Of a DNA stretch of 64,000 nucleotides, positions 1 to 64,000 are shown one piece after another; position 1 is the first letter of the stretch, and each line of letters opens with the position of its first letter. Origin of the DNA: Actinobacteria bacterium HGW-Actinobacteria-1 (GTDB taxonomy: Bacteria > Actinomycetota > Coriobacteriia > Anaerosomatales > Anaerosomataceae); NCBI GenBank assembly GCA_002841355.1, contig PHFB01000001.1, positions 62,001-126,000 on the forward strand, written 5' to 3'. Made by a program: the position numbers and the translations under genes. The notes under the pieces were generated by a model. It searched no databases. It worked only from the letters and a program-made list of their open reading frames with translations, and had not been told where the DNA came from.

Positions 1-827
1 AGGCCGGCATCGTCGGCATCTCGCCGTGCGCATCTTCGCCGCTCTACGGCTCGGCAGCGCTTGGTGACAAGCAGTTCACGCTCTCCATGTGGAACACCAC
101 CATGGGTGCAGTCACCGCCGAGTACGCGTACAACGAAAAGGGCTGGCGTACCGTGTACGTCATCACCGACGACTTCATCGACTACACCAAGTCCCTCTCG
201 AAGTACTTCATCGTTCGGTTCGAGGAGCTCGGTGGCAAGGTCATCTTCGAGGACACCTACACGCAGGGCCAGGCCGATGTCTCGGCACAGCTCGCGCGCA
301 TCAAGGCTCTCCCCGAGAAGCCTGACTTCATCTACATCTCCTCCTACATGCCCGACCTTGCGCTCATGATCCGCACGCTCCGCGAGTCCGGCGTCACGCA
401 GCCGGTCGTCGGCGGCGACTCGTACGACGATCCGTCGCTCTTCGAGGCGCTGGGTACCCAGTACGGCAGCGATGTCTACTTCGACACCCACGGCTACCTC
501 TCCGACGAGGCCAACCCGAAGTACAGCGAGTTCGCGGCGTCGTATGAGAAGAAGTTCGGCAATGCCCCCGAGGCCGTCTGGATCATGCCGGGCTACGACG
601 TGGTCATGGTCATCGCTCAGGCGATGGAGAAGGCCGGTAGCACCGATGGCGCCGAGATGGCGAAGGTCATGGAGACCACCACGTTCGACCTGTTCACCGG
701 TCAGCTGAAGTGGTCCGATGCAGCCTCTGGACACGAGCCCAACAAGGCCGCAGCCATGGTCTCCCTCACGGAAGGCAAGCCGAAGTTCCTCGGCTGGGTC
801 ATTCCCGAGAAGATCCCGGCTCCGTAA
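1..827 (+). CDS. ABC transporter substrate-binding protein, LivK/Peripla_BP_6 type (5' partial)
   Basis: The reading frame is open from the window edge (first full codon at base 3) to TAA at 827, so the signal peptide and first lobe are missing. The visible part is the C-terminal portion of a type I periplasmic-binding fold of the branched-chain amino acid, amide or urea class, with the usual extracytoplasmic ligand-capture role. Next come two ATPases, two permeases and an acetamidase/formamidase-family enzyme, so the ligand is more likely a short-chain amide or urea-like compound than leucine. The ligand is an inference from context. The family call is strong and the substrate is open. Confidence 0.88.
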   Translation, partial: AGIVGISPCASSPLYGSAALGDKQFTLSMWNTTMGAVTAEYAYNEKGWRTVYVITDDFIDYTKSLSKYFIVRFEELGGKVIFEDTYTQGQADVSAQLARIKALPEKPDFIYISSYMPDLALMIRTLRESGVTQPVVGGDSYDDPSLFEALGTQYGSDVYFDTHGYLSDEANPKYSEFAASYEKKFGNAPEAVWIMPGYDVVMVIAQAMEKAGSTDGAEMAKVMETTTFDLFTGQLKWSDAASGHEPNKAAAMVSLTEGKPKFLGWVIPEKIPAP

Positions 828-856
828 GCTTCACCGCACCACGGTATCGAATGACG

Positions 857-890
857 CCAGGGGGGAGTCCGTTCGCGGGCTCTCCCCTGG
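857..890 (+). promoter_or_regulatory. Intra-operon hairpin after the binding-protein gene
   Basis: CCAGGGG-type and CCCCTGG-type arms flank a roughly 12-base loop between the binding-protein stop (827) and livG (937). No T-run follows, so full termination is unlikely. Such hairpins usually stabilise the upstream mRNA or attenuate the downstream genes, giving more binding protein than transporter. The function is inferred. Confidence 0.5.
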
Positions 891-936
891 ACTGAACTGT
901 ACTGCAGCGATTCAGGTCCAACCCCTGGAGGGGTGA

Positions 937-1680
937 ATGGAACCACACGAGGACACACAGCAAAGCACGCTTGAAGTCGCGCATCTGTGCAAGTCGTTCG
1001 CCGGACTCAAAGCGGTCGACGACGTCGGCTTCACTGTTAAGACAGGCGACATCCTGGGCCTTATCGGCCCGAACGGATCCGGCAAGACCACGCTCATCAA
1101 CGTCGTGACCGGACTCCTGCCCGCTACGAGCGGAACCGTGCGTGTCGACGGCTACGAGACCACCGGACGCAAGCCGCATCGCGTGGCGCGCGCGGGCATC
1201 TCGCGCACGTTCCAGACGATCCGGCTCTTCCGCGAGCTTACCGTGCTTGAGAACGTCGAGGTCGCCTCGGTAAGCATGGGGCATTCCCGCAGCAAGGCTG
1301 CCGGGCTTGCGAGCACGCTGCTCGAGGACTTCGGTCTCACCGAGTGGTCGGACGTGCTCGGCTCGGAGATTCCCTTCGGTCACCAGCGCAAGCTCGAGAT
1401 CGCTCGCGCGCTTGCGATGGACCCCAAGTTCCTCTTTCTTGACGAACCCGCAGCCGGCCTCAACGAAGACGAGTCCGACCTGCTGATGGTGTTGCTCCGC
1501 GAGATTCCGTCCAAGTACAACGTTGGACTGGTGGTCGTGGAACACGACATGCGGCTCATGATGAACCTCTGTCCGCGCTTGCACGTGCTCAACTACGGCA
1601 AGACCATTGCCGAGGGCACACCTGCCGAGGTCAGAGCGAACCAGGAAGTCGTCACCGCCTACCTAGGGAGCAGTGCGTGA
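937..1680 (+). CDS. livG: ABC transporter ATP-binding protein, LivG-like
   Basis: This 247-residue ATPase of the HAAT (branched-chain amino acid/amide) importer class energises uptake together with the next gene. Visible motifs are Walker A GPNGSGKTT (about residues 46-54), the LivG-typical ARTF-like stretch ISRTFQTIRLF, and Walker B LFLDEPAAGL followed by the H-loop VVVEHDM. The ABC signature is degenerate: FGHQRKLEIARAL stands where LSGGQ is usual, as is common in LivG proteins. ATG 937 has GGAGG at 927-931. The gene ends in a GTGA overlap with livF. Its length is normal or slightly short for the family. Substrate specificity cannot be read from the ATPase. Confidence 0.9.
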   Translation: MEPHEDTQQSTLEVAHLCKSFAGLKAVDDVGFTVKTGDILGLIGPNGSGKTTLINVVTGLLPATSGTVRVDGYETTGRKPHRVARAGISRTFQTIRLFRELTVLENVEVASVSMGHSRSKAAGLASTLLEDFGLTEWSDVLGSEIPFGHQRKLEIARALAMDPKFLFLDEPAAGLNEDESDLLMVLLREIPSKYNVGLVVVEHDMRLMMNLCPRLHVLNYGKTIAEGTPAEVRANQEVVTAYLGSSA

Positions 1681-2423
1681 CGATGCCGATGCTCACTGTA
1701 GAGAACCTGATGGCGTCGTACGGAGTCGTACGCGCGCTGCACGGCGTTTCACTGGAAGTGAACGAGGGCGAGCTCGTGGCCCTGCTCGGCGTGAATGGCG
1801 CCGGGAAGTCCACCACGCTCAAGTCCATCACGGGCATCCTGCGGCCGGTGAAGGGGAGCATCACGTTCCTCGGCACTGAGATCACGAACCGCAAACCCGA
1901 GTGGATCGTGAAGCAGGGCCTGTCGCTCGTGCCGGAAGGCCGCGAGATCTTCGGCTCGCTCACGGTTGAAGAGAACCTGCGCCTGGGCGCGTTTGCGTCG
2001 TACCAGCGCGATCGGTACAAGGCGGACTTGAAGGAGATCTTCGAGCTCTTCCCGATTCTTGAGGAGCGCTTCAGCCAGCCGGGCGGCCTGCTTTCGGGCG
2101 GCGAGCAGCAGATGCTCGCGATCGCCCGCGCGATGATGGCGCACCCGAAGCTCCTCATGCTCGACGAGCCCTCCCTCGGCTTGTCTCCCGCAATGACGGA
2201 CGGCATCTTCGTGCTCATCAAGCGCCTTCGCGAGATGGGCTCCACGATCCTGCTCGTCGAACAGAACGCCGAACGTGCGTTGGAGATCGTCGACCGCGCG
2301 TACCTGCTGGCGAACGGCGAGGTCGATTTCGCCGGCACCGCCGAGGACCTCAAGCGCAAGGTCGACATCGCGTCCGTCTACTTCGGCGGCGACGACGCCG
2401 CTCCCTGTGAGGTGCCCCTGTGA
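1677..2423 (+). CDS. livF: ABC transporter ATP-binding protein, LivF-like
   Basis: The second ATPase of the importer has 248 residues. Walker A is GVNGAGKST (about 38-46), the signature is LLSGGEQQML, and Walker B is LLMLDEPSLGLSP; the last matches the LivF hallmark DEPSLGL. GTG 1677 overlaps the livG stop; ATG 1683 is an alternative, but AGGGAG at 1664-1669 is better spaced for 1677. The C-terminal tail beyond the ATPase core is short. With livG it would form the heterodimeric motor under the two permeases. Confidence 0.92.
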   Translation: MTMPMLTVENLMASYGVVRALHGVSLEVNEGELVALLGVNGAGKSTTLKSITGILRPVKGSITFLGTEITNRKPEWIVKQGLSLVPEGREIFGSLTVEENLRLGAFASYQRDRYKADLKEIFELFPILEERFSQPGGLLSGGEQQMLAIARAMMAHPKLLMLDEPSLGLSPAMTDGIFVLIKRLREMGSTILLVEQNAERALEIVDRAYLLANGEVDFAGTAEDLKRKVDIASVYFGGDDAAPCEVPL

Positions 2424-3313
2424 TGGATCTCGAGTTTCTCATCAACACGCTCAGCCTGGGGAGTCTCTACGCGCTCCTCGCGCTCGGCCTCGTGCTCGTC
2501 TACGGCATCCTGAAACTCGTCAACTTCGCGTACGGCGAGTACATCATGATCGCCGGGTACGGCCTGTACTTCTCGGCCACGGTGCTTCACATGCCGTGGT
2601 GGGCCACGATGATCTTCGGTGTAGCTGCCGCAGTCCTCACGAGCTACCTCACCGAGCTTGCCGCGTTCCGACCGGTACGCAACAAGTCGGCGAACGCGCT
2701 CATCGTCACCTCGTTCGCGGTGAGCATCTTCCTGCAAAACGCAGTGCTCATCCTGGTATCGCCGCGCGCGCGTGCCGTCCAGCTGCCGCCGATCTTCTCG
2801 CAGACGGTGAACATCGCCGGAGCCACCACGCCGGTGCGCAACCTGCTCATCATCGGCACCACCATCACGGTGCTCATCTTGCTGTCGCTGCTCATGAAGA
2901 AGACGGTGCTCGGCATGGCGATGCGTGCAGCAGCCGATAAGTTCACCACCACGCGCCTCATGGGCGTGCCGGCGAACCTGGTCATCTCGGCCGCGTTCAT
3001 CATCAGCGGTCTGCTCGCGGGTATCGCGTCCATCTTCTGGATCGGACGCTCGGCCTCGGTCGACCCGGTCACAGGCGCCGCGCCGCTGCTCATCGCGTTC
3101 ATTGCGACCGTTATGGGCGGCATGCACAGCCCGACGGGAGCGGTCGTTGGCGGCTTCGTCTACGGCCTGCTCTTCAACGTGCTGAGCATCACGCTCCCGG
3201 CGAGCATGATCAGCTACCGCGACGCGTTCATGTTCGTGATCGTCGTGCTGTTCTTGCTCTTCCGCCCCGAAGGCATCATCAAGGGCGGCTATACCGAGGA
3301 GCGTGTCGGATGA
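2423..3313 (+). CDS. livH: ABC transporter permease, LivH-like
   Basis: This is a 296-residue integral membrane protein with about eight hydrophobic segments. The N-terminal SLGSLYALLALGLVLVYGI pattern and the internal GGMHSPTGAVVGGFVYGL stretch are typical of LivH and UrtB permeases. ATG 2423 sits in a TGATG overlap with livF, with GAGGTG 8 bases upstream; GTG 2420 would add one Met. It forms the transmembrane channel with livM. The gene end overlaps livM by four bases. Confidence 0.9.
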   Translation: MDLEFLINTLSLGSLYALLALGLVLVYGILKLVNFAYGEYIMIAGYGLYFSATVLHMPWWATMIFGVAAAVLTSYLTELAAFRPVRNKSANALIVTSFAVSIFLQNAVLILVSPRARAVQLPPIFSQTVNIAGATTPVRNLLIIGTTITVLILLSLLMKKTVLGMAMRAAADKFTTTRLMGVPANLVISAAFIISGLLAGIASIFWIGRSASVDPVTGAAPLLIAFIATVMGGMHSPTGAVVGGFVYGLLFNVLSITLPASMISYRDAFMFVIVVLFLLFRPEGIIKGGYTEERVG

Positions 3314-4380
3314 GCCTCTACGCGCGCTTCCTCAAATTCGCTCAGAAGCACTCCGTGCTGCCGATGATCATGATCCCGGTCGTGCTTGTGGGCATCGGGG
3401 TCAACGTGTTCGGGTCGTCGCTTCTGCTCAACGTGTACACGTACTTCTGCGTGAGCCTCATCATGGTGCTCGGCCTGCAGATGTTCATGGGCAACTCGGG
3501 CATCCTGAACTGGGTGCACATCGGATTCGTGGGTGTGGGCGCATACGCGTCCGGCATCCTGTCCACCGCGCCGATGGTGAAGAGCATGGGCGTGCCGAAC
3601 ATGTTCCCGGCGCTCGTGGAGCTCAACATGCCGGTCATTCCCGCCATCATGATCGGCGGGCTTGTGGCCGCGCTCTTGGCAGCGATCATCGGGTATCCGT
3701 TGATGCGCCTCTCGGACTTCGTGGGCGTCATCACGCTCTTTGCCACGCTCATCGTCTTCCACGTGATCATGACCCAGTGGGACAACGTCACCAACGGCCC
3801 GCGCACGTTCTTCGGCGTTCCGGAGTTCACAACGCTTACCGTGGCGCTCATCGGCGCGCTCATAGCGCTGGTGGTCGCGTACTGGTTCCGCGAGTCGGGT
3901 CTTGGTCTGCGCCTGCGCGCATCGCGTGACGACCGCTACGCAGCCATGTCGATCGGCATCGACGTCGTGCGCGTGCGCTACTACGGCTTCATCACGAGCG
4001 CGCTCGTTGCCGGCCTTGCCGGTGGCGTGTGGGCGCACTTCATCACGTCGTTCTCCCCGAAGGCGTTCTACATCTCCGAGATGTTCATCCTGCTCAGCAT
4101 GGTGGTCATCGGCGGGTCGGGGAGCATCTCGGGCGCCTTCATGGGCACCACGTTCGTGACCATCGGCAGAGAGCTTCTGCGTCAGGTGGAAGGCACCATC
4201 AACAACGCGCACGTGCTCAGCTTCGAAGTCTACGGTCTTACCGAGGCGGTCATGGCGATCCTCATGATCGTGATCCTCATCTGGCGACCGGGCGGTGTGG
4301 TTGGCGGACAGGAGCTTCGGTGGCCGCTGTTCAAGCGGAACAAGCCGAGTGTGACCAAGGAGGTCTCTGATGGCGTGTGA
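3310..4380 (+). CDS. livM: ABC transporter permease, LivM-like
   Basis: This is the 356-residue second permease of the importer, with multiple membrane segments. The conserved cytoplasmic loop (GLGLRLRASRDDRYAAMSIG, about 200-219) is the LivM/UrtC coupling region expected to dock with the ATPases. ATG 3310 overlaps the livH stop (ATGA). The last 11 bases overlap the amidase gene, and its ribosome binding site (AAGGAGG, 4357-4363) lies inside livM, which argues for translational coupling of uptake and hydrolysis. Confidence 0.9.
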   Translation: MSLYARFLKFAQKHSVLPMIMIPVVLVGIGVNVFGSSLLLNVYTYFCVSLIMVLGLQMFMGNSGILNWVHIGFVGVGAYASGILSTAPMVKSMGVPNMFPALVELNMPVIPAIMIGGLVAALLAAIIGYPLMRLSDFVGVITLFATLIVFHVIMTQWDNVTNGPRTFFGVPEFTTLTVALIGALIALVVAYWFRESGLGLRLRASRDDRYAAMSIGIDVVRVRYYGFITSALVAGLAGGVWAHFITSFSPKAFYISEMFILLSMVVIGGSGSISGAFMGTTFVTIGRELLRQVEGTINNAHVLSFEVYGLTEAVMAILMIVILIWRPGGVVGGQELRWPLFKRNKPSVTKEVSDGV

Positions 4381-5275
4381 ACTGACGCGTGACAAGGCAT
4401 TCTTCGCGTTCTCGCCGGACACCGAGCCGGTTGTCCGCGTGGCCCAGGGCGAGGAACTCCTCCTGACCACGCACGACTGCTTCAGCGGCCAGCTCAAGAC
4501 GACCGCCGATACGCTCGAAACGCTCGACTGGTCGATCACCAACCCGGCCACCGGCCCGGTCTACATCGAGGGCACCAAGCCCGGCGATCTGCTCCGCATC
4601 GATCTCCACGAGGTCAAGGCGACAGGTCCCTCGGTCATGGTCGCCGTCCCGCAGGTCGGCGCGCTCGGCGATTTCATCACCGAGGAAGAGACCGTCATCG
4701 TGGAGCATCGCGGCGAGACGGTCGTCTTCAAGGACAAGGTCGTCGTGAAGCAGAATCCGATGCTGGGCGTCATCGGTGTCGCTCCTGCCGAGGGCGTCAT
4801 CCCCAACAGCACGCCTGGCATCCACGGCGGCAACATGGACTGCACGCTCGTCACGAGCGGTTCCTCGCTCTACCTGACGGTCGGCGTTGAAGGCGCGCTC
4901 TTCGGCTGCGGCGACATGCATGCGGTCATGGGTGACGGCGAAGTCGTCATCTGCGGTGCCGAGACCCCCGGCGAGGTGCGCCTCACCCCGCAGGTCGTGG
5001 CGATTCCCGGGCTGCCCACGCCGTTCATCGAGAACGACGAGATCGTCGCCGTCATCGGTTCTGCCGAGACGGTGGACGCTGCGTACAAGATCGTCCTCGG
5101 CATGATGCACGAGTTCCTCACGAAGGTCGCCGGTCTGCCGAACAACGACGCCGCGCTGCTCATGAGCCTCGTTGGCAACCTGAAGTTCTGCCAGGTGGTC
5201 GATCCGCTCATGACGGTGCGCTTCGAATTCCCCAAGTCTGTTCTGGCTGATTACGGGTACGTACTCCCAAGGTAG
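4370..5275 (+). CDS. Acetamidase/formamidase family protein
   Basis: This 301-residue protein belongs to the FmdA/AmdA family (PF03069), zinc- or iron-dependent amidohydrolases that release ammonia from formamide, acetamide and related amides. Family marks are the N-terminal NPATGPVYIEG block (about 62-72), the IPNSTPGIHGGNMD block (about 144-157) with candidate metal ligands, and GCGDMHAVMGDGEV (about 182-195) with a further His. The length is normal for bacterial members. It overlaps livM by 11 bases and ends the operon just before a terminator. I infer intracellular hydrolysis of the imported amide as a nitrogen source. The exact substrate is unknown. Confidence 0.88.
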   Translation: MACELTRDKAFFAFSPDTEPVVRVAQGEELLLTTHDCFSGQLKTTADTLETLDWSITNPATGPVYIEGTKPGDLLRIDLHEVKATGPSVMVAVPQVGALGDFITEEETVIVEHRGETVVFKDKVVVKQNPMLGVIGVAPAEGVIPNSTPGIHGGNMDCTLVTSGSSLYLTVGVEGALFGCGDMHAVMGDGEVVICGAETPGEVRLTPQVVAIPGLPTPFIENDEIVAVIGSAETVDAAYKIVLGMMHEFLTKVAGLPNNDAALLMSLVGNLKFCQVVDPLMTVRFEFPKSVLADYGYVLPR

Positions 5276-5319
5276 CTCTCCACACGACGACGAGGCGGCC
5301 GCAACGCCGTTCGCCTGAG

Positions 5320-5360
5320 ACGCGAGACCCGGGTGCGAATCACGCAACCCGGGTCTCGTG
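5320..5360 (+). terminator. Intrinsic terminator after the amidase operon
   Basis: A perfect 12-bp inverted repeat, CGAGACCCGGGT (5323-5334) and ACCCGGGTCTCG (5347-5358), encloses a 12-base loop and is followed by GTGCGTTTGATTG. The T-run is weak, but the stem is very stable and sits exactly between two transcription units. TATGAT at 5371-5376 is a possible -10 for galE. Confidence 0.75.
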
Positions 5361-5438
5361 CGTTTGATTGTATGATGGTCGAGGTGCCGAGAGTCCCCGC
5401 GCGGTACCGCTCGACAACGTCACTCCACGAGGAGGATC

Positions 5439-6410
5439 ATGCGCGTTCTTGTCACAGGCGGCGCGGGCTATATCGGCGCCATCACCACACGCACGCTGCT
5501 TGACGCGGGGCATGAAGCCGTGGTTCTCGACACCCTGGAGAAGGGGCGCCGAGAGGCTGTCGACCCGCGAGCCACGCTCGTGGTCGGTGACGTCGGTGAC
5601 CGCGCGGTTGTGAGCGAAGCGCTCCTCGGCGTTGACGCGGTCATGCACCTCGCCGGCTACATCGAGGTCGCGGAGTCCCAGGTGGACCCCGACCGCTACT
5701 TCGACAACAACGTCACCCGTCCGCTGGTGATGCTCGCCGCCATGGCCGAGCAGGGCATCAATGCGCTCGTGTTCTCGTCCACCGCTGCAGTCTACGGCGA
5801 GCCTGAGAGCGTACCGATCGAAGAAGACGCGCCGACGATCCCGGTGAACGCCTATGGCGAGAGCAAGCTCGCTTTCGAGCGGGAGCTCGACCGCGCGACA
5901 GCCGAGCACGGTCTCCGCCCGGTGCGGCTGCGCTACTTCAACGTGGCTGGTGCGTGGCCCGACGGCTCGCTCGGCGAGGCTCACGATCCCGAGACGCACA
6001 TCATCCCGCGCATTCTCGGCGCTCTGGTGGATGGCAAGCGCGACTTCGAGGTGTACGGGAACGACTATCCCACGCCCGATGGCACCTGCGTGCGCGATTA
6101 CATCCACGTGTGCGACCTCGCTCGCGCCCATGTGCTGGCGCTCGAGCATCTGCACGCCGGCGGTTCGGGCGATGTGTGCAATCTCGGCAATGGCCGAGGC
6201 TACAGCAACCTCGAGGTCGTCCGTGCATGCTCGGAAGTGGCGGGAGTTCCCGTACAGGTGACGTTCGGGCCGAGACGAGCGGGCGATCCAGCGGTCCTCG
6301 TCGCGTCCGCAGCTCGTGCGCGTGACGTGCTCGGCTGGGCACCACAGCGTGGTGACCTTGAACTCATGATCGCGGATGCCTGGGTATGGCGTCAGAACTA
6401 TATGCAATAA
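5439..6410 (+). CDS. galE: UDP-glucose 4-epimerase (extended SDR)
   Basis: This 323-residue NAD-dependent epimerase interconverts UDP-glucose and UDP-galactose for surface glycan precursors. The Rossmann motif TGGAGYIG lies at residues 6-13, SSTAAVYG at 113-120 carries the catalytic Ser/Thr region, and YGESK at 139-143 is the YxxxK active site. NLGNGRGYSN near residue 250 is the usual GalE C-terminal motif. ATG 5439 follows GAGGAGG. It stands alone between a terminator and the cell-wall protein gene, which may share its transcript. Other UDP-sugar 4-epimerases of the same subfamily cannot be excluded. Confidence 0.9.
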   Translation: MRVLVTGGAGYIGAITTRTLLDAGHEAVVLDTLEKGRREAVDPRATLVVGDVGDRAVVSEALLGVDAVMHLAGYIEVAESQVDPDRYFDNNVTRPLVMLAAMAEQGINALVFSSTAAVYGEPESVPIEEDAPTIPVNAYGESKLAFERELDRATAEHGLRPVRLRYFNVAGAWPDGSLGEAHDPETHIIPRILGALVDGKRDFEVYGNDYPTPDGTCVRDYIHVCDLARAHVLALEHLHAGGSGDVCNLGNGRGYSNLEVVRACSEVAGVPVQVTFGPRRAGDPAVLVASAARARDVLGWAPQRGDLELMIADAWVWRQNYMQ

Positions 6411-6477
6411 TCGGGCAGGCCTCCATCTCGGGGGGATGTGGGCTCGTACGTATCAGGGATTGTACCGAGGGGGAGTC

Positions 6478-8682
6478 GTGAGTCGTATGAGTCATGCTGG
6501 TCTGCGCGACCGCATTGTGTCCGCCTGCGTTGTGAGCGTTCTGCTCGCTGCCATCTTCCCGGTTGTCGGTGTCGCTGCCGGAGCTGTTCCAGCCAGCGAG
6601 GACCAACGCGCCGAGAAGGCAGCCACTCAGCTGTACGCTAAGCCGGTAGTTGGTTCGGACGCCGGCGTGCTGCGACCATTGGATGCCGACGACACCATCG
6701 CCGGCGCAGTCACGCTCCCTGCGAGCCCTGCTGGCGGCGCTCTGGACTTCGCGACCGATACCACCGATGTCTACGCGGTCACGCTGACCGCGGGTACACG
6801 ATTCACATTGGTTCTCTCCGGCGCGGCCACGCTGTCGTCGGATGCGTATCTGTACGACCCGTTCGCTATGGATGCGGACGCAACTGCTGCGCTTGTCGGC
6901 ACGCTTGGCGACGGATATCCGAAGAAGCTGACCTTCGATGTGCCAGCGGGTCTCGACGGGGTGTACCACCTGGCCATCGATGCGGCCGGCGGTTCGGGTT
7001 CGTACGCGATCACGTGGTCGAGCTTCCCGACGCCATCCGGTCCCGACGACGACGTACCAGGGGTCGTTCCCGCTGGAGCGATGATCGAGGACGCCCTGTC
7101 CGACACCACCGACGTTGATGACGTGTATCGTGTCGTGTTGGGGGAGGGTCAGCGTCTGCAGGCGGCACTCACGGGTGCTGCCGGGTCGGACTTCGATTTG
7201 CACCTCTACGCTCCCGCGACTGAGCACGTGTCAGATGTGCTGCCTGTCGCCGGTTCGGCGGGTAGCAGCTCGAGCGAGTACTTCGTGTACGAAGTGCCCG
7301 CGGATGAGGCCGGGACATACTACCTTGCCGCTCACGCAGCCGATGGAGCGGGTGCGTACTCGCTTACATGGACCGTAGAAGACGTACCAGTCGGAGCATG
7401 GGAAAGCGCCTCGGCAGCAACACCGCTCGCCGCATCAAGCGGAACGATCACGAATACCCTCAACCGGCTCACCGACGCGAACGACTTCATGAGCCGAAGC
7501 TTCGCAGCTGGCGAGCGCCTGGAGATCGGTCTGACCGGCGCTGCCGGGACGGATTTCGACGTCTACATCTACGGCCCGAATGCCGCCGACCCGATTGCGT
7601 GGGCTGACGGCACGACGTATCCAGAACGCATCACCCTGGATGTCACGACGAGTGGTGTCTACTACATCGAAGTCGTTTCATTCTCCGGTTCGGGGCAGTA
7701 CGAACTGACGTATGCGACCTCGTTGACTCCGGACTGGATCGGGACGGTTCGGCTGGCCGGCACTGATCGATTCAAGACCGCCGTGGCGCTTTCGGCTGCA
7801 ACATATGCAGCCGATTCCTGTCCGACAGTCGTCCTGGCCACGGGCGAGAACTTCCCGGATGCGCTGTCGGCGTCCGGTCTGGCGGGCGTCTGCGAGTCGC
7901 CCATCCTGCTCGTGAGGAAGTACACGGTTCCTGACGACGTCTTCGTGGAACTCGACAGACTTGGAGCCGAGAATGTCGTGATCGTCGGCGGGACGCCCGC
8001 CGTGGCACCCGAAGTCGTCACCGCGCTCCAGAATGAGGGTCTGCAGGTCTCGAGAGTCTCGGGACTCAACCGCTATGCCACGTCGGCGGCGGTTGCCGAG
8101 GAAGTCGCTCGGCTCAAGGGTCCGCTCTTTGCGAAAGCGGCGTTCGTTGCGCGCGCGGACGTGTTTGCAGACGCGCTTGCGCTCGCTCCGTTCGCGTATA
8201 GCCAGGGGTACCCCGTGCTGCTCACGCGATCGGATGCCCTGGTAACCGAGTGCTCTGACACGATTACGTCCCTCGGAATCTCCGAGGTCTACATCGCCGG
8301 CAGTGAGAAGGCTGTCAGCGCGGGTGTGATGAGTGCGCTCAACGCGCTACCGACGGTGGTGGCGCCAGTCGTGCGCTTGGCCGGCAGTGATCGCTACTCC
8401 ACAGCTGCAGTGATTGCCGAGTATGGCTTGGACTTCTGGTGGGGGTCTGCGGCGTACGTCGGAGTCGCGACCGGCCTGAACTTCCCCGATGCGCTCGGCG
8501 GCGGTGCCGTCTGCGGCGCTCGCGGCGGGGTCATGCTGCTAACCGCGCCAACAAGCCTGTCGACGCCCGCGTCCGACTTCATCGGTGCCCACGCACAGGA
8601 GGTCGTCGAGACCGAGGTCTACGGTGGCAGCAACGTCGTCAGCGACGTGGTGAAGCTTCAGCTCGACGCGCTTCTTGACTAG
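6478..8682 (+). CDS. Secreted surface protein with PPC-like repeats and three CWB2 repeats
   Basis: This is a 734-residue exported protein. A signal peptide (hydrophobic VSACVVSVLLAAIFPVVGV region, cleavage near residue 40) precedes three roughly 95-residue beta-rich repeats resembling bacterial pre-peptidase C-terminal (PPC) domains. Each repeat has G-xx-L-x-G-A-A-T/G-xD-x-D-xx-Y/L and YxL-x-W/Y endings (about DNA 6700-7020, 7080-7380, 7440-7720). The C-terminal third holds three cell wall binding 2 repeats opening RLAGTDRF, RVSGLNRY and RLAGSDRY, each with a NFPDAL/VFADAL-like core, which anchor proteins to wall polymers. GTG 6478 follows GAGGGGGAG; ATG 6487 is an alternative start. There is no catalytic domain, so the role is probably structural or adhesive; the ligand is unknown. 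Confidence 0.85.
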   Translation: MSRMSHAGLRDRIVSACVVSVLLAAIFPVVGVAAGAVPASEDQRAEKAATQLYAKPVVGSDAGVLRPLDADDTIAGAVTLPASPAGGALDFATDTTDVYAVTLTAGTRFTLVLSGAATLSSDAYLYDPFAMDADATAALVGTLGDGYPKKLTFDVPAGLDGVYHLAIDAAGGSGSYAITWSSFPTPSGPDDDVPGVVPAGAMIEDALSDTTDVDDVYRVVLGEGQRLQAALTGAAGSDFDLHLYAPATEHVSDVLPVAGSAGSSSSEYFVYEVPADEAGTYYLAAHAADGAGAYSLTWTVEDVPVGAWESASAATPLAASSGTITNTLNRLTDANDFMSRSFAAGERLEIGLTGAAGTDFDVYIYGPNAADPIAWADGTTYPERITLDVTTSGVYYIEVVSFSGSGQYELTYATSLTPDWIGTVRLAGTDRFKTAVALSAATYAADSCPTVVLATGENFPDALSASGLAGVCESPILLVRKYTVPDDVFVELDRLGAENVVIVGGTPAVAPEVVTALQNEGLQVSRVSGLNRYATSAAVAEEVARLKGPLFAKAAFVARADVFADALALAPFAYSQGYPVLLTRSDALVTECSDTITSLGISEVYIAGSEKAVSAGVMSALNALPTVVAPVVRLAGSDRYSTAAVIAEYGLDFWWGSAAYVGVATGLNFPDALGGGAVCGARGGVMLLTAPTSLSTPASDFIGAHAQEVVETEVYGGSNVVSDVVKLQLDALLD

Positions 8683-8705
8683 CCGAAGCATTCCAAAGAG
8701 CAGGG

Positions 8706-8734
8706 TTACTTCCAGCGTGGTCAAACGCTAGAAT
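8706..8734 (+). promoter_or_regulatory. Possible tRNA-Val promoter
   Basis: TAGAAT at 8729-8734 is a good -10, 30 bases before the tRNA. The -35 at 17-bp spacing (TTACTT, 8706-8711) is weak. Supported mainly by position. Confidence 0.4.
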
Positions 8735-8764
8735 AGTCGTCGCCGCTTTCTTGGCGGTCAGTAC

Positions 8765-8839
8765 GGGCGATTAGCTCAGTGGGAGAGCGCTTCCTTCACA
8801 CGGAAGAAGTCACAGGTTCAAATCCTGTATCGCCCACCA
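8765..8839 (+). tRNA. tRNA-Val (anticodon CAC)
   Basis: The acceptor arms GGGCGAT (8765-8771) and ATCGCCC (8829-8835) pair perfectly, with discriminator A and an encoded CCA at 8837-8839. The D-arm has the TAGCTCAGTGGGAGAGC signature, the anticodon stem CTTCC/GGAAG encloses TTCACAC with anticodon CAC, and the T-arm has GGTTCAAATCC. It decodes GUG valine codons. A terminator follows directly, so it is a single-tRNA unit. Confidence 0.97.
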
Positions 8840-8847
8840 TGAATGAC

Positions 8848-8893
8848 AGAGGCCCCTCGTAGTCCATGATCGGACAGCGAGGGGTCTCTTTGT
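8848..8893 (+). terminator. Terminator after tRNA-Val
   Basis: AGAGGCCCCTCG (8848-8859) pairs with CGAGGGGTCTCT (8878-8889), with one G-T wobble, and is followed by TTTG. The stem is 12 bp and the loop 18 bases. Confidence 0.85.
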
Positions 8894-8972
8894 GAGGTTC
8901 GTCGCTGCGCATGCGAGGTATGTATGACAGTGGATTCATTATTCGTTTGAGCGGCAGGAATGGAGACTCACG

Positions 8973-9284
8973 ATGGCAGGCAACACAACGTGGCGTCCAA
9001 GAAGTACCCACGGCAAGTTGTCGGAGGCGAAGATCCGTGAGCTCCCGGATTCGGCTTTCGCATTTCCGACGCAACGCCTGGCCCCACTCACGGATGCGGG
9101 ATACGTACGCGAAGCGATCGCACAGTTCGCAGCGATTGAGAACGTATCGGACGATGATCGGGATCTCGCGTTTGAGAATATCCGCAGAGCAGCGGTTCAC
9201 TATCATGTCGCGTTGGTAGAGACGAACTGGCGGCAACTCGGGACGCGACCGCCACGGCCGACCTACTCGCGAAACGCCCGCTGA
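8973..9284 (+). CDS. Small DUF6582-like protein
   Basis: This 103-residue soluble protein has a segment (about 15-85: KLSEAK, FAFPTQRLAPLTDA, VREAIAQF, VSDDDRD, A-F-ENIRRAA) resembling the DUF6582 family, whose members occur alone or within larger phage-associated proteins. The function is unknown. ATG 8973 follows GGAGA. It lies just behind the tRNA-Val terminator. A perfect 7-bp hairpin (GTAGCGC/GCGCTAC, 9326-9343) follows it and may end its transcript. The family call rests on memory of the motif pattern, not a search. Confidence 0.65.
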   Translation: MAGNTTWRPRSTHGKLSEAKIRELPDSAFAFPTQRLAPLTDAGYVREAIAQFAAIENVSDDDRDLAFENIRRAAVHYHVALVETNWRQLGTRPPRPTYSRNAR

Positions 9285-9420
9285 GGCACGCCCCTACGTC
9301 GATGTTGGATGTCTCTTGAGGTGAAGTAGCGCAGTCGCGCTACAGCATCGTTCGCGGAGTACCGATATACATGGTGTAAGCAGCCGTACGCCAGCAACGA
9401 CGCCCTGCCCGATCGCATGT

Positions 9421-9438
9421 GTTGAGTGACTACTCAAC
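9421..9438. promoter_or_regulatory. Candidate operator palindrome
   Basis: GTTGAGT-GACT-ACTCAAC is a perfect 7-bp inverted repeat ending two bases before the GGAGG ribosome binding site of the next gene. Its size and sequence look like a TetR- or GntR-type operator, but no regulator lies beside it. It could also act in RNA as a small hairpin next to the ribosome site. Confidence 0.35.
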
Positions 9439-9452
9439 CTGGAGGCTGCACC

Positions 9453-9821
9453 ATGGCACGAGACCGCGCTTTCCGTGAATGGCGCCTTCAAGAGGTGCTC
9501 CCTGCCGAGATGGACGTGGTATCGGCCCGCGACATCGTTCTGGACTGTTTCTACACCGTACACGGGGCACACTTCGAGGCGACCAAGACCCAGCTTGGCG
9601 TGAGCGCAGATGAGAAGCGGGTTCGACAGAGCGCAAAGGGCGCACTGCGTCTTGCATTCCGTCACACCGGGGGCAGTTTCGACGCTCCAACCAAGATGCA
9701 GCTCGAGAAGGTCATTGACTACCTCGATGAACAGTCCCGTTCATGGGGTACGCCGGAAGAGGTCATCCGAAAGCACCGCGCGGAGCTGCAGCGAGTGGTC
9801 GCCCGCGTTCGTGAGAGCTGA
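9453..9821 (+). CDS. Hypothetical protein
   Basis: A 122-residue soluble, charged protein I do not recognise. It is predicted largely helical: an N-terminal RDRAFREWRLQEVLP segment, a middle region with RVRQSAKGALRLAFRH, and a C-terminal amphipathic helix rich in Glu, Arg and Lys. There is no signal peptide or membrane segment. ATG 9453 is chosen over the longer GTG 9426 because GGAGG at 9441-9445 is ideally spaced. It ends three bases before the convergent reductase gene. Confidence 0.65.
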   Translation: MARDRAFREWRLQEVLPAEMDVVSARDIVLDCFYTVHGAHFEATKTQLGVSADEKRVRQSAKGALRLAFRHTGGSFDAPTKMQLEKVIDYLDEQSRSWGTPEEVIRKHRAELQRVVARVRES

Positions 9822-9824
9822 CGT

Positions 9825-11174
9825 CTAGAACGACGCCCAGTTCACGGATTCGCTAAATGCCGGGTGCACGCCCACCGTCGCTCTCACCTCGGCCAGTGTT
9901 CGCCGTGTGCGGACCGCCAGCGCCAGTGGATAGATCAAGTCGCTCGCACGTTCGCCTGCCACGTGCGCGCCGACGACAACGCCGGATTCCTTCTCGGCGA
10001 TGATCTTGACGAGACCGTGGCGGACGTCAGAGATGATCGCAGCACCGAGGTACTCGAACGTGGTCGAGTGAACCTCGACGTCGACGCCCGCCCTTGCCGC
10101 TGCCTCAGCGGTGAGTCCCGTCTGCGCAAGCTCTGGGACGGTGAAGCACGTGAACGGAATCCCCGCGGTGTCAGGGACGATGGGGCGCCCGCCGAGTATC
10201 GACTGGGCGACCGCTCGGCCATGGACGTTGGCGACCGGTGTGTGCTGCTCGCGAGCCGCTGCGTCCCCCACCACGTAAATGCGCGGGTTCGCAGACCTGA
10301 GGGATGAGTCGAGAATCGCGTTGCCGTGGGCGTCAAGCGTCACGCCAGCCACAGCGAGGTCGAGGCCGTCATACGCAGGGCGCCGACCAATCGCCGAGAG
10401 GACCCGCTCGGCTTTGAGGGACAAGCTGGCGTCACCTGCCTTGTAGCTGACCGTGACGTCCCCAGGGACGCCATCAAGCGCCTGGAGTGCGGCAGAGGTC
10501 ACGAAGGTGACGCCGAGGCTCTCAAGCGCCGTCTGAGCGATTCCAACGCAGTCGCGGTCGAACGGGGCCAGCAACTCCGATCCTCGCGACAGGACGGTCA
10601 CCTTGGTGCCGAATGACGCGTAGATGCCGGCGAACTCCAGTGCGATGTATCCACCACCGATGATGCACAGCGAAGCGGGGAGCGTTGGGTAACGTAGGGC
10701 ACCCTCGCTTGTGTCAGCCAGATGCGAGCCGGGGACGTCGAGCATGACGGGTGTGGCCCCCGTGCTCACGATGATGTGCTCGGCGCGCATCCTCCGGTCG
10801 CCAACCGCCACTTCATCTGCACCGATGAACCGCGCGCTCGCCTTGATCCGCTCGATGCCGAGCGATTCGAGGATGCCGTCCTGGTCTCCGGCGTACGTTT
10901 CCTGTGCGTGCCATTTCCAGGCGAGCACGGCGGGCCAGTCGACGCGGGCTGGACCGAGCGATACGCCGAACTGCTCGGCACGCGTGGCTCCGCGCACCAC
11001 AGCGGCGGCGTGGTAGAGCGCCTTCTTCGGCATGCATCCGCGCCAGAGGCACGTCCCTCCCACGCGGTCGGGCTCCGCTATGACGACGCGACGGCCTGCT
11101 CGGGCAAGCACGCGCGCCGCGGCGTTGCCGGCTGTTCCAGCGCCGATGACAAGGACGTCGGTATTCTCGGCCAC
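9825..11174 (-). CDS. FAD/NAD(P)-dependent pyridine nucleotide-disulfide oxidoreductase
   Basis: This 449-residue flavoprotein has glutathione reductase/dihydrolipoamide dehydrogenase/mercuric reductase architecture. The FAD motif is GAGTAGNAA (residues 11-19), the redox-active disulfide is C42-x4-C47 in [13 protein letters not shown], the NAD(P) fold is [13 protein letters not shown] (about 166-178), the second FAD motif is YVVGDAA, and the C-terminal HPAFSE block supplies the His-Glu pair. GTG 11174 has GGGAGG 5 bases upstream. The longer upstream frame is antisense to the ABC-F gene and is not used. It is the only clear - strand protein gene. There is no lipoyl or mercury-binding domain nearby, so the substrate (low-molecular-weight disulfide, quinone or metal) is open. 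Confidence 0.85.
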
Positions 11175-11204
11175 AAGAGCCTCCCGATGGTAGACTGGCG
11201 TGTT

Positions 11205-13175
11205 GTGATTATCACCGTAGATCATGTGACGAAAACCGTAGGGGCGCGCGTCCTTGTGAAGGACGCGTTCCTTCGTGTTGGCGCGCGCGACAGAATCGCA
11301 CTTGTGGGCCCCAACGGCGCAGGCAAGACGACGCTGCTTGAGGTCATCGCCGGCGAGCAGGATGCCGACGAGGGACGCATCATCATGGCGCGCGACGCCA
11401 CCATCGGCTACCTGAAACAGGAAGCCATCGAGATGGCGGGCAGGAGCGTTCTCACCGAGGTCCTTTCGGTCGCCGAGGAGGTCAACTCCATCGAGCACCG
11501 CCTGGGCCTGCTGGAGGAGCAGCTCGCCGATGACCCCGATGGTGAGGACGCCGAGCATCTGCTGGCCGAGTACGGCAGGCTCCGCGACCGCTACGAACAT
11601 CTGGGCGGGTACACGCTGGAATCCGACGCGCGTGCCGTTCTCATGGGACTCGGCTTCAAGGAGCGGGACCTTGCGCGCGACTGCGCCGAGTTCTCCGGCG
11701 GGTGGCTCATGCGTATCGCGATGTCGAAGCTGCTGCTTCGCCAACCCGATGTGCTGTTGCTCGACGAACCCACGAACCACCTCGATCTCGAGTCGGTGAC
11801 GTGGCTTGAAGGGTTCTTGCGCGGCTATGACGGGGCCATCGTCATCGTCAGCCACGACCGTGCGTTCATGGATGGTCTCGTGGACCACGTTGCCGAGATC
11901 GACCAGAAGCGGCTCACCGTCTACGTGGGCTCCTACGATGGTTTCATCAAGCAGAAGGAACTCGCGCTGGAGCAGCTCAAGGCCGCTTACGAACAGCAGC
12001 AGCGCGATATCGCGCATATGGAGGCGTTCGTCGAGCGCTTCCGCTACAAGAACACCAAGGCCAAGCAGGCGCAGGACCGCATGAAGAAGCTCGAGAAGAT
12101 GGAACGCATCGAGCTGCCCGAGGAACGCAAGACCGTGAAGTTCCGCTTCCCCCAGCCGGAGCGCACGGGTGAAGAGGTCGTTCGGCTTTCGGGAGTGCGC
12201 AAGGCCTACGGCGACCTCGTGGTGTACGACAACCTCGATCTGGCGCTGTACCGGGGCGATAAGGTCGCGCTCGTGGGTCCCAACGGTGCGGGCAAGTCGA
12301 CGCTGCTGCGGATGATCGCCGGGGAGCTGGAGCCCGACGCGGGCGAGCGCACGCTGGGACACAAGGTCTCGGTGGCGTACTTCGCCCAGCATCAGCTTGA
12401 GGCGCTCGACGTTCGACGTACCGTGCTCGATGAGCTCGCGAGCGCCGCACCGGGCTGGACGCCTGTCGAGTGTCGGCGGCTTCTCGGCGCTTTCCTGTTC
12501 CACGGCGACGACGTCATGAAGAAGGTCAAGGTGCTCTCGGGCGGAGAGCGGGCGCGGTTGGCGCTCGCGAAGCTGCTCGTGGCCCCGGCGTCGCTGCTGT
12601 GCGTGGACGAGCCCACGAACCACCTGGACATCGCTTCGAGCGACATCCTCGAGCAGGCACTCAAGATGTACACCGGCACACTCGTTCTCATCACGCACGA
12701 TCGCCATCTCATCCGTGGCGTGGCGAACAAGGTGATCGAGGCGCGTGACGGAGCCGCCAGGGTCTTCGAGGGTGACTACGACTACTACCTGTTCAAGCGA
12801 GAGCAGGGGAGCGCATCGGCACCTACCGTGATTGCACCGGCGAAGACCAGCGTGAAGTCCGAGCCGGCGAATGAGCAGCCAGGGTTCAAGAGCAAAGAGC
12901 AGCGGCGATCAGAAGCCGAGGCACGCAATCAAGCATATCGCGCGACGAAGGACCTGAAGAAGCAGCTCACCACGCTTGAGCGACAGCTTGCCGAGGTGCA
13001 GGGGAAACACGACAGGCTGCTCGAGGACCTTGCCGATCCCGCGGTGTACGATGACAAGGATCGCTTCTTCAAGGTGATGGGGGAGTACAACGAGGTGAAG
13101 CCGCGCCTTGCAGAGCTTGAGGCGAAGTGGCTCGCCATCTCAGAAGCGGTAGAGGCTGCAGACCAGACTTTGTAA
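11205..13175 (+). CDS. ABC-F family ATPase
   Basis: This soluble protein of 656 residues has two ABC domains and no membrane segment, the architecture of ABC-F translation factors that act at the ribosomal E-site. First domain: [30 protein letters not shown]. Second domain: [36 protein letters not shown] charged interdomain linker and a C-terminal coiled coil (about 560-650) follow the Uup/YdiF/YfmR pattern. GTG 11205 gives the typical [10 protein letters not shown] start; ATG 11187 in frame would add six residues. Neither has a clear Shine-Dalgarno. The divergent reductase starts at 11174, so the promoters overlap. Confidence 0.9.
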
Positions 13176-13210
13176 CAATGTTTACAAAGTATTCGCGCTT
13201 CTGCTATAAC
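13167..13210 (+). promoter_or_regulatory. nuo operon promoter with overlapping Rex-like operator
   Basis: -35 TTTACA (13181-13186), an 18-bp spacer and extended -10 TGC-TATAAC (13202-13210). A perfect 9-bp palindrome ACTTTGTAA...TTACAAAGT (13167-13190, 6-base centre) covers the -35. Read as the 18-mer 13170-13187 it fits the Rex consensus TTGTGAAN4TTCACAA at 11 of 14 positions with the right spacing. Rex is an NADH/NAD+-sensing repressor known to control nuo operons in Streptomyces. The match quality alone could arise by chance; the position on the -35 is what makes it credible. The palindrome also contains the ABC-F stop codon. Confidence 0.6.
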
Positions 13211-13294
13211 GCCTCTAGACAGCTTCGTGACGTTCGCGTCCCCGAGGGGGATACTCGCAAAGACACGCTGGGACGTGCGACGTTGTAAGTACGT

Positions 13295-13313
13295 AACTTT
13301 GGGTTACAAAGTT
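13295..13313. promoter_or_regulatory. Second palindrome in the nuo leader
   Basis: AACTTTG-GGTTA-CAAAGTT is a perfect 7-bp inverted repeat 32 bases before nuoA. It shares the 9-mer TTACAAAGT with the operator at 13167-13190. It may be a second binding site or a leader hairpin. Confidence 0.4.
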
Positions 13314-13344
13314 TCCGGCGATTTCGGGAGGGGTGAGGGAACCG

Positions 13345-13707
13345 GTGAGTTCGCCCGAGCGCGTCCTGTTTGCAGTCGGCCTTGCCGTCGGCCCCGTGCT
13401 GTTCCTGCTCGCTCTCATCACCGCCAACTCACTGCTCTCACCAAAGCGTCCGAGTGACGTCAAGAGCTCCAACTACGAGTGTGGCATTCCTCAGGCCAGC
13501 TCTCCGTGGCTGCCGGTCAACGTCCGGTTCGCCGATGTCGCGCTTCTGTTCGTCCTCTTCGACGCCGAGACAGCCCTGCTGTTCGCGGTCGCTCCGGCCG
13601 TGCGCGGATCGGTTGCCGGCCTTGTGGAGGTCGCTGTGTTCTCGGCGTTTCTCGGCTTCGGGTTGTTGTATGCCTGGCGCAAGGGGGCGCTCAAGTGGCC
13701 TTCGTAG
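13345..13707 (+). CDS. nuoA: NADH-quinone oxidoreductase subunit A
   Basis: This 120-residue membrane subunit has three membrane helices and lies at the junction of the peripheral arm and membrane arm. The family block SSNYECGIPQ (about 41-50) carries the conserved Cys of the quinone-site loop, and FADVALLFVLFDAETALLF is the conserved second helix. GTG 13345 is preferred; GTG 13333 is also in frame but almost abuts the GGGAGG motif. It is the first gene of the 11-gene complex I operon and overlaps nuoB by 13 bases. Confidence 0.93.
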   Translation: MSSPERVLFAVGLAVGPVLFLLALITANSLLSPKRPSDVKSSNYECGIPQASSPWLPVNVRFADVALLFVLFDAETALLFAVAPAVRGSVAGLVEVAVFSAFLGFGLLYAWRKGALKWPS

Positions 13708-14282
13708 ACGATCTGGGCGCGGCCCTCGACAAGACGCCCGGTGGCGGGATCATCCTTACGTCGCTCGACGCCGTCATGGACTGGTCGCGCGGTAAGTCGC
13801 TGTGGATGATGCCGATGGGCACTGCATGCTGCGCCATGGAGCTCATCGCGGCCTCGTTCTCGCGGTTCGACTTCGATCGCCACGGATCCATCCCGAGGCC
13901 TGATCCGCGGCACTGCGACGTCATGGTCGTGGCCGGAACGATCACGCGGAAGATGGCGCCCGCGGTCCAGCGCCTCTACGACCAGATGCCAGACCCGAAG
14001 TGGGTCATCGCGATGGGCAACTGCGCAGTCTCTGGCGGCATCTTCTACTACGACACCTACTCGGTGGTGCGTGGTGTCGACGAATTCCTGCCTGTCGACG
14101 TCTACATCGCCGGCTGCCCGCCTCGGCCCGAGTCGCTGCAAGACGCGATTCTGCGCCTGCGCGAGCAGGTTTCCACCGACTCGATCGCTCCCGGCAAGTC
14201 CCGCGCGCTCAAGAGCGACCTGCCGGCACCGGGCTCGCCGCGCAAGGGCGAGCCGTCCACGCCTGGTGGCGATGCCGGGTGA
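13695..14282 (+). CDS. nuoB: NADH-quinone oxidoreductase subunit B
   Basis: This 195-residue peripheral subunit carries cluster N2, the last iron-sulfur centre before quinone. Ligands C45-C46 (GTACCAMEL), C110 (GNCAVSGG) and C141 (GCPPRPE) are all present. GTG 13695 gives MAFVDDLG; longer upstream frames overlap nuoA out of frame. The C-terminal extension (about residues 165-195) is rich in Pro, Ser and Gly and probably disordered. It overlaps nuoC by four bases. Confidence 0.95.
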
Positions 14283-14740
14283 ACATCAACGAGCTCCGCG
14301 AGCATCTGTGCTCGGAGTATCCGGATCTGTGCCCGCTGTTCTCTGTGGAGTACGGCGACGGCGTTCTCGTCGTCGATGCTTCGCGGTTGCACGACGCCGC
14401 GAGCGACCTTCGGGACCTCGGCTTCGACCGCCTCGGCATGGTGACGGCGGTGGACACCGGGGATGAGTTCGAGCTGGTGTACCGGCTCCAGTCGCGCGAG
14501 ATGCACGCCGGCATCTTCGTGAAGGCCCGCGTTGCGCGTGACATCGCATCGATCGCCTCGGTCACCGACCTGTGGCCGGCTGCGAACTGGCAGGAGCGCG
14601 AGGTCTACGACCTTTTCGGCATCACGTTCGAGGGTCATCCGGATCTTCGCCGCATCCTGCTCACCGACGACTGGGTGGGGCATCCGCTCCGCAAGGATTA
14701 CCAGGACGACCGTATCATCCGACGCCCCGACTACATCTAG
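14279..14740 (+). CDS. nuoC: NADH-quinone oxidoreductase subunit C
   Basis: This 153-residue peripheral-arm subunit has the 30-kDa family signature in [25 protein letters not shown] (about 107-131) and the terminal GHPLRKDY motif. GTG 14279 overlaps the nuoB stop; longer frames upstream are shadows of nuoB. It is a separate gene, not fused to nuoD as in enterobacteria. It helps hold NuoB and NuoD and stabilises the quinone-reducing module. Confidence 0.93.
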
Positions 14741-14753
14741 AGGAGGTGCGACC

Positions 14754-15848
14754 ATGACCGAGCAGACCATCGTGAACATAGGCCCGTCGCACCCGTCTAC
14801 GCACGGCGTCTGCCGCGTGGTCGTCACCCTCGACGGTGAGATCGTCACGCATGCCGAGCCGATCATCGGTCACCTGCATCGCGGCATCGAGAAGATGGCC
14901 GAGAACCGCACGTATCTGCAGGTCGTGCCGCTGACCGACCGTCTCGACTACGTCGGGAGCATGTACGCGAACTGGGCGTACTGCCGCGCCGTCGAGCGTC
15001 TCGCGGGCATCCGCGTCCCCGAGCGCGCCGAGTACATTCGCGTGATCGTCTGCGAGCTGCAGCGCATCGCGAGCCACATGATGGGCATCGGCTCCACTGG
15101 AGCGGACACGGGAGCATTCACCGCGTTCATGTACGCGTTCGCGCAGCGCGACCACGTCGTGGAGCTCTTCGAAGCGCTGTGCGGAGCCCGTCTCACCTAC
15201 AACTACGTTCGCCCCGGCGGCGTCTCGATGGACCTGCCCGAGGGATGGGTCGAGAAGTGCCGTGCGTTCACCGCGCAGCATCCCTCGGCGATGCTCGAGC
15301 TCGACCGGCTGCTCTTCGGCAACGTCATCGCACGTGCACGGCTCAAGGGCGTCGGCGTGCTGTCGGCCGAGGACGCGGTCGCGTGGGGCGCATCAGGTCC
15401 GACTGCGCGCGGCTCGGGCGTGGACTGGGACCTGCGCCGGGACGACCCGTACTCGGTGTACCCGCGCTTCGACTTCCAGGTGCCGCTCGGCGAGAACGGC
15501 GACAGCTACGATCGCGCACGCATCCGCCTCTGGGAGTGCGTTGAGAGCTGCAAGATCATCGACCAGGCGCTTGACCAACTCGAACCGGGCCTCGTGAAGG
15601 CCGAGGGGCTCCCGCGCCTGCTCGCGCCGCGTCCGGGGGATGCGTACGACCATATCGAGAGCGCACGCGGATCGCTCGGCGTGTATCTCGTGAGCGACGG
15701 GACGCCGCGGCCATATCGCATGAAGGTCCGGTCGCCCGCGTTCTGCAACCTCGCGTTGCTCCCGCTCCTCGCCGAAGGCCACACGCTGTCGGACCTGGTC
15801 GTCATCCTCGGCTCGCTCGACCCTGTCTTCGGCGAGGTGGACCGATGA
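14754..15848 (+). CDS. nuoD: NADH-quinone oxidoreductase subunit D
   Basis: This 364-residue 49-kDa-type subunit forms most of the quinone pocket with NuoB. The pocket His lies in PSHPSTHG (about 11-18) and the Tyr in the DRLDYVG stretch (about 62-68). The GHLHRGIEK motif and C-terminal DPVFGEVDR are family marks. ATG 14754 has an excellent GAGGAGG at 14740-14746. No NiFe-hydrogenase cysteine pairs are present, so it is a true complex I subunit rather than a group 4 hydrogenase large subunit. Confidence 0.95.
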   Translation: MTEQTIVNIGPSHPSTHGVCRVVVTLDGEIVTHAEPIIGHLHRGIEKMAENRTYLQVVPLTDRLDYVGSMYANWAYCRAVERLAGIRVPERAEYIRVIVCELQRIASHMMGIGSTGADTGAFTAFMYAFAQRDHVVELFEALCGARLTYNYVRPGGVSMDLPEGWVEKCRAFTAQHPSAMLELDRLLFGNVIARARLKGVGVLSAEDAVAWGASGPTARGSGVDWDLRRDDPYSVYPRFDFQVPLGENGDSYDRARIRLWECVESCKIIDQALDQLEPGLVKAEGLPRLLAPRPGDAYDHIESARGSLGVYLVSDGTPRPYRMKVRSPAFCNLALLPLLAEGHTLSDLVVILGSLDPVFGEVDR

Positions 15849-16792
15849 CGCTCTTGTGGGGATTCCTCTGGGGCGTTGCGGCCGTGGCGACCATCGCCGG
15901 CGGTGCGATCCTTGGCGTGTGGTGGGAGCGCAAGGTCTCCGCGCGCATCCAGATGCGCTACGGGCCGCAGCAAATCGGGCCGTTCGGCTCGCTGCAGATG
16001 ATCGCCGACGTCCCCAAGCTGCTCTTCAAGGAAGACATCGTCCCGGCGCTAGCCGATAAGGCGATCTTCAAATACGCCCCGCTCTTCGTGTTCGGACCTG
16101 TCGCCGTCTCGATGGTCGTCATTCCGTTCACAGCCGGGTGGGCGCCGCTTAACACGAGCGTTGGCGTGCTGTTCTTCCTGGCCGTGCCCTCGATCGAGGT
16201 CATCGCGATCCTCCTCTCGGCATGGGCGAGCCACAACACGCTCTCCACGCTCGGCGGCTTGCGCGCCACCGCGCAGATGATCAGCTACGAAGTTCCGCGC
16301 TCGCTTGCGGTGCTCGCCATCGTCCTGTTGGCTGGCTCTTTGCGACCGCTCGACGTCGTTGCCGCATGGCGCTGGTGGTGGATGCCGCTCACGTTCGTGG
16401 CGTTCGTCATCTACTTCGTCGCCTCCATAGCCGAGATGAACCGCGGTCCCTTCGACATCCCTGAGGCCGAGAGCGAGCTTGTTGCCGGCTACTTCGCCGA
16501 CTACTCCGGCATGCGCTGGGCCTCGTTCATGATGGCCGAGTACGGCGCCATGATCGCGGCCTCGCTCTTCGGGGCGGCACTGTTCTTCGGTGGCGGCTGG
16601 CCCTTTGGCGGGGCGCTTGGTGTGATCACGCTCATCGTGAAGGCGATTCTCATCATGACGGCGATCATGTGGGTGAAATGGACGTTCCCGCGCCTGAGGC
16701 AGGACCAGCTCATGTCGTTCTGCTGGAAGGCGCTCACACCGCTTGCGCTCGTCCAGCTTGTGGTCGTCGGGGTGGTGCTCGTATGGCTGTAA
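15845..16792 (+). CDS. nuoH: NADH-quinone oxidoreductase subunit H
   Basis: This 315-residue membrane subunit with about eight helices lines the quinone entry channel and couples redox to proton translocation. Family marks are WERKVSARIQMRYGPQ (about 28-43), the acidic loop EMNRGPFDIPEAESELVAGY (about 198-217), and the C-terminal RLRQDQLMSFCWK motif. It starts in an ATGA overlap with nuoD and overlaps the next gene by 10 bases. Confidence 0.95.
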   Translation: MTLLWGFLWGVAAVATIAGGAILGVWWERKVSARIQMRYGPQQIGPFGSLQMIADVPKLLFKEDIVPALADKAIFKYAPLFVFGPVAVSMVVIPFTAGWAPLNTSVGVLFFLAVPSIEVIAILLSAWASHNTLSTLGGLRATAQMISYEVPRSLAVLAIVLLAGSLRPLDVVAAWRWWWMPLTFVAFVIYFVASIAEMNRGPFDIPEAESELVAGYFADYSGMRWASFMMAEYGAMIAASLFGAALFFGGGWPFGGALGVITLIVKAILIMTAIMWVKWTFPRLRQDQLMSFCWKALTPLALVQLVVVGVVLVWL

Positions 16793-18828
16793 AGCGCGAG
16801 GACATCATCACGCCGGCAACGGTGAGCGACGAGTACGCTCCCGGTGCGAAGGGCTTCCTCCAGAAGGTGAGCTCACTCGTTACCGGGCTTGGCATCACCG
16901 CGCGCATCAGCACCGAGAAGCCGGTGACGATCCGCTATCCCGCCGAGAAGTGGACTGTCAGCCCACGGTGGCGCGGCGCGCTGCACCTGCGCGGTGTTCT
17001 CGGCCGCGATGAGATCCCGCTGATCCGGCACGCCTCGGACATCTACAACGGGGTCATTGAGGACCTCTACAAGGGCGAGCGGCTCCCACCGTGCGTGGGC
17101 AACTGTCCCGCGAACGTCGATGCGCGCGGCCAGGGCTTCCTGGTGGCCGAGGACCGGATTCCCGAGGCGTACGAGCTTGTCCGCGACAGGAACATCCTGC
17201 CGGGCGTGCTTGGCCGCATCTGTCACCACCCGTGCGAGACGGCGTGCCGCCGCAACTTCTACGACGAGCCGGTCGCTATCCGACCGCTGCACCGTTTCGC
17301 GTACGAGGAGTTCCAGAAGGTCGCGGCCGAGCGGCTCAAGCCGCTGCCGATCACCCAGAAGCAATCGGTCGCTATCGTTGGCTCGGGTCCCTCGGGACTC
17401 TCGGCCGCATACGACCTCATGAAAGCCGGCTACCGCGTCGTCATGTACGAGCGCGAGGAGCGGCCGGGAGGCGCCCTCAACACGGGCGTGCCTGCGTACA
17501 GGCTTCCGCGCGACGTGCTCTACTCGGAGATCGACGGGCTGGTCGCCCTTGGACTTGAGCTGCACTGCGGCATCGAGGTCGGCAAGACGAAACCGCTCTC
17601 CGCGTTGCAGCGCGAACACGATGCCGTGCTGCTTGCCGTCGGGCTGCAAGAGAGCCGCATCCTGCCGATTCCCGGCCACGACGCCGAGGGCGTCATCGGT
17701 GCGCTTGAGTTCCTCTGGGCCGCCAATCACAAGGGCGAGACCGGCGTGCGCGGCAAGCGCGTGTTCGTCATCGGCGGCGGCAACGTTGCCGTCGACGTCG
17801 CCCGTTGCGCGCTGCGTACCGGCGCCACCGAGGTGAGGCTCGCATCGCTCGAGTCCTCCGAGGAGCTTCCGGCCCACCCGTGGGAGATCGAGGAGGCCCT
17901 CGACGAGGGCGTCATCGCGACGTGCTCTGTGGGTCCCGAGGAGGTGCTCACCGAGGGTGGTAACGTCGTCGGCATGCGCGTTCGCGAGTGCCTCTCGGTG
18001 TTCGATGAGACTGGTCGCTTCGCACCGAAATTCGGCGAAGGTCTCAGCGATTTCGCGTGTGACGTCGTCGTGTTCTCCATCGGCCAGGCCGCCAAGCTGG
18101 ACTCGCTCATCGCCGGGACCGAGCTGCTCGTCTCGGGCCGGGGTCAGTTGGTCGTTGACGGCACGCACTTCACGACGTCGGCAGCTGGGGTCTTCGCCTG
18201 CGGTGAAGTCGTAACCGGACCGGGCAGCGCCATCGGATCGATCGCGACCGGTCATGAAGCTGCCACGTCGATCCTGCGCTTCCTGCGCGGCGAGTCGCTC
18301 ACGGAGGACCGCACGCCGCGACCGGTTCCCGTGTACGCCAAGTACGCCGTTGCTGATGTGAGCGGCGTGGAGCGTTCGCGCCGCCGCTCCATCATGCCCA
18401 TGGCGAGAGCCGAGGACCGGGCAAAGGACTTCCGGCCGGTCGAGCTTGGCCTCACGCATCAGGAAGCCATGATCGAGGCGGCACGGTGCCTGCGCTGCCA
18501 GTCCGAGATCTGTGTCGGGTGCACCTTCTGCGCCCGGACGTGCCCAGACTACGCCATCCAGGTCGAGCGCGTGGACGAGCCAGGTGGCCGTTGCCTGACC
18601 CGCTATGACCTCGATCTCTCCAAGTGCGCCTTCTGCGGCCTCTGTGCCGAGCAGTGCCCGACAAACGCGCTCACCCACACCGGTCAGTACGAGCTCTCGT
18701 TCTTCCACCGGGACCTGCTGATCTTCGACAAGGGAGAGATGCTGCGCTCGGGTGAGGGCACCCGTGCCACCGGCCGAGACGGCGTCATGCCGCCTGGCTG
18801 CCCCGTTCCGCCGAGGAGGGAGCAGTGA
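16783..18828 (+). CDS. nuoI: NuoI with inserted GltD/NfnB-like FAD-NAD(P) oxidoreductase (fusion)
   Basis: A single uninterrupted 681-residue frame in the nuoI slot. Residues 25-71 match the NuoI N-terminus (GLGIT...KPVTIRYP...RWRG). Residues about 85-570 form a GltD-like unit: N-terminal Fe-S cysteines C104, C108, C147, C151, C155; FAD motif GSGPSG 200-205; second nucleotide fold GGGNVAVD 331-338; and the GltD tail AARCLRC (C569, C572). Residues 575-655 return to NuoI: C577-x2-C580-x2-C583-x3-C587 and C615-x2-C618-x2-C621-x3-C625 (clusters N6a and N6b), then the NuoI ending YELSFFHRDLLIF...GEML. ATG 16783 overlaps nuoH. With nuoE, F and G absent, it probably feeds electrons from NAD(P)H, or ferredoxin, straight to NuoB. 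That role is inferred; the domain order is seen. Confidence 0.92.
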   Translation: MAVKREDIITPATVSDEYAPGAKGFLQKVSSLVTGLGITARISTEKPVTIRYPAEKWTVSPRWRGALHLRGVLGRDEIPLIRHASDIYNGVIEDLYKGERLPPCVGNCPANVDARGQGFLVAEDRIPEAYELVRDRNILPGVLGRICHHPCETACRRNFYDEPVAIRPLHRFAYEEFQKVAAERLKPLPITQKQSVAIVGSGPSGLSAAYDLMKAGYRVVMYEREERPGGALNTGVPAYRLPRDVLYSEIDGLVALGLELHCGIEVGKTKPLSALQREHDAVLLAVGLQESRILPIPGHDAEGVIGALEFLWAANHKGETGVRGKRVFVIGGGNVAVDVARCALRTGATEVRLASLESSEELPAHPWEIEEALDEGVIATCSVGPEEVLTEGGNVVGMRVRECLSVFDETGRFAPKFGEGLSDFACDVVVFSIGQAAKLDSLIAGTELLVSGRGQLVVDGTHFTTSAAGVFACGEVVTGPGSAIGSIATGHEAATSILRFLRGESLTEDRTPRPVPVYAKYAVADVSGVERSRRRSIMPMARAEDRAKDFRPVELGLTHQEAMIEAARCLRCQSEICVGCTFCARTCPDYAIQVERVDEPGGRCLTRYDLDLSKCAFCGLCAEQCPTNALTHTGQYELSFFHRDLLIFDKGEMLRSGEGTRATGRDGVMPPGCPVPPRREQ

Positions 18829-19322
18829 TGACGCTCGAGATACTCGCATTCGCGCTCGCGGCACTGCTCATGCTGGGCGGCGCGGCGGTTGTGGCACTCA
18901 CCAAGGACCTGATGCGTCTCGTCGTGGGTCTCGGCGCCTTTCTGCTCGGCGTGGCCGGGATGTTCCTCTACTACGGACACGCGTTCCTCGCCACCGCGCA
19001 GGTGTTCGTCTATGTGGGCGGCGTTCTGGTGCTCGTCGTGTTCGCGGTGATGGTGGTCCACCGTGCCAACGGTGGTCGTCCGCTTGTTACCTCGCAGCAC
19101 GACATCGGTGCGGCTGCCGTCGCTTTCGGTGTCTCGGGCATGCTCGTCATGTCGTTGCGGGAATCGGTTGGTGGCTGGCTGCCCGAGTCGGGCACGTCCG
19201 GGTCTTCGATCGCCCAGGAACTTCTCGGCGGGCATCTCGTTGCGTTCGAGCTGCTCGGGGTGCTGCTACTGGTAGCGCTCGTTGCGGTTCTTCTGATTGT
19301 CGGGCCGGGTGAGCGGCGATGA
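18828..19322 (+). CDS. nuoJ: NADH-quinone oxidoreductase subunit J
   Basis: This 164-residue membrane subunit has five hydrophobic segments. The AQVFVYVGGVLVLVVFAVMVV helix (about 55-75) contains the conserved Tyr-Gly pi-bulge region important for proton-pump coupling. ATG 18828 is in a TGATG overlap with the fusion gene, and GAGGAGGG lies at 18813-18820; GTG 18825 would add one residue. The position between nuoI and nuoK is canonical. Confidence 0.93.
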   Translation: MTLEILAFALAALLMLGGAAVVALTKDLMRLVVGLGAFLLGVAGMFLYYGHAFLATAQVFVYVGGVLVLVVFAVMVVHRANGGRPLVTSQHDIGAAAVAFGVSGMLVMSLRESVGGWLPESGTSGSSIAQELLGGHLVAFELLGVLLLVALVAVLLIVGPGERR

Positions 19323-19615
19323 CGATACTCGTGCTGTGCGCGCTCATCTTCGGTGTCGGCATGTACACGGTCCTCACCCGGCGTGAGATCATCGCGATTC
19401 TCGCGGGCGTGGAATTGATGCTCGGGTCGGCTAATGTGCTCTTCATAGCCCTCGCATCGTTCTCCGGTGCCGATCCCGGTGTCGCGGGCGCGATCGGCCT
19501 CGTGATCCTCGTTGTGGCTGCAGCCGAAGCGGCTGTGGGCCTTGCGCTTGTCGTGACGCTGTCGCGCCGAAGTAAGCGGAGCAGCATCGACGAGCTCACG
19601 GAGGTGAACGGCTGA
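19319..19615 (+). CDS. nuoK: NADH-quinone oxidoreductase subunit K
   Basis: This 98-residue, three-helix MrpC-like subunit has the two conserved membrane glutamates: one in ILAGVELMLGSANVL (about 26-40) and one in the AAAEAAVGLAL helix (about 63-73). ATG 19319 overlaps the nuoJ stop by four bases and its own stop overlaps nuoL by one base. The length is normal for the family. Confidence 0.95.
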   Translation: MTILVLCALIFGVGMYTVLTRREIIAILAGVELMLGSANVLFIALASFSGADPGVAGAIGLVILVVAAAEAAVGLALVVTLSRRSKRSSIDELTEVNG

Positions 19616-21426
19616 TGTCCCTGTTCGCATCGAATCCCTGGCTTGCGGTGGCGGTCCCGTTCGTCGTCGCCGTCGTGATCGCCATGCTTGGCCGAAAGGC
19701 CGCCGGAGCCACGCAATGGATCGCCGTTCTCGCTCCGCTGACTGCCGGGCTCGTGGGAGTCGCCGGGCTGCAGGGGAGCGTCACGCCGGTGTCGGCGCCG
19801 TGGCTCGCGCAAGGTTCGGCTTCAATCGACGTGGGCGTTACGGTCGACGGGCTCTCGGCGATCATGCTCGTCGTTGTCGGCGTTGTGGCCACGATGGTGG
19901 TCGTGTTCTCGGTGGGCTACATGGCTCACGACGAATCGAAGGCGCGCTACTTCTCGCTTCTGGCGCTCTTCACCGCTGCGATGAGCCTGCTCGTAATGTC
20001 GACGAGTCTCGTGACGCTGTTCGTCGGCTGGGAGCTTGTCGGCGCGTGCTCGTACCTGCTCATCGGCTTCTGGTACCGCAAGCCGTCTGCGGCAAGCGCG
20101 GCGGTGAAGGCGTTCCTCACAACACGAGTCGGTGACGTCGGCATGCTGCTCGGGCTGGCGCTGCTTTGGAAGAGTACCGGCTCGCTGGATATCGCGGCGA
20201 TAACGGCTGCCGCACCAGGTTTGGCGGCGGGAACCGCAACGCTGGCCGCGCTGCTGCTCTTCATGGGTGCGGCCGGCAAGTCGGCGCAGTTCCCACTGCA
20301 TATCTGGCTTCCCGACGCGATGGAAGGCCCCACGCCGGTCTCGGCGCTCATCCACGCGGCGACCATGGTCGCTGCGGGTGTGTTCCTGATTGCGCGCATG
20401 TGGCCGCTCTTCGAGGTGAGCGAGACGGCCCGCGCGGTCGTCTTGTGGATCGGCGTGTTCACGGCGATCTTTGCCGCCACCATCGCGTGCGTTCAAAGCG
20501 ATATCAAGAAGGTGCTTGCGTACTCGACCATCAGTCAACTCGGATTCATGTTCGCAGCGCTTGGTGCGGGAGCATGGGGCGCGGCGATGTTCCACCTGGT
20601 GACGCACGCGGCCTTCAAAGCTCTGTTGTTCCTCGGCTCCGGCAGCGTCATCCATGGCACGGGGACGCAGGACATCCGACAGATGGGCGGGCTCGCCCGA
20701 CGCATGCCGGTCACCACCGTCACGTGGGTCGTCGGCGTCGCTGCGCTTGCGGGCATTCCACCGCTCGCCGGCTTCTTCTCGAAGGACGCTGTGCTCGCCG
20801 GGGTCTTCCACGCTGCGCCGGCCGCCGGAGTCGTGCTCCTGGGAGCAAGCTTGCTGACCGCCTTCTACGCATTCCGGGTGACCCGTGTCGCCTTCTTCGG
20901 TGAGAGTCGTGCCGAGAATCCGGCGCATGAGTCGCCACTGTCGATGACCGGCCCGCTTGTCGCGCTGGCGCTTCTCGCGCTTGTCCTCGGATTCCTTGGG
21001 GGCGCGATACTGCACGCGCTTGGCCTTGAAGCCGAGGGACTGGAGACTGCGGTGGCGGGAGCGTCGGTGCTTGTTGCCGTGCTGGGAATCGGCGCCGGTA
21101 TGGTTCTGTATGCGGCGGAGTTCGCGCGCGCAGACGCGCTGCGCGTCCGTTTTCAGCAGCTGCACGATTTCGTCTTGACCGGCTGGGGCTTCGATGCTCT
21201 GGTGCAGCGGGTCATCGTCGGGCCCGCCAGCACGATTGCCGGTTGGGTGTACCGCGTGATCGACCGCGCGGTCATCGACGGCGGCGTGGAGGGCATCGGC
21301 ATGGGTACCCGGTTCCTTGGGAAGGTCGCATCTGGACTTCAGAGCGGCGAGACCGACGTGTACGCGTCGCTCGTGGCGGTAGGGTTCATCGTTCTCATGG
21401 GCATCGTGCTTTGGGCGGGGAGGTGA
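19615..21426 (+). CDS. nuoL: NADH-quinone oxidoreductase subunit L
   Basis: This 603-residue antiporter-like proton-pumping subunit is at the distal end of the membrane arm. Conserved blocks include WELVGACSYLLIGFW (about 140-154) with the key Glu, AGKSAQFPLHIWLPDAMEGPTPVSALIHAATMVAAG (about 219-254) with the pump Lys, and SDIKKVLAYSTISQLG. A long C-terminal part with an amphipathic stretch fits the lateral helix HL. The length is typical. nuoM follows after seven bases. Confidence 0.96.
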   Translation: MSLFASNPWLAVAVPFVVAVVIAMLGRKAAGATQWIAVLAPLTAGLVGVAGLQGSVTPVSAPWLAQGSASIDVGVTVDGLSAIMLVVVGVVATMVVVFSVGYMAHDESKARYFSLLALFTAAMSLLVMSTSLVTLFVGWELVGACSYLLIGFWYRKPSAASAAVKAFLTTRVGDVGMLLGLALLWKSTGSLDIAAITAAAPGLAAGTATLAALLLFMGAAGKSAQFPLHIWLPDAMEGPTPVSALIHAATMVAAGVFLIARMWPLFEVSETARAVVLWIGVFTAIFAATIACVQSDIKKVLAYSTISQLGFMFAALGAGAWGAAMFHLVTHAAFKALLFLGSGSVIHGTGTQDIRQMGGLARRMPVTTVTWVVGVAALAGIPPLAGFFSKDAVLAGVFHAAPAAGVVLLGASLLTAFYAFRVTRVAFFGESRAENPAHESPLSMTGPLVALALLALVLGFLGGAILHALGLEAEGLETAVAGASVLVAVLGIGAGMVLYAAEFARADALRVRFQQLHDFVLTGWGFDALVQRVIVGPASTIAGWVYRVIDRAVIDGGVEGIGMGTRFLGKVASGLQSGETDVYASLVAVGFIVLMGIVLWAGR

Positions 21427-21433
21427 TCCGGGT

Positions 21434-22861
21434 ATGACGCTGCTAGGACTCATCCTGCTGCCTCTCGTGGGCGCGGCTGTTGCCTGGATCGTGGGCCGGA
21501 GCAGGCCCACAGCTCCGCGATTCGTTGCAATCGTGACGTCGGTGGCCGTGTTTGGTCTGGCGATTGCGGCACTGGTTCAGGTGTTGCAGTCGGGCGACCA
21601 CGCGCTTTCGGCGACAACTAAGGGCATGCTGCTGGTTCTCGATGGCCTCTCGCTTCCACTCGTGCTCCTCACGGGCCTGCTTGGTGTCGTCGCGGTCACG
21701 GCCTCCTGGGCTATGACCGATCGGCCCGGAGTCCATCACGCGCTGCTGCTTGCGCTTGAGGCGGCCGTGATGACCGTCTTCCTGGCAGGGGACCTGATCC
21801 TGTTCTACGTAGGCTGGGAGGCCGTCCTGATCCCGATGTTCTTCCTCATCGGTGGATGGGGGCATGAGAACCGGCGACATGCGGCGCTCAAGTTCTTCCT
21901 GTACACGTTTGTCGGCTCGGTGCTCATGCTTGCCGGTCTCATCGTCGTGATGATGACCGTGAAGTCGACGGTCATCGGCGCGCCGACAACGGCCATCGAT
22001 CTGGCTACCCAATCGTGGCTGTTCTGGCTCGTCGCCATCGGGATGCTCGTGAAGATCCCGGTCTTCCCGCTCCACACGTGGCTTCCCGACGCTCACGTTG
22101 AAGCACCCACCGCCGGGTCGATCATGCTGGCCGGCGTGCTGCTGAAGATGGGCGGCTACGGCCTCATGCGCGTCGCGATACCGTATGCCCCGGCAGGGTT
22201 CGCTGCCGCGTCACCCGTACTCGGTGCGTTCGGGAGCGCCGGCATCATCTACGGTGCGCTCATGGCATTTGCGCAAGTCGACCTGAAGCGTCTGGTCGCC
22301 TATTCCTCCGTGGCGCATATGGGCTTCGTCGTTCTTGGAATCGCGACCGGCACCGCACTTGGGTATGCGGCCGCGATGCTTGCGATGGTCAGCCATGGCC
22401 TGGTTTCGGCACTGCTCTTCCTGCTCGTTGGCTCCCTCTACGAACGCACGCACACGAGAGAGATCGCGCGATTCGGCGGTCTTGGAGCGCGCACTCCGCG
22501 GTGGGGCGGGCTGTTCGTGTTCGCCGCCCTCGCGAGTCTCGGGCTACCGGGCCTCTCGGGCTTCCCGGGCGAGCTGCTCGCCATGATCCAGGGATTCGGC
22601 GCATTCGGTTGGTGGATGGTCTTCGCGGCCATCGGCGCGCTACTCGGCGCGGTGTACAACCTCTCTGCGGTGCGCCGAGTCGTGCACGGGGAGCGGGCGC
22701 CCGAGTGGGATGCCCTGGCGGACATCACCCGCAGTGACACCATCGCAGCCATCGTTCTGTGTGTCGGCATCGTCGTGATAGGCGTGGTTCCCGGCTTGGT
22801 ACTCAGACTGACCGACCCGGCCGTGACGCTCCTCGTGCGGGCGCTTGGAGGTGGCTCCTAG
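21434..22861 (+). CDS. nuoM: NADH-quinone oxidoreductase subunit M
   Basis: This 475-residue antiporter-like proton-pumping subunit has the conserved Glu in FYVGWEAVLIPMFFLIG (about 124-140), the Lys in VKIPVFPLHTWLPDAHVEAPTAGS (about 206-229), and the Lys-containing VDLKRLVAYSSVAHMG helix. About fourteen membrane helices are expected. It sits between nuoL and nuoN with only a few bases either side, so the three pumps are co-translated. Confidence 0.95.
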   Translation: MTLLGLILLPLVGAAVAWIVGRSRPTAPRFVAIVTSVAVFGLAIAALVQVLQSGDHALSATTKGMLLVLDGLSLPLVLLTGLLGVVAVTASWAMTDRPGVHHALLLALEAAVMTVFLAGDLILFYVGWEAVLIPMFFLIGGWGHENRRHAALKFFLYTFVGSVLMLAGLIVVMMTVKSTVIGAPTTAIDLATQSWLFWLVAIGMLVKIPVFPLHTWLPDAHVEAPTAGSIMLAGVLLKMGGYGLMRVAIPYAPAGFAAASPVLGAFGSAGIIYGALMAFAQVDLKRLVAYSSVAHMGFVVLGIATGTALGYAAAMLAMVSHGLVSALLFLLVGSLYERTHTREIARFGGLGARTPRWGGLFVFAALASLGLPGLSGFPGELLAMIQGFGAFGWWMVFAAIGALLGAVYNLSAVRRVVHGERAPEWDALADITRSDTIAAIVLCVGIVVIGVVPGLVLRLTDPAVTLLVRALGGGS

Positions 22862-24358
22862 ATGTCGTTCGCCCAGATCATGGAGTTCCTGCGCCCGATG
22901 CTGTCGATCGGGTGGCTTCCTGCTGCTGTCGCCTGTAGTGCCGCAGTTGCGGGTCTTGTCGCCGATATGTTCGACGCCGAGAAGACCGGCGTTGCGATAG
23001 TCGCTGGTGGTCTGGCGATCGCCGCGCTGGTGTCGTTCGGCGCCGCGATCATACCCGTGAGTGCTTCGACGACCCTCATCACGACGACCTTCGGGCTGGT
23101 GATGACCGGTGGTGCGTTTGCCGGGCTTGCCTGCATCGTGTATCTCACCGCGTTTCTGTCGTGCGGGACAGGGCTGTTTTCCTTGCGCGCGGGGTCCCGT
23201 GCCAGCGCGGCGGCTCTCATTGGCGCGGGGGCCGCGGCGGGGCAGGTGCTGCTCGGTGCGAGCGACATTCTCGTGCTGTTCATCGCACTCGAACTGCTCG
23301 CGCTCATTGCATATGCACTTGTCGCATCGGGGGGAAATGACCGGTCGGATGAGGCTGCTGCTCGCTACTTCGTACAAGGCTCGGTAGCCACAGGACTAGC
23401 CGTCCTCGGCGTCGCCGTTCTGGTCGGTCTGAGCGCGGGAGCGAGCGGCTACGTCGAACTCGGTACGAGCCTGGCGAGCATGGTTCCCGGGGCAGCGCTC
23501 CTCGGCGGGATGCTCTTAGTGAGTGCTCTGGCATTCAAGCTCGGTGCGTTCCCGTTCCACTCGTGGGTCCCCGATGCATACGAGACCGCACCGGCGGGTA
23601 CGGCGGCATTCCTTGCGGCGAGCGTGAAGGCTGCCGCAATCGGTGGCTTCACGCTCCTGCTTGTGCGGCTCATGACGATTCCGGCGTTTCTACCGCTGGT
23701 GATGGCAGTCCGCATCATCGCGGCGGCGTCGATCGTCTTCGGCAACCTGGCGGCGCTGAAGCAGACGTCCGTTGGACGCATGCTTGGCTACTCAGCGATT
23801 GCACAGGTTGGATACGTGCTCGTGGGAGCCGGCGTGAGTCCCATCAGCACCGAGTCCGTGGCTGCGGTGTTCCTATTCGCCGCTACGTATGCCATGGGTG
23901 CTGCCACGGCATTCGTCGCGCTCGAGTTCTTTGCGACCGGCGAACCGACCTGGGACGGCAGCATAGGCGGGCTCGCTGGCATTGCGAGCAAGCATCCAGC
24001 CGTCTCGGGTGCGCTGACGGTCGCGTTGCTCTCCATGACGGGAATCCCGCTCACGGCGGGATTCTGGGGCAAGTTCTTCGTGTTCTACGGTGCCGCGCAA
24101 AACGGGCTTCTGTGGCTCGTCATCACGGGTCTGGTCGGCTCGGCGATCTCATTCGCGTACTACGGGCGTGTCATTCGTAGCATGTACATCGACGTGTCAG
24201 CGACGGGCAACGAGGTAGCTGCTGAGCAGGGAAGCGATGTGGCGCCGCGCGTTCGGGCGTGGCCATCCCTGATCGGTGCCGCCGTCGTGCTGTTCGCCGG
24301 GATCGCACCTCTCATTTGGGGTCTCTCTCTGGTGTATGCGCTGTTCGCGTTCAGATAG
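22862..24358 (+). CDS. nuoN: NADH-quinone oxidoreductase subunit N
   Basis: This 498-residue third antiporter-like subunit is slightly diverged from NuoL and NuoM. Family marks are FIALELLALIAYALVA (about 140-155) with the conserved Glu, FKLGAFPFHSWVPDAYETAP (about 223-242) with Lys in the broken helix, and LKQTSVGRMLGYSAIAQVGY. ATG 22862 directly follows the nuoM TAG. It is the last gene of the operon. The C-terminus is hydrophobic and complete. Confidence 0.94.
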   Translation: MSFAQIMEFLRPMLSIGWLPAAVACSAAVAGLVADMFDAEKTGVAIVAGGLAIAALVSFGAAIIPVSASTTLITTTFGLVMTGGAFAGLACIVYLTAFLSCGTGLFSLRAGSRASAAALIGAGAAAGQVLLGASDILVLFIALELLALIAYALVASGGNDRSDEAAARYFVQGSVATGLAVLGVAVLVGLSAGASGYVELGTSLASMVPGAALLGGMLLVSALAFKLGAFPFHSWVPDAYETAPAGTAAFLAASVKAAAIGGFTLLLVRLMTIPAFLPLVMAVRIIAAASIVFGNLAALKQTSVGRMLGYSAIAQVGYVLVGAGVSPISTESVAAVFLFAATYAMGAATAFVALEFFATGEPTWDGSIGGLAGIASKHPAVSGALTVALLSMTGIPLTAGFWGKFFVFYGAAQNGLLWLVITGLVGSAISFAYYGRVIRSMYIDVSATGNEVAAEQGSDVAPRVRAWPSLIGAAVVLFAGIAPLIWGLSLVYALFAFR

Positions 24359-24385
24359 TCGACTACATCACGCCTTTATCCAGTC

Positions 24386-24422
24386 TTGCGTGAGGCAACC
24401 ATCGTCGGTAGAATGCCGATAA
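24386..24422 (+). promoter_or_regulatory. Promoter region before the FlgM-like gene (sigma-28-like and sigma-70-like)
   Basis: Two overlapping readings are possible. TTGCGT (24386-24391), 17 bp, TAGAAT (24409-24414) is a housekeeping-type promoter. GCCGATAA (24415-24422) matches the FliA/sigma-28 -10 octamer exactly, with only a poor -35 (CAAC at 24396-24399). The downstream gene looks like an anti-sigma-28 factor, which favours the second. The same octamer occurs by chance inside livH and nuoH. Confidence 0.45.
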
Positions 24423-24449
24423 GAGTTGCTTCGGCAACCCCTTACCCCT

Positions 24450-24488
24450 GAGCCTCAAGGTGCCGGCCTTGGGGCTCCCCCTTTTTCC
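24450..24488 (+). terminator. Strong intrinsic terminator or attenuator
   Basis: GAGCCTCAAGG (24450-24460) pairs with CCTTGGGGCTC (24467-24477), with one wobble, and is followed by CCCCCTTTTTCC. A small UUCG-capped hairpin GTTGC-TTCG-GCAAC (24425-24438) precedes it. It could end the nuo transcript. For a transcript starting near 24421 it would produce a leader RNA of about 65 nt. Confidence 0.8.
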
Positions 24489-24542
24489 GGGGTGTTTGCG
24501 AAGAATCGCTCGGGGGTGGCCTGATTCACCATCAAGCCGCGC

Positions 24543-24833
24543 GTGGCTATCGCCGATACACCTGGTGAAATGATTATCTCGGATGAGCAGGTTCAGCGCG
24601 TCGTCGAATACCTGCATACACCAGAAGAATACGTCGAGCGAGGCGGACGCCCAATCCTCGCATCGCCCTCCGCAGAACTCGTTGATCTCGTGATCCGTGA
24701 GCTCAGTGCGTTGCCCGATATGCGCGCCGATCGCATCCAACAGGCGCGCGAGATGCTTGACTCAGAGGTTCCCACTGCGGACATGGTGGCGGGCAAGCTT
24801 ATCGGTCGCGTGCTCTCAGACTCGATTCGCTAA
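24543..24833 (+). CDS. FlgM-like protein (putative anti-sigma-28 factor)
   Basis: This 96-residue soluble protein has a C-terminal half (about 45-92) that follows the FlgM pattern: a helix starting at SPSAEL, then R-xD-R-I-xx-A-R-E-M-L-D-S, and a final helix V-A-x-K-L-I-x-R-V-L. FlgM binds and blocks the flagellar/motility sigma factor FliA until export. The N-terminal half is variable and mostly disordered in the family. GTG 24543 gives the longest frame; ATG 24570 (MIISDEQVQR) is equally possible and neither has a good Shine-Dalgarno. A sigma-28-like -10 lies upstream. The assignment is by pattern only. Confidence 0.5.
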   Translation: MAIADTPGEMIISDEQVQRVVEYLHTPEEYVERGGRPILASPSAELVDLVIRELSALPDMRADRIQQAREMLDSEVPTADMVAGKLIGRVLSDSIR

Positions 24834-24849
24834 ACACCTCGACTCATCG

Positions 24850-24877
24850 AACGGACGACGCTTCGGCGTCGTCCGTT
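24850..24877 (+). terminator. Terminator after the FlgM-like gene
   Basis: A perfect 12-bp stem AACGGACGACGC / GCGTCGTCCGTT is capped by a TTCG tetraloop. The following sequence is only weakly T-rich (CTGCTACG). Confidence 0.7.
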
Positions 24878-24878
24878 C

Positions 24879-24887
24879 TGCTACGAT
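24879..24887 (+). promoter_or_regulatory. Extended -10 promoter of the small membrane protein / pilB pair
   Basis: TG-C-TACGAT (TG at 24879-24880, hexamer 24882-24887) lies directly after the terminator and about 50 bases before the next start. No -35 is clear, as is usual for extended -10 promoters. It resembles other TGCTAnnAT sites in the window. Confidence 0.45.
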
Positions 24888-24936
24888 TGACCAAGTGCCG
24901 GGCCGTGTGGCGCTCGCATTGAATGGGGAGGTAAGT

Positions 24937-25221
24937 GTGGCGTCGAAGCCGGTTCGTACCCTGATCACCATCGTCATGGACCTTTTGGTCCTGGTTGCGG
25001 TGTGCGCCACGCTCGGCATCGTCGTTCGGTTCTTCGGTGCGCTAGCGACGACGGGTGTGGGGGAATCGTATCTGCGCTTCGCTGGGATGCTACGGATTTC
25101 TGCCGGTTTTGAAGCGATTGCAACGCCGTACGGGGGTTCGTTCGACGTCAATGCAGCAATCACCGTGGGCGTTCTTCTGCTCATCGAGTGGGCGCTCAGC
25201 ATTGCACGCCGGCGTGCGTAG
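24937..25221 (+). CDS. Small membrane protein, unknown function
   Basis: This 94-residue protein has two predicted membrane helices (about 10-32, LITIVMDLLVLVAVCATLGIV, and about 70-88, AAITVGVLLLIEWAL) joined by a roughly 35-residue extracytoplasmic or cytoplasmic loop. The C-terminus is Arg-rich (ARRRA), which suggests a cytoplasmic end. GTG 24937 has GGGGAGG at 24925-24931. It stops 12 bases before the PilB-like ATPase, so the two are likely co-expressed. I do not recognise a family. Confidence 0.7.
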   Translation: MASKPVRTLITIVMDLLVLVAVCATLGIVVRFFGALATTGVGESYLRFAGMLRISAGFEAIATPYGGSFDVNAAITVGVLLLIEWALSIARRRA

Positions 25222-25233
25222 CAGGAGGAGAGC

Positions 25234-26901
25234 ATGACCTACACCCGAGAGCGTCTCGGCGAGTTGCTGCTGAGAAGCGGTCGAATAACTGAGACACAGC
25301 TTGGCAATGCCCTTGCGATTCAGGCTGAAGAGGGTGGCAAGCTCGGACAGGTGCTCGTGCGCCATCTCGTGCTGGACGAGGACGACATCGCGCGCACCCT
25401 TGCCGAGCAAAAGGGGCTTGAGTACGTCAGTCTCACGAACTACAAGATCGATCGTGAAGCTGTGTCTCGCATTCCGGATCGCGTTGCGCGGCGCTGCCTG
25501 GTCATTCCGATCGGCTACGATCGCGGCGCCATCGTACTTGCGATGGCGGATCCGCTTGATATCGAGACCATCGATGATGTGAAGGTTCGTACCGGCATGG
25601 ACGTGCTGCCAGTCGTGGCGACTGCCACGCAGATCCAGTACGCGATCGAGAAGTACATCACGTCTGCAGATGCGTTCCAAGACGTCATGGTCAACGCTGA
25701 AGAGGACGAAGTCGAAGCTGAGATCAGCGATGGCGACGAGGATGTCCCGATCGTCCGGATGGTGAACCAGCTCATCCGTGAGGCCGTGATCGAGAACGCA
25801 AGCGACATCCACATCGAGCCGGGCGATAAGTCAATTCGAATCCGCTATCGCGTGGACGGCGTGCTGCACGAGGTCATGCAGTTGCCGCTCTCCGTGAAGG
25901 CAGGCGTGATCAGCCGCGTGAAGATCATGGCCGAGATGAACATCGCCGAGCGACGCCGGCCCCAGGACGGACGCATCGGGATCGTCATCAACGGCCGCGC
26001 GATCGACCTCAGGGTCGCGACACTGCCCACACCGGCTGGCGAATCCATCGTCATACGCGTTCTCAATCACGATATGGAGATGCTCACCCTCGAGATGCTC
26101 GGAATGGCACCGGAGCACCTGAGGACCATGGAGCGCTTCCTCGCACGCCCGTACGGGGCGGTCCTCGTTTCCGGGCCGACCGGCTCGGGCAAATCGACGT
26201 CGCTCTATGCCGGTCTGTCGCGCATCAACAATCCCTCGCGCAAGATCATCACCATCGAGGACCCGATCGAGTATCAGATGCCCGGGGTCACCCAGATGGC
26301 GGTGAATCCCATCATCGGTCTGACGTTTGCCCGGCTCCTGCGCACGGTACTGCGCTCGGACCCGGATGTCGTCCTCGTGGGCGAGATTCGTGATGCGGAG
26401 ACCGCCGAGATCGCGGTACGTGCGGCGCTTACCGGACATCTCGTGCTTTCGTCGATTCACACCAACGACGCGCCCTCAGCGCTCACGCGGTTGGTCGACA
26501 TGGAGGTTGCGCCGTATGTCACGTCGTCGGCACTCGTGGGTGTGGTTGCCCAGCGTCTTGGGCGGCGGCTCTGCAGGAAGTGTCGCAAGCGCGTGAAGGT
26601 GAGCAGCGAGTTGTTGCTGGCAGCCGGGTTCACCCCCGAGGAGGTCGAGGGCGGACTCAAGCTCTACGGGCCCAAGGGCTGTGACGATTGTGCCGGCACG
26701 GGCTACCGCGGTCGCATCGGGCTGTTCGAGGTCATGGAGATGAACGACGAGCTCGAGCGCTTGTTCCTGAAAGAGGCACCGTCCGAGCAACTCCGCGAGG
26801 CGGCCATCGCCGCGGGTATGAAGACACTGCGCAGAGACGCGCTCGATAAGGTCGCTGCGGGAATCACCAGTCTCGAGGAGATCGACAGGGTCGTCATCTA
26901 G
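25234..26901 (+). CDS. pilB: Type IV pilus/type II secretion assembly ATPase, PilB/GspE family
   Basis: This 555-residue hexameric secretion ATPase powers pilin polymerisation. An N-terminal MshEN-like domain (about 1-150, GELLLRSGRITETQL and GKLGQVLV) often binds c-di-GMP. The ATPase core has Walker A GPTGSGKS (about 314-321), an Asp box (IRYRVDG), Walker B VLVGEIRD and a His box (SSIHTND). The C-terminal CxxC pairs (C447/C450 and about C483/C486) form the zinc site typical of PilB/GspE. No pilC, pilT or pilin gene is adjacent: upstream is a small membrane protein, downstream deoB. Confidence 0.9.
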   Translation: MTYTRERLGELLLRSGRITETQLGNALAIQAEEGGKLGQVLVRHLVLDEDDIARTLAEQKGLEYVSLTNYKIDREAVSRIPDRVARRCLVIPIGYDRGAIVLAMADPLDIETIDDVKVRTGMDVLPVVATATQIQYAIEKYITSADAFQDVMVNAEEDEVEAEISDGDEDVPIVRMVNQLIREAVIENASDIHIEPGDKSIRIRYRVDGVLHEVMQLPLSVKAGVISRVKIMAEMNIAERRRPQDGRIGIVINGRAIDLRVATLPTPAGESIVIRVLNHDMEMLTLEMLGMAPEHLRTMERFLARPYGAVLVSGPTGSGKSTSLYAGLSRINNPSRKIITIEDPIEYQMPGVTQMAVNPIIGLTFARLLRTVLRSDPDVVLVGEIRDAETAEIAVRAALTGHLVLSSIHTNDAPSALTRLVDMEVAPYVTSSALVGVVAQRLGRRLCRKCRKRVKVSSELLLAAGFTPEEVEGGLKLYGPKGCDDCAGTGYRGRIGLFEVMEMNDELERLFLKEAPSEQLREAAIAAGMKTLRRDALDKVAAGITSLEEIDRVVI

Positions 26902-26927
26902 TCGCGACCCTTCGGAAGGAGGCAGCC

Positions 26928-28133
26928 GTGAGTGGCTCGGCAACGAGAGCACCGCGGGCGATCGTGCTTGTCCTCGACAGCGTTGGCGCAGGCGCACTGC
27001 CTGACGCCGCCTCGTATGGTGACGCTGGAGCGAACACCCTGTCGCACACCGCACACGCGTGTGGCGGTCTGCGCATGCCGGTACTGGCTGGAATGGGGCT
27101 TGGGAACATCACCGACATCATGGGCGTCCCCCCAACGGATGCGCCTGCCGCGTCGTGGGGGAAGAATGCCGAGTTCTCGGCAGGGAAGGACACCACGACC
27201 GGGCACTGGGAGATGATGGGACTTGTTCTCAAGACCGCGTTCCCCACGTATCCCGATGGCTTCCCGCAAGACGTCCTCGACGAGTTCATTCGCCTCACTG
27301 GTGTGCCTGGAGTGCTTGGCAACTACGCGGCAAGCGGAACGGTCATCATCCAGGACTTTGGTGACGAGCACGTCGCAACCGGCAAGCCGATCGTCTACAC
27401 CTCGGCGGACTCGGTCTTCCAGATCGCATGCCATGAGGAATCGTTCGGTCTCGACAGGCTCTACGAGGTCTCGGAGATCGCGCGCAAGATGCTCACCGGC
27501 GAGCACTGCGTCGGTCGAGTGATCGCGCGGCCGTTCGTCGGACCGGATGCCGAGGGGCACTACCAGCGCACGCATCGCAGGCGCGACTACGCCGTGAAGC
27601 CGTTCGAACCCACGGTGCTCGACTTGCTGCAGGACGGCGGCATCCCGGTGTTCGGGGTCGGGAAGATCGGCGACATCTTCGCCTGGCAGGCGGTCACCTC
27701 GTCGCCACACGTCACCGACAATATGGACGGGTTCACGAAGTTGGTGGAGGAAGTCTCGCGCCCCGAGCAAGGGTTCGTCTTCGCGAACCTCGTGGACTTC
27801 GACATGCTGTGGGGTCACCGGAACGATTTCCTCGCGTACGGTGCGGGCCTTGAGGCAGTGGATGCCCGGATGCCGGAGCTGCTCGACGCGATGATCGACG
27901 GTGACCTGCTCATCGTGACGGCTGACCATGGGTGCGATCCCACGACGCCTTCCACCGACCACAGCCGAGAGTACACGCCGCTCATAGCGAAGATCAAAGG
28001 CGTCGATACGGGTGCACCGTTGGGCATTCGCGCGACGTTCGGGGACATCGGCGAGACCGTTCTGGACTTCTACGGCTTGCGCGACCGCTGCGGTCGCGGC
28101 ACGTCGTTCCTTGAGGAGGTGCGCGGCGCGTGA
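26928..28133 (+). CDS. deoB: Phosphopentomutase
   Basis: This 401-residue binuclear-metal enzyme of the alkaline-phosphatase superfamily interconverts (deoxy)ribose 1-phosphate and 5-phosphate in nucleoside salvage. Motifs include LDSVGAGALPDA (about 12-23) with a metal Asp, the TGHWEMMG block (about 91-98) with a catalytic Thr, and C-terminal TADHGCDPTTPSTDHSREY with further metal ligands. GTG 26928 follows GGAAGGAGG. It overlaps the pyrimidine phosphorylase gene by four bases; the two enzymes act consecutively. Confidence 0.95.
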   Translation: MSGSATRAPRAIVLVLDSVGAGALPDAASYGDAGANTLSHTAHACGGLRMPVLAGMGLGNITDIMGVPPTDAPAASWGKNAEFSAGKDTTTGHWEMMGLVLKTAFPTYPDGFPQDVLDEFIRLTGVPGVLGNYAASGTVIIQDFGDEHVATGKPIVYTSADSVFQIACHEESFGLDRLYEVSEIARKMLTGEHCVGRVIARPFVGPDAEGHYQRTHRRRDYAVKPFEPTVLDLLQDGGIPVFGVGKIGDIFAWQAVTSSPHVTDNMDGFTKLVEEVSRPEQGFVFANLVDFDMLWGHRNDFLAYGAGLEAVDARMPELLDAMIDGDLLIVTADHGCDPTTPSTDHSREYTPLIAKIKGVDTGAPLGIRATFGDIGETVLDFYGLRDRCGRGTSFLEEVRGA

Positions 28134-29431
28134 AGTCGATCATCGAGCTCATCGAAGCCAAGCGTGACGGCGAGGAGCATTCCGAGGAGGATGTACGGCA
28201 CCTCATCTCCTCGTACGTCTCTGGCGAGATGCCGGACTACCAGATGGCCGCGTGGCTGATGGCAGCGTACCTGCGCGGACTCTCAAGCGCCGAGACGGCG
28301 TGGCTCACCACTGCGATGGCCGAGTCGGGTCGCATGGTGGATCTCTCGGCGGTTCCCGGCGTGATACTCGACAAGCACTCTACCGGTGGCGTCGGAGACA
28401 AGACCACGCTCGTACTTGCGCCGCTCGTGGCGAGCTGCGGCGTGCCGGTCGCGAAGATGTCCGGCCGCGGTCTCGGGCACACCGGCGGAACGCTCGACAA
28501 GCTCGAATCGATCCCTGGCTTCAGCGTCACGATGGAGCAGGACGCGCTGGTCCGGCAGCTGCAAGACATCGGGATGGTCGTGACTGCGCAGAGCGAGGAT
28601 GTGGATCCTGCGGACAAGAAGATGTACGCGCTGCGCGACGTCACCGGCACCGTGCGTTCGATTCCGCTTATCGTCGCGTCCATCATCAGCAAGAAGGTTG
28701 CAGGCTGTGCCAACGCGATCGTGCTCGACGTGAAGGTTGGCAGCGGCGCGTTCATGAAGACCGAAGATGAAGCACGGGCTCTCGCGCACGAACTTCAGCG
28801 AGTGGGGGAGCTTCTCGGCCGGAAGGTCGTGTGCGTGATGACCGACATGTCCCAGCCGCTCGGGCGGGCTGTCGGCAACTCGGTGGAAGTCTGCGAAGCG
28901 ATTCGCACACTCAAGGGTCAAGGGCCCCCCGACCTCACGGAACTCTGCCTTGCGCTCGGCGCGAAGATGCTGGTGCTCGGCGGAGTCGCCGATGACGAGC
29001 GTATCGGTCGGGACCTCTTGCTCGATTCCATCGCCGAGGGGCGCGCACTTGCGACGTTCTCGGCGTGGGTGGCGGCGCAGGGCGGCGATGCGAATGTTGC
29101 CGAGAACCCCGCGCTGCTGCCGCTGGCGGAGTACGCGACGGTCGTCACTGCTCCGCGGGGCGGGTATGTCACCGGCTTCGACGCGGAGGGCGTGGGACGT
29201 GCAGCGATGCTGCTCGGCGCTGGCCGAGAGACGAAGGAAGCCGATATCGACCTCGGCGCGGGACTGGTGCTGGAGGCGAAGATCGGCGACGCGATAGCCG
29301 AGGGAGCTCCGCTTGCGACGCTCTATGCCTCGGATGCGGGTCTGTTCGAGTCCGCCCAGGAGCGCCTGCTCGCATCGATCATGATCGGCGATGACGAACC
29401 CGAGCCGCCCGTACTCTTCCACGAGGTGTGA
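28130..29431 (+). CDS. pdp: Pyrimidine-nucleoside (thymidine) phosphorylase
   Basis: This 433-residue enzyme cleaves thymidine, uridine or deoxyuridine with phosphate to the base and (deoxy)ribose 1-phosphate, the substrate of the upstream DeoB. The phosphate-binding loop KHSTGGVGDKTT (about 83-94), the GRGLGHTGGTLDKLESIPG block and the VKVGSGAFM motif are present. The length and C-terminal all-beta PYNP-C domain are normal. Pyrimidine-specific and thymidine-specific members cannot be separated by eye. It starts in a GTGA overlap with deoB. Confidence 0.93.
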   Translation: MKSIIELIEAKRDGEEHSEEDVRHLISSYVSGEMPDYQMAAWLMAAYLRGLSSAETAWLTTAMAESGRMVDLSAVPGVILDKHSTGGVGDKTTLVLAPLVASCGVPVAKMSGRGLGHTGGTLDKLESIPGFSVTMEQDALVRQLQDIGMVVTAQSEDVDPADKKMYALRDVTGTVRSIPLIVASIISKKVAGCANAIVLDVKVGSGAFMKTEDEARALAHELQRVGELLGRKVVCVMTDMSQPLGRAVGNSVEVCEAIRTLKGQGPPDLTELCLALGAKMLVLGGVADDERIGRDLLLDSIAEGRALATFSAWVAAQGGDANVAENPALLPLAEYATVVTAPRGGYVTGFDAEGVGRAAMLLGAGRETKEADIDLGAGLVLEAKIGDAIAEGAPLATLYASDAGLFESAQERLLASIMIGDDEPEPPVLFHEV

Positions 29432-29435
29432 CACG

Positions 29436-32081
29436 ATGACCCGACGCGCTGGTACACACGGCGAGCGGGTCACGCAAGTCGTCGTCGGGCACGCCAATCC
29501 CGACTTCGACGCATACGGCGCCATGGTCGCCGCGACGAAGCTCTATCCTGGCGCCCGTGCGGTTTTCCTGGGATCCCAGAATGCGAACGTGCGCGAGTTC
29601 CACAATCTTCACGAGGAGTTTCTCGCGTTCGTGGATCTCAAGTCGCTCGATCTGAGCGCGATCGAGCGCGTTGTGATGGTCGACACCCGCGATGCGAGTC
29701 GTGTCGGCGAGATCGGCGCGGTGATCACGCGTCCCGGCGTGGAGGTCATCGTCTACGACCATCATCCGCCGGCTGACGGTGATATCGCGGTCGCAGAGGA
29801 CCGCTCGATGACTGTGGGTGCGTCTACGTCGATCCTTGTGCACGAGATTCGAGAGCGGGGGATCGCGCTCGCGCCGCTCGAAGCGAGCGTCATGTTGCTC
29901 GGCATCCACGAGGACACCGGCTCGCTCGCGTATCTGAACACGACCCCGTACGACGCGGACGCCGTCGCCTTCCTGATGGCTGCGGGCGCCGACCTCGAGG
30001 TACTCAATCAGTTCATGACGAAGCAGTTGACCGATGACCAGCGCGTGCTCCTTGAGCGGCTGCTGGCAGCCCTGGAAGTCTGGGATGTCCACGGTCAGCA
30101 GATCGCAGTCGGGAGCGCTGTTTCCGAGGAGTACGTCGATTCAGCGAGTGTGCTCACACACTACATCTGCGAGGACCTTGGCTACCGCGTGGCCATCGCG
30201 GTCATCGAGATGCCCGACAGGCTGCACATCGTAGCTCGGAGTCGCGTCGCGGAGATCGACATCGCCGCGGTGCTCAAGCACTTCGGCGGAGGCGGCCATC
30301 CTCAGGCAGCGTCCGCTGCGCTGAAAGGCGGATCGATCCCTGAAGTGCTCACGAAGCTGCGGCAAGTGCTCGAACTCGAAGTCCCGCCACCTCTCTCGGC
30401 GCGCGACATCATGACTGCGCCCGTGCGTACCGTATCGCAGGACATGACGATGGAGGAGGCCGGTCGCCTCATGGCGACGTGGGGGCACGGAGGCCTTCCC
30501 GTTGCCGAGAACGGCGCGCTCATCGGTCTTGTGACGCGCAAGGACGTGGACAAGGCGCTCCGCCACGGTCTCGCGCACGCGCCGCTCACGGGGTTCATGG
30601 CACGCGATCCCATCACCGTTGCACCTGATGTGGACCTAGGAGCGCTCGAAAGGTTGCTGGGCAGGTCCGGCATCGGCAGGGTTCCGGTCATCGAGGACGG
30701 CGAACTTGTCGGCATCGTGACCCGGAAGGACCTCCTGCGTGCCGAGCACGGGGAGGCGTATCTCGACCGCGGCGTCATCCGCGAACGCAGCGCTGCCTCC
30801 CGGCGGTTCATGGACTCGTTCGATCACCTCTTGCCCGAGGACGTGCGGGCGGCTGTGCGCACGATCGGCGCACTTGCGGATGAGAGTGGTCTGCGTGCGC
30901 ACGTCGTCGGGGGTTTCGTGCGTGACATGCTGCTCGGCCGCCCTAATCTCGACGTTGATATCGTGGTGGAGGGAGATGGGCTTGCATTCGCGGAGCGTGC
31001 TGCGGAAACCCTCGGGTACCGGCTTCGCGTGCACAAGCGGTTCGGCACCGCGGTTCTTGTGGCGAGCAAGACGCTGCACATCGATATCACGAGTGCACGT
31101 ACCGAGTACTACACGCGACCCGGTGCGTTGCCCACGGTGGAACGGTCGTCGTTGCGGCAAGACCTGTTCCGCCGCGACTTCTCGATCAACGCGATGGCCG
31201 CATGCATCACGCCGGACTGCTTCGGCGCGATTGCAGATCCGTTTGGCGGCCTCGCGGATCTGGAGCGCGGCGTGGTTCGCTCGCTGCACTCGCTTTCGTT
31301 CGTGGAAGACCCCACCCGCGTCCTGAGAGCAGCTCGATTCGAGGAGCGTTACGGGTTCCGAATGGATGCCTCCACGACCGCGCTGCTTCGCCAGGCTGTC
31401 GACATGGATATGCTCGGCGAGGTGAGCGGTGCGCGGATCCGAGAGGAACTGCTCGACATCATCGATGAGGAGCATGTGGGTACGATCCTCCGGCGACTCG
31501 AGGAACTCGGTGCGTTCGCGAGTCTGGTGCCCGAGGGCGCAGACCGCGCACGCGTTCTTGACGAGGTCACGCTCGTTGCAGGGAGCTACTCCACGCTCGC
31601 GCGGTTGTTCGCGCGTCCCCCTCGTCGCAGGGTCTCGCTCGTAGTACCCGTCGCAGGGTCCGCCTCGCGGGTCAGCGTCGAGCGATGGGCGCGCCGCCTT
31701 CGCTTCGGTCGCGAATACGGTGTGCCGGCGACGACAACCGCCGAGCGCCGCGAGCCGGTGCTTGCCATGTTGCGCGATCGGCGCAAGATGCGGGACAGCC
31801 GACTCTACTTCCTGCTCCAACCGCTGCCCGAGGAGACCCTCATCTACCTGTGGGCAGTGAGCGGTGCGCAAGAGCGAGAGCGTATCGAGCGCTATCTGAC
31901 CCAACTGGCGGGAACGAAGGCCGCTGTCTCGGGAGATGATCTCTCGGCGCTTGGGATGGCACCGGGTCCTGGCTACTCTGCTATCCTTGCTCAAGCACTT
32001 GCCGACCGCTTGGACGGCAAAGCTGTTGGCCGAGAGGCCGAACTCGCGAATCTCAAGCGGCTCGCACGCGCGGGACGCTGA
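29436..32081 (+). CDS. DHH-DHHA1 / CBS pair / CCA nucleotidyltransferase fusion
   Basis: A 881-residue multidomain protein. Residues about 1-310 form a DHH/DHHA1 phosphoesterase unit (GHANPDFDAYG, MVDTRD, DHHPP, FGGGGHPQAAS) of the NrnA oligoribonuclease type. Two CBS domains (about 317-435) follow. Residues about 460-700 are a class II poly(A) polymerase/tRNA nucleotidyltransferase head (GGFVRDMLLGRPNLDVDIVV with the catalytic DxD, RRDFSINAMA, DPTRVLRAARF). The final 180 residues are helical. COG0618-COG0517-COG0617 fusions are known in several phyla. It may join 3'-end RNA turnover with CCA addition or repair, gated by adenylate binding at the CBS pair. ATG 29436 lies near GAGGTG. Confidence 0.9.
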   Translation: MTRRAGTHGERVTQVVVGHANPDFDAYGAMVAATKLYPGARAVFLGSQNANVREFHNLHEEFLAFVDLKSLDLSAIERVVMVDTRDASRVGEIGAVITRPGVEVIVYDHHPPADGDIAVAEDRSMTVGASTSILVHEIRERGIALAPLEASVMLLGIHEDTGSLAYLNTTPYDADAVAFLMAAGADLEVLNQFMTKQLTDDQRVLLERLLAALEVWDVHGQQIAVGSAVSEEYVDSASVLTHYICEDLGYRVAIAVIEMPDRLHIVARSRVAEIDIAAVLKHFGGGGHPQAASAALKGGSIPEVLTKLRQVLELEVPPPLSARDIMTAPVRTVSQDMTMEEAGRLMATWGHGGLPVAENGALIGLVTRKDVDKALRHGLAHAPLTGFMARDPITVAPDVDLGALERLLGRSGIGRVPVIEDGELVGIVTRKDLLRAEHGEAYLDRGVIRERSAASRRFMDSFDHLLPEDVRAAVRTIGALADESGLRAHVVGGFVRDMLLGRPNLDVDIVVEGDGLAFAERAAETLGYRLRVHKRFGTAVLVASKTLHIDITSARTEYYTRPGALPTVERSSLRQDLFRRDFSINAMAACITPDCFGAIADPFGGLADLERGVVRSLHSLSFVEDPTRVLRAARFEERYGFRMDASTTALLRQAVDMDMLGEVSGARIREELLDIIDEEHVGTILRRLEELGAFASLVPEGADRARVLDEVTLVAGSYSTLARLFARPPRRRVSLVVPVAGSASRVSVERWARRLRFGREYGVPATTTAERREPVLAMLRDRRKMRDSRLYFLLQPLPEETLIYLWAVSGAQERERIERYLTQLAGTKAAVSGDDLSALGMAPGPGYSAILAQALADRLDGKAVGREAELANLKRLARAGR

Positions 32082-32100
32082 AACGAAAGGCAGCCCGCCT

Positions 32101-32742
32101 GTGGGCAACATCGATATCGTCGGCATAATCCTGCGCTTCGCACTGCTCATTCCAGCGATCGTCTTCCACGAGGTCGCGCACGGCTACGCAGCGCTTGCGC
32201 TTGGCGACACCACCGCCAAGGACCAGGGGCGTCTGTCACTCAATCCCATCGCGCACATCGACCCGTGGGGCACGATCCTCTTGCCGCTGCTCATGACGGC
32301 GATGTTCGGCGCAGGGTTCGGCTACGCGAAGCCGGTTCCTGTGAATCCGTACCGGTTCCGTGGCGATCGTCGCGTGGGGATGTTCCTCACCGGTATCGCC
32401 GGTCCGACCGCCAACCTTGTGATGGCGACCATCGCAGGCATCATCGTGCGCATCCTCGGGGTGGACAACATCATCGGCACCGGCGCGTACCTGTTCGCGC
32501 TTGTGAACCTCGTTCTGCTCTTCTTCAACCTCATCCCGCTGCCGCCGCTCGACGGTTCGCGCGTGTTGCCGCTCATCCTTCCGCAGAGCGCGATGAACGC
32601 GTACCACCAGTGGGAGCGCTACGGATTCATCATCCTGATCGCCATCCTGTGGATCGTGCCTGCGGTCTTCCACTTCGACCCGTTCACGGCGTACTTCAAG
32701 GCCACAGTGTTCCCGATTCTCACGCTGCTGACAGGCGTCTAG
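32101..32742 (+). CDS. Site-2-protease-like M50 zinc metalloprotease
   Basis: This 213-residue membrane-embedded protease has HEVAH in FHEVAHGYAALALGD (about 21-35) as the HExxH zinc motif and PPLDGSRVL (about 145-153) with the third ligand Asp. Five or six hydrophobic segments are visible and there is no PDZ or CBS domain, matching the small YwhC/FtsH-independent subgroup. GTG 32101 follows AAAGG; longer frames upstream overlap the CCA fusion gene. An extended -10 (TGCTATCCT, 31979-31987) lies inside the preceding gene. The substrate is unknown. Confidence 0.88.
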   Translation: MGNIDIVGIILRFALLIPAIVFHEVAHGYAALALGDTTAKDQGRLSLNPIAHIDPWGTILLPLLMTAMFGAGFGYAKPVPVNPYRFRGDRRVGMFLTGIAGPTANLVMATIAGIIVRILGVDNIIGTGAYLFALVNLVLLFFNLIPLPPLDGSRVLPLILPQSAMNAYHQWERYGFIILIAILWIVPAVFHFDPFTAYFKATVFPILTLLTGV

Positions 32743-32799
32743 ACCGCGCTCTGCGGTATCATGGACAGGTTCCGCGCCCTCTCGTTCGAAAGGCTCCGC

Positions 32800-33798
32800 A
32801 TGTCGAAGAAACGCGTCTTGACCGGCTACCGCCCGACCGGCCGTCTTACCCTTGGCCACTGGTTCGGGAACCTGCTCAACATGCGTGAGATGCAGGAAGA
32901 GTACGAGGCGTACTACTTCGTGGCTGACTGGCACGCGCTCACGAGCGACTGGCAAGACACCTCCGCGATCCGCAAGTACACCGAAGAGATGGTGCTCGAC
33001 TGGGTGGCGGCAGGCATCGATCCGGCCAAGTCCACCATCTACCGTCAGTCCGATGTGCCCGAGGTCGCTGAACTCACGATGTACCTCTCGATGGTTGCGC
33101 CGATGTCGTGGCTCGAGCGCGTTCCGTCGTACAAGGAGCAGCGCGAGCAGATTGCCGAGAAGGACCTGTCCAACGTCGGCTTCTTCCTCTACCCGCTCAT
33201 GCAGGCCGCAGACATCACGATCGTCCGGGGCGACGCCGTACCCGTAGGCGAGGACCAGGCGCCGCACCTGGAGCTGACGCGCGAGATCGTGCGCCGCTTC
33301 AACACGCAGTACGGCGACCTGCTCGTCGAGCCGAAGGCGATCATCCCTAAAGAGGGTGCCCGCGTGCCCGGCACCGACGGACGCAAGATGTCCAAGAGCT
33401 ACGGCAACGCGATCTTCCTCTCGGATACGGAAGAGGACACCACCAAGAAGGTCATGGGCATGGTCACGGACCCCGCCCGCAAGCTCAAGACCGATTCGGG
33501 CAATCCCGACATCTGCCCGCTCCATCAGATTCACAAGCTCATCGGTGCCGCCGACGAGGTCGCCGAGTGGGACCGCTGCTGCCGTGTGGCCGAGTGCGGC
33601 TGTGTGGCGCACAAGCGGAAGATGGCCGAGGATCTGAACGCGTACCTCGGCGATTTCCGCGCGCGTCGCGCCGAACTCGCCAAAGAGCCCGGCTACGCCT
33701 GGGAAGTGCTTACCGACGGTGCCGCGCGCGTACGCCCTGCCGTGGATGAGCTCATGTCCGCCGTCCGCCGTTCGATGCACGTCGACAGCGGCGTCTAG
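32800..33798 (+). CDS. trpS: Tryptophanyl-tRNA synthetase (Fe-S-type motif variant)
   Basis: This 332-residue class Ic synthetase charges tRNA-Trp. The HIGH-equivalent motif is TLGHW (about 17-21) and the KMSKS motif lies at about 196-200. The C-terminal region has C239-x21-C261-x6-C268-x2-H271 with extra C260 and C266, a variant of the C-x22-C-x6-C-x2-C motif that binds a [4Fe-4S] cluster at the anticodon site in the Thermotoga enzyme; here the last Cys is His. ATG 32800 follows GAAAGG. scpA starts two bases after the stop. Confidence 0.94.
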   Translation: MSKKRVLTGYRPTGRLTLGHWFGNLLNMREMQEEYEAYYFVADWHALTSDWQDTSAIRKYTEEMVLDWVAAGIDPAKSTIYRQSDVPEVAELTMYLSMVAPMSWLERVPSYKEQREQIAEKDLSNVGFFLYPLMQAADITIVRGDAVPVGEDQAPHLELTREIVRRFNTQYGDLLVEPKAIIPKEGARVPGTDGRKMSKSYGNAIFLSDTEEDTTKKVMGMVTDPARKLKTDSGNPDICPLHQIHKLIGAADEVAEWDRCCRVAECGCVAHKRKMAEDLNAYLGDFRARRAELAKEPGYAWEVLTDGAARVRPAVDELMSAVRRSMHVDSGV

Positions 33799-33800
33799 CG

Positions 33801-34544
33801 ATGGCGTACAACGTCAAGACAGATACCTTCGAGGGTCCGTTCGACCTGCTGCTGTCGCTCGTCGCGCGGCAGAAAGTCGACGTGAGCGAGCTCTCGATCG
33901 CTGATATCGCCGACCAATACCTGCTCGAGATCGAGCGGCTGGAAGAGTTCGACCTTGAGGTCGCGAGCGACTTCCTGCTGGTGGCGGCAACGTTGCTGGA
34001 ACTCAAAGCCGCCAGCCTTCTGCCGCGCGAGGCAGTGGATCTTGGCGAGGATTACGAGGACCTTTCACCTGAAGAGGCACGCGAGCTTCTCGTGACCCGA
34101 CTGCTTGCGTACAAGCAGTTCAAGAACGCCGCCGGCGAGCTTGCAGCGCGGTTCGAGTCGGAGACGCGCATGCACCCGCGTGCGGCCGGCCTCGAAGAGT
34201 CGTTCCTCAAACTCATGCCGGATTACCTCGAAGGCCTTACCCTCCGCGCACTTGCTGTCATCTGCGCAGATCTCGAGCACAAACGCGAGGTGTTCCTGCT
34301 TCAGGCCGAGCACATCGCTGCCGCTCCCATCTCGCTCGAGCTGCACGTCGAGGGCGTTGCCCGCACGCTCGGCAAGCGTAAGCGCGCCATGTTCTCGGAG
34401 CTCATCTCCGGCGGGGCGCGTACCGAGGAGATCGTCGTCACCTTCCTGGCGATCCTGGAGCTTTACAAGCGCGGGCTGGTCTCACTCAAGCAGGTTGCGA
34501 ACTTCGGGGATATCGAAGTCGTGAAGTTGAAAGGGAAGGGGTAG
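33801..34544 (+). CDS. scpA: Segregation and condensation protein A
   Basis: This 247-residue kleisin subunit bridges the SMC heads in the bacterial condensin that organises replicated chromosomes. The N-terminal FEGPFDLLLSLVARQKVDVSELSIADI stretch (about 9-35) and EFDLEVASDFLLVAATLLELKA are diagnostic. The C-terminal winged-helix region (EEIVVTFLAILELYKRGLV, about 212-230) is intact. It pairs with scpB four bases downstream. The smc gene is not in this window. Confidence 0.95.
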   Translation: MAYNVKTDTFEGPFDLLLSLVARQKVDVSELSIADIADQYLLEIERLEEFDLEVASDFLLVAATLLELKAASLLPREAVDLGEDYEDLSPEEARELLVTRLLAYKQFKNAAGELAARFESETRMHPRAAGLEESFLKLMPDYLEGLTLRALAVICADLEHKREVFLLQAEHIAAAPISLELHVEGVARTLGKRKRAMFSELISGGARTEEIVVTFLAILELYKRGLVSLKQVANFGDIEVVKLKGKG

Positions 34545-34548
34545 TCGC

Positions 34549-35190
34549 GTGAGCGTGCCAGGGAATCTGAGGGGTCCGCTCGAGGCACTGCTCTTTGTGA
34601 GCGACGAGCCGGTCAGCACCGCTCGGCTCGCGAAGGTGCTGGTTGCCAACGTGGCCGACGTCGAGACCGCACTCAACGCCATCGCCGAGGAGTACGCGCG
34701 CGACGAGCGCGGATTCCAGCTCCGCGAAGTCGCTGGCGGCTGGCGTCTGGGCACGCACCCCGGCTTCCACGACTACATCGAGGAATACGTACTCTCCTGG
34801 GACACGCGCAAGCTGTCGCAGGCTGCTCTCGAGGCGCTTGCCGTCATCTCGTACCACCAGCCGGTCACCCGCCAGGGCGTGAATGCCGTTCGCGGCGTCA
34901 ATAGCGAAGCCGTTATCGCGTCGCTCATCGAGAAGGGCCTCGTGCGCGAGGTCGGCCGCGATCGCGACGGCGGCAACGCCATCCTGTACGGCACCACCCG
35001 TGCGTTCCTCGAGAAGTTCGGTCTGAAAGACATCTCCGAGTTGCCACCGCTGGCCGAGTTCGCTCCCGACGCTGACACGGAGCGCGCTATCCGCGATCGT
35101 CTCAACGCACTCGAGATGCCACTGTTCGGCGAGCCGGAAGACGAAGAGGAGCCGGACGACGATGACGCCGAGCCAGAATCCGACGAGTAG
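34549..35190 (+). CDS. scpB: Segregation and condensation protein B
   Basis: This 213-residue protein is the dimeric winged-helix partner of ScpA. Family marks are LEALLFVSDEPVS (about 8-20), KLSQAALEALAVISYHQPVTR (about 87-107) and DGGNAILYGTTRAFLEKFGL. The C-terminal tail is very acidic (about 188-213). GTG 34549 follows GGAAGGGG. Its last 29 bases overlap rluB in another frame. Confidence 0.95.
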   Translation: MSVPGNLRGPLEALLFVSDEPVSTARLAKVLVANVADVETALNAIAEEYARDERGFQLREVAGGWRLGTHPGFHDYIEEYVLSWDTRKLSQAALEALAVISYHQPVTRQGVNAVRGVNSEAVIASLIEKGLVREVGRDRDGGNAILYGTTRAFLEKFGLKDISELPPLAEFAPDADTERAIRDRLNALEMPLFGEPEDEEEPDDDDAEPESDE

Positions 35191-35926
35191 CGAGGAGCGT
35201 ATCAACAAGTTCCTCGCTCGGGCTGGCATAGCGTCACGGCGTGGTGCCGAGGAGCTCATCTCGGCGGGGCGGGTTCGCCTGAACGGCAACCTCGTGGTGG
35301 AGCTTGGCACGAAGGTGGTGCCGGGCAGAGATGTCGTCGAGGTCGACGGCGTGCCGGTGCGTGTCAAGGCGGACCGCGTCTATGTCGTTCTGAACAAGCC
35401 TACGGGGTACGTCTCGACGCTCAAAGACCCCCAGGGTCGCCGCACAGTCGCCGAACTCATGCCCGAGACCGATCACCGGCTCTTCAATGTCGGCCGTCTC
35501 GACATGGACACGACAGGCCTTCTGCTGCTTACCGATGACGGCGAGCTTGCGCACCGCCTCATGCATCCGCGCTACCACGTCTCCAAGGAGTACCTGGCCA
35601 CGGTCGCTGGCCGTCCCACCGAGGAGACGCTCAAGCACCTTCGCAGCGGCGTTGAGCTGGACGACGGCATGACGCGCCCCGCCGAGGCCACCGCCGAGCG
35701 TCTCGGCGACACCACGAGTGTGGTGCGGCTTGTGATCCGCGAGGGGCGTAAGCGACAGGTCCGTCGGATGCTTCGTGCGGTGGGACATCGCGTCGTCGCG
35801 CTGCACCGCGTGCGCTTCGGTCCGATCGAGCTTGGCGACATGCAGCTTGGGACCACGCGTCCGCTTACCGAAGCCGAGATCACCGCGCTCATCGCGAACG
35901 CGGGTCTTGAGGGGCGTGACGACTGA
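35162..35926 (+). CDS. rluB: rRNA pseudouridine synthase, RluB/RsuA family
   Basis: This 254-residue enzyme has an N-terminal S4 RNA-binding domain (ERINKFLARAGIASRRGAEELI, about 11-32) and a catalytic domain whose nucleophilic Asp lies in NVGRLDMDTTGLLLLT (about 109-124). The KRQVRRML block is near 198. Members isomerise uridines in 23S (RluB, RluE, RluF) or 16S rRNA (RsuA). The scpA-scpB-rluB neighbourhood favours RluB. ATG 35162 lies within scpB. Confidence 0.92.
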   Translation: MTPSQNPTSSEERINKFLARAGIASRRGAEELISAGRVRLNGNLVVELGTKVVPGRDVVEVDGVPVRVKADRVYVVLNKPTGYVSTLKDPQGRRTVAELMPETDHRLFNVGRLDMDTTGLLLLTDDGELAHRLMHPRYHVSKEYLATVAGRPTEETLKHLRSGVELDDGMTRPAEATAERLGDTTSVVRLVIREGRKRQVRRMLRAVGHRVVALHRVRFGPIELGDMQLGTTRPLTEAEITALIANAGLEGRDD

Positions 35927-36489
35927 TGGCCCTTGTGGTCTTCACCGGCGGCGCAAGGAGCGGGAAATCGGGTGCCGCCGCGCGGTTCGCGGCGGCGCGC
36001 AGCCCGCATGTTGTGGTCGCCGTCGCGGGCGTCGCCGACGACGAGGAGATGGCGACGCGCATCGCGCGCCATCGCGCTGAGCGTCCAGCCGATTGGCAGA
36101 CGCTCGAGATTGCCGGTGAGTCGCCCACCGCGTGGCTTGAGGAGCTTCGTGAGAGCGATGTGTTGCTCCTGGATTGTCTCGGCACGCTTGTGACCGACCT
36201 CCTGTGGGGCGGGGAGACGGAGCCTGCGAGCGAAGCCGAGGCGGACAGAATCGTCTCCGAACTTCTCGACGCGCTCCTTGCGCGCGAAGGCGACACCGTC
36301 ATCGTGACGAACGAGGTCGGCTCGGGCGTGGTGCCCGTCTCGGCTGCAGGACGACTCTTCCGCGATGTGCTCGGCCGGGCGAACACTCGGCTGGTGGCTG
36401 CCGCGGACGCTGCATACCTCGTGGTGTGCGGGCGTTGTATCGATATCAGCGTCGCGCCGGTCGATCCGGCGTGGCCGACCGACCGATAG
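35926..36489 (+). CDS. cobU: Adenosylcobinamide kinase / adenosylcobinamide-phosphate guanylyltransferase
   Basis: This 187-residue bifunctional enzyme phosphorylates adenosylcobinamide and transfers GMP to make AdoCbi-GDP. The P-loop GGARSGKS lies at about 8-15, the guanylylated His in RIARHRAERP (about 45-54), and the second conserved block LLDCLGTLVTDLLW follows. TNEVGSGVVP is the usual CobU C-terminal block. ATG 35926 overlaps rluB by one base. It leads a four-gene set for the nucleotide loop of cobalamin. Confidence 0.95.
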   Translation: MALVVFTGGARSGKSGAAARFAAARSPHVVVAVAGVADDEEMATRIARHRAERPADWQTLEIAGESPTAWLEELRESDVLLLDCLGTLVTDLLWGGETEPASEAEADRIVSELLDALLAREGDTVIVTNEVGSGVVPVSAAGRLFRDVLGRANTRLVAAADAAYLVVCGRCIDISVAPVDPAWPTDR

Positions 36490-36496
36490 GAGCTTC

Positions 36497-37567
36497 ATGA
36501 CGGCCGAGGCACAACTGCACGAACTGATCGCAACGGTACAGCCGGTAGCCGAGTCGTTCCTCGTCGAGGCGCAGCAGCGGCTCGACTCGCTCACCAAACC
36601 CCCCGGAAGTCTGGGTCGGCTTGAGGAACTCGCCGCGCGCGTCGCGGTCGTCCAGCGCGATGTCCGGCCCAAGGCGGCTCCCTCAGCGATCGTGCTCATG
36701 GCGGGAGATCACGGCGTGGTCGCCGAAGGCGTCTCACCGTACCCACAGGACGTCACGTGGCAGATGGTCGCGAACTTCTCCGCAGGCGGCGCGGCGATCA
36801 ACCAGCTTGCGGGCCATGCGAAGTCCACGCTCGTGTTGGTCGACGTGGGCGTCGCGTCTGACACGAGCACGTTCGGCGGTGTCGTGCAGGCCAAGGTGCG
36901 TCCCGGAACGGCCAATATGGCAGCGGGATCGGCTATGACCCGCGAGGAGGCCGCCGAAGCGCTGCTTGTTGGTGCGCGGACAGCCGCGGATCTCCACGAG
37001 CAGGGCGTTCTCCTTATCGGTACCGGCGAGATGGGCATCGGCAATACGACTGCGGCGGCAGCGCTTACCTCGGCGTTCACGGGTGTCGACCCGTCGTTGG
37101 TCGTCGGTCGCGGGACCGGTCTTGACGATGCCGGGGTCGCGCACAAGGCGGAGGTCATCCGTCGTGCGCTTGCTGTGAACGGTGTGGACAGGCTCGACGC
37201 ACTTGGTGTGCTCGCTGCTGTTGGCGGCCTCGAGATCGCCGGTATGGCAGGCGTCATGCTCGGTGCGGCCTCGGTCGGATGCTGCGTCGTGGCAGATGGC
37301 TTCATATCGGGATCGGCGGCGCTCGTCGCGACGCGACTGTGTCCGGAGCTCGCCGGATACCTGTTCCCGTCGCACCGCTCGGCGGAGCCCGGTCACACGG
37401 TGGTGTTGGATGCGCTCGGACTGCAGCCGGTACTGGAGCTTGATATGCGGCTCGGTGAGGGCACGGGCGCGGCACTGGCAATCGAGATCATCAGTGCGGC
37501 GTGCGCGGTCATGTCCGGCATGGCGACCTTCGCCGAGGCCGGCGTCAGCGGAGCCGACGAAGCGTGA
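36497..37567 (+). CDS. cobT: Nicotinate-nucleotide:dimethylbenzimidazole phosphoribosyltransferase
   Basis: This 356-residue enzyme makes alpha-ribazole 5'-phosphate from the lower-ligand base. LTKPPGSLGRLE (about 32-43), MAGDHGVVAEGVS (about 69-81), GEMGIGNTTAA (about 177-187) and the catalytic Glu in MATFAEAGV near the C-terminus are all present. ATG 36497 follows GGAG; longer frames are shadows of cobU. It overlaps cobS by four bases. The lower-ligand base used cannot be inferred from this sequence. Confidence 0.95.
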   Translation: MTAEAQLHELIATVQPVAESFLVEAQQRLDSLTKPPGSLGRLEELAARVAVVQRDVRPKAAPSAIVLMAGDHGVVAEGVSPYPQDVTWQMVANFSAGGAAINQLAGHAKSTLVLVDVGVASDTSTFGGVVQAKVRPGTANMAAGSAMTREEAAEALLVGARTAADLHEQGVLLIGTGEMGIGNTTAAAALTSAFTGVDPSLVVGRGTGLDDAGVAHKAEVIRRALAVNGVDRLDALGVLAAVGGLEIAGMAGVMLGAASVGCCVVADGFISGSAALVATRLCPELAGYLFPSHRSAEPGHTVVLDALGLQPVLELDMRLGEGTGAALAIEIISAACAVMSGMATFAEAGVSGADEA

Positions 37568-38301
37568 GTGTCCTGCGCGACATCGCTGCTGCGTTCGGGT
37601 GGCTGAGCATCGTTCCGGTCAAGGCGTACGCCGAGGCCCGTCCGACGCGGTGGTTTCCGCTCGTTGGGTGGATGTTCGGCGGTCTCGCGTACGGCATGGC
37701 ACGCGCGGCAGGTCTCCTCGGATTCGGGCTGTTCGGGATGCTTCTTGCGGCTGCGCTCATCGTTGCAGCGTGGGCGGTAGGCAGCCGCTTCCTGCACTGG
37801 GACGGCGCGGCCGACAGCGTTGACGGGCTACTCGGCGGTGCGACTCCCGAGCGGCGGCTCGAGATCATGCACGACAGCAGCACGGGAGCGTTCGGAACCA
37901 CGACGATCGTCCTGTTGGCGAGCCTTCAGGTGTTTTCGGTGGCAGCGCTCATCAGCTCGCTCGATCTGTGGCCGCTTGTGGCTGCGCCGGTCCTCGGACG
38001 ACTCTCGGCCGTGACGGGTCTGTGGACTGTACCGCGATCGAGTACTACCGGTCTCGCCGCGCGCCTTCCGGCGTCCGAGGGGTGGCTTGCGTGGGCGATC
38101 GCCGGCGTGCTGATCGTGCCCCTGGCTCTGCTGTCGCCACTCCAGTCTCCGATGCTGCTTGTGGGCGTCATTGCCGCTATGCTGGTGCCGCGGGCGCTTG
38201 CCCGGCCCGTGGGCGGCATCAGCGGCGACCTTCTCGGCGCTTCGGTGCTGCTTGTCGAGACTCTCGTTCTTGTCGCGTCGGCACTACTGAGTGGGGGATA
38301 A
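37564..38301 (+). CDS. cobS: Adenosylcobinamide-GDP ribazoletransferase (cobalamin synthase)
   Basis: This 245-residue integral membrane enzyme joins AdoCbi-GDP with alpha-ribazole (phosphate). The family motif RFLHWDGAADSVDGLLGGATPERRLEIMHDSSTGAFG (about 79-115) carries the acidic metal-binding residues. The remainder consists of hydrophobic helices. GTG 37564 gives MSVLRDIAAAFGWLSIVP, the typical start. It is translationally coupled to cobT. Confidence 0.95.
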   Translation: MSVLRDIAAAFGWLSIVPVKAYAEARPTRWFPLVGWMFGGLAYGMARAAGLLGFGLFGMLLAAALIVAAWAVGSRFLHWDGAADSVDGLLGGATPERRLEIMHDSSTGAFGTTTIVLLASLQVFSVAALISSLDLWPLVAAPVLGRLSAVTGLWTVPRSSTTGLAARLPASEGWLAWAIAGVLIVPLALLSPLQSPMLLVGVIAAMLVPRALARPVGGISGDLLGASVLLVETLVLVASALLSGG

Positions 38302-38303
38302 GC

Positions 38304-38933
38304 ATGGCGTCCACGACCACTGAGATCGTCATCGTCCGGCACCCCCAAACCGTAGCCAACACCGAGGGACGTTTCGTCGGTCGCGGTGACTCGCCGATCA
38401 CCGAGGTCGGCAAGGAGCAGATCCTTGCTCTCACGGCGTACATGGAACGATGGAAGCCGAACGTCGTCTTCACGTCTCCGCTCAAGCGTGCGCTGATGAC
38501 CGCGCAGGCTATCGTGTCGTGCGGCATCCCCGTCAACGTCGTGCCGGATCTCCAGGAGATCGACTTCGGGCGCGCCGAGGGTCTCACGTGGAACGAGATC
38601 ACGACCCTCGGCATGAAGATCGACTACCTGCGCAACGGCGCCGCTCAGGACGCGCACGACCTTGGGGGACCGGGCGACGGACCCGTCGCGCCCGGCGGAG
38701 AGTCCTGGAGTGAGTTCGAGTCGCGCGTGCGCGCCGCAGCTATCGCATGCGAGGGTGCGGGGAATCGCGTCGTGATCGTGACACACGGCGGCGTGTTCCG
38801 CACGCTCCTCGCACACTGGCTTGGCCTGCCCATGGAATCGTCGTGGCGGTTCTCGGTCCCGAATGCCGGCGTCGCGACGCTGCGCGTTATCGACGGGGCG
38901 GGCGTGCTCACGAGCCTTGAGCCCTGCGTCTAG
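38304..38933 (+). CDS. cobC: Histidine phosphatase family protein, CobC-like (putative alpha-ribazole phosphatase)
   Basis: This 209-residue branch-1 histidine phosphatase has the catalytic loop RHPQT (about 12-16), where most members have RHGxT: Gly is Pro. The second Arg (TSPLKRALMTAQ), the Glu of EIDFGRAEGLTW and the second His (VTHGGVFRTLL) are intact, so activity is likely. Following cobS, it probably removes phosphate from alpha-ribazole phosphate or cobalamin phosphate; phosphoglycerate-mutase-like roles remain possible. ATG 38304 follows TGGGGGATA. Confidence 0.8.
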   Translation: MASTTTEIVIVRHPQTVANTEGRFVGRGDSPITEVGKEQILALTAYMERWKPNVVFTSPLKRALMTAQAIVSCGIPVNVVPDLQEIDFGRAEGLTWNEITTLGMKIDYLRNGAAQDAHDLGGPGDGPVAPGGESWSEFESRVRAAAIACEGAGNRVVIVTHGGVFRTLLAHWLGLPMESSWRFSVPNAGVATLRVIDGAGVLTSLEPCV

Positions 38934-39011
38934 GCTGTTCGTGCTTGCGCCGCGCGCGTGAGTGCGGGACAATCCTCGGCAACCCTTGAGCAGCCGAGGA
39001 GGACCCTGACA

Positions 39012-40112
39012 GTGTCCTGGGACGAACTCATCCGACCCGACCTTGCGCCGCTCGTGCCGTATGCCCCCGGGCTGCGCGCGAGCCAGGTGCGCGAGCGCTC
39101 GGGCAAAGACGTCGTCCTGAAACTCTCGAGCAACGAACACCCCTGCGGCCCCGTACCTATCGCAATGGCGGCCATGCGCGAGGTGTTGCCGAGGATGAAC
39201 CGGTACAGCGACGGCGGGTGCACTGCGTTGCGCCGTAAGCTGTCCGAGCGGTTCAGCGTCCCGGCCGAGAGCGTCGTGGTCGGCAACGGCAGCAACGAGA
39301 TCCTGCGACTGCTCGCACAGGTAGTGCTGCGCCCTGGCGATGAGGTCGTCTTCGCCTGGCCGTCGTTCGTGGTGTACCCGATGGTGACGGCGATCTTCGG
39401 TGCGACCGGCGTGAAAGTCCCGCTGGCCGAGGGCGACGTGCTCGACCTCGACGCCATGCTCGCTGCGATTACCCCGAAGACGCGATTGGTGTTCCTGTGC
39501 AACCCGAACAACCCGACCGGCACCATCTACACCAAAGCCGACTTCGAACGCTTCCTGGCGGCGGTGCCGTCGCACGTTCTCACCGTCATCGATGAGGCGT
39601 ACTTCGAGTTCGTGACCGACAGCGAGTACCCCGACGGCCTCGATTACTTCGACGGGGAGCGTCCCATCGTCATCGCGCGGACGTTCTCGAAGATCTACTC
39701 GCTCGCCGGGCTGCGCGTCGGATACGCCATCTGCCCGCCCAAGCTGGCCGAGGCACTTCACAAGGTCCGCGAGCCGTTCAACGTCAACACCGTGGCGCAG
39801 GTCGCCGCGTACTACTCGCTCGACGACGAAGCCGAGGTACGGCGTCGCCGTAAAGAGAACCAGGAACAGAAGACCTACCTGTATTCGTGCTTCGATCGGC
39901 TCGGGATCCAGTACGCGCGGTCGGAGACCAACTTCGTGTACTTCCACACATCCCAACCGGTCGAAGTCTTCCAGGCCCTCCTTGAGGAGGGCGTGATCGT
40001 CCGCGACTTCGGGAATGCCCCGGCGCTCCGACTGGGTATCGGTACTCCTGAAGACACGCAGATGACGATCGCGGCTTTCGATGTGATCGCGGCGCGGCTC
40101 GGCAAGATCTAG
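39012..40112 (+). CDS. hisC: Histidinol-phosphate/aromatic aminotransferase, HisC family
   Basis: This 366-residue class I/II PLP enzyme has the family pattern KLSSNEHPCGP (about 39-49), CNPNNPTGT (about 163-171), VIDEAYFEF and the PLP Lys in RTFSKIYSLAGLRVGYA (about 224-240). The start at GTG 39012 is chosen for CGAGGAGG at 38995-39002; GTG 38958 would add 18 residues. It stands beside cob genes, but KLSSNEHPCGP is HisC-like rather than CobD-like. Since aroF, tyrA and aroA follow, it probably transaminates prephenate, phenylpyruvate or hydroxyphenylpyruvate, with histidinol phosphate as an alternative. Confidence 0.87.
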   Translation: MSWDELIRPDLAPLVPYAPGLRASQVRERSGKDVVLKLSSNEHPCGPVPIAMAAMREVLPRMNRYSDGGCTALRRKLSERFSVPAESVVVGNGSNEILRLLAQVVLRPGDEVVFAWPSFVVYPMVTAIFGATGVKVPLAEGDVLDLDAMLAAITPKTRLVFLCNPNNPTGTIYTKADFERFLAAVPSHVLTVIDEAYFEFVTDSEYPDGLDYFDGERPIVIARTFSKIYSLAGLRVGYAICPPKLAEALHKVREPFNVNTVAQVAAYYSLDDEAEVRRRRKENQEQKTYLYSCFDRLGIQYARSETNFVYFHTSQPVEVFQALLEEGVIVRDFGNAPALRLGIGTPEDTQMTIAAFDVIAARLGKI

Positions 40113-40182
40113 CGTCGCGCGCGGCTGCATCAGCGGTCAGGACATGCGACGCACGCGCTGCGTGCCGGAAGGGTGATTCCTA

Positions 40183-41205
40183 ATGCTCGTCATTATGAGA
40201 GACCACGCCAGCCAGGCGGAGGTCGACCACGTCGTAGGTTTGCTGCACGAGGCAGGTGCCGAGGCGCATCTGTCGCAAGGCGAAGTGAAGACCATCATCG
40301 GCGTCATCGGCGAGCGCGAGGTCATGTACGCGCTCGACCTCGAAGGCCTCGCCGGTGTCGAGCAGGTCATCCGCGTCCTCAAGCCGTACAAGCTCGTTTC
40401 GCGCGACTTCCAGCCGGAGGACACGGTCATCAAGGTTGGCTCGGCAACGGTCGGCGGGGGAGCGTTCGCGATGATCGCGGGACCCTGCTCCATCGAGTCC
40501 GAGGAACAGCTCTTTGCTACCGCGCGCGCCGTCAAAGCTGCGGGCGCCACGATGCTCCGCGGCGGCGCGTACAAGCCGCGCAGCAGCCCCTACGCGTTCC
40601 AGGGGATGGGTCTTGAGGGTCTGAAGCTCCTGCGTGCGGCGGGTGACGAAGTCGGGCTCCCCGTCGTCACCGAGATTCTCGACGTTCGAGATGCCGAGAA
40701 GGTCGCCGAGTGGGCCGACGTCCTCCAGGTCGGTGCCCGCAACATGCAGAACTTCATGATGCTCGACGAGCTTGGCACCATTCGCAAGCCGGTGCTGCTC
40801 AAGCGTGGTCTCTCGGCCACGATCGAGGAGCTCCTCTCGGCGGCCGAATACGTCCTCAAGGGTGGTAACCGCGATCTCATGCTTTGCGAGCGCGGTATCC
40901 GCACGTTTGAGACGTACACTCGCAACACGCTCGACCTCGCGGCTGTCGCTGCTCTCAAGATGCTCACGCACCTGCCGATCATCGTCGATCCGTCGCATGC
41001 GACCGGTCGTCGCGATCTTGTGGCGCCCATGTGCCGTGCGGCTGTCGCCACCGGTGCCGACGGCCTCATGGTCGAGGTGCACGTCGATCCCGAGCACGCG
41101 CGCTGTGATGGTCCGCAGTCGCTGCGCCCGGCGGATTTCGATTCTCTGGTACGTGACATCACGCCGCTTGTGACCCTCGAGGGCCGCACGTTCGGGAGGT
41201 CCTGA
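40183..41205 (+). CDS. aroF: 3-deoxy-7-phosphoheptulonate (DAHP) synthase, AroF type I-beta
   Basis: This 340-residue enzyme condenses PEP and erythrose 4-phosphate, the entry step to aromatics. The N-terminal ferredoxin-like (ACT-type) regulatory domain (about 1-70, MLVIMRDHASQAEVDHVV) precedes the barrel, which has AGPCSIESEEQL (about 101-112), GGAYKPRSSPYAFQG (about 127-141), and DPSHATGRRDLV with metal ligands. The architecture matches Thermotoga-type DAHP synthases, which are feedback-inhibited by Tyr and Phe. A hairpin GCACGC/GCGTGC (40151-40165) precedes the gene. Confidence 0.95.
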   Translation: MLVIMRDHASQAEVDHVVGLLHEAGAEAHLSQGEVKTIIGVIGEREVMYALDLEGLAGVEQVIRVLKPYKLVSRDFQPEDTVIKVGSATVGGGAFAMIAGPCSIESEEQLFATARAVKAAGATMLRGGAYKPRSSPYAFQGMGLEGLKLLRAAGDEVGLPVVTEILDVRDAEKVAEWADVLQVGARNMQNFMMLDELGTIRKPVLLKRGLSATIEELLSAAEYVLKGGNRDLMLCERGIRTFETYTRNTLDLAAVAALKMLTHLPIIVDPSHATGRRDLVAPMCRAAVATGADGLMVEVHVDPEHARCDGPQSLRPADFDSLVRDITPLVTLEGRTFGRS

Positions 41206-42326
41206 TGTTCGGTTCGATGATGATAGTCGGCATGGGGCTCATCGGTGGCTCGATCGCCGCTGCAGCGAAGTCGCTTGATGAGCCGCCGTTGATCTACGCG
41301 GTGGACACCGATTCCGAGACGCTTGCGTACTCGGTTGAGACCGGGCTCGCCGACGCTGCTGCGCAGCCGGATGAGGCATTCTCGGCGGGTTGGCTCGCTC
41401 CCGGTGTGGTGGACGTGGTCGTGCTGGCGACGCCGGCACGCAGGATCGTCGAGTGGCTCTCGCGGCTCGACGACGCCGGGTATGTCGGAATCGTCACCGA
41501 CGTGGCTTCCACGAAACATGGCGTCATTCTTGCCGCGAACAAGCACTCAGGGACCTCGTTCGCATTCGTTGGCGGTCATCCGATGGCGGGATCGGAGCGA
41601 AGCGGCGTGAAGGCCGCCGATTCCGGGCTCTTCCGCGGCGCGTACTACGTGCTCACGCCCACCGAGGACACCAACCTGGAGGCGTACCGGCAGGTGCATG
41701 AGTTCGTCTCGGCGATAGGCGCCCGGGTCATCTCGGTTCCCGCGGAGGCGCACGACGAGGCCGTCGCGGTCGTGAGTCACGTTCCGCACGTCGCGGCTGC
41801 TGCGCTCGTGGCCCTGGCGTCGCGGCGCTCGCAGCGCGGTGGCCGAGACGTGCTGCGTCTGGCTGCCGGCGGCTTCAAGGACATGACGCGCATCGCTGCC
41901 GGAAGTCCGGAGCTGTGGACGGGCATCTGTCTCGACAACGCTGGACCGCTCGTGGCTGGTATCGAGGAGCTGCAGGCGGTTCTCGGCGAGTTCGCGGATG
42001 CGGTCACAGAGCGCGACGCCGAGGCTATCAGAACGTGGCTAACAGAGCCGGCAGACGTCAGGCGCGCGCTCCCTGCGCAATGGGTGCCCGACACCGCCGC
42101 ACTCTTCGAGCTTTCGCTGCCGATGACCGACCGACCCGGCGTGGTAAGCCAGGTGACGACGGCCGTAAGCCGGGTAGGATGTAACATCGAGGACATCGAG
42201 ATCGATCACCAGTCGGAGGACAGCGCCGTTCTCCGCCTCATTCTCACCGATGAGGGTGACCGTGCCCGCCTGATGAAGGACCTTGACGCCGCAGGGTTCA
42301 ACGCGGTGCTCAAGCCGCTGGAGTAA
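41205..42326 (+). CDS. tyrA: Prephenate dehydrogenase with C-terminal ACT domain
   Basis: This 373-residue enzyme oxidatively decarboxylates prephenate to hydroxyphenylpyruvate for tyrosine. The Rossmann motif GMGLIGGS is at 9-16, the catalytic His region VGGHPMAGSERSG at about 122-134, and SHVPHVAAAAL at about 191-201. The last 75 residues (FELSLPMTDRPGVVSQVTTAV...) form an ACT domain, probably a tyrosine sensor. TGATG overlap with aroF. It precedes aroA by nine bases. Confidence 0.93.
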   Translation: MFGSMMIVGMGLIGGSIAAAAKSLDEPPLIYAVDTDSETLAYSVETGLADAAAQPDEAFSAGWLAPGVVDVVVLATPARRIVEWLSRLDDAGYVGIVTDVASTKHGVILAANKHSGTSFAFVGGHPMAGSERSGVKAADSGLFRGAYYVLTPTEDTNLEAYRQVHEFVSAIGARVISVPAEAHDEAVAVVSHVPHVAAAALVALASRRSQRGGRDVLRLAAGGFKDMTRIAAGSPELWTGICLDNAGPLVAGIEELQAVLGEFADAVTERDAEAIRTWLTEPADVRRALPAQWVPDTAALFELSLPMTDRPGVVSQVTTAVSRVGCNIEDIEIDHQSEDSAVLRLILTDEGDRARLMKDLDAAGFNAVLKPLE

Positions 42327-42335
42327 GGGGTACGC

Positions 42336-43649
42336 ATGCGCTACCACGTCCGTCCGACCGCATCGCCGCTCATCGGCTCCGTCCGCGTGCCTGGCGACAA
42401 GTCGATCTCGCACCGTGCGGTGCTCTTCTCGGCGATGGCCGATGGCACCTCGCGCATCACAGGCGTGCTCGACAGCGCCGACGTACGCTCGACGATAGCG
42501 GCGGTGAGCGCGCTTGGCGCCGTGGTCGAGATCATAGCCGAGGAAACCGACGGGCTGACGCTTCTCGTGCACGGATGGGGGAGCGACGGTCCCGTTGAAC
42601 CGGTCGGGCCCATCGACTGCGGCAACAGCGGTACCACCATCCGGCTTCTGTTGGGTGTTCTCGCCGGCTGGGGCATTCACGCCGTGCTCACGGGCGACGA
42701 GTCGCTCTCGCGGCGTCCGATGCGACGCGTCACAGCTCCGCTTGCCGAGATGGGCGCGCGGTTCGAGACTGCCGAGGGTGGCGTAGCGCCCGTGGGCATC
42801 AGCGGCAGTGCACTCGCTCCGGCCGACTTCGACCTACCGGTCGCAAGCGCGCAGGTGAAGACGGCACTGTTGCTCGCAGCCCTTCGTGCTCCGGGGACGA
42901 CGACCGTCTGCGAACCGGCTCCCAGCCGGGACCACACCGAGCGGATGCTCCCCGGGTTCGGGGTGCCCGTGACGCGCGACGGGCTCTGTGCGAGCGTGAC
43001 GGGGCCGACATCGCTCACGGCGGCCGACGTCGCCGTGCCGGCAGATCCTTCCTCGGCAGCATTCCTGGTAGGCGCAGCGTTGCTCGTTCGGGGGAGCGAC
43101 GTCACGCTGCCCGGAATCTCGCTCAACACCACCCGCATCGGCTTTCTGCGCGTGCTCGCTCGCATGGGCGCCGACATCGACGTGACCCAGGGTCCCGACG
43201 TGTGTGGCGAGCCGACCGGCGACGTCCGCGTACGGTTCACGGAACGCCTCGACGGCACCACGATCACCGCCGAGGAGGTCCCGTCGCTCATCGACGAGGT
43301 GCCGCTGCTTGCGATCGTCGCGACCGCCGCCGTGGGTACAACGCGATTCGAGGGCGTGGGCGAACTGCGCGTGAAGGAATCGGACAGGCTTGCGGCCATC
43401 GCAGACGCCATCAACGCTCTACAGGGGGGCGCTGTCGCTACGGAGGACACGCTTACTGTCACGGGCGGGCGCCCGCTTGTTGGTGCCGAGCTCGACTCGC
43501 TTGCCGATCATCGTCTTGCTATGGCATTCGCCATCGCTGGCCTGGTCGCGGAAGGCGAGACGGTCATCGATCGGTTCGAGGCCGTGGACGTCTCCTATCC
43601 CGGATTTGCGGGTGACGTCAAAACGCTGATGGAGGGCACGTCCCACTGA
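42336..43649 (+). CDS. aroA: 3-phosphoshikimate 1-carboxyvinyltransferase (EPSP synthase)
   Basis: This 437-residue penultimate shikimate pathway enzyme has PGDKSISHRAVLFSAMADGTS (about 18-38), DCGNSGTTIRLLLGVLAG (about 92-109), RPMRRVTAPLAEMGA (about 128-142) and the catalytic RVKESDRLAAI block with LADHRLAMAFAIAGL near the end. Both inverted alpha/beta domains are complete. ATG 42336 has a weak GGGGT signal. It is the last gene of the aroF-tyrA-aroA set. Confidence 0.96.
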   Translation: MRYHVRPTASPLIGSVRVPGDKSISHRAVLFSAMADGTSRITGVLDSADVRSTIAAVSALGAVVEIIAEETDGLTLLVHGWGSDGPVEPVGPIDCGNSGTTIRLLLGVLAGWGIHAVLTGDESLSRRPMRRVTAPLAEMGARFETAEGGVAPVGISGSALAPADFDLPVASAQVKTALLLAALRAPGTTTVCEPAPSRDHTERMLPGFGVPVTRDGLCASVTGPTSLTAADVAVPADPSSAAFLVGAALLVRGSDVTLPGISLNTTRIGFLRVLARMGADIDVTQGPDVCGEPTGDVRVRFTERLDGTTITAEEVPSLIDEVPLLAIVATAAVGTTRFEGVGELRVKESDRLAAIADAINALQGGAVATEDTLTVTGGRPLVGAELDSLADHRLAMAFAIAGLVAEGETVIDRFEAVDVSYPGFAGDVKTLMEGTSH

Positions 43650-43667
43650 GGTGCGTGCTTTCACGCG

Positions 43668-43676
43668 TGCTATCAT
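43668..43676 (+). promoter_or_regulatory. Extended -10 promoter before cmk
   Basis: TG-C-TATCAT (TG 43668-43669, hexamer 43671-43676) lies in the 67-base gap after aroA. No convincing -35 at 17 bp. It would start a transcript through cmk, plsC and ispH. Confidence 0.45.
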
Positions 43677-43716
43677 CGGCGTGCCCGACAGAACCAACCC
43701 CGCAGGAGTCTCCCGA

Positions 43717-44388
43717 ATGATCATCGCCATCGACGGACCGGCCGCATCCGGGAAATCGACCGTGGCCCGCGCCGTAGCGCGACGCCTCGGCTTTCGGTAC
43801 CTGGACACCGGTGCTATGTACCGCGCAATCGCTGCCGAGGCGGTCCGTCTCGGACTGCCGCTGGAAGACGCCGGTGCTATGGCTGCGCTCGCGGAAACCA
43901 CGCATATCTCGTTCACGTACGCGGAGGGCGACCCGATTCCGGGCGCCGTTCTCGTGGGCGGAGCTGACGTCACCGCCGAAATCCGCACACCGCAGGTTGA
44001 CGCAGCGGTGAGTCTGGTTGCGCGCATACCCGGCGTACGAGCGGCACTCGTTCCAATCCAGCGGCGGTTCGCGACTGGGTCTGACACGGTCGTCGAGGGC
44101 CGTGATATTGGTACGGTCGTGTTCCCGGACGCGGCCGTGAAGGTGTACCTCACCGCGACGCCCGAAGAGCGCGCCCGCCGCCGGTTCGGTGATCGCGAAG
44201 CGGCAGGGCACGAGGCCGAGATCGCCGCGGTAGCCGCAGACATCGCCCAGCGCGACATGCTGGACAGCACGCGTGCCGCAAGCCCGCTAGCAACCGCCGC
44301 TGATGCACACGTCATCGACACAACCGGCCTTTCGGTCGACGGTGTCGTCGACCAGATTGAGGCGCTCGTACGAGAGGCGGCCATCTGA
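43717..44388 (+). CDS. cmk: Cytidylate kinase
   Basis: This 223-residue enzyme phosphorylates CMP and dCMP. The P-loop GPAASGKSTVA (about 7-17) and YLDTGAMYRA (about 29-38) are diagnostic, as are VEGRDIGTVVFPDA (about 127-140) and the lid RARRRF. ATG 43717 has GCAGGAG at 43702-43708; the longer frame from 43651 lacks a signal. aroA-cmk-plsC-ispH is a common order in Gram-positive and actinobacterial genomes. Confidence 0.95.
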   Translation: MIIAIDGPAASGKSTVARAVARRLGFRYLDTGAMYRAIAAEAVRLGLPLEDAGAMAALAETTHISFTYAEGDPIPGAVLVGGADVTAEIRTPQVDAAVSLVARIPGVRAALVPIQRRFATGSDTVVEGRDIGTVVFPDAAVKVYLTATPEERARRRFGDREAAGHEAEIAAVAADIAQRDMLDSTRAASPLATAADAHVIDTTGLSVDGVVDQIEALVREAAI

Positions 44389-45002
44389 TGTTTGCGGCGA
44401 TCGTCAGGGCCCCCGCGCGAGTCGTATTCAAGGTCGCATTCCGCATCAAGGTCGTCGGCCGCGAGAATATCCCGAGCACCGGCGGCGCCATCATCGCCGG
44501 CAACCACGTTTCGTACATGGATCCCGCGTTTCTGTGGACGTACTCGCCGCGGTGGATCCACTTCATGGCCAAGAGCGAGCTCTTCCATGGCTGGGTCGGG
44601 TGGCTTCTCACGAAGTTCTACGCGTTCCCGGTGGCGCGGGGAACGGCCGATCGTGCCGCCATCGGCACAGCGACCACATTCCTGGAATCCGGTGAACTCG
44701 TCGGTATGTTTCCCGAGGGCACCCGTGCCGGCGCTGATGGACCAGGCGAAGCGCACGGTGGCGTCGCATTCATCGCGATGCGCGCGGGCGTGCCGGTCGT
44801 GCCGGTGGCCTTCTCGGGCACCGAACGCGTCTTGCCAAGAGGCCAGAAGCTGCCGAAGTTCGTACGGGTCGTCATCAAGATCGGGAAGCCGATCGATCCT
44901 GCGGATTACACTGAAGGTACGCGCAAGGAGCGTGTCGAGACGCTGACAGCCGAGATCATGCGGCGCATCGGCGAGGAGCTTGTAGAGGCCGGGAGGCTGT
45001 AG
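44388..45002 (+). CDS. plsC: 1-acyl-sn-glycerol-3-phosphate acyltransferase
   Basis: This 204-residue enzyme makes phosphatidic acid from lysophosphatidic acid at the membrane. The HX4D motif is H40-VSYM-D45, and the second acyltransferase block is FPEGTRAG (about 105-112). A hydrophobic N-terminus (residues 1-25) provides membrane association. ATG 44388 overlaps the cmk stop by one base. The partner acyltransferase PlsY lies at 48475. Confidence 0.93.
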   Translation: MFAAIVRAPARVVFKVAFRIKVVGRENIPSTGGAIIAGNHVSYMDPAFLWTYSPRWIHFMAKSELFHGWVGWLLTKFYAFPVARGTADRAAIGTATTFLESGELVGMFPEGTRAGADGPGEAHGGVAFIAMRAGVPVVPVAFSGTERVLPRGQKLPKFVRVVIKIGKPIDPADYTEGTRKERVETLTAEIMRRIGEELVEAGRL

Positions 45003-45004
45003 AG

Positions 45005-45850
45005 ATGCGCGTCGTCGTCGCTCAACATGCAGGCATCTGTTACGGCGTGGAGCGCGCGCTTAAGTTGGCGGGCGAAGCAGCAGATGCCGGTGGACCCGTC
45101 CACACCCTCGGGCCGCTGATTCACAACCCTCAGGCGGTTCAGGCGCTGCGTGACCGTGGTGTCGAGGTTGCTGATTCTGTGGACCAGGTGGTCGACGGCA
45201 CGCTCGTCATCCGGTCGCACGGCGTCGATCCAGCCGTTATCGTGCAGGCCGATGCAGCGGGTCTTGCCGTCATCGATGCGACCTGCCCCTTCGTATCAAC
45301 AGCGCAGCGCCACGCTGCAGACCTGGCCCGTGAGGGATATGCGGTCGTCATCGTTGGCGAGGCGGAACACCCCGAGGTCGAAGGCATCCTCGCGCACGCA
45401 GGCGGCTCGGCGCTGATCGTGCAGCGCGCCGTCGATCTTCCTGCGCGTCTCCCTTCGAAGCGCGTCGGCGTCGTCGTGCAGACGACGCAGTCGCCGTCGC
45501 GTCTTGAGGAAGTCGTCGCAGCGCTTCTCGGCAGTGTGAATGAGCTGCGAGTGTTCAATACCATTTGCAGCGCCACAGCCAAGCGCCAGAAAGCTGCTGA
45601 CGAGCTCGCTCGTACGGTCGACGTGATGGTCGTCGTGGGCGGACGCAACTCAGGCAATACCACACGCTTGGCCGAGATATGTCGTGCGGTTAACGAGCGC
45701 GTGTACCACGTTGAGACGGCTGACGAGCTCGATCCCGCATGGTTCGCAGACGCGGAAGTAGTCGGCGTGACCGCGGGCGCCTCTACGCCTGATGAGCAGA
45801 TCGCCGGCGTGATCGCGGCTATCGAAGCACTCAACGACGATGTCCGCTGA
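45005..45850 (+). CDS. ispH: 4-hydroxy-3-methylbut-2-enyl diphosphate reductase
   Basis: This 281-residue enzyme of the last MEP pathway step gives IPP and DMAPP. The three cluster cysteines C12 (HAGICYGVERA), C94 (DATCPFVSTAQRH) and C188 (NTICSATAKRQ) bind the oxygen-sensitive Fe-S cluster. The motif VVGGRNSGNTTRLAEIC follows. No S1 domain is fused, unlike some Clostridia. It overlaps the DUF512 gene by 11 bases. Confidence 0.95.
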   Translation: MRVVVAQHAGICYGVERALKLAGEAADAGGPVHTLGPLIHNPQAVQALRDRGVEVADSVDQVVDGTLVIRSHGVDPAVIVQADAAGLAVIDATCPFVSTAQRHAADLAREGYAVVIVGEAEHPEVEGILAHAGGSALIVQRAVDLPARLPSKRVGVVVQTTQSPSRLEEVVAALLGSVNELRVFNTICSATAKRQKAADELARTVDVMVVVGGRNSGNTTRLAEICRAVNERVYHVETADELDPAWFADAEVVGVTAGASTPDEQIAGVIAAIEALNDDVR

Positions 45851-47153
45851 GCGCTATGGCGAGGAGATTCCCGCCGAGGGTGGTCGTATCGCCTCGCTCG
45901 CCCCTGACGGTGCGATAGCTGCGTCGGGCATCGAGGCGGGCGATATCGTCCGCGAGGTCGATGATCAGCCCGTTCTGGACATCCTGGACTGGCAGTGGCT
46001 CACGGCGGACGATGAGTTCTCGGTCACGATCGAGCGCGATGGCGACTTGTTCGAGGCGGACGTGCATCGCGTGCCTGGTGAGCCGCTCGGCCTTGAGTTC
46101 GAGGGCGTCGTCTTCGACGGGGTTCGGCAGTGCGCGAACGCGTGTGCATTCTGTTTCGTTGCGCAGTTGCCGGCAGGCCTCCGCCCGGCGCTCTACGTTC
46201 GAGACGATGACTACCGGCTCTCATTCCTGTACGGCAACTTCATCACGCTCACCAACCTGGAAGAACGCGATGTCGAGCGCATCGTCCGTCAGCAGCTGTC
46301 GCCGCTGCATATCTCGCTCCATGCGGTGGACGAGGATGTTCGCGCGCGGCTGGTATGCCCCACCGTCGAGGACACCACGCTCGATCGCATCGACGAGCTT
46401 CTCTCGGCTGGAATCGAGATCCACGTGCAGATCGTGCTCGTTCCGGGTGTCAACGACGGTGAGGTACTGACACGGTCGCTTGAGTGGCTCGCGTCGCGCA
46501 GCGGCGTGCTCTCGGTCGGCATCGTTCCGCTCGGCTATACCGCGCATCAACGGCGCTTCGAACGTTCGTTCACGGCGGGGGAGTCGCAGGAGCTCATCCG
46601 GTCGCTCGATCCCTGGAAAGCTCGGATGCGCGCGTCGCAGGGTATCGGTTGGGTGTATGCCGCCGACGAGTTCTATCTGGCGGCGGGGGAGATGATCCCC
46701 GAGAGTGCCGAGTACGATGACTTCCCTCAATACGAGAACGGCATCGGACTCGTGCGGGCGTTCATCGACGAGTTTGCCGACGCAACGGCTGTCGGGTTGT
46801 CGGTCTCAAGCGACACGGTCCTTGTGACGGGTACGCTCTTCGCACCGGTACTAGAGTCGCTCGTCGAGCGGTTCGATCTGGGGGAGCGCGTGCGCGTTCT
46901 GGCGGTTGCGAATCGCTTCTTCGGTGGGAACGTCTCTGTGACGGGTCTTCTCACCGGTGGCGACATCATAGACGCCGTTCGCACTGACCGAACCGGTGCG
47001 CAGTACCTCGTACCGGACATCGTGGTAAACTCCGACGGTCTATTGCTGGACGACGTCCCCGCCGGGGACCTGGCAGTCAGGACCGAGGCCCGCGTACGAC
47101 TGGTGGGCCCCGATGCCGCAGCGCTCGTAAATGCGCTTGCGGCAACCGTGTAA
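45840..47153 (+). CDS. PDZ-like / radical SAM-like DUF512 protein
   Basis: This 437-residue protein has a short PDZ-like N-terminal domain (about 1-80, GGRIASLAPDGAIAASGIEAGD), then a radical-SAM-type triad C98-x3-C102-x2-C105 (QCANACAFCF) and a barrel core with FLYGNFITLTNL and HISLHAVD, and a C-terminal DUF512 domain (about 270-437, GIGLVRAFIDEF and NRFFGGNVSVTGLLTGGDI). The family is widespread in Gram-positives and cyanobacteria next to der. Its substrate is not established as far as I know. ATG 45840 is translationally coupled to ispH. Confidence 0.88.
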   Translation: MSAERYGEEIPAEGGRIASLAPDGAIAASGIEAGDIVREVDDQPVLDILDWQWLTADDEFSVTIERDGDLFEADVHRVPGEPLGLEFEGVVFDGVRQCANACAFCFVAQLPAGLRPALYVRDDDYRLSFLYGNFITLTNLEERDVERIVRQQLSPLHISLHAVDEDVRARLVCPTVEDTTLDRIDELLSAGIEIHVQIVLVPGVNDGEVLTRSLEWLASRSGVLSVGIVPLGYTAHQRRFERSFTAGESQELIRSLDPWKARMRASQGIGWVYAADEFYLAAGEMIPESAEYDDFPQYENGIGLVRAFIDEFADATAVGLSVSSDTVLVTGTLFAPVLESLVERFDLGERVRVLAVANRFFGGNVSVTGLLTGGDIIDAVRTDRTGAQYLVPDIVVNSDGLLLDDVPAGDLAVRTEARVRLVGPDAAALVNALAATV

Positions 47154-47163
47154 GGAGGACCCC

Positions 47164-48471
47164 ATGAGCCTACCGCTCATCGCCGTGGTCGGCCGACCGA
47201 ATGTCGGTAAGTCCACGTTCGTGAACCGGATCGTGCAAGGCCAGGACGCTATCGTCCACGCATCAAGCGGTGTTACCCGAGACCGTAGCTACCATCGTGC
47301 AGACTGGAACGGCGTAGAGTTCATGCTCGTCGACACCGGCGGCATCGAATTCACGGCGGACGATGCATTCGGTCCGTCGATCCGCGCTCAGGCAGTCACC
47401 GCGGCCGAGCAGGCCGACATCGTCGTGTTCCTGGTGGACGGCAAGTCCGGCATCGCGCCGGGTGACGAAGACGTCGCCAAGCTCTTGAAGCGCTCGGGGG
47501 CAACCGTCTTTCTCGTCGTGAACAAGGCGGACAATCCCGGCAACTTCGACATGATCCACGAGTTCTGGGGTCTGGGACTCGGTCAGCCGTGGGGCGTCTC
47601 GGCGTTGCACGGTCACGGCACCGGTGACCTGCTCGACGAGATCGTCTCGGCATTGCCGGAATCCGAGCCGGAGCCCGAGATCGACGCCATCAATGTCGCC
47701 ATCATCGGGCGGCCGAATGCAGGGAAGTCGTCGCTCTTCAACCGCCTGCTAGGCGTGGAGCGCTCAATCGTCTCGGACGTTGCCGGCACCACTCGCGACG
47801 CGCTCGACACGCTGCTCGAGCGAGACGGCGTCGCGTATCGACTTGTCGACACTGCGGGCCTACGCCGCAAGTCGCAGATCGACGAGGAAGTCGAGTACTA
47901 CAGCTTCGTGCGCGCGATGCGTGCGATCGACCGTGCTGACGTGGCTGTACTCGTGGTCGACTCTCCGCTCGGCATCACCGATCAGGACCAGCGCGTCGCA
48001 CGCTTCGCTGCCGAGCGCGGCTGCGCCATCGTCGTTGTTCTCAACAAGTGGGACATCGTCCCGGGTCCTGAGGACAAACTCGAAGTATCGGCGACCGTGC
48101 CCGAGAAGCTCGGATTCATCGGCTTCGCACCGGTGCTTCGCGTGAGCGCGCTAACGGGTACCGCGATTGGAAAGGTACTGCCGGCCATCAAGCAGGCATA
48201 TGATTCCTTCACGCAAACCATTCCGACGAGTGGGCTCAACAAATGGCTGACCGATGTCCGCGCCACCGGGCACACCGTGTCGCATCAGGGCAAGGCGCTT
48301 CGCCTCAGCTACGTCACGCAGACCGGTGTGAAGCCGCCCGTGTTCACCTTCTTCGCGAATCACCCGCAACTGGTGGACGACGGCTTCGAGCGTTACCTCG
48401 AGAACCGGATTCGCGAGAACTTCGACCTGACAGGCACGCCGATCAGGCTGCGATTCAGGAAGAAGGCGTAG
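47164..48471 (+). CDS. der: Ribosome-assembly GTPase Der (EngA)
   Basis: This 435-residue double GTPase is needed for 50S subunit maturation. The first G domain has GRPNVGKST (about 8-16), DTGG and NKAD; the second has GRPNAGKSS (about 183-191), DTAGLRRKSQ and NKWD. The C-terminal KH-like domain (about 355-435, PTSGLNKWL, KPPVFTFFANHP) is complete. ATG 47164 follows AAGGAGG. The longer frame from 47131 is an overlap with DUF512. Confidence 0.96.
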   Translation: MSLPLIAVVGRPNVGKSTFVNRIVQGQDAIVHASSGVTRDRSYHRADWNGVEFMLVDTGGIEFTADDAFGPSIRAQAVTAAEQADIVVFLVDGKSGIAPGDEDVAKLLKRSGATVFLVVNKADNPGNFDMIHEFWGLGLGQPWGVSALHGHGTGDLLDEIVSALPESEPEPEIDAINVAIIGRPNAGKSSLFNRLLGVERSIVSDVAGTTRDALDTLLERDGVAYRLVDTAGLRRKSQIDEEVEYYSFVRAMRAIDRADVAVLVVDSPLGITDQDQRVARFAAERGCAIVVVLNKWDIVPGPEDKLEVSATVPEKLGFIGFAPVLRVSALTGTAIGKVLPAIKQAYDSFTQTIPTSGLNKWLTDVRATGHTVSHQGKALRLSYVTQTGVKPPVFTFFANHPQLVDDGFERYLENRIRENFDLTGTPIRLRFRKKA

Positions 48472-48474
48472 TCT

Positions 48475-49101
48475 TTGAGCGCGCCGGTTGCCATTGTCGT
48501 CTCGCTTGTCGTGGCGTTCTTGCTCGGCAGCATCCCGTTCGCCGTCATAGTGAGTCGGCTGTTCTTTAAGAAGGACATTCGCTCGTTCGGATCCGGGAAC
48601 CCTGGGGCTACGAACGTGCTTCGCACGTTCGGACCGGTGGCCGGTTTCGCCACCTTCGCGCTCGATATCCTCAAAGGCGCGGTCGCGGTCTACATCGCAC
48701 AGCGACTTGCTCCAGCCGCGTGGAGCACCGACGGGGTGGACTGGTTGATGATCGCCGCGGCTATGTCAGCGATCGCCGGTCACGCCTTCTCGCCCTTCAT
48801 CGGCTTCAAGGGTGGCAAGGGCGTTGCGACTGCCGCCGGCGCGATCGGCGTGATCATGCCCGCCGCGTTCTTCGTGCTTCTGGCTATGTTCTTGGTCATT
48901 CTCGCGATCACTCGGATGGTCTCGCTCGGCTCGATCACCATCGCCCTGGAACTGTCGGTCCTCTGCGTTCTGCTCTACGGGGATCGCACGCCGATCATGC
49001 TCTTCGGCGTGCTCGGCGGCGCGCTTGTCGTCTGGCGTCATCATACGAATCTCCGGCGCATCTTCCGGGGAGAAGAGCATAAGATAGGTACGGCAGTCTG
49101 A
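48475..49101 (+). CDS. plsY: Glycerol-3-phosphate acyltransferase PlsY
   Basis: This 208-residue membrane enzyme acylates sn-glycerol 3-phosphate from acyl phosphate. Motifs are GSIPFAVIVSRLFFKKDIRSFGSGNPGATNVLRTFG (about 18-53), HAFSPFIGFKGGKGVAT (about 103-119) and the C-terminal WRHHTNLRRIFRGEEHK. The start appears to be TTG 48475, four bases after the der stop, with AGGAAGAAGG upstream; no ATG or GTG gives the conserved N-terminus. gpsA, which supplies its substrate, follows. Confidence 0.94.
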   Translation: MSAPVAIVVSLVVAFLLGSIPFAVIVSRLFFKKDIRSFGSGNPGATNVLRTFGPVAGFATFALDILKGAVAVYIAQRLAPAAWSTDGVDWLMIAAAMSAIAGHAFSPFIGFKGGKGVATAAGAIGVIMPAAFFVLLAMFLVILAITRMVSLGSITIALELSVLCVLLYGDRTPIMLFGVLGGALVVWRHHTNLRRIFRGEEHKIGTAV

Positions 49102-49123
49102 TCGTTCGGGAAGGACGCGCACG

Positions 49124-50149
49124 ATGCGTATTGCGGTGATAGGTGCCGGCTCGTGGGGAACCGCGGTCTCAGCGCTCCTCGGCAGCAAGGGCACGGATGT
49201 ACAGCTGTGGGCTCGTGAGCCCGAGATCGCCGAGGGCATCAATGCCATGCGGCAGAATCCGCTCTACCTGACCGACGTCGTTCTGCCGGGTTGCGTCGTT
49301 GCGACGCCTGACATCGAAGAGGCGCTGCGCGGGGCCGAGGCGGTCGTCATCGTGACACCAAGCCACGGGGTTCGCGGCACGGCCGAATCGATGAAGCCGT
49401 TCCTGGCCGACTCGATGCCCATCGTGAACCTGTCGAAAGGCGTCGAGCGAGGCACGGACATGCGGATGACCGAGGTGCTCGAGGATGTTCTCGGCAACCG
49501 CGCCAGACTGGCCGCGCTTTCCGGCCCCAACCATGCCGAGGAAGTTAGCAAGCAGGTTCCGTCGGCGACTGTCGTTGCCGCGTACGATGAGGCGGTCGGC
49601 CGCATGTTCCAGGACGCCTTCATGGCTCCCACCTTCCGCGTGTATACCAATCCCGATGTCGTCGGCGTCGAGCTCTGCGCGGCGTGCAAGAATGTCGTCG
49701 CAGTTGCAGCAGGCATGTCCGACGGGCTGGGCTACGGCGACAACACGAAGGCGACGCTCATGACGCGCGGTCTTGCCGAGATGGCCCGCCTGGGTGCTCG
49801 CCTTGGCGCCAACCCGCTCACGTTCATGGGACTTGCGGGTGTGGGCGACCTCATCGCAACGTGCACGAGCCGTCACAGCCGCAACCGCGGTCTGGGTGAG
49901 CATGTGGCGCTCGGTGGCTCGGTCGACTCATACGCCGCTGAGACGCACATGGTGGCCGAGGGTGCGTATTCGTGCGTGTCAGTTGATGAACTTGGACACC
50001 GCGAGGGCATGGAGCTGCCGATCACACACCAGGTGCGCTCCATTCTCTACGATGGCGCTTCGCCGACGACAGCGGGTGCGCTGCTCATGGGACGCGCGGC
50101 AAAAGACGAGCTTCACGGCATGGGATTGATCGTCGACGAGGAGGTCTGA
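49124..50149 (+). CDS. gpsA: Glycerol-3-phosphate dehydrogenase [NAD(P)+]
   Basis: This 341-residue enzyme reduces dihydroxyacetone phosphate to sn-glycerol 3-phosphate, the PlsY substrate. The Rossmann motif GAGSWGTAVSALL is at about 7-19, the catalytic Lys region CAACKNVVAVAAG at about 185-197, and GLAGVGDLIATCTS at about 236-249. ATG 49124 follows GGGAAGGA. It overlaps rpe by one base. plsY-gpsA adjacency is classical. Confidence 0.96.
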   Translation: MRIAVIGAGSWGTAVSALLGSKGTDVQLWAREPEIAEGINAMRQNPLYLTDVVLPGCVVATPDIEEALRGAEAVVIVTPSHGVRGTAESMKPFLADSMPIVNLSKGVERGTDMRMTEVLEDVLGNRARLAALSGPNHAEEVSKQVPSATVVAAYDEAVGRMFQDAFMAPTFRVYTNPDVVGVELCAACKNVVAVAAGMSDGLGYGDNTKATLMTRGLAEMARLGARLGANPLTFMGLAGVGDLIATCTSRHSRNRGLGEHVALGGSVDSYAAETHMVAEGAYSCVSVDELGHREGMELPITHQVRSILYDGASPTTAGALLMGRAAKDELHGMGLIVDEEV

Positions 50150-50823
50150 TGAAACGTCCGTTGCTCATCGCGCCATCGATTCTGTCGGCAGACTTCGACA
50201 GACTTGGCGAGGCCGTCGCACTTGTCGAGGCAGCAGGCGCCGACGTCATCCACGTTGACGTGATGGACGGTCATTTCGTTCCTAACCTCACCATAGGGCC
50301 GCCGGTCGTCAAGGCGCTGAAGCGTGTCGCGACCGTTCCGCTCGACGTGCATCTCATGATCGACAACGCCGATGACACCGTCGGCTGGTATCTGGATGCG
50401 GGCGCGGACATCGTGGTCGTGCACATCGAGGCGTGCAACCACGTACACCGCATCGTGCAGACCATCCATGAGGCTGGGGCGCAGGCGGGTGTCGCGCTCA
50501 ATCCCGGCACGCCGGTATCGGCGCTGGAAGGCATCATCGCCGACGTGGACCTGATTCTCGTCATGAGCGTCAATCCAGGGTTCGGCGGGCAAGCCTTCAT
50601 CCCGACGACGGTGGCCAAGATCGAAGAGGTCGTGCGTTTGGCGACTGCCAAGGGCGCATCGCCCCGCATCGCCGTAGACGGCGGAATCGATGTCCGCACT
50701 GCGCCGCTCGTCGCCGCAGCGGGTGCCGATATGCTCATCGCCGGGAGTGCCGTGTTCTGCGCCGAGGACCCCTCGGCTGCACTTGGTGCCATTCGAACTG
50801 CAGCGGTGACCACGCTGGTGTAA
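50149..50823 (+). CDS. rpe: Ribulose-phosphate 3-epimerase
   Basis: This 224-residue TIM-barrel enzyme interconverts ribulose 5-phosphate and xylulose 5-phosphate. IAPSILSADF (about 6-15), HVDVMDGHFVPNLTIGP (about 34-50), HLMI, MSVNPGFGGQ (about 143-152) and VDGGI are all present, with metal ligands His and Asp in the expected places. ATG 50149 has GAGGAGG. It supplies pentose phosphate, one precursor of riboflavin, and the riboflavin leader begins 12 bases after its stop. Confidence 0.95.
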   Translation: MKRPLLIAPSILSADFDRLGEAVALVEAAGADVIHVDVMDGHFVPNLTIGPPVVKALKRVATVPLDVHLMIDNADDTVGWYLDAGADIVVVHIEACNHVHRIVQTIHEAGAQAGVALNPGTPVSALEGIIADVDLILVMSVNPGFGGQAFIPTTVAKIEEVVRLATAKGASPRIAVDGGIDVRTAPLVAAAGADMLIAGSAVFCAEDPSAALGAIRTAAVTTLV

Positions 50824-50835
50824 TATAGGCGAGTA

Positions 50836-50950
50836 CTTTCTTCAGGGCGGGGTGAGATTCCCCACCGGCGGTGACAGCCCGCGAGCCCCTTTTGGGGCAG
50901 ATCCGGAGAATTCCCGGAGCCGACGGTAGAGTCCGGACGAGAGAAGGAAG
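50836..50950 (+). ncRNA. FMN riboswitch (RFN element)
   Basis: The conserved core is plain: TTCAGGGCGGGGTGAGATTC, CCACCGGCGGTGA, CAGCCCGCGAGCC, CAGATCCGG, and GAGCCGACGGTAGAGTCCGGA before GAGAGAAGG. The variable hairpin is GCCCC/GGGGC (50885-50897). The basal stem P1 pairs 50836-50843 (CTTTCTTC) with 50943-50950 (GAAGGAAG), and that 3' strand is also the ribosome binding site of ribD. FMN binding should therefore hide the site directly, giving translational repression without a separate expression platform. Confidence 0.96.
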
Positions 50951-50958
50951 GTCGAGGC

Positions 50959-52113
50959 GTGAGCCTGTTCTCCGACGATGCGTCGGCTATTCACGATCCG
51001 TTCTTGCGGCGCGCGTTTACGCTTGCGCTGCGCGGTCGTGGTTCTGTGAGTCCCAATCCGATGGTGGGCTGTGTCGTCGTTCGCGAGGGTGTAGTCGTCG
51101 GTGAGGGCTACCATGAGCGAATCGGTGCCCCGCATGCCGAGGCTGTGGCGCTTGCTGCGGCGGGGGATCAGGCACGTGACGCAACAGTCTACGTGACCCT
51201 CGAGCCGTGCACCCACTACGGCCGCACGCCACCGTGTGCTCCCGCCCTGATCAAGGCCGGCGTGGCTCGCGTTGTCATTGGGATGCGCGACCCGAATCCG
51301 GATGTCTCCGGCGGCGGAGCGGCGCTTCTTGCCGAGGCCGGCATCCCTGTTGAGTTCGCATCGCATGAGGGACCCTTCGTGCGTCTCAATGAAGCATGGT
51401 TGCACCGCATCGCCACCGGGCGGGCATTCACGCGCGTGAAGGTGGCCCTGACGCTGGATGGTCGCCCGGCACTGTACGCGAGCCGACGCGCTCGCATCAC
51501 CGGGGCTGGCGGTGCCTCGGTCACGATGGATCTTCGTGCCGGTTCTACTGCGGTTGCCGTGGGTGCTGCCACTGTGAAGGTTGACGATCCCGTCCTCACG
51601 ACGCGTGACCCGGACGACCGGGCGGCTGTCCGTCAGCCGATACGGGTCGTTCTGTCTCGCACATCGGTGCCATCGCCCTCTGCGAGGATCTTCACCTCAG
51701 GCGGCTCACGTGTGCTGCTCGTCACGAGCGATGCCGCAAACACCACAGCGGTCCAGGCGGTGGAGTCTGCAGGAGCCGAGGTCATCCACTACCGGTACGC
51801 TGATGGCATTGCGGGTGCGCTCCACGCGCTGGCCGATCATGGGATTGATGACGTTCTGATCGAGGCGGGACCGACGATGGCGAGCGCTCTGTGGAGCGGA
51901 CGGCTCATCGAGGAGCTCATTGTCGTACAGGCTGGCGGGATGGGCGGAAACGCCGCACCGCCGCTGTATCTCGGGGGTCCTGACGCGGCTGCAGGTGACC
52001 TGGTGCCTTCGATGCGGGCTGTGGAAGCTGCGATACGAGGTGAGGACGCGATCACCGTGTGGCGTCCACGCAAGAAGACTGACGCCGTTCAAGAAGACGG
52101 AAGGAGTTCGTGA
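50959..52113 (+). CDS. ribD: Bifunctional riboflavin deaminase/reductase RibD
   Basis: This 384-residue enzyme catalyses the second and third steps of riboflavin synthesis. The N-terminal deaminase domain has the zinc site GAPHAEAVAL (about 56-65) and LEPCTHYGRTPPC (about 81-93). The C-terminal reductase domain begins near 155 (RVKVALTLDGR) and contains the NADPH-binding and IEAGPTMASAL region near 300. GTG 50959 lies 8 bases behind the GAAGGAAG site controlled by the riboswitch. It overlaps ribE by one base. Confidence 0.96.
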   Translation: MSLFSDDASAIHDPFLRRAFTLALRGRGSVSPNPMVGCVVVREGVVVGEGYHERIGAPHAEAVALAAAGDQARDATVYVTLEPCTHYGRTPPCAPALIKAGVARVVIGMRDPNPDVSGGGAALLAEAGIPVEFASHEGPFVRLNEAWLHRIATGRAFTRVKVALTLDGRPALYASRRARITGAGGASVTMDLRAGSTAVAVGAATVKVDDPVLTTRDPDDRAAVRQPIRVVLSRTSVPSPSARIFTSGGSRVLLVTSDAANTTAVQAVESAGAEVIHYRYADGIAGALHALADHGIDDVLIEAGPTMASALWSGRLIEELIVVQAGGMGGNAAPPLYLGGPDAAAGDLVPSMRAVEAAIRGEDAITVWRPRKKTDAVQEDGRSS

Positions 52114-52781
52114 TGTTCACCGGTCTCATCGAATGCGAAGGGATCATCACCCGTGCCGAGCGTGTGTCGGGCGGAATGCGGCTGGAGGTGTACGCTCCCG
52201 AGTTCGGCAGAGACATGGCGATCGGCGATTCCATCGCGGTAGACGGAGTCTGTCTCACCGTCGTCAAGTTCATCCGAGGCGCGTTCCTGACCGATGTGAG
52301 CGGCGAGACGCTGGAGCGCACAACGCTCGGCGCCCTTCGGCAAGGATCGAAGGTCAATCTCGAGCGCGCGCTGCGCCTCTCGGACCGTTTGGGCGGTCAC
52401 ATCGTCTCGGGCCACATCGATGGCGTCGGACGCATCGAGCTCAAGCAGCAGGCCGGCAAGTTCACGGTGTACCAGATTCAAGCGCCCGCTGAGGTCATGG
52501 CATACGTTATCGAGAAGGGTTCGATTGCTGTAGATGGCATCTCCCTGACCGTTGCGCGTGTCGGTGAGACCGGGTTCACGGTCGCGGTCATACCGCAGAC
52601 CGAGGAGACGACGACGCTCAAAGAGAAGCCGAATGGTGCCCCCGTGAACCTGGAGGCAGACATGCTCGGCAAGTACGTGAAACGCTTCGTCGCGCTGTAC
52701 GCGGGCGTCGATGACGACACACCGGCCGCAGGCAAGCGCGGACTTGGCGATATGCTTCGCGAGTTCACAGAGGGGCGGTAA
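52113..52781 (+). CDS. ribE: Riboflavin synthase alpha subunit
   Basis: This 222-residue trimeric enzyme dismutates two 6,7-dimethyl-8-ribityllumazines into riboflavin. Two lumazine-binding repeats are visible: MFTGLIECEG... with SIAVDGVCLTV (about 43-53), and GHIVSGHIDGVG (about 95-106) with SIAVDGISLTV (about 136-146). ATG 52113 overlaps the ribD stop; GTG 52110 would add one Met. GGAAGGAG lies upstream. Confidence 0.95.
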   Translation: MFTGLIECEGIITRAERVSGGMRLEVYAPEFGRDMAIGDSIAVDGVCLTVVKFIRGAFLTDVSGETLERTTLGALRQGSKVNLERALRLSDRLGGHIVSGHIDGVGRIELKQQAGKFTVYQIQAPAEVMAYVIEKGSIAVDGISLTVARVGETGFTVAVIPQTEETTTLKEKPNGAPVNLEADMLGKYVKRFVALYAGVDDDTPAAGKRGLGDMLREFTEGR

Positions 52782-52783
52782 CG

Positions 52784-53998
52784 ATGGCTGCACCGTTCGC
52801 CAGCATCGAGGAGGGTATCGAGGCGATACGCCAGGGTCGCATGTTGATCGTCGTCGACGATGAGGATCGCGAGAACGAAGGCGACTTCGTGATGGCTGCC
52901 GAGAAGGTCACTCCCGAGGCGATCAACTTCATGGCGCGCCATGGACGCGGACTCATCTGCCTTCCCATGTCGGGGGAGCGCCTGGATGCGCTGCGCATTC
53001 CACCGATGACCGGGAACAACACGTCAGCACAGGGAACCGCGTTCCATGTGTCGATCGGGGCCAAGGGCAGGATCACGACCGGCATCTCTGCAGCAGATCG
53101 TGCGGAGACCGTGCTCGCGGCGATCGATCCGGCATCCACGCCCGACGATATCGCGATGCCCGGGCATGTGTTCCCGCTTCGGGCGAAACCAGGCGGCGTG
53201 CTCGAGCGCGCGGGACACACCGAGGCAGCGGTCGACCTTGCCCGGCTCGCCGGGCTTGCTCCTGCCGGTGTCATCTGCGAGATCATGAACGAGGACGGCA
53301 CCATGGCACGACGTCCGCAGCTTGAGCAGGTCGCGGCAGAGCACGGCCTGCTGATGGTCACCGTTGCCGATCTCATCCGCTATCGGCGGCGCACCGAGCG
53401 CCTCGTGGAGCGCGTGGCGACCGTCCGAATGCCCACACGCCACGGTGAGTTCATCGCGCACGGCTACCGGTCGCTTGTGGATGACTCCACCCATGTCGCC
53501 CTTGTCGTCGGTGATGTTCGCGATGCGTCGGACGTTCTCGTCCGGGTGCATTCCGAGTGCCTTACCGGCGATGTCTTCCACTCGCTGCGTTGCGATTGCG
53601 GCGATCAACTCGAGGAAGCGATGCGCCTCGTCCAGGCCGAAGGCCGAGGTGTCGTGCTCTACATCGTCGGCCACGAGGGACGCGGCATCGGGCTTGAGAA
53701 CAAGCTCAAGGCGTACGAACTCCAGGAGCAGGGTGCTGACACCGTCGAGGCCAACGAGGCACTCGGGTTCCCTGCTGACCTGCGCGACTACGGTATCGGC
53801 GCACAGATCCTCGCGGACCTTGGACTGACGACGATGCGGCTGCTCACCAACAATCCGACTAAGATCGTCGGCCTTCAGGGCTACGGTCTCACGGTTACCG
53901 AACAGGTACCGCTGCAGGTCGGTTGCGGTACCGAGAACATCGACTATCTGCGCACGAAGAAGGAGAAGATGTCCCACCGGCTCGAACTGCCGGAGTAG
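52784..53998 (+). CDS. ribBA: Bifunctional DHBP synthase / GTP cyclohydrolase II
   Basis: This 404-residue fusion supplies both precursors of the lumazine. Residues 1-203 are DHBP synthase (VVDDEDRENEGDFVMAAE, about 18-35, with acidic metal ligands; RAGHTEAAVDLARLAG). Residues 208-404 are GTP cyclohydrolase II with the zinc Cys triad in CLTGDVFHSLRCDCGDQ (about 260-276) and the YIVGHEGRGIGLENK block. Key residues of both halves look intact, so both activities are expected. Confidence 0.95.
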   Translation: MAAPFASIEEGIEAIRQGRMLIVVDDEDRENEGDFVMAAEKVTPEAINFMARHGRGLICLPMSGERLDALRIPPMTGNNTSAQGTAFHVSIGAKGRITTGISAADRAETVLAAIDPASTPDDIAMPGHVFPLRAKPGGVLERAGHTEAAVDLARLAGLAPAGVICEIMNEDGTMARRPQLEQVAAEHGLLMVTVADLIRYRRRTERLVERVATVRMPTRHGEFIAHGYRSLVDDSTHVALVVGDVRDASDVLVRVHSECLTGDVFHSLRCDCGDQLEEAMRLVQAEGRGVVLYIVGHEGRGIGLENKLKAYELQEQGADTVEANEALGFPADLRDYGIGAQILADLGLTTMRLLTNNPTKIVGLQGYGLTVTEQVPLQVGCGTENIDYLRTKKEKMSHRLELPE

Positions 53999-54016
53999 GG
54001 ACGGGGAGGAGCTTAC

Positions 54017-54478
54017 ATGAGCGTCTTTGAAGGAAACATGATCGGAACGGGTCTTAAGGTCGGAATCGTCATTAGCCGATTCAACGAACTTCTCTCGTCT
54101 CGGCTGCTCTCGGGTGCCAATGACGCGCTCGCACGCCACGGTGTGAGCATGGACGATGTCGACGTCGCCTGGGTCCCCGGCGCGTTCGAGATTCCGCTTG
54201 TTGCCAAGCGGATGGCCGCTTCCGAGAAGTACGATGTCGTGCTCGCCCTCGGCGTCGTGATTCGCGGCGGCACCCCGCACTTCGAGTACGTCTCGGCCGA
54301 GGTCTCGAAGGGCGTTGCGGCCGCTTCGCTCGACACGGGTGTCCCGGTGATGTTCGGCGTGATCACCGCCGACAGCATCGAGCAAGCCGTGGAGCGTGCC
54401 GGCACGAAGTCGGGCAACAAGGGTTGGGATGCCGCGCTCGCAGGAATCGAGATGGCGAACCTGCTCCACGAGGTCTGA
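54017..54478 (+). CDS. ribH: 6,7-dimethyl-8-ribityllumazine synthase
   Basis: This 153-residue protein forms the icosahedral or pentameric lumazine synthase. [17 protein letters not shown] (about 18-34), [14 protein letters not shown] (about 54-67), [19 protein letters not shown] (about 83-101) with the catalytic His, and [20 protein letters not shown] are conserved. ATG 54017 follows GGGGAGGAG. It is the last gene of ribD-ribE-ribBA-ribH; a terminator follows at 20 bases. Confidence 0.96.
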
Positions 54479-54497
54479 GAATCGCCCCAGGAAAGCC

Positions 54498-54536
54498 GAA
54501 AGGCCCGCAGCGCTGACGCGTTTCGGGCCTTTCTTC
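54498..54536 (+). terminator. Terminator of the riboflavin operon
   Basis: GAAAGGCCCG (54498-54507) and CGGGCCTTTC (54524-54533) form a perfect 10-bp stem followed by TTC. Confidence 0.88.
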
Positions 54537-54810
54537 TGGGCAATCCATTGGGTTCTCGCCACCCCGTGGCTGTCAACCGTGGACGTCCGTTCTTCCCTGC
54601 CGCTCGCTAGAGCGGGAGTACAACCTAGCAAAGCTCACAGCGCCGCACAAGCGACCCTGTGTTCGATTCGATGAACGGTCGCGCAAACGCGGTGTGAGGC
54701 ACCTCGTGCGCGGTGGAAGGTTGCTGCTTTCGACCACGCGGCGTATCCGCTAACCTGGACTAGCGAATGTTCCTACAACCGCGCCTACATCGACGAGGGA
54801 GAGCTGCTTG
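54537..54810. other. Non-coding stretch between ribH and the next gene
   Basis: With the terminator this gap is 332 bases. After the rib terminator I see no conserved RNA, tRNA or supported frame. CTCGCTAGAGCGGGAG (about 54602-54618) is a small imperfect palindrome. TAACCT (54751-54756) with TTCGAC 16 bp upstream is a weak promoter candidate for the gene at 54811. Nothing else stands out. Confidence 0.4.
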
Positions 54811-55524
54811 ATGCCCGATGATCCGAACGATCCTCGATCCGAACGACATGCAGTGCTCGACGTGTTCGGCCTCAAGCTTGAGGTCAGCAATCCTCGCCTT
54901 GCCGAGTTGCTCACGATGAACGCCAAAGAAGCGCTGACGACGGATCTACGAGAGCTCTCTCCGCGGAGTGAGGAACGCATGCGTGCCGAGGATATCGCCC
55001 AGGCGATGCCCGAGATGATGGTGTCGGCGCCGTCTCCGCACGACGATGACGTCGCCCGGATCCGCAAGGAGTTCCGAATGCGTGTGGCCGAAGCTGGTCA
55101 GGCGCTCGGTTTTGAGACCCGTCCGGACGGGCTATGGATCTCGCCGACCGGCGTGCGCATCCTAACGCGGACGGCAGAGCGACCACTCTCGCTCGCGGCA
55201 GCCACGCACTTCGTTGGCGAGATGAGCCTTATCCATCAGCAGCGCGAGGACGCCTCGGAGTGTGCCGTACTCTTCGTCGTCTGCGACCAGCAGACTGCCG
55301 ATGTCTTCAAAGTCGCGATCAGGCAGCGTCGCCTGTACAACGTCATGCGCACCGCCGGGATCGACAATCTTGAGGAGATGCGTGCGATGGTGCACGGTGG
55401 GACGCTCTCGCATCAGCAGGCCACGCTGCTGCTCGCCCCGGTCGCGAACATCGACGTGGGGGAGATGATGGCCGTGCTTCACGCGCAGTCCGCAGGTCCT
55501 GAGTTCCCCGTCGACGTACTGTAG
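54811..55524 (+). CDS. Hypothetical protein of unknown family
   Basis: This 237-residue soluble protein without signal peptide or membrane helices is not one I recognise. The N-terminal 90 residues are acidic and helical (VFGLKLEVSNPRLAELLTMN). Residues about 95-200 look alpha/beta, with FETRPDGLWISPTGVRILTR, hydrophobic strand CAVLFVVCDQ and a basic helix VAIRQRRLYNVMRTAGI. That layout would fit a nuclease-like or nucleotide-binding fold, but no catalytic motif is clear. ATG 54811 has GAGGGAGAG at 54795-54803; TTG 54808 is in frame. mnmA follows after three bases. Confidence 0.75.
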   Translation: MPDDPNDPRSERHAVLDVFGLKLEVSNPRLAELLTMNAKEALTTDLRELSPRSEERMRAEDIAQAMPEMMVSAPSPHDDDVARIRKEFRMRVAEAGQALGFETRPDGLWISPTGVRILTRTAERPLSLAAATHFVGEMSLIHQQREDASECAVLFVVCDQQTADVFKVAIRQRRLYNVMRTAGIDNLEEMRAMVHGGTLSHQQATLLLAPVANIDVGEMMAVLHAQSAGPEFPVDVL

Positions 55525-55527
55525 CGC

Positions 55528-56559
55528 ATGACCGATCCGCGCATCTGGATCGGGATGAGCGGCGGTGTGGACAGTTCGCTGTCTGCAGCCCTTCTCTTGG
55601 AGCAGGGATACGACTGCGTCGGCGTGACGATGGACTTGGGCAGAGGCGCACCAGATGCCGCGGTGGCCGATGCACGAGCTGTCTGTGACCATCTCGGGAT
55701 TCCTCACCGGGTGGTCGATCTCGCTCGTGAATTCAGTGAGCGTGTGGTCGCCGCGACAGCTGCAGCGTATGCCGGCGGTGCGACACCCAATCCGTGCGTG
55801 CTGTGCAACGATAGCGTGAAGTTCGGTGTTCTCCTGGACGAGGCCCGTGAGGACGGTGCTGCCCTCGGCACCGGGCACTACGCCCGAATCGCGCATACGC
55901 CACAGGGTCCGCTGCTTGCACGTGCTGCGGACGTCTCGAAGGACCAGACATACTTCCTGTATCGCCTCACCGGCGAGCGGCTTCGACATGTCGTGTTCCC
56001 ACTTGGCGGGCTCACGAAGTCACGCGTCCGGGAGATGGCTGCCGAACGCGGTCTGAGCGACAAGCACGGCGCGGAGAGCCAGGACGCGTGCTTCCTTGGC
56101 GCTGGAGGATACCCTGAGCTCGTTGCGGCGACACACCCGGAGGCGTGCGTCCCGGGCGATATCGTCGACACGAGCGGCAAGGTCCTCGGAGAGCACAACG
56201 GGCTGTGTCGCTACACGGTCGGCCAGCGTCGCGGCATCGGCATCGCAAGTGCGGAGCCGCTGTATGTACTTCGACTGGATGCGAAGACCGGCGCCGTCGT
56301 GGTGGGGCCGTACCGCGCGCTCGAGGTCGAGAGCATCGTGGTCGGCCAGGTCGTGTGGTCCGGAGATGTCGTCGAGGAGCAGGTCGACGTGATGGTGCGC
56401 TACAACGCCCCCGCGGTTCGCGCACGCGTGCAGATGCGCGATGAACATCTCCACGTGGAGTTGATGACTCCGCTAGTCGGTGTCGCGCCCGGACAATCGC
56501 TCGTATGCTACAACGGTGATGTCGTGCTCGGCGGAGGAATCATCGAGGAGGCGTCGTGA
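55528..56559 (+). CDS. mnmA: tRNA-specific 2-thiouridylase MnmA
   Basis: This 343-residue ATP-dependent enzyme thiolates the wobble uridine of tRNA Lys, Glu and Gln. The PP-loop SGGVDSS is at 11-17, catalytic C93 in NPCVLCN and C187 in SQDACFL match the Cys pair of the family, and GHYARI, KDQTYFLY and YTVGQRRGIGI are conserved. It is slightly shorter than the usual roughly 360 residues, mostly in the region just after the first strand. It overlaps the PHP gene by four bases. Confidence 0.95.
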   Translation: MTDPRIWIGMSGGVDSSLSAALLLEQGYDCVGVTMDLGRGAPDAAVADARAVCDHLGIPHRVVDLAREFSERVVAATAAAYAGGATPNPCVLCNDSVKFGVLLDEAREDGAALGTGHYARIAHTPQGPLLARAADVSKDQTYFLYRLTGERLRHVVFPLGGLTKSRVREMAAERGLSDKHGAESQDACFLGAGGYPELVAATHPEACVPGDIVDTSGKVLGEHNGLCRYTVGQRRGIGIASAEPLYVLRLDAKTGAVVVGPYRALEVESIVVGQVVWSGDVVEEQVDVMVRYNAPAVRARVQMRDEHLHVELMTPLVGVAPGQSLVCYNGDVVLGGGIIEEAS

Positions 56560-57371
56560 TCGACCTGCACGTCCATACCTGGCGCTGTCGTCACGCCGTG
56601 GGGACTGTTGCCGAGTACGTTGCCACCGCGGCCGAGCGAGGCATTGACACAATCGCTCTCACGGATCATCTGCCGCTCTCGCCGGAGCTGGTCGCTCGCG
56701 ATCCAGAGGTGGCCCGGTACGCAATGCCCGCCGACGAGCTGCCGGAGTACGTTGACGAGGTCATTGCCGCCCGCGAGTCGGCGCGTGCCATGGGCGGCCC
56801 CGAGGTGCTGCTCGGCATCGAGGCGGATGTCTACCCCGGCAACGAGGAGTTCGTACGAGCGCTGCTGTCAGAGCATCCTTTCGACGTCGTGCTTGGATCC
56901 GTGCATTTCGTGGATGGCTGGGCGTTTGACGACCCGGATCGCCGTGAGGGGTATGCGTCGTGGGATGTCCGAGCGCTTTGGGAGCGCTACTTCGGTGACC
57001 TGGTGTCTGCAGCGCGCAGCGGTCTCGCGGATGTGATCGGTCACGCGGACCTGGTGAAGAAGTTCGGATACGTGCCTGAAGGCGATCTTATGCCGCTCTT
57101 TCGTGAGGTGGCGGATGCGTTCGCCCAGGCAGGTGTTGCTGTTGAGGTGAATACCGCAGGACTGCGCAAGCCGTGTGCAGAGCTGTATCCGTCGGCACCA
57201 TTCCTGGTCGCGCTCAACCGCGCAGGAGTGCCGGTCACTATCGGGTCCGACGCGCACGCGCCGGTCGAAGTAGGCTCGGCGTATGAAGAGGCACGCGATG
57301 CTCTGAGAGACGCCGGATACCGTTCGCTTGTGGTGTTCCGGTCGCGACAGGCCGAGGAGGTACCGCTGTGA
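56556..57371 (+). CDS. PHP-domain phosphatase, histidinol-phosphatase (HisK/HisJ) type
   Basis: This 271-residue metal-dependent phosphoesterase has the PHP metal ligands DLHVHT (about 3-8), TDHLPL (about 37-42), GIEADVYPG (about 89-97), LGSVHFVDGW (about 113-122), VIGHADLVKKFG (about 163-174) and GSDAHAP (about 230-236). The set resembles HisJ-type histidinol phosphatases, but no his genes are nearby except the hisC-like gene at 39012, so another phosphorylated substrate is possible. GTG 56556 is coupled to mnmA, and the gene overlaps the Nif3-like gene by four bases. Confidence 0.87.
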   Translation: MIDLHVHTWRCRHAVGTVAEYVATAAERGIDTIALTDHLPLSPELVARDPEVARYAMPADELPEYVDEVIAARESARAMGGPEVLLGIEADVYPGNEEFVRALLSEHPFDVVLGSVHFVDGWAFDDPDRREGYASWDVRALWERYFGDLVSAARSGLADVIGHADLVKKFGYVPEGDLMPLFREVADAFAQAGVAVEVNTAGLRKPCAELYPSAPFLVALNRAGVPVTIGSDAHAPVEVGSAYEEARDALRDAGYRSLVVFRSRQAEEVPL

Positions 57372-58171
57372 GTCAAACGGCGATCACTGTGGGTCACGTG
57401 CTGCGTGCGCTCCTGGACGCATATCCCCTCGAATGGGCCGAATCGTGGGACGCCGTCGGACTGCGAATCGGCGATCCATCATGGGCCGTTCGAAGGGCCT
57501 TGGTCACCTTGGATGCCAACGCCTCGGCCGTTGATAGGGCGATCGAGGCAGGGTGCGACATGCTCGTCACGCATCACCCGCCGTTCCTCGAACCACTTGA
57601 CGATGTCACCCCCGCCAGCGATACGGGTGCGCTCGCACTTCGTGCTGCTCGTGCTGGTGTTGCAGTCGTCAGCATGCACACCAATCTGGACCGCTCGCCG
57701 GCAGGAGCGACGGTGCTGCCATCGATCCTGGGTCTCGACATCATCGAGCCTCTTGAGGCGCAGGTTGTCGGTTTGCCAGCGAACGTACGGATGGGTCGTC
57801 TGTGCAGCGTCCAGTTGACCTCGCTCACCGAATTCGCGACGCGTATCAGTGCGTCACTCGGAGTTCAACCGCGCGTGTGGGGAGACCCGGACAGCAAGGT
57901 CGAGTCTGTAGCCGTGGGCAACGGGTCGGTACGCTCTCTCATCGCCGCCTCGCGGTTGGCAGGAGCCGATGTCCTGCTCGGCGGCGAGGTGCGGTATCAT
58001 GACGCCCTGGACGCCGCAGCTTCTGGCCTTGCCATTATCGAAGCCGGGCACGATGCGACCGAGTGGCCAATGGTCGCCCTCCTGGCTGCCGTGGTGCGCA
58101 GCGTCCTTGGCGATAACGCCGTGATCGAAGAACCTGCCAGCGTAGGCTGGTGGACCGCGAAAGGGGAGTGA
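57368..58171 (+). CDS. Nif3-like dinuclear metal centre protein (GTP cyclohydrolase I type 2 family)
   Basis: This 267-residue protein of the YbgI/NIF3/DUF34 family has the N-terminal ALLDAYPLEWAESWDAVGL (about 13-31) and metal-binding THHPPF (about 67-72), SMHTNLD (about 101-107) and AGHDATEWPM (about 226-235) blocks. The family is ubiquitous, with no agreed reaction despite the cyclohydrolase name. In mycobacteria the same trio (Nif3, zinc-ribbon protein, RNase H) is conserved, as here. Confidence 0.9.
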   Translation: MSQTAITVGHVLRALLDAYPLEWAESWDAVGLRIGDPSWAVRRALVTLDANASAVDRAIEAGCDMLVTHHPPFLEPLDDVTPASDTGALALRAARAGVAVVSMHTNLDRSPAGATVLPSILGLDIIEPLEAQVVGLPANVRMGRLCSVQLTSLTEFATRISASLGVQPRVWGDPDSKVESVAVGNGSVRSLIAASRLAGADVLLGGEVRYHDALDAAASGLAIIEAGHDATEWPMVALLAAVVRSVLGDNAVIEEPASVGWWTAKGE

Positions 58172-58172
58172 C

Positions 58173-58898
58173 GTGGACCAGGCGACAGCGCTCGTAGCAC
58201 TGTCCGACAAGGATCTGGAGATCACCAGGGCCACAAAACGACTCGAGGAACTCCCCGAGAAGCAGGCTATCCTCGACCTTCGGCACAAGATGCGCGACAT
58301 CGAAGCCCTCTCGGCAAAAGCCGGGACGTATGTCGCTCAGCTTGAAGCTGTCCAACGTCGGATCGAGGACGAGATCGCCACGGTGAGTGCCAAGATCGCC
58401 TTGGAACAGACGAAGGTCGACTCGGGAGCTATTGGCAACCACAAGGAGCTCCAGAGCCTCTCCCGCGAGATCGATTCGCTGGCACGTCAGAAAGACAAGA
58501 AAGAGAACGAGCTCCTAGCGCAGATGGAGAAGCTTGAGGCTGGCAAGGCGCAGGCGGACAAGATAGCCGCAACCGTCGAGAAGGCCAAGGCGAAGGAAGC
58601 ACAGCTTATAGCGCAGTTCCAGAAGGTGGGTGGCGACTTGCAGCGTGAGATCGACACCCTCATGAAGCAGCGGGTGTCGCTCGCCAAGGTACTGGATGCC
58701 CCACTGCTGGAGCGCTACGAATCGCTGCGTGCCTCAAAACACGGGCTCGGCGTTGGCATCCTCAAGGGTTCGATGTGCAGCGCATGCCGTATCGATCTGC
58801 CATCCGAGCGCGTGATGGCGCTCAAAGACGGCGGTCCCATCGGTGAGTGTCCGTCGTGTCACCGCATGCTGGTGGTTCATCTGGGAGACCGTTCGTGA
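58173..58898 (+). CDS. Coiled-coil zinc-ribbon protein (PF02591 family)
   Basis: This 241-residue protein consists of a long antiparallel coiled coil (about 10-175, rich in Glu, Lys, Gln and Ala) followed by a C4 zinc ribbon: CSACRI (about 205-210) and GECPSCHRML (about 226-235). Similar proteins precede RNase H in actinobacteria (Rv2229c position). Nucleic acid binding is plausible but unproven. GTG 58173 follows AAGGGGAG. It overlaps rnhA by four bases. Confidence 0.88.
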   Translation: MDQATALVALSDKDLEITRATKRLEELPEKQAILDLRHKMRDIEALSAKAGTYVAQLEAVQRRIEDEIATVSAKIALEQTKVDSGAIGNHKELQSLSREIDSLARQKDKKENELLAQMEKLEAGKAQADKIAATVEKAKAKEAQLIAQFQKVGGDLQREIDTLMKQRVSLAKVLDAPLLERYESLRASKHGLGVGILKGSMCSACRIDLPSERVMALKDGGPIGECPSCHRMLVVHLGDRS

Positions 58899-59356
58899 CG
58901 GTGCGCGGGACGCTCTATACCGACGGTGGTTCGCGTGGCAATCCCGGACCTGCGGGAATCGGCATCGTGCTGCTGCGCGAGAGCGGCGATGTCTGCTGTG
59001 CTGGCGGGCGATTCCTTGGCGAGTGCACCAACAACGTCGCCGAATATGAAGCGCTTATCTGGGGGATCCAGACCGCCATCACGTGCGGCGTCACGGACCT
59101 GGTCGTGCGCGCAGACAGCGAACTCGTGGTGAAACAAATGCGAGGCGAGTACAAGGTCAAGCATCCTGGTCTGCAGCCGCTCCATGCTCGAGCGAAGGTC
59201 GCGGCGCGAGGACTTGCGAGCGTCCGATACGAACACGTGCGTCGGGAGCAGAACAAGCACGCCGACGAACTTGCAAACGCCGCGATGGACGCGCGCAGCG
59301 ACGTCGGCGATGTTCCGGTGGATGGTTCGGCCACCGATCAGGGAACCCTCTTCTAG
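58895..59356 (+). CDS. rnhA: Ribonuclease HI family protein
   Basis: This 153-residue nuclease degrades RNA in RNA-DNA hybrids. The catalytic acids D10 (YTDGGSRGNPGPAG), E50 (NNVAEYEAL), D74 (VRADSELVV) and D124 (KHADELAN) are all present. The form is the short type lacking the basic protrusion of E. coli RNase HI, like the N-terminal half of Rv2228c. GTG 58895 overlaps the zinc-ribbon stop; a longer frame from 58847 has no start signal. No CobC domain is fused; a CobC-like gene lies at 38304 instead. Confidence 0.93.
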   Translation: MTVRGTLYTDGGSRGNPGPAGIGIVLLRESGDVCCAGGRFLGECTNNVAEYEALIWGIQTAITCGVTDLVVRADSELVVKQMRGEYKVKHPGLQPLHARAKVAARGLASVRYEHVRREQNKHADELANAAMDARSDVGDVPVDGSATDQGTLF

Positions 59357-59373
59357 AGGAGGACATCATCATC

Positions 59374-59739
59374 ATGTACGAACTCAGCGTAAAGGATCAC
59401 TTCGACGCTGCGCATTCGCTGCGCGGCTATCCGGGCGAGTGCGCGAAGCTTCATGGCCATACGTGGGATATCGAAGTCACCGTGGAGGGCGAGACCCTTG
59501 ACGGTATCGAGATCCTCTACGACTTCAAGCAGTTGAAGGCCGATCTGGCGGCCGTGCTTAAGCCGCTCGACCACGGGTTCCTCAACGAGGTACCGCCCTT
59601 CGACGTGCTGAGCCCGACCGCAGAGAACATGGCGCGCGTGCTCTACGAGCTCCTCGAGAAGCGTGTGGGCGATGCCGTCCGCATCAAGGAAGTCACCGTC
59701 TGGGAGTCGCCGATCGCGCGGATCACGTACCGGCGTTAG
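59374..59739 (+). CDS. queD: 6-carboxytetrahydropterin synthase (QueD/PTPS family)
   Basis: This 121-residue enzyme converts dihydroneopterin triphosphate to 6-carboxy-tetrahydropterin in queuosine synthesis. Zinc ligands H14, H27 and H29 (HFDAAHSL, KLHGHTW), nucleophile C23 and catalytic DHGFLNE (about 64-70) with ESP near the end are present. ATG 59374 follows GAGGAGGA at 59356-59363. No queC or queE is adjacent, so the pathway role is likely but not proved by context. Confidence 0.92.
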   Translation: MYELSVKDHFDAAHSLRGYPGECAKLHGHTWDIEVTVEGETLDGIEILYDFKQLKADLAAVLKPLDHGFLNEVPPFDVLSPTAENMARVLYELLEKRVGDAVRIKEVTVWESPIARITYRR

Positions 59740-59756
59740 TCGAGCCGAGATACACG

Positions 59757-59779
59757 AAGGCGGCCATCATGGCCGCCTT
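59757..59779. terminator. Bidirectional hairpin between queD and the opposing RNA
   Basis: AAGGCGGCC-ATCAT-GGCCGCCTT is a perfect 9-bp stem. It lies 17 bases after queD on the + strand and 8 bases beyond the 3' end of the candidate - strand RNA. T-runs are poor on both sides, but the position suits both units. Confidence 0.65.
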
Positions 59780-59787
59780 GGAATACA

Positions 59788-59964
59788 GGTGTCCCGAGAA
59801 ACCTCGGCTGCGGTTGTCTCTAATCCCCAAGCTTCCCATTTCTTACCTTCGGGAGCCGCTGACGCTCAGGACGCTTGCGCTAACCCCTTGCGACCACCGG
59901 ACCCTCCGGCAGCTACTGGTACGCTGGCTTTCAAGACTCGCTCGCTCCGACTTCTCGGGACACC
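59788..59964 (-). ncRNA. Candidate structured non-coding RNA (possibly 6S-like)
   Basis: Perfect 13-bp terminal arms (GGTGTCCCGAGAA at 59788-59800 and its complement at 59952-59964) close a roughly 177-nt element. Read on the - strand the closing stem continues inward with UCGG/CCGA, GCG/CGC and GUCU/AGAC pairs, then opens into a bubble region with small hairpins (CAGC...GCUG, CCGGA...UCCGG, GAGC...GCUC). A -35/-10 promoter sits at exactly the right distance upstream, and a hairpin follows the 3' end. Length, rod shape and free-standing unit recall 6S RNA, but I cannot confirm the family; no coding frame is supported here. Confidence 0.55.
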
Positions 59965-59968
59965 CATT

Positions 59969-59997
59969 ACGTTAGGGCACCCGAATTCTTGCGTCAA
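59969..59997 (-). promoter_or_regulatory. Promoter of the candidate RNA
   Basis: On the - strand TTGACG (59997-59992), a 17-bp spacer and TAACGT (59974-59969). The expected start falls at 59962-59964, the first bases of the 13-bp closing stem. Confidence 0.6.
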
Positions 59998-60014
59998 CAG
60001 GCTTTTGCAAGAAT
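59985..60014. repeat. Inverted repeat over the RNA promoter
   Basis: ATTCTTGC (59985-59992) and GCAAGAAT (60007-60014) form a perfect 8-bp inverted repeat spanning the -35 of the - strand promoter. It may be an operator. Between 60015 and 60157 I see nothing I can name. Confidence 0.35.
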
Positions 60015-60157
60015 GCACGCAATCCTGGTAAGCGGCTCACTCCGGAGCCCGAACGGATACGACTAGGGGCTGAAGGGTACCGAGCGGTTGAGAATCTTCG
60101 CCGGATGGAATCGCCCGGAAGCGTGTGCTGCGTTGCACCTGCTCCGCCCCTCAAACA

Positions 60158-60166
60158 TGCTAGACT
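60158..60166 (+). promoter_or_regulatory. Extended -10 promoter of the iron operon
   Basis: TG-C-TAGACT (TG 60158-60159, hexamer 60161-60166) lies 70 bases before the regulator gene. The palindrome GACTAGTC (60163-60170) overlaps it and could be part of an autoregulatory site. Confidence 0.45.
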
Positions 60167-60234
60167 AGTCGAAGGCGGATGCTTAGCGCGAGCTGCAATC
60201 CTCGATAGCAGCTGGCGAATACGGAGGACTCGAC

Positions 60235-60918
60235 ATGCCAAGCGAAACGCTTGAGGAGTACCTAGAGGCTATCTACAAGTTGGCCGAGCGAGATGAGGCG
60301 CGACCGTCGCGTCTTGCTGATGCGATGTCCGTGTCCGCGCCGACCGTTACCGCAGCGCTCAAACGCCTCAAGGCACGTGGGCTGGTCACTCGACCCGGCG
60401 GAGCCATCGCCCTCACCGCAAGCGGCCGTTCCGAGGCACTGAGCATCATTCGGCGGCATCGTCTTGCCGAGCGCTTCCTGGTTGATGTGCTGGGCATGCC
60501 CTGGGAGGACGTACACGAGGAAGCGTGCAGGTTGGAGCACGCGCTGTCACCGAAGGTACAGGCTGCGCTCGAGGGCTATCTCGAGAACCCTGACGTATGC
60601 CCACATGGTCATCCGATTCCGTCGGCTGAGGGCAAGGTCGCGCTTGCGACTGGTGAGCCGCTGTGTGGTTTTGGCACGGGGTCCGAGGTTGAGATCGTAA
60701 GAATCGATGAGGAAGACGAGCAATTGCTCACCTACCTCGCTTCGCTCGGCATGTATCCCGGTACCCGTGTAAAGGTCTGCGACGTGGCACCGTTCCAAGG
60801 TCCACTGATGGTGGAGGTAGCCGGATCGCGATATGCGCTGGGTCGTGACATCGCCGGCAAGATCGTCGTGGATGCACCACTCACGGTTGCTTCGGGGAAG
60901 GGTCGCCGCAAGCCGTGA
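60235..60918 (+). CDS. DtxR-family metal-dependent repressor with C-terminal FeoA/SH3-like domain
   Basis: This 227-residue regulator has an N-terminal winged helix (about 1-65, PSRLADAMSVSAPTVTAALKRL), a dimerisation domain with metal ligands H75, C98, E101 and H102 (RRHRLAER, EACRLEH), and a FeoA-like SH3 domain (about 148-218, GSEVEIVRI...LGMYPGTRVKV). Cys at the DtxR-102 position points to iron (DtxR/IdeR type) rather than manganese (MntR has Glu). It overlaps feoB by four bases, so it probably represses the Feo system, itself included, when iron is ample. ATG 60235 follows GGAGG. Confidence 0.92.
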   Translation: MPSETLEEYLEAIYKLAERDEARPSRLADAMSVSAPTVTAALKRLKARGLVTRPGGAIALTASGRSEALSIIRRHRLAERFLVDVLGMPWEDVHEEACRLEHALSPKVQAALEGYLENPDVCPHGHPIPSAEGKVALATGEPLCGFGTGSEVEIVRIDEEDEQLLTYLASLGMYPGTRVKVCDVAPFQGPLMVEVAGSRYALGRDIAGKIVVDAPLTVASGKGRRKP

Positions 60919-62945
60919 GCCGGATCACCATCGGTCCTGAAGACGACCCGGTCGCAGTACTAGCGGCGCTTCGCCACGACGCGCCGGTCATCGCGTTGCT
61001 CGGCAATCCGAATGTGGGGAAGTCGAGCCTCTTCAATCGCGTGACAGGCCTCGGTGTAGCGACCGCGCATTATCCGGGCACGACCGTTGCGATGAACCTG
61101 GGCGAGACCCTCGCGGGTGCCCGCCGAGCGATCATCGTGGACCTTCCGGGGACGTACAGCCTCAGCGACCATGCGGCTGAATCCACGATCACTCGACGTG
61201 CGCTGGTGGATTTGCGACCCGACGTGGTCATCGCGGTGGTTGACGCGACGAACCTCGCGCGGAACCTCTACCTGACGCTCCAGGTGGTCGACCTGGGTCT
61301 TCCGCTGGTCGTGGGACTCAACCTTATGGATGAGGCGGAGCGTGCCGGGCTCGACATCGATTCGGTGACCCTTAGCACTCGACTCGGTGCGCCGGTCGTG
61401 CCGGTTGTCGCGAACGTCGGTGACGGTGTCGATGCGCTCATCGCAGAGGCACTGGGCGTTGCCGACGAGCACCAGATTCCCGAAGGTATCACCTACGAGA
61501 CACCCTTCGAGGAGCTGCTCGGCCCGGTCATTGAGGCAGCGGATGGCGTCGCTGAGCCCCCTGGTGGACTCAGTCCACGCGCATTGGCGCTGCTGCTCTT
61601 CGAGGGTGCACCCGACCTGCTCGGCGTCTCTGCGGGTCTGGCGCGTGTTGCAGGAGCTGCTGCGACTGCCAGGGCCGCGAGTGAAGCCGAGTTCGGCGAG
61701 CCACCGCACGTCACGCTTGCGCGCGAGCGTCATGGCGCCGCGGGAGGCATCGCCGAGGCCGTCACGAAGCCGCGAGTCGGTGGCCCGCGACGCGGTCCTA
61801 GGGATCTGTGGGCGTTCACCACGTCGCCCGTGACAGGGATACCGCTCGTGGTCGCCGTGATGGCGCTCGTGTTCGGCTTCCTGTTCGTCGTCGGCGATGC
61901 GCTTGCCAGCGGGTTCGCTCATCTGTGGAGCTCGTTCGCATCGCCCGCTATCGGCGGAATCATCGAGGCGATTGCCGGCACGGGGACCGTCGCTGCGATT
62001 CTCAGATGGGGATTCGACGCCGGCGTAGAAGCTTCGCTCTCCATCGGTCTGCCGTACATCCTCACGTTTTACGTCCTACTGGCGGTTCTCGAGGACTCGG
62101 GATACCTCAATTCGCTTGCGTTCCTCACCGACAGGGTGATGCACCGGCTTGGACTGCACGGCAGAGCGTTGCTGCCGCTTGTTGCGGCGGCAGGGTGCAG
62201 CGTGCCGGCTATCCTCTCGGTACGCGATCTTCCGTCCAAGCGGGAGCGCCTTATCGCTTCCACGCTGATAGCGATCGTACCGTGCAGCGCCAGAACGGCG
62301 GTCATCCTCGGTGCGGTAGGGCACTACATCGGCTGGCAGCCGGCGCTTGGTGTGTTCGCAGTGGTGTTCGCTATCGGGATCGGGACCGGCCTGGGCATGA
62401 ACCGGCTCTTCCCGGGTCACACCGGTGGCCTCGTGATGGAGATGTTCCGCTTCCGGCGCCCGCGACTGGGCGGGATCCTCAAGAAGGCGTGGGCACAGTT
62501 CAGGGAGTTCCTGTTCGTGGCTACGCCCATTGTGATCGCCGGCAGCCTCGTGGTAGGCACGCTCTACGAGACCGGCTGGCTCTGGAAGCTCGCCGAGCCG
62601 CTCAGCCCGATCATCGTGGGATGGCTCGGCCTGCCAGCGCTCGCCGGGCTCACACTCGCGCTTGGCACGCTACGCAAGGAACTCGCCCTGCAGCTGCTCA
62701 TCACGATGGCGGTGGTAGCGCTTGGCTCGGGGGCTCAGGACCTCACGTCGTTCATGACGCCGACGAACCTGTTCGTCTACGCGCTCGTGAACACGCTTGC
62801 GGTTCCGTGCGTGTCGACCATCACCGTGCTCGTCCGTCAGCATGGGTGGTGGAGGGCGAGTGCGATCGTGGGGTTCACCGTGGTAGTGGCGCTTCTGGCT
62901 GGCGGTGTGTTCGCTCGGGTTCTACCGCTTCTGGGGTGGGCGTGA
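60915..62945 (+). CDS. feoB: Ferrous iron transporter FeoB
   Basis: This 676-residue protein has an N-terminal G domain (GNPNVGKSSL, 30-39; DLPGTYSLSDH; NLMDEA), a helical GDI-like spacer (about 190-290) and a membrane domain with two Gate motifs: GCSVPAIL (about 427) and NTLAVPCVSTI (about 630), whose cysteines lie on the iron path. GTG 60915 is coupled to the regulator. No separate feoA gene is present; the only FeoA-like domain is the one in the regulator. Confidence 0.95.
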   Translation: MSRITIGPEDDPVAVLAALRHDAPVIALLGNPNVGKSSLFNRVTGLGVATAHYPGTTVAMNLGETLAGARRAIIVDLPGTYSLSDHAAESTITRRALVDLRPDVVIAVVDATNLARNLYLTLQVVDLGLPLVVGLNLMDEAERAGLDIDSVTLSTRLGAPVVPVVANVGDGVDALIAEALGVADEHQIPEGITYETPFEELLGPVIEAADGVAEPPGGLSPRALALLLFEGAPDLLGVSAGLARVAGAAATARAASEAEFGEPPHVTLARERHGAAGGIAEAVTKPRVGGPRRGPRDLWAFTTSPVTGIPLVVAVMALVFGFLFVVGDALASGFAHLWSSFASPAIGGIIEAIAGTGTVAAILRWGFDAGVEASLSIGLPYILTFYVLLAVLEDSGYLNSLAFLTDRVMHRLGLHGRALLPLVAAAGCSVPAILSVRDLPSKRERLIASTLIAIVPCSARTAVILGAVGHYIGWQPALGVFAVVFAIGIGTGLGMNRLFPGHTGGLVMEMFRFRRPRLGGILKKAWAQFREFLFVATPIVIAGSLVVGTLYETGWLWKLAEPLSPIIVGWLGLPALAGLTLALGTLRKELALQLLITMAVVALGSGAQDLTSFMTPTNLFVYALVNTLAVPCVSTITVLVRQHGWWRASAIVGFTVVVALLAGGVFARVLPLLGWA

Positions 62946-62958
62946 CGGCGGACGTTGA

Positions 62959-62988
62959 TTGCGAGACTAGGCTAGGCTTGGCTATCCT
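62959..62988 (+). promoter_or_regulatory. Possible promoter of the terminal radical SAM gene
   Basis: TTGCGA (62959-62964), 18 bp, TATCCT (62983-62988). Between them lies CTAGGCTAGGCTTGG, which loosely resembles an IdeR/DtxR box (13 of 19 positions), a level expected by chance in a window this size. Confidence 0.35.
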
Positions 62989-63041
62989 TTGACGACGACG
63001 AACGTGCCGGTGGGGGCGCGCAGGGGGAGGTTGGGTACTCG

Positions 63042-64000
63042 GTGGCATCTCGGTTCTATGTGTGCTGCAGGAAAGGTTGTCCGAGAAGGAGCCTGGATGC
63101 CGCACGGGTGTTCCGCTACCTGGAGGCGAACGGCTGGCGAGCCACCCGGTACTCGGCGCGTGCCGACATCGTGGTCGTGGTCACGTGTGGCGGCTTCCAG
63201 CAGACCGAGGAGCGCTCCCTGCTGACGATCAGAGACGCTGCTCGACACGCCCGACCGGGTGCGCACATCGTCATCAGCGGCTGTCTCACGCGAATCGATC
63301 CGGATGCGCTGGCGGCATTCTCGGACGCTACAATCATCCATCCTGAGGAGATGAGCCAGCTCGACGGGATCATCTCGGCGACGGTGCCGTTCGACTCCAT
63401 CCCGTTCGCCGGTTCGATACCGGATGTGCAGGACCTGAAGGGCGACGGCTTCTCGCTTGCGCGGTTGCGCGACGAGTTCAGCCCCACGCGAAGCTTCGTG
63501 CGTTCCGCGTTCACGTACCTGTACCGCAAGGTGGTCAGTCTCCGGAAGTCGTGGGACGTCTTTCCCGCGAGCGTCTTCAACGTCATGATCGCGCGCGGCT
63601 GCAACGGTCACTGCACGTATTGCGCTATCCGGGTGGGCACGGGCCCGCTCGTGAGCCGACCCATAGAGGATGTCGTTGCGACGTTCAGACAGGGACTTGC
63701 CGAGGGATACCACCGGTTCGTTCTGATCGCCGAGGATGTCGGCAGCTACGGCGTGGACATCGGCACGAATCTTGTGGAGTTGCTGCAAGCGATCTTCGCG
63801 ATCGAGAGTGATTATGAGCTGATTCTCAATGACTGCAATATCCAGTGGTTCGTGGAGTATGGCGACTCGCTGATGTCGCTACTCGAGCAGAATCGTGATC
63901 GCCTTGCGGATATCAGGATCCCCGTGCAGTCGGGGAGCGACCGGATGCTGCGTCTCATGGGACGACGGTATCGCTCCGAGGATATCCGGCAGGTCGTCGG
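63042..64000 (+). CDS. MiaB/RimO-like radical SAM methylthiotransferase family protein (3' partial)
   Basis: The frame runs open from GTG 63042 (GGGGGAGG at 63023-63030) to the window edge, 319 codons without a stop. The N-terminal part resembles the UPF0004 domain: CCRKGCPRRSLDAARVFRYLE near the start, VVVVTCGGFQQTEERS and IVISGCLTRID supply candidate cluster cysteines. The radical SAM core has ARGCNGHCTYCAIR with the C-x3-C-x2-C triad, then VLIAEDVGSYG and IPVQSGSDRMLRLMGRRY, both typical. The N-terminal block diverges from MiaB and RimO (no CQMN or NTC pattern), so the substrate is unassigned. TRAM and C-terminus lie outside. Confidence 0.83.
   Translation, partial: MASRFYVCCRKGCPRRSLDAARVFRYLEANGWRATRYSARADIVVVVTCGGFQQTEERSLLTIRDAARHARPGAHIVISGCLTRIDPDALAAFSDATIIHPEEMSQLDGIISATVPFDSIPFAGSIPDVQDLKGDGFSLARLRDEFSPTRSFVRSAFTYLYRKVVSLRKSWDVFPASVFNVMIARGCNGHCTYCAIRVGTGPLVSRPIEDVVATFRQGLAEGYHRFVLIAEDVGSYGVDIGTNLVELLQAIFAIESDYELILNDCNIQWFVEYGDSLMSLLEQNRDRLADIRIPVQSGSDRMLRLMGRRYRSEDIRQVV

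Follow-up and report, generated by a model that had tools for sequence, protein, structure and literature searches.

In the window (the whole 64,000-nucleotide stretch of DNA that was analysed) the gap between the queD and dtxR genes carries, on its minus strand, a closed rod-shaped element with its own promoter upstream and a hairpin downstream (Table 1). We are almost certain that this is the gene for a folded RNA, and that the RNA belongs to a previously undescribed family. The first-pass annotation had described a complete, unannotated RNA transcription unit at this place, which is supported by homologues, covariation and a promoter that recurs throughout the family.

Table 1 Positions of the RNA gene, its parts and its neighbours in the window.
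Feature	Position	Strand	Evidence
Structured RNA, ~175-177 nt	59788..59964	-	z -3.7; match to model R2; covariation
-35 hexamer TTGACG	59992..59997	-	sequence; family recurrence
-10 hexamer TAACGT, 17 nt from -35	59969..59974	-	sequence; family recurrence
5' strand of closing stem P1, GGUGUCCCGAGAA	59952..59964	-	perfect 13-bp arms; covariation
3' strand of closing stem P1, UUCUCGGGACACC	59788..59800	-	perfect 13-bp arms; covariation
Conserved core, 5' strand, GCGUACCAGUAGCU	59911..59924	-	invariance in alignment
Conserved core, 3' strand, GGUAAGAAAUGGGAAGC	59831..59847	-	invariance in alignment
Internal loop I, 5' strand, GAAAG	59928..59932	-	column counts
Internal loop I, 3' strand, GGAUUAG here, most often GGAGUAG	59820..59826	-	column counts
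Perfect 11-bp hairpin between RNA and queD, probable bidirectional terminator	59757..59779	-	
queD, 6-pyruvoyl tetrahydropterin synthase family, convergent neighbour	59374..59739	+	PF01242, E 5e-39
dtxR-type iron-dependent repressor with FeoA domain, divergent neighbour	60235..60918	+	PF02742, PF04023, PF01325

The arms of the closing stem, GGTGTCCCGAGAA and TTCTCGGGACACC, are exactly complementary over 13 bp and lie 151 nt apart, as had been claimed, and the rod-like fold read from the single sequence was also borne out: the minus strand between 59780 and 59966 folds at -83.2 kcal/mol (z -3.7), with 0 of 200 shuffled sequences folding as low, and the score is z -3.9 when the downstream hairpin is included (59740-59966). 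P1 closes this rod and a GNRA-type loop caps it. The hairpin proposed past the 3' end is present as AAGGCGGCCAT-G-ATGGCCGCCTT and is probably a terminator for both directions. It has no long U run on its 3' side, and the 3' end of the RNA is therefore not fixed, lying ~177 nt from the start if the RNA ends at the stem and ~208 nt if it ends at the hairpin; the hairpin of the first-pass annotation thus stands, and its length of ~177 nt does not stand as a fixed end.

We compared the gap with related genomes to delimit the family. A DNA search with the gap matched 63 of 99 relatives, frequently at two or three places in one genome, and among these matches is a second copy in the source genome itself (G000:C13); the named matches were titled Coriobacteriia, several of them Anaerosomatales, an order which is described in PMC9686372 and has cultured members. 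With a covariance model of the element (R1), the RNA was found in 64 of 398 Coriobacteriia genomes, these being 64 of the 69 Anaerosomatales, and in 0 of the 329 other Coriobacteriia sampled; these counts refer to evenly drawn samples of the genomes rather than to full sets. Early searches had suggested a family restricted to the order, an idea which was rejected when R1 was run over the phylum and found 23 further genomes from ten other families, with best E-values from 7e-11 to 1e-22. These distant members retain the rod, the two core strands described below and a consensus TTGAC promoter. A wider model (R2) recovers the distant lineages with stronger E-values, adds two more weak cases and scores the window copy at 140.3 bits (59789-59963). 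The covariance model is 173 positions long, and the homologous region stops at P1 and the tail. It should be noted that an early pattern scan over all species was narrow, as it required GCY and was blind to the GCG of distant members. Four matches titled as other phyla and one viral match to the narrow pattern scored at most 12.5 bits with the family model and were rejected, and a second viral pattern found no members on viral contigs.

The family comparison also settles the promoter. The window copy, TTGACG-17-TAACGT as first proposed, is not flagged by a generic consensus scan (threshold 9 of 12), and the evidence from this single sequence would therefore be weak. However, 83 of 91 family members have a TTG...TAnnnT pair with 16-18 nt spacing at this position, compared to 1.6% of shuffled upstream sequences. 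The -35 reads TTGAC in 44 of the 66 members from Anaerosomatales and in each of the 25 more distant ones. The A/T content 5' of the -35 in three groups was 49, 53 and 76%, against local values of 34, 37 and 55%, the enrichment being strongest in the distant lineages, with 76% compared to a mean of 55% around the locus, which suggests a putative UP element. At the other end of the gene, the first 14 nt downstream are 56% T in distant members; order members have a less U-rich tail followed by hairpins, which differ in sequence between relatives and lie at the same place 3' of the RNA, and the 55 nt downstream in order members have a mean z of -1.86 relative to shuffles. The tail ACACCUCUAUUC had suggested an anti-Shine-Dalgarno sequence mimicking 16S, a candidate which we rejected because distant members carry a U-rich tail at the same place, so that a terminator tail is more likely. 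A coding gene was likewise rejected: each sense frame contains a stop in 73-81 of 91 members, and no open frame is kept.

Compensatory changes in relatives, on which the first-pass annotation had made its reading depend, were found in two alignments. The first comprised 66 non-redundant members of the order (190 columns, mean identity 70%), in which 91.5% of cells are paired in a 47-pair structure. Two-sided changes occurred in 29 of the 47 pairs, with 320 such cells compared to 115 in shuffles, and the covariation score was 0.363 compared to 0.187, with 0 of 500 shuffles as high. These shuffle controls are inflated by relatedness; a control in which partners were slid by one column, which retains relatedness, reduced pairing to 45-49%. 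The second alignment, of 20 sequences from the other lineages, was made without the first structure and gave a closely similar fold, in which 32 of 47 pairs showed two-sided changes (165 cells compared to 66 in shuffles); this test is largely independent of the first. P1 is paired in 98% of cells in the 66 members and has two-sided changes in 6 of its 14 pairs in the other lineages. Across divergent families the helix sequences change while the fold stays: the closing and terminal stems covary, and the centre is a conserved loop region with a never-varying CC/GG.

This centre consists of 12 x 13 nt of near-invariant bases interrupted by the invariant CC/GG, pairs which, since they never vary, give no support to the structure as drawn. 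The first-pass annotation had placed an open region here; none was demonstrated. Conservation sits in the internal-loop nucleotides and in P1, without a long unpaired seed, and peaks in P1, in the core strands GCGUACCAGUAGC and GUGAAANGGGAAG and in the GAAAG / (R)AGUAG internal loop. The GUACCAG of the 5' core strand is invariant in the 66 members and largely retained in other lineages, the GAA and GG of the 3' core strand are invariant in the order and nearly so elsewhere, and the 5' strand of internal loop I is GAAAG or GAAAA in 51 of 66 members. From these motifs, AGUA/GAA pairings may form which presumably resemble bulged-G (sarcin-ricin or loop E) modules, a lead to the shape of the loop. 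In genomes of one family (f2; L165, L166 and L167) extra hairpins are inserted in the 3' core strand with the rest intact, indicating that the core tolerates addition at one point.

We compared the element to known RNAs to determine whether the family was new. No Rfam 15 family matched the RNA strand at E ≤ 10, either in the window or at 27 further loci, and among the members tested there was no match at this threshold to a ribozyme, riboswitch, Y RNA or CsrB; in L196 a chance antisense match (19 bits) reaches into the end of the element. The first-pass annotation had offered two options, 6S RNA and a new class of RNA. The new RNA does resemble 6S (RF00013) in being a stand-alone rod of ~175-190 nt with a long closing stem, its own promoter and sometimes two copies. 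However, the RF00013 model had no match on the element at E ≤ 10, neither in a local scan nor in a search of its own genome, where the sole 6S match is a separate locus (G000:C17:18312-18489, L031), and the models of the new family had no match to 6S RNAs. A separate 6S was also found in 86 of 98 relatives and in 22 of 23 distant carriers, so that both RNAs coexist in almost all carriers. At the centre the new RNA shows a near-invariant, purine-rich core, which may be either open or closed, rather than a demonstrated open bubble. Membership of 6S is thus contradicted, and the option of a new class is supported by the homologue and model searches, the covariation and the recurrent promoter. 6S has been described as absent from Actinobacteria (PMC9130861); contrary to this, we observed 6S above or near the Rfam cut-off to be widespread in Coriobacteriia and other deep Actinomycetota.

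The new RNA also shares features with Ms1 of Actinobacteria (PMC4191392, PMC9130861), which is likewise actinobacterial, stand-alone and structured, with conserved flanking genes. It is set apart from Ms1 by the description of the latter: Ms1 is ~300 nt long, bears extra hairpins 5' and 3' and adjoins HAD-hydrolase genes or an oxidoreductase (PMC9130861), whereas the new RNA has ~175 nt and lies by queD-dtxR or rnhA. Bacterial SRP RNA (RF00169) is also rod-like, compact and protein-binding, but a divergent SRP RNA was rejected since SRP RNA lies at a separate locus in all 6 genomes tested. CsrB-type and Y/YrlA-type RNAs offer a possible mode of action, that of a trans-acting RNA holding a protein; no Hfq, CsrA or TROVE protein, which commonly partner regulatory or RNP RNAs, turned up in 98 relatives, so these are probably not the partner, and a CsrB-, Y-RNA- or Hfq-type partnership was rejected.

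We also examined the genomic place of 87 elements, of which 55 lie beside queD and dtxR, 22 near gatB and 10 are unclassified. Pfam confirmed the neighbours as queD, dtxR/FeoA, feoB, RNase H, Zn-ribbon, NIF3, gatB, cobO and ubiD. The queD/dtxR copies are mostly in the gap between both genes and on the opposite strand to both, and in nearly all genomes this main copy has dtxR behind it and reads into the 3' end of queD; the gatB copies are mostly downstream of gatB on its own strand. A riboswitch or other cis leader was therefore rejected on account of this orientation, which leaves the main copy divergent from dtxR and convergent with queD, and of the paralogue near gatB, an unrelated site. 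A few genomes (family f12 or its relatives) have copies that are reversed in the gap or lie beyond dtxR, so the RNA does not need a particular orientation to its neighbours. Convergence with Nif3/Zn-ribbon/RNase H(/queD) genes persists in many distant families, judged from the starts of translated frames.

In a tree of the copies, one branch with support 94/86 splits the A-site copies from the gatB-type and unclassified copies, and the named gatB rows alone do not form one clade in the same tree (p-AU 0.05). The number of -35 elements other than TTGAC (mainly TTGCG; n = 22) is close to the number of members in the second paralogue group (n = 21). Second-group copies near gatB, for example L032:3552-3727, apparently have CTTGCG instead of TTGAC, and this difference in promoter sequence suggests that the gatB-side paralogues may be regulated differently. 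Two copies of the RNA ~0.3-2.5 kb apart, direct or inverted, were seen in L036, L037, L038, L051, L084 and L122. Weaker second copies in distant genomes (L197:3429-3585, G621:C14 and G602:C127) are possibly degenerate paralogues.

The gene anatomy, fold, covariation, distribution, synteny, duplicate copies and separateness from 6S and SRP RNA are established by these comparisons. For the function, the most likely reading, to which we give about an even chance, is that of a trans-acting RNA with an internal-loop core on which a protein docks. A sigma-70-type promoter of its own would drive transcription of the RNA towards the queD end, with dtxR behind it, and the product would be a stand-alone and probably abundant molecule of ~175 nt. 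It folds into the rod closed by P1 and capped by the GNRA-type loop, with the two near-invariant internal-loop strands at mid-rod as its functional core. Set within a rigid rod of purine-rich non-Watson-Crick loops, the core would dock a protein or protein complex, which the RNA would sequester or modulate in trans. We find this the most economical explanation because a long free antisense seed, a co-oriented gene downstream and a reading frame are all absent. It should be noted that a ribozyme, a ligand sensor or an RNA that binds RNA polymerase could have a near-invariant core as well.

We consider it unlikely that the RNA is a promoter mimic binding RNA polymerase, a third kind beside 6S and Ms1 in which P1 would stand for the downstream duplex DNA and the core for the melted bubble. 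Its size, closed rod, own promoter and duplicate copies resemble 6S, with its invariant CC/GG unpaired the 12 x 13-nt core would match a promoter bubble in size, and RIP-seq work argues that further polymerase-binding RNAs exist (PMC11077062). On the other hand, there is no similarity to 6S in sequence or by model in either direction, almost all carriers have a separate 6S, and covarying helices flank a core whose sequence hardly varies.

An antisense regulator pairing with mRNAs, which would explain the location in trans, the own promoter and the retained paralogues, appears improbable to us, given that conservation falls in short internal loops rather than in a long unpaired seed and that Hfq was not found in the 98 relatives. 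We hold it to be equally improbable that the core makes the RNA catalytic or a small-molecule sensor: near-invariant loop nucleotides between variable helices do resemble the cores of ribozymes and aptamers, but no sense gene lies downstream in the window, P1 together with the tail makes the RNA a self-contained unit, and no Rfam ribozyme or riboswitch matched. A divergent 6S, as a 6S-2 paralogue, would account for the general shape and size and for the two copies in some genomes, and is very improbable in view of the failure of the Rfam 6S model to reach E 10, the family models that do not match 6S RNAs and the separate 6S in the same genomes. That the locus is a mobile or operator-repeat DNA element rather than an RNA gene is scarcely credible, since the multiple copies (two or three in some genomes of the order) and the perfect inverted arms are outweighed by two-sided pair changes far above the shuffled and slid controls, a fixed promoter, synteny across families and no viral-contig members found.

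At least 64 of the 69 genomes sampled from the order have the RNA, as do several actinomycetotal families far from it, frequently next to the same operon, which points to a likely basic role. The RNA may reveal a new RNA-protein particle or a further regulator of RNA polymerase, in lineages in which Hfq and CsrA were not found; if the polymerase reading were true, this would be a third RNA polymerase-binding class, retained next to ordinary 6S in deep-branching Actinomycetota. The novelty lies in the RNA family and would be lessened by a mechanism of known kind such as polymerase binding. As the core is more conserved than the helices and the order has cultured members (PMC9686372), the function is directly testable.

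Two other RNA features were found in the window, both on the plus strand: an FMN riboswitch (RF00050, 113.6 bits) at 50834-50952 and a tRNA gene (RF00005, 72.6 bits) at 8765-8836.
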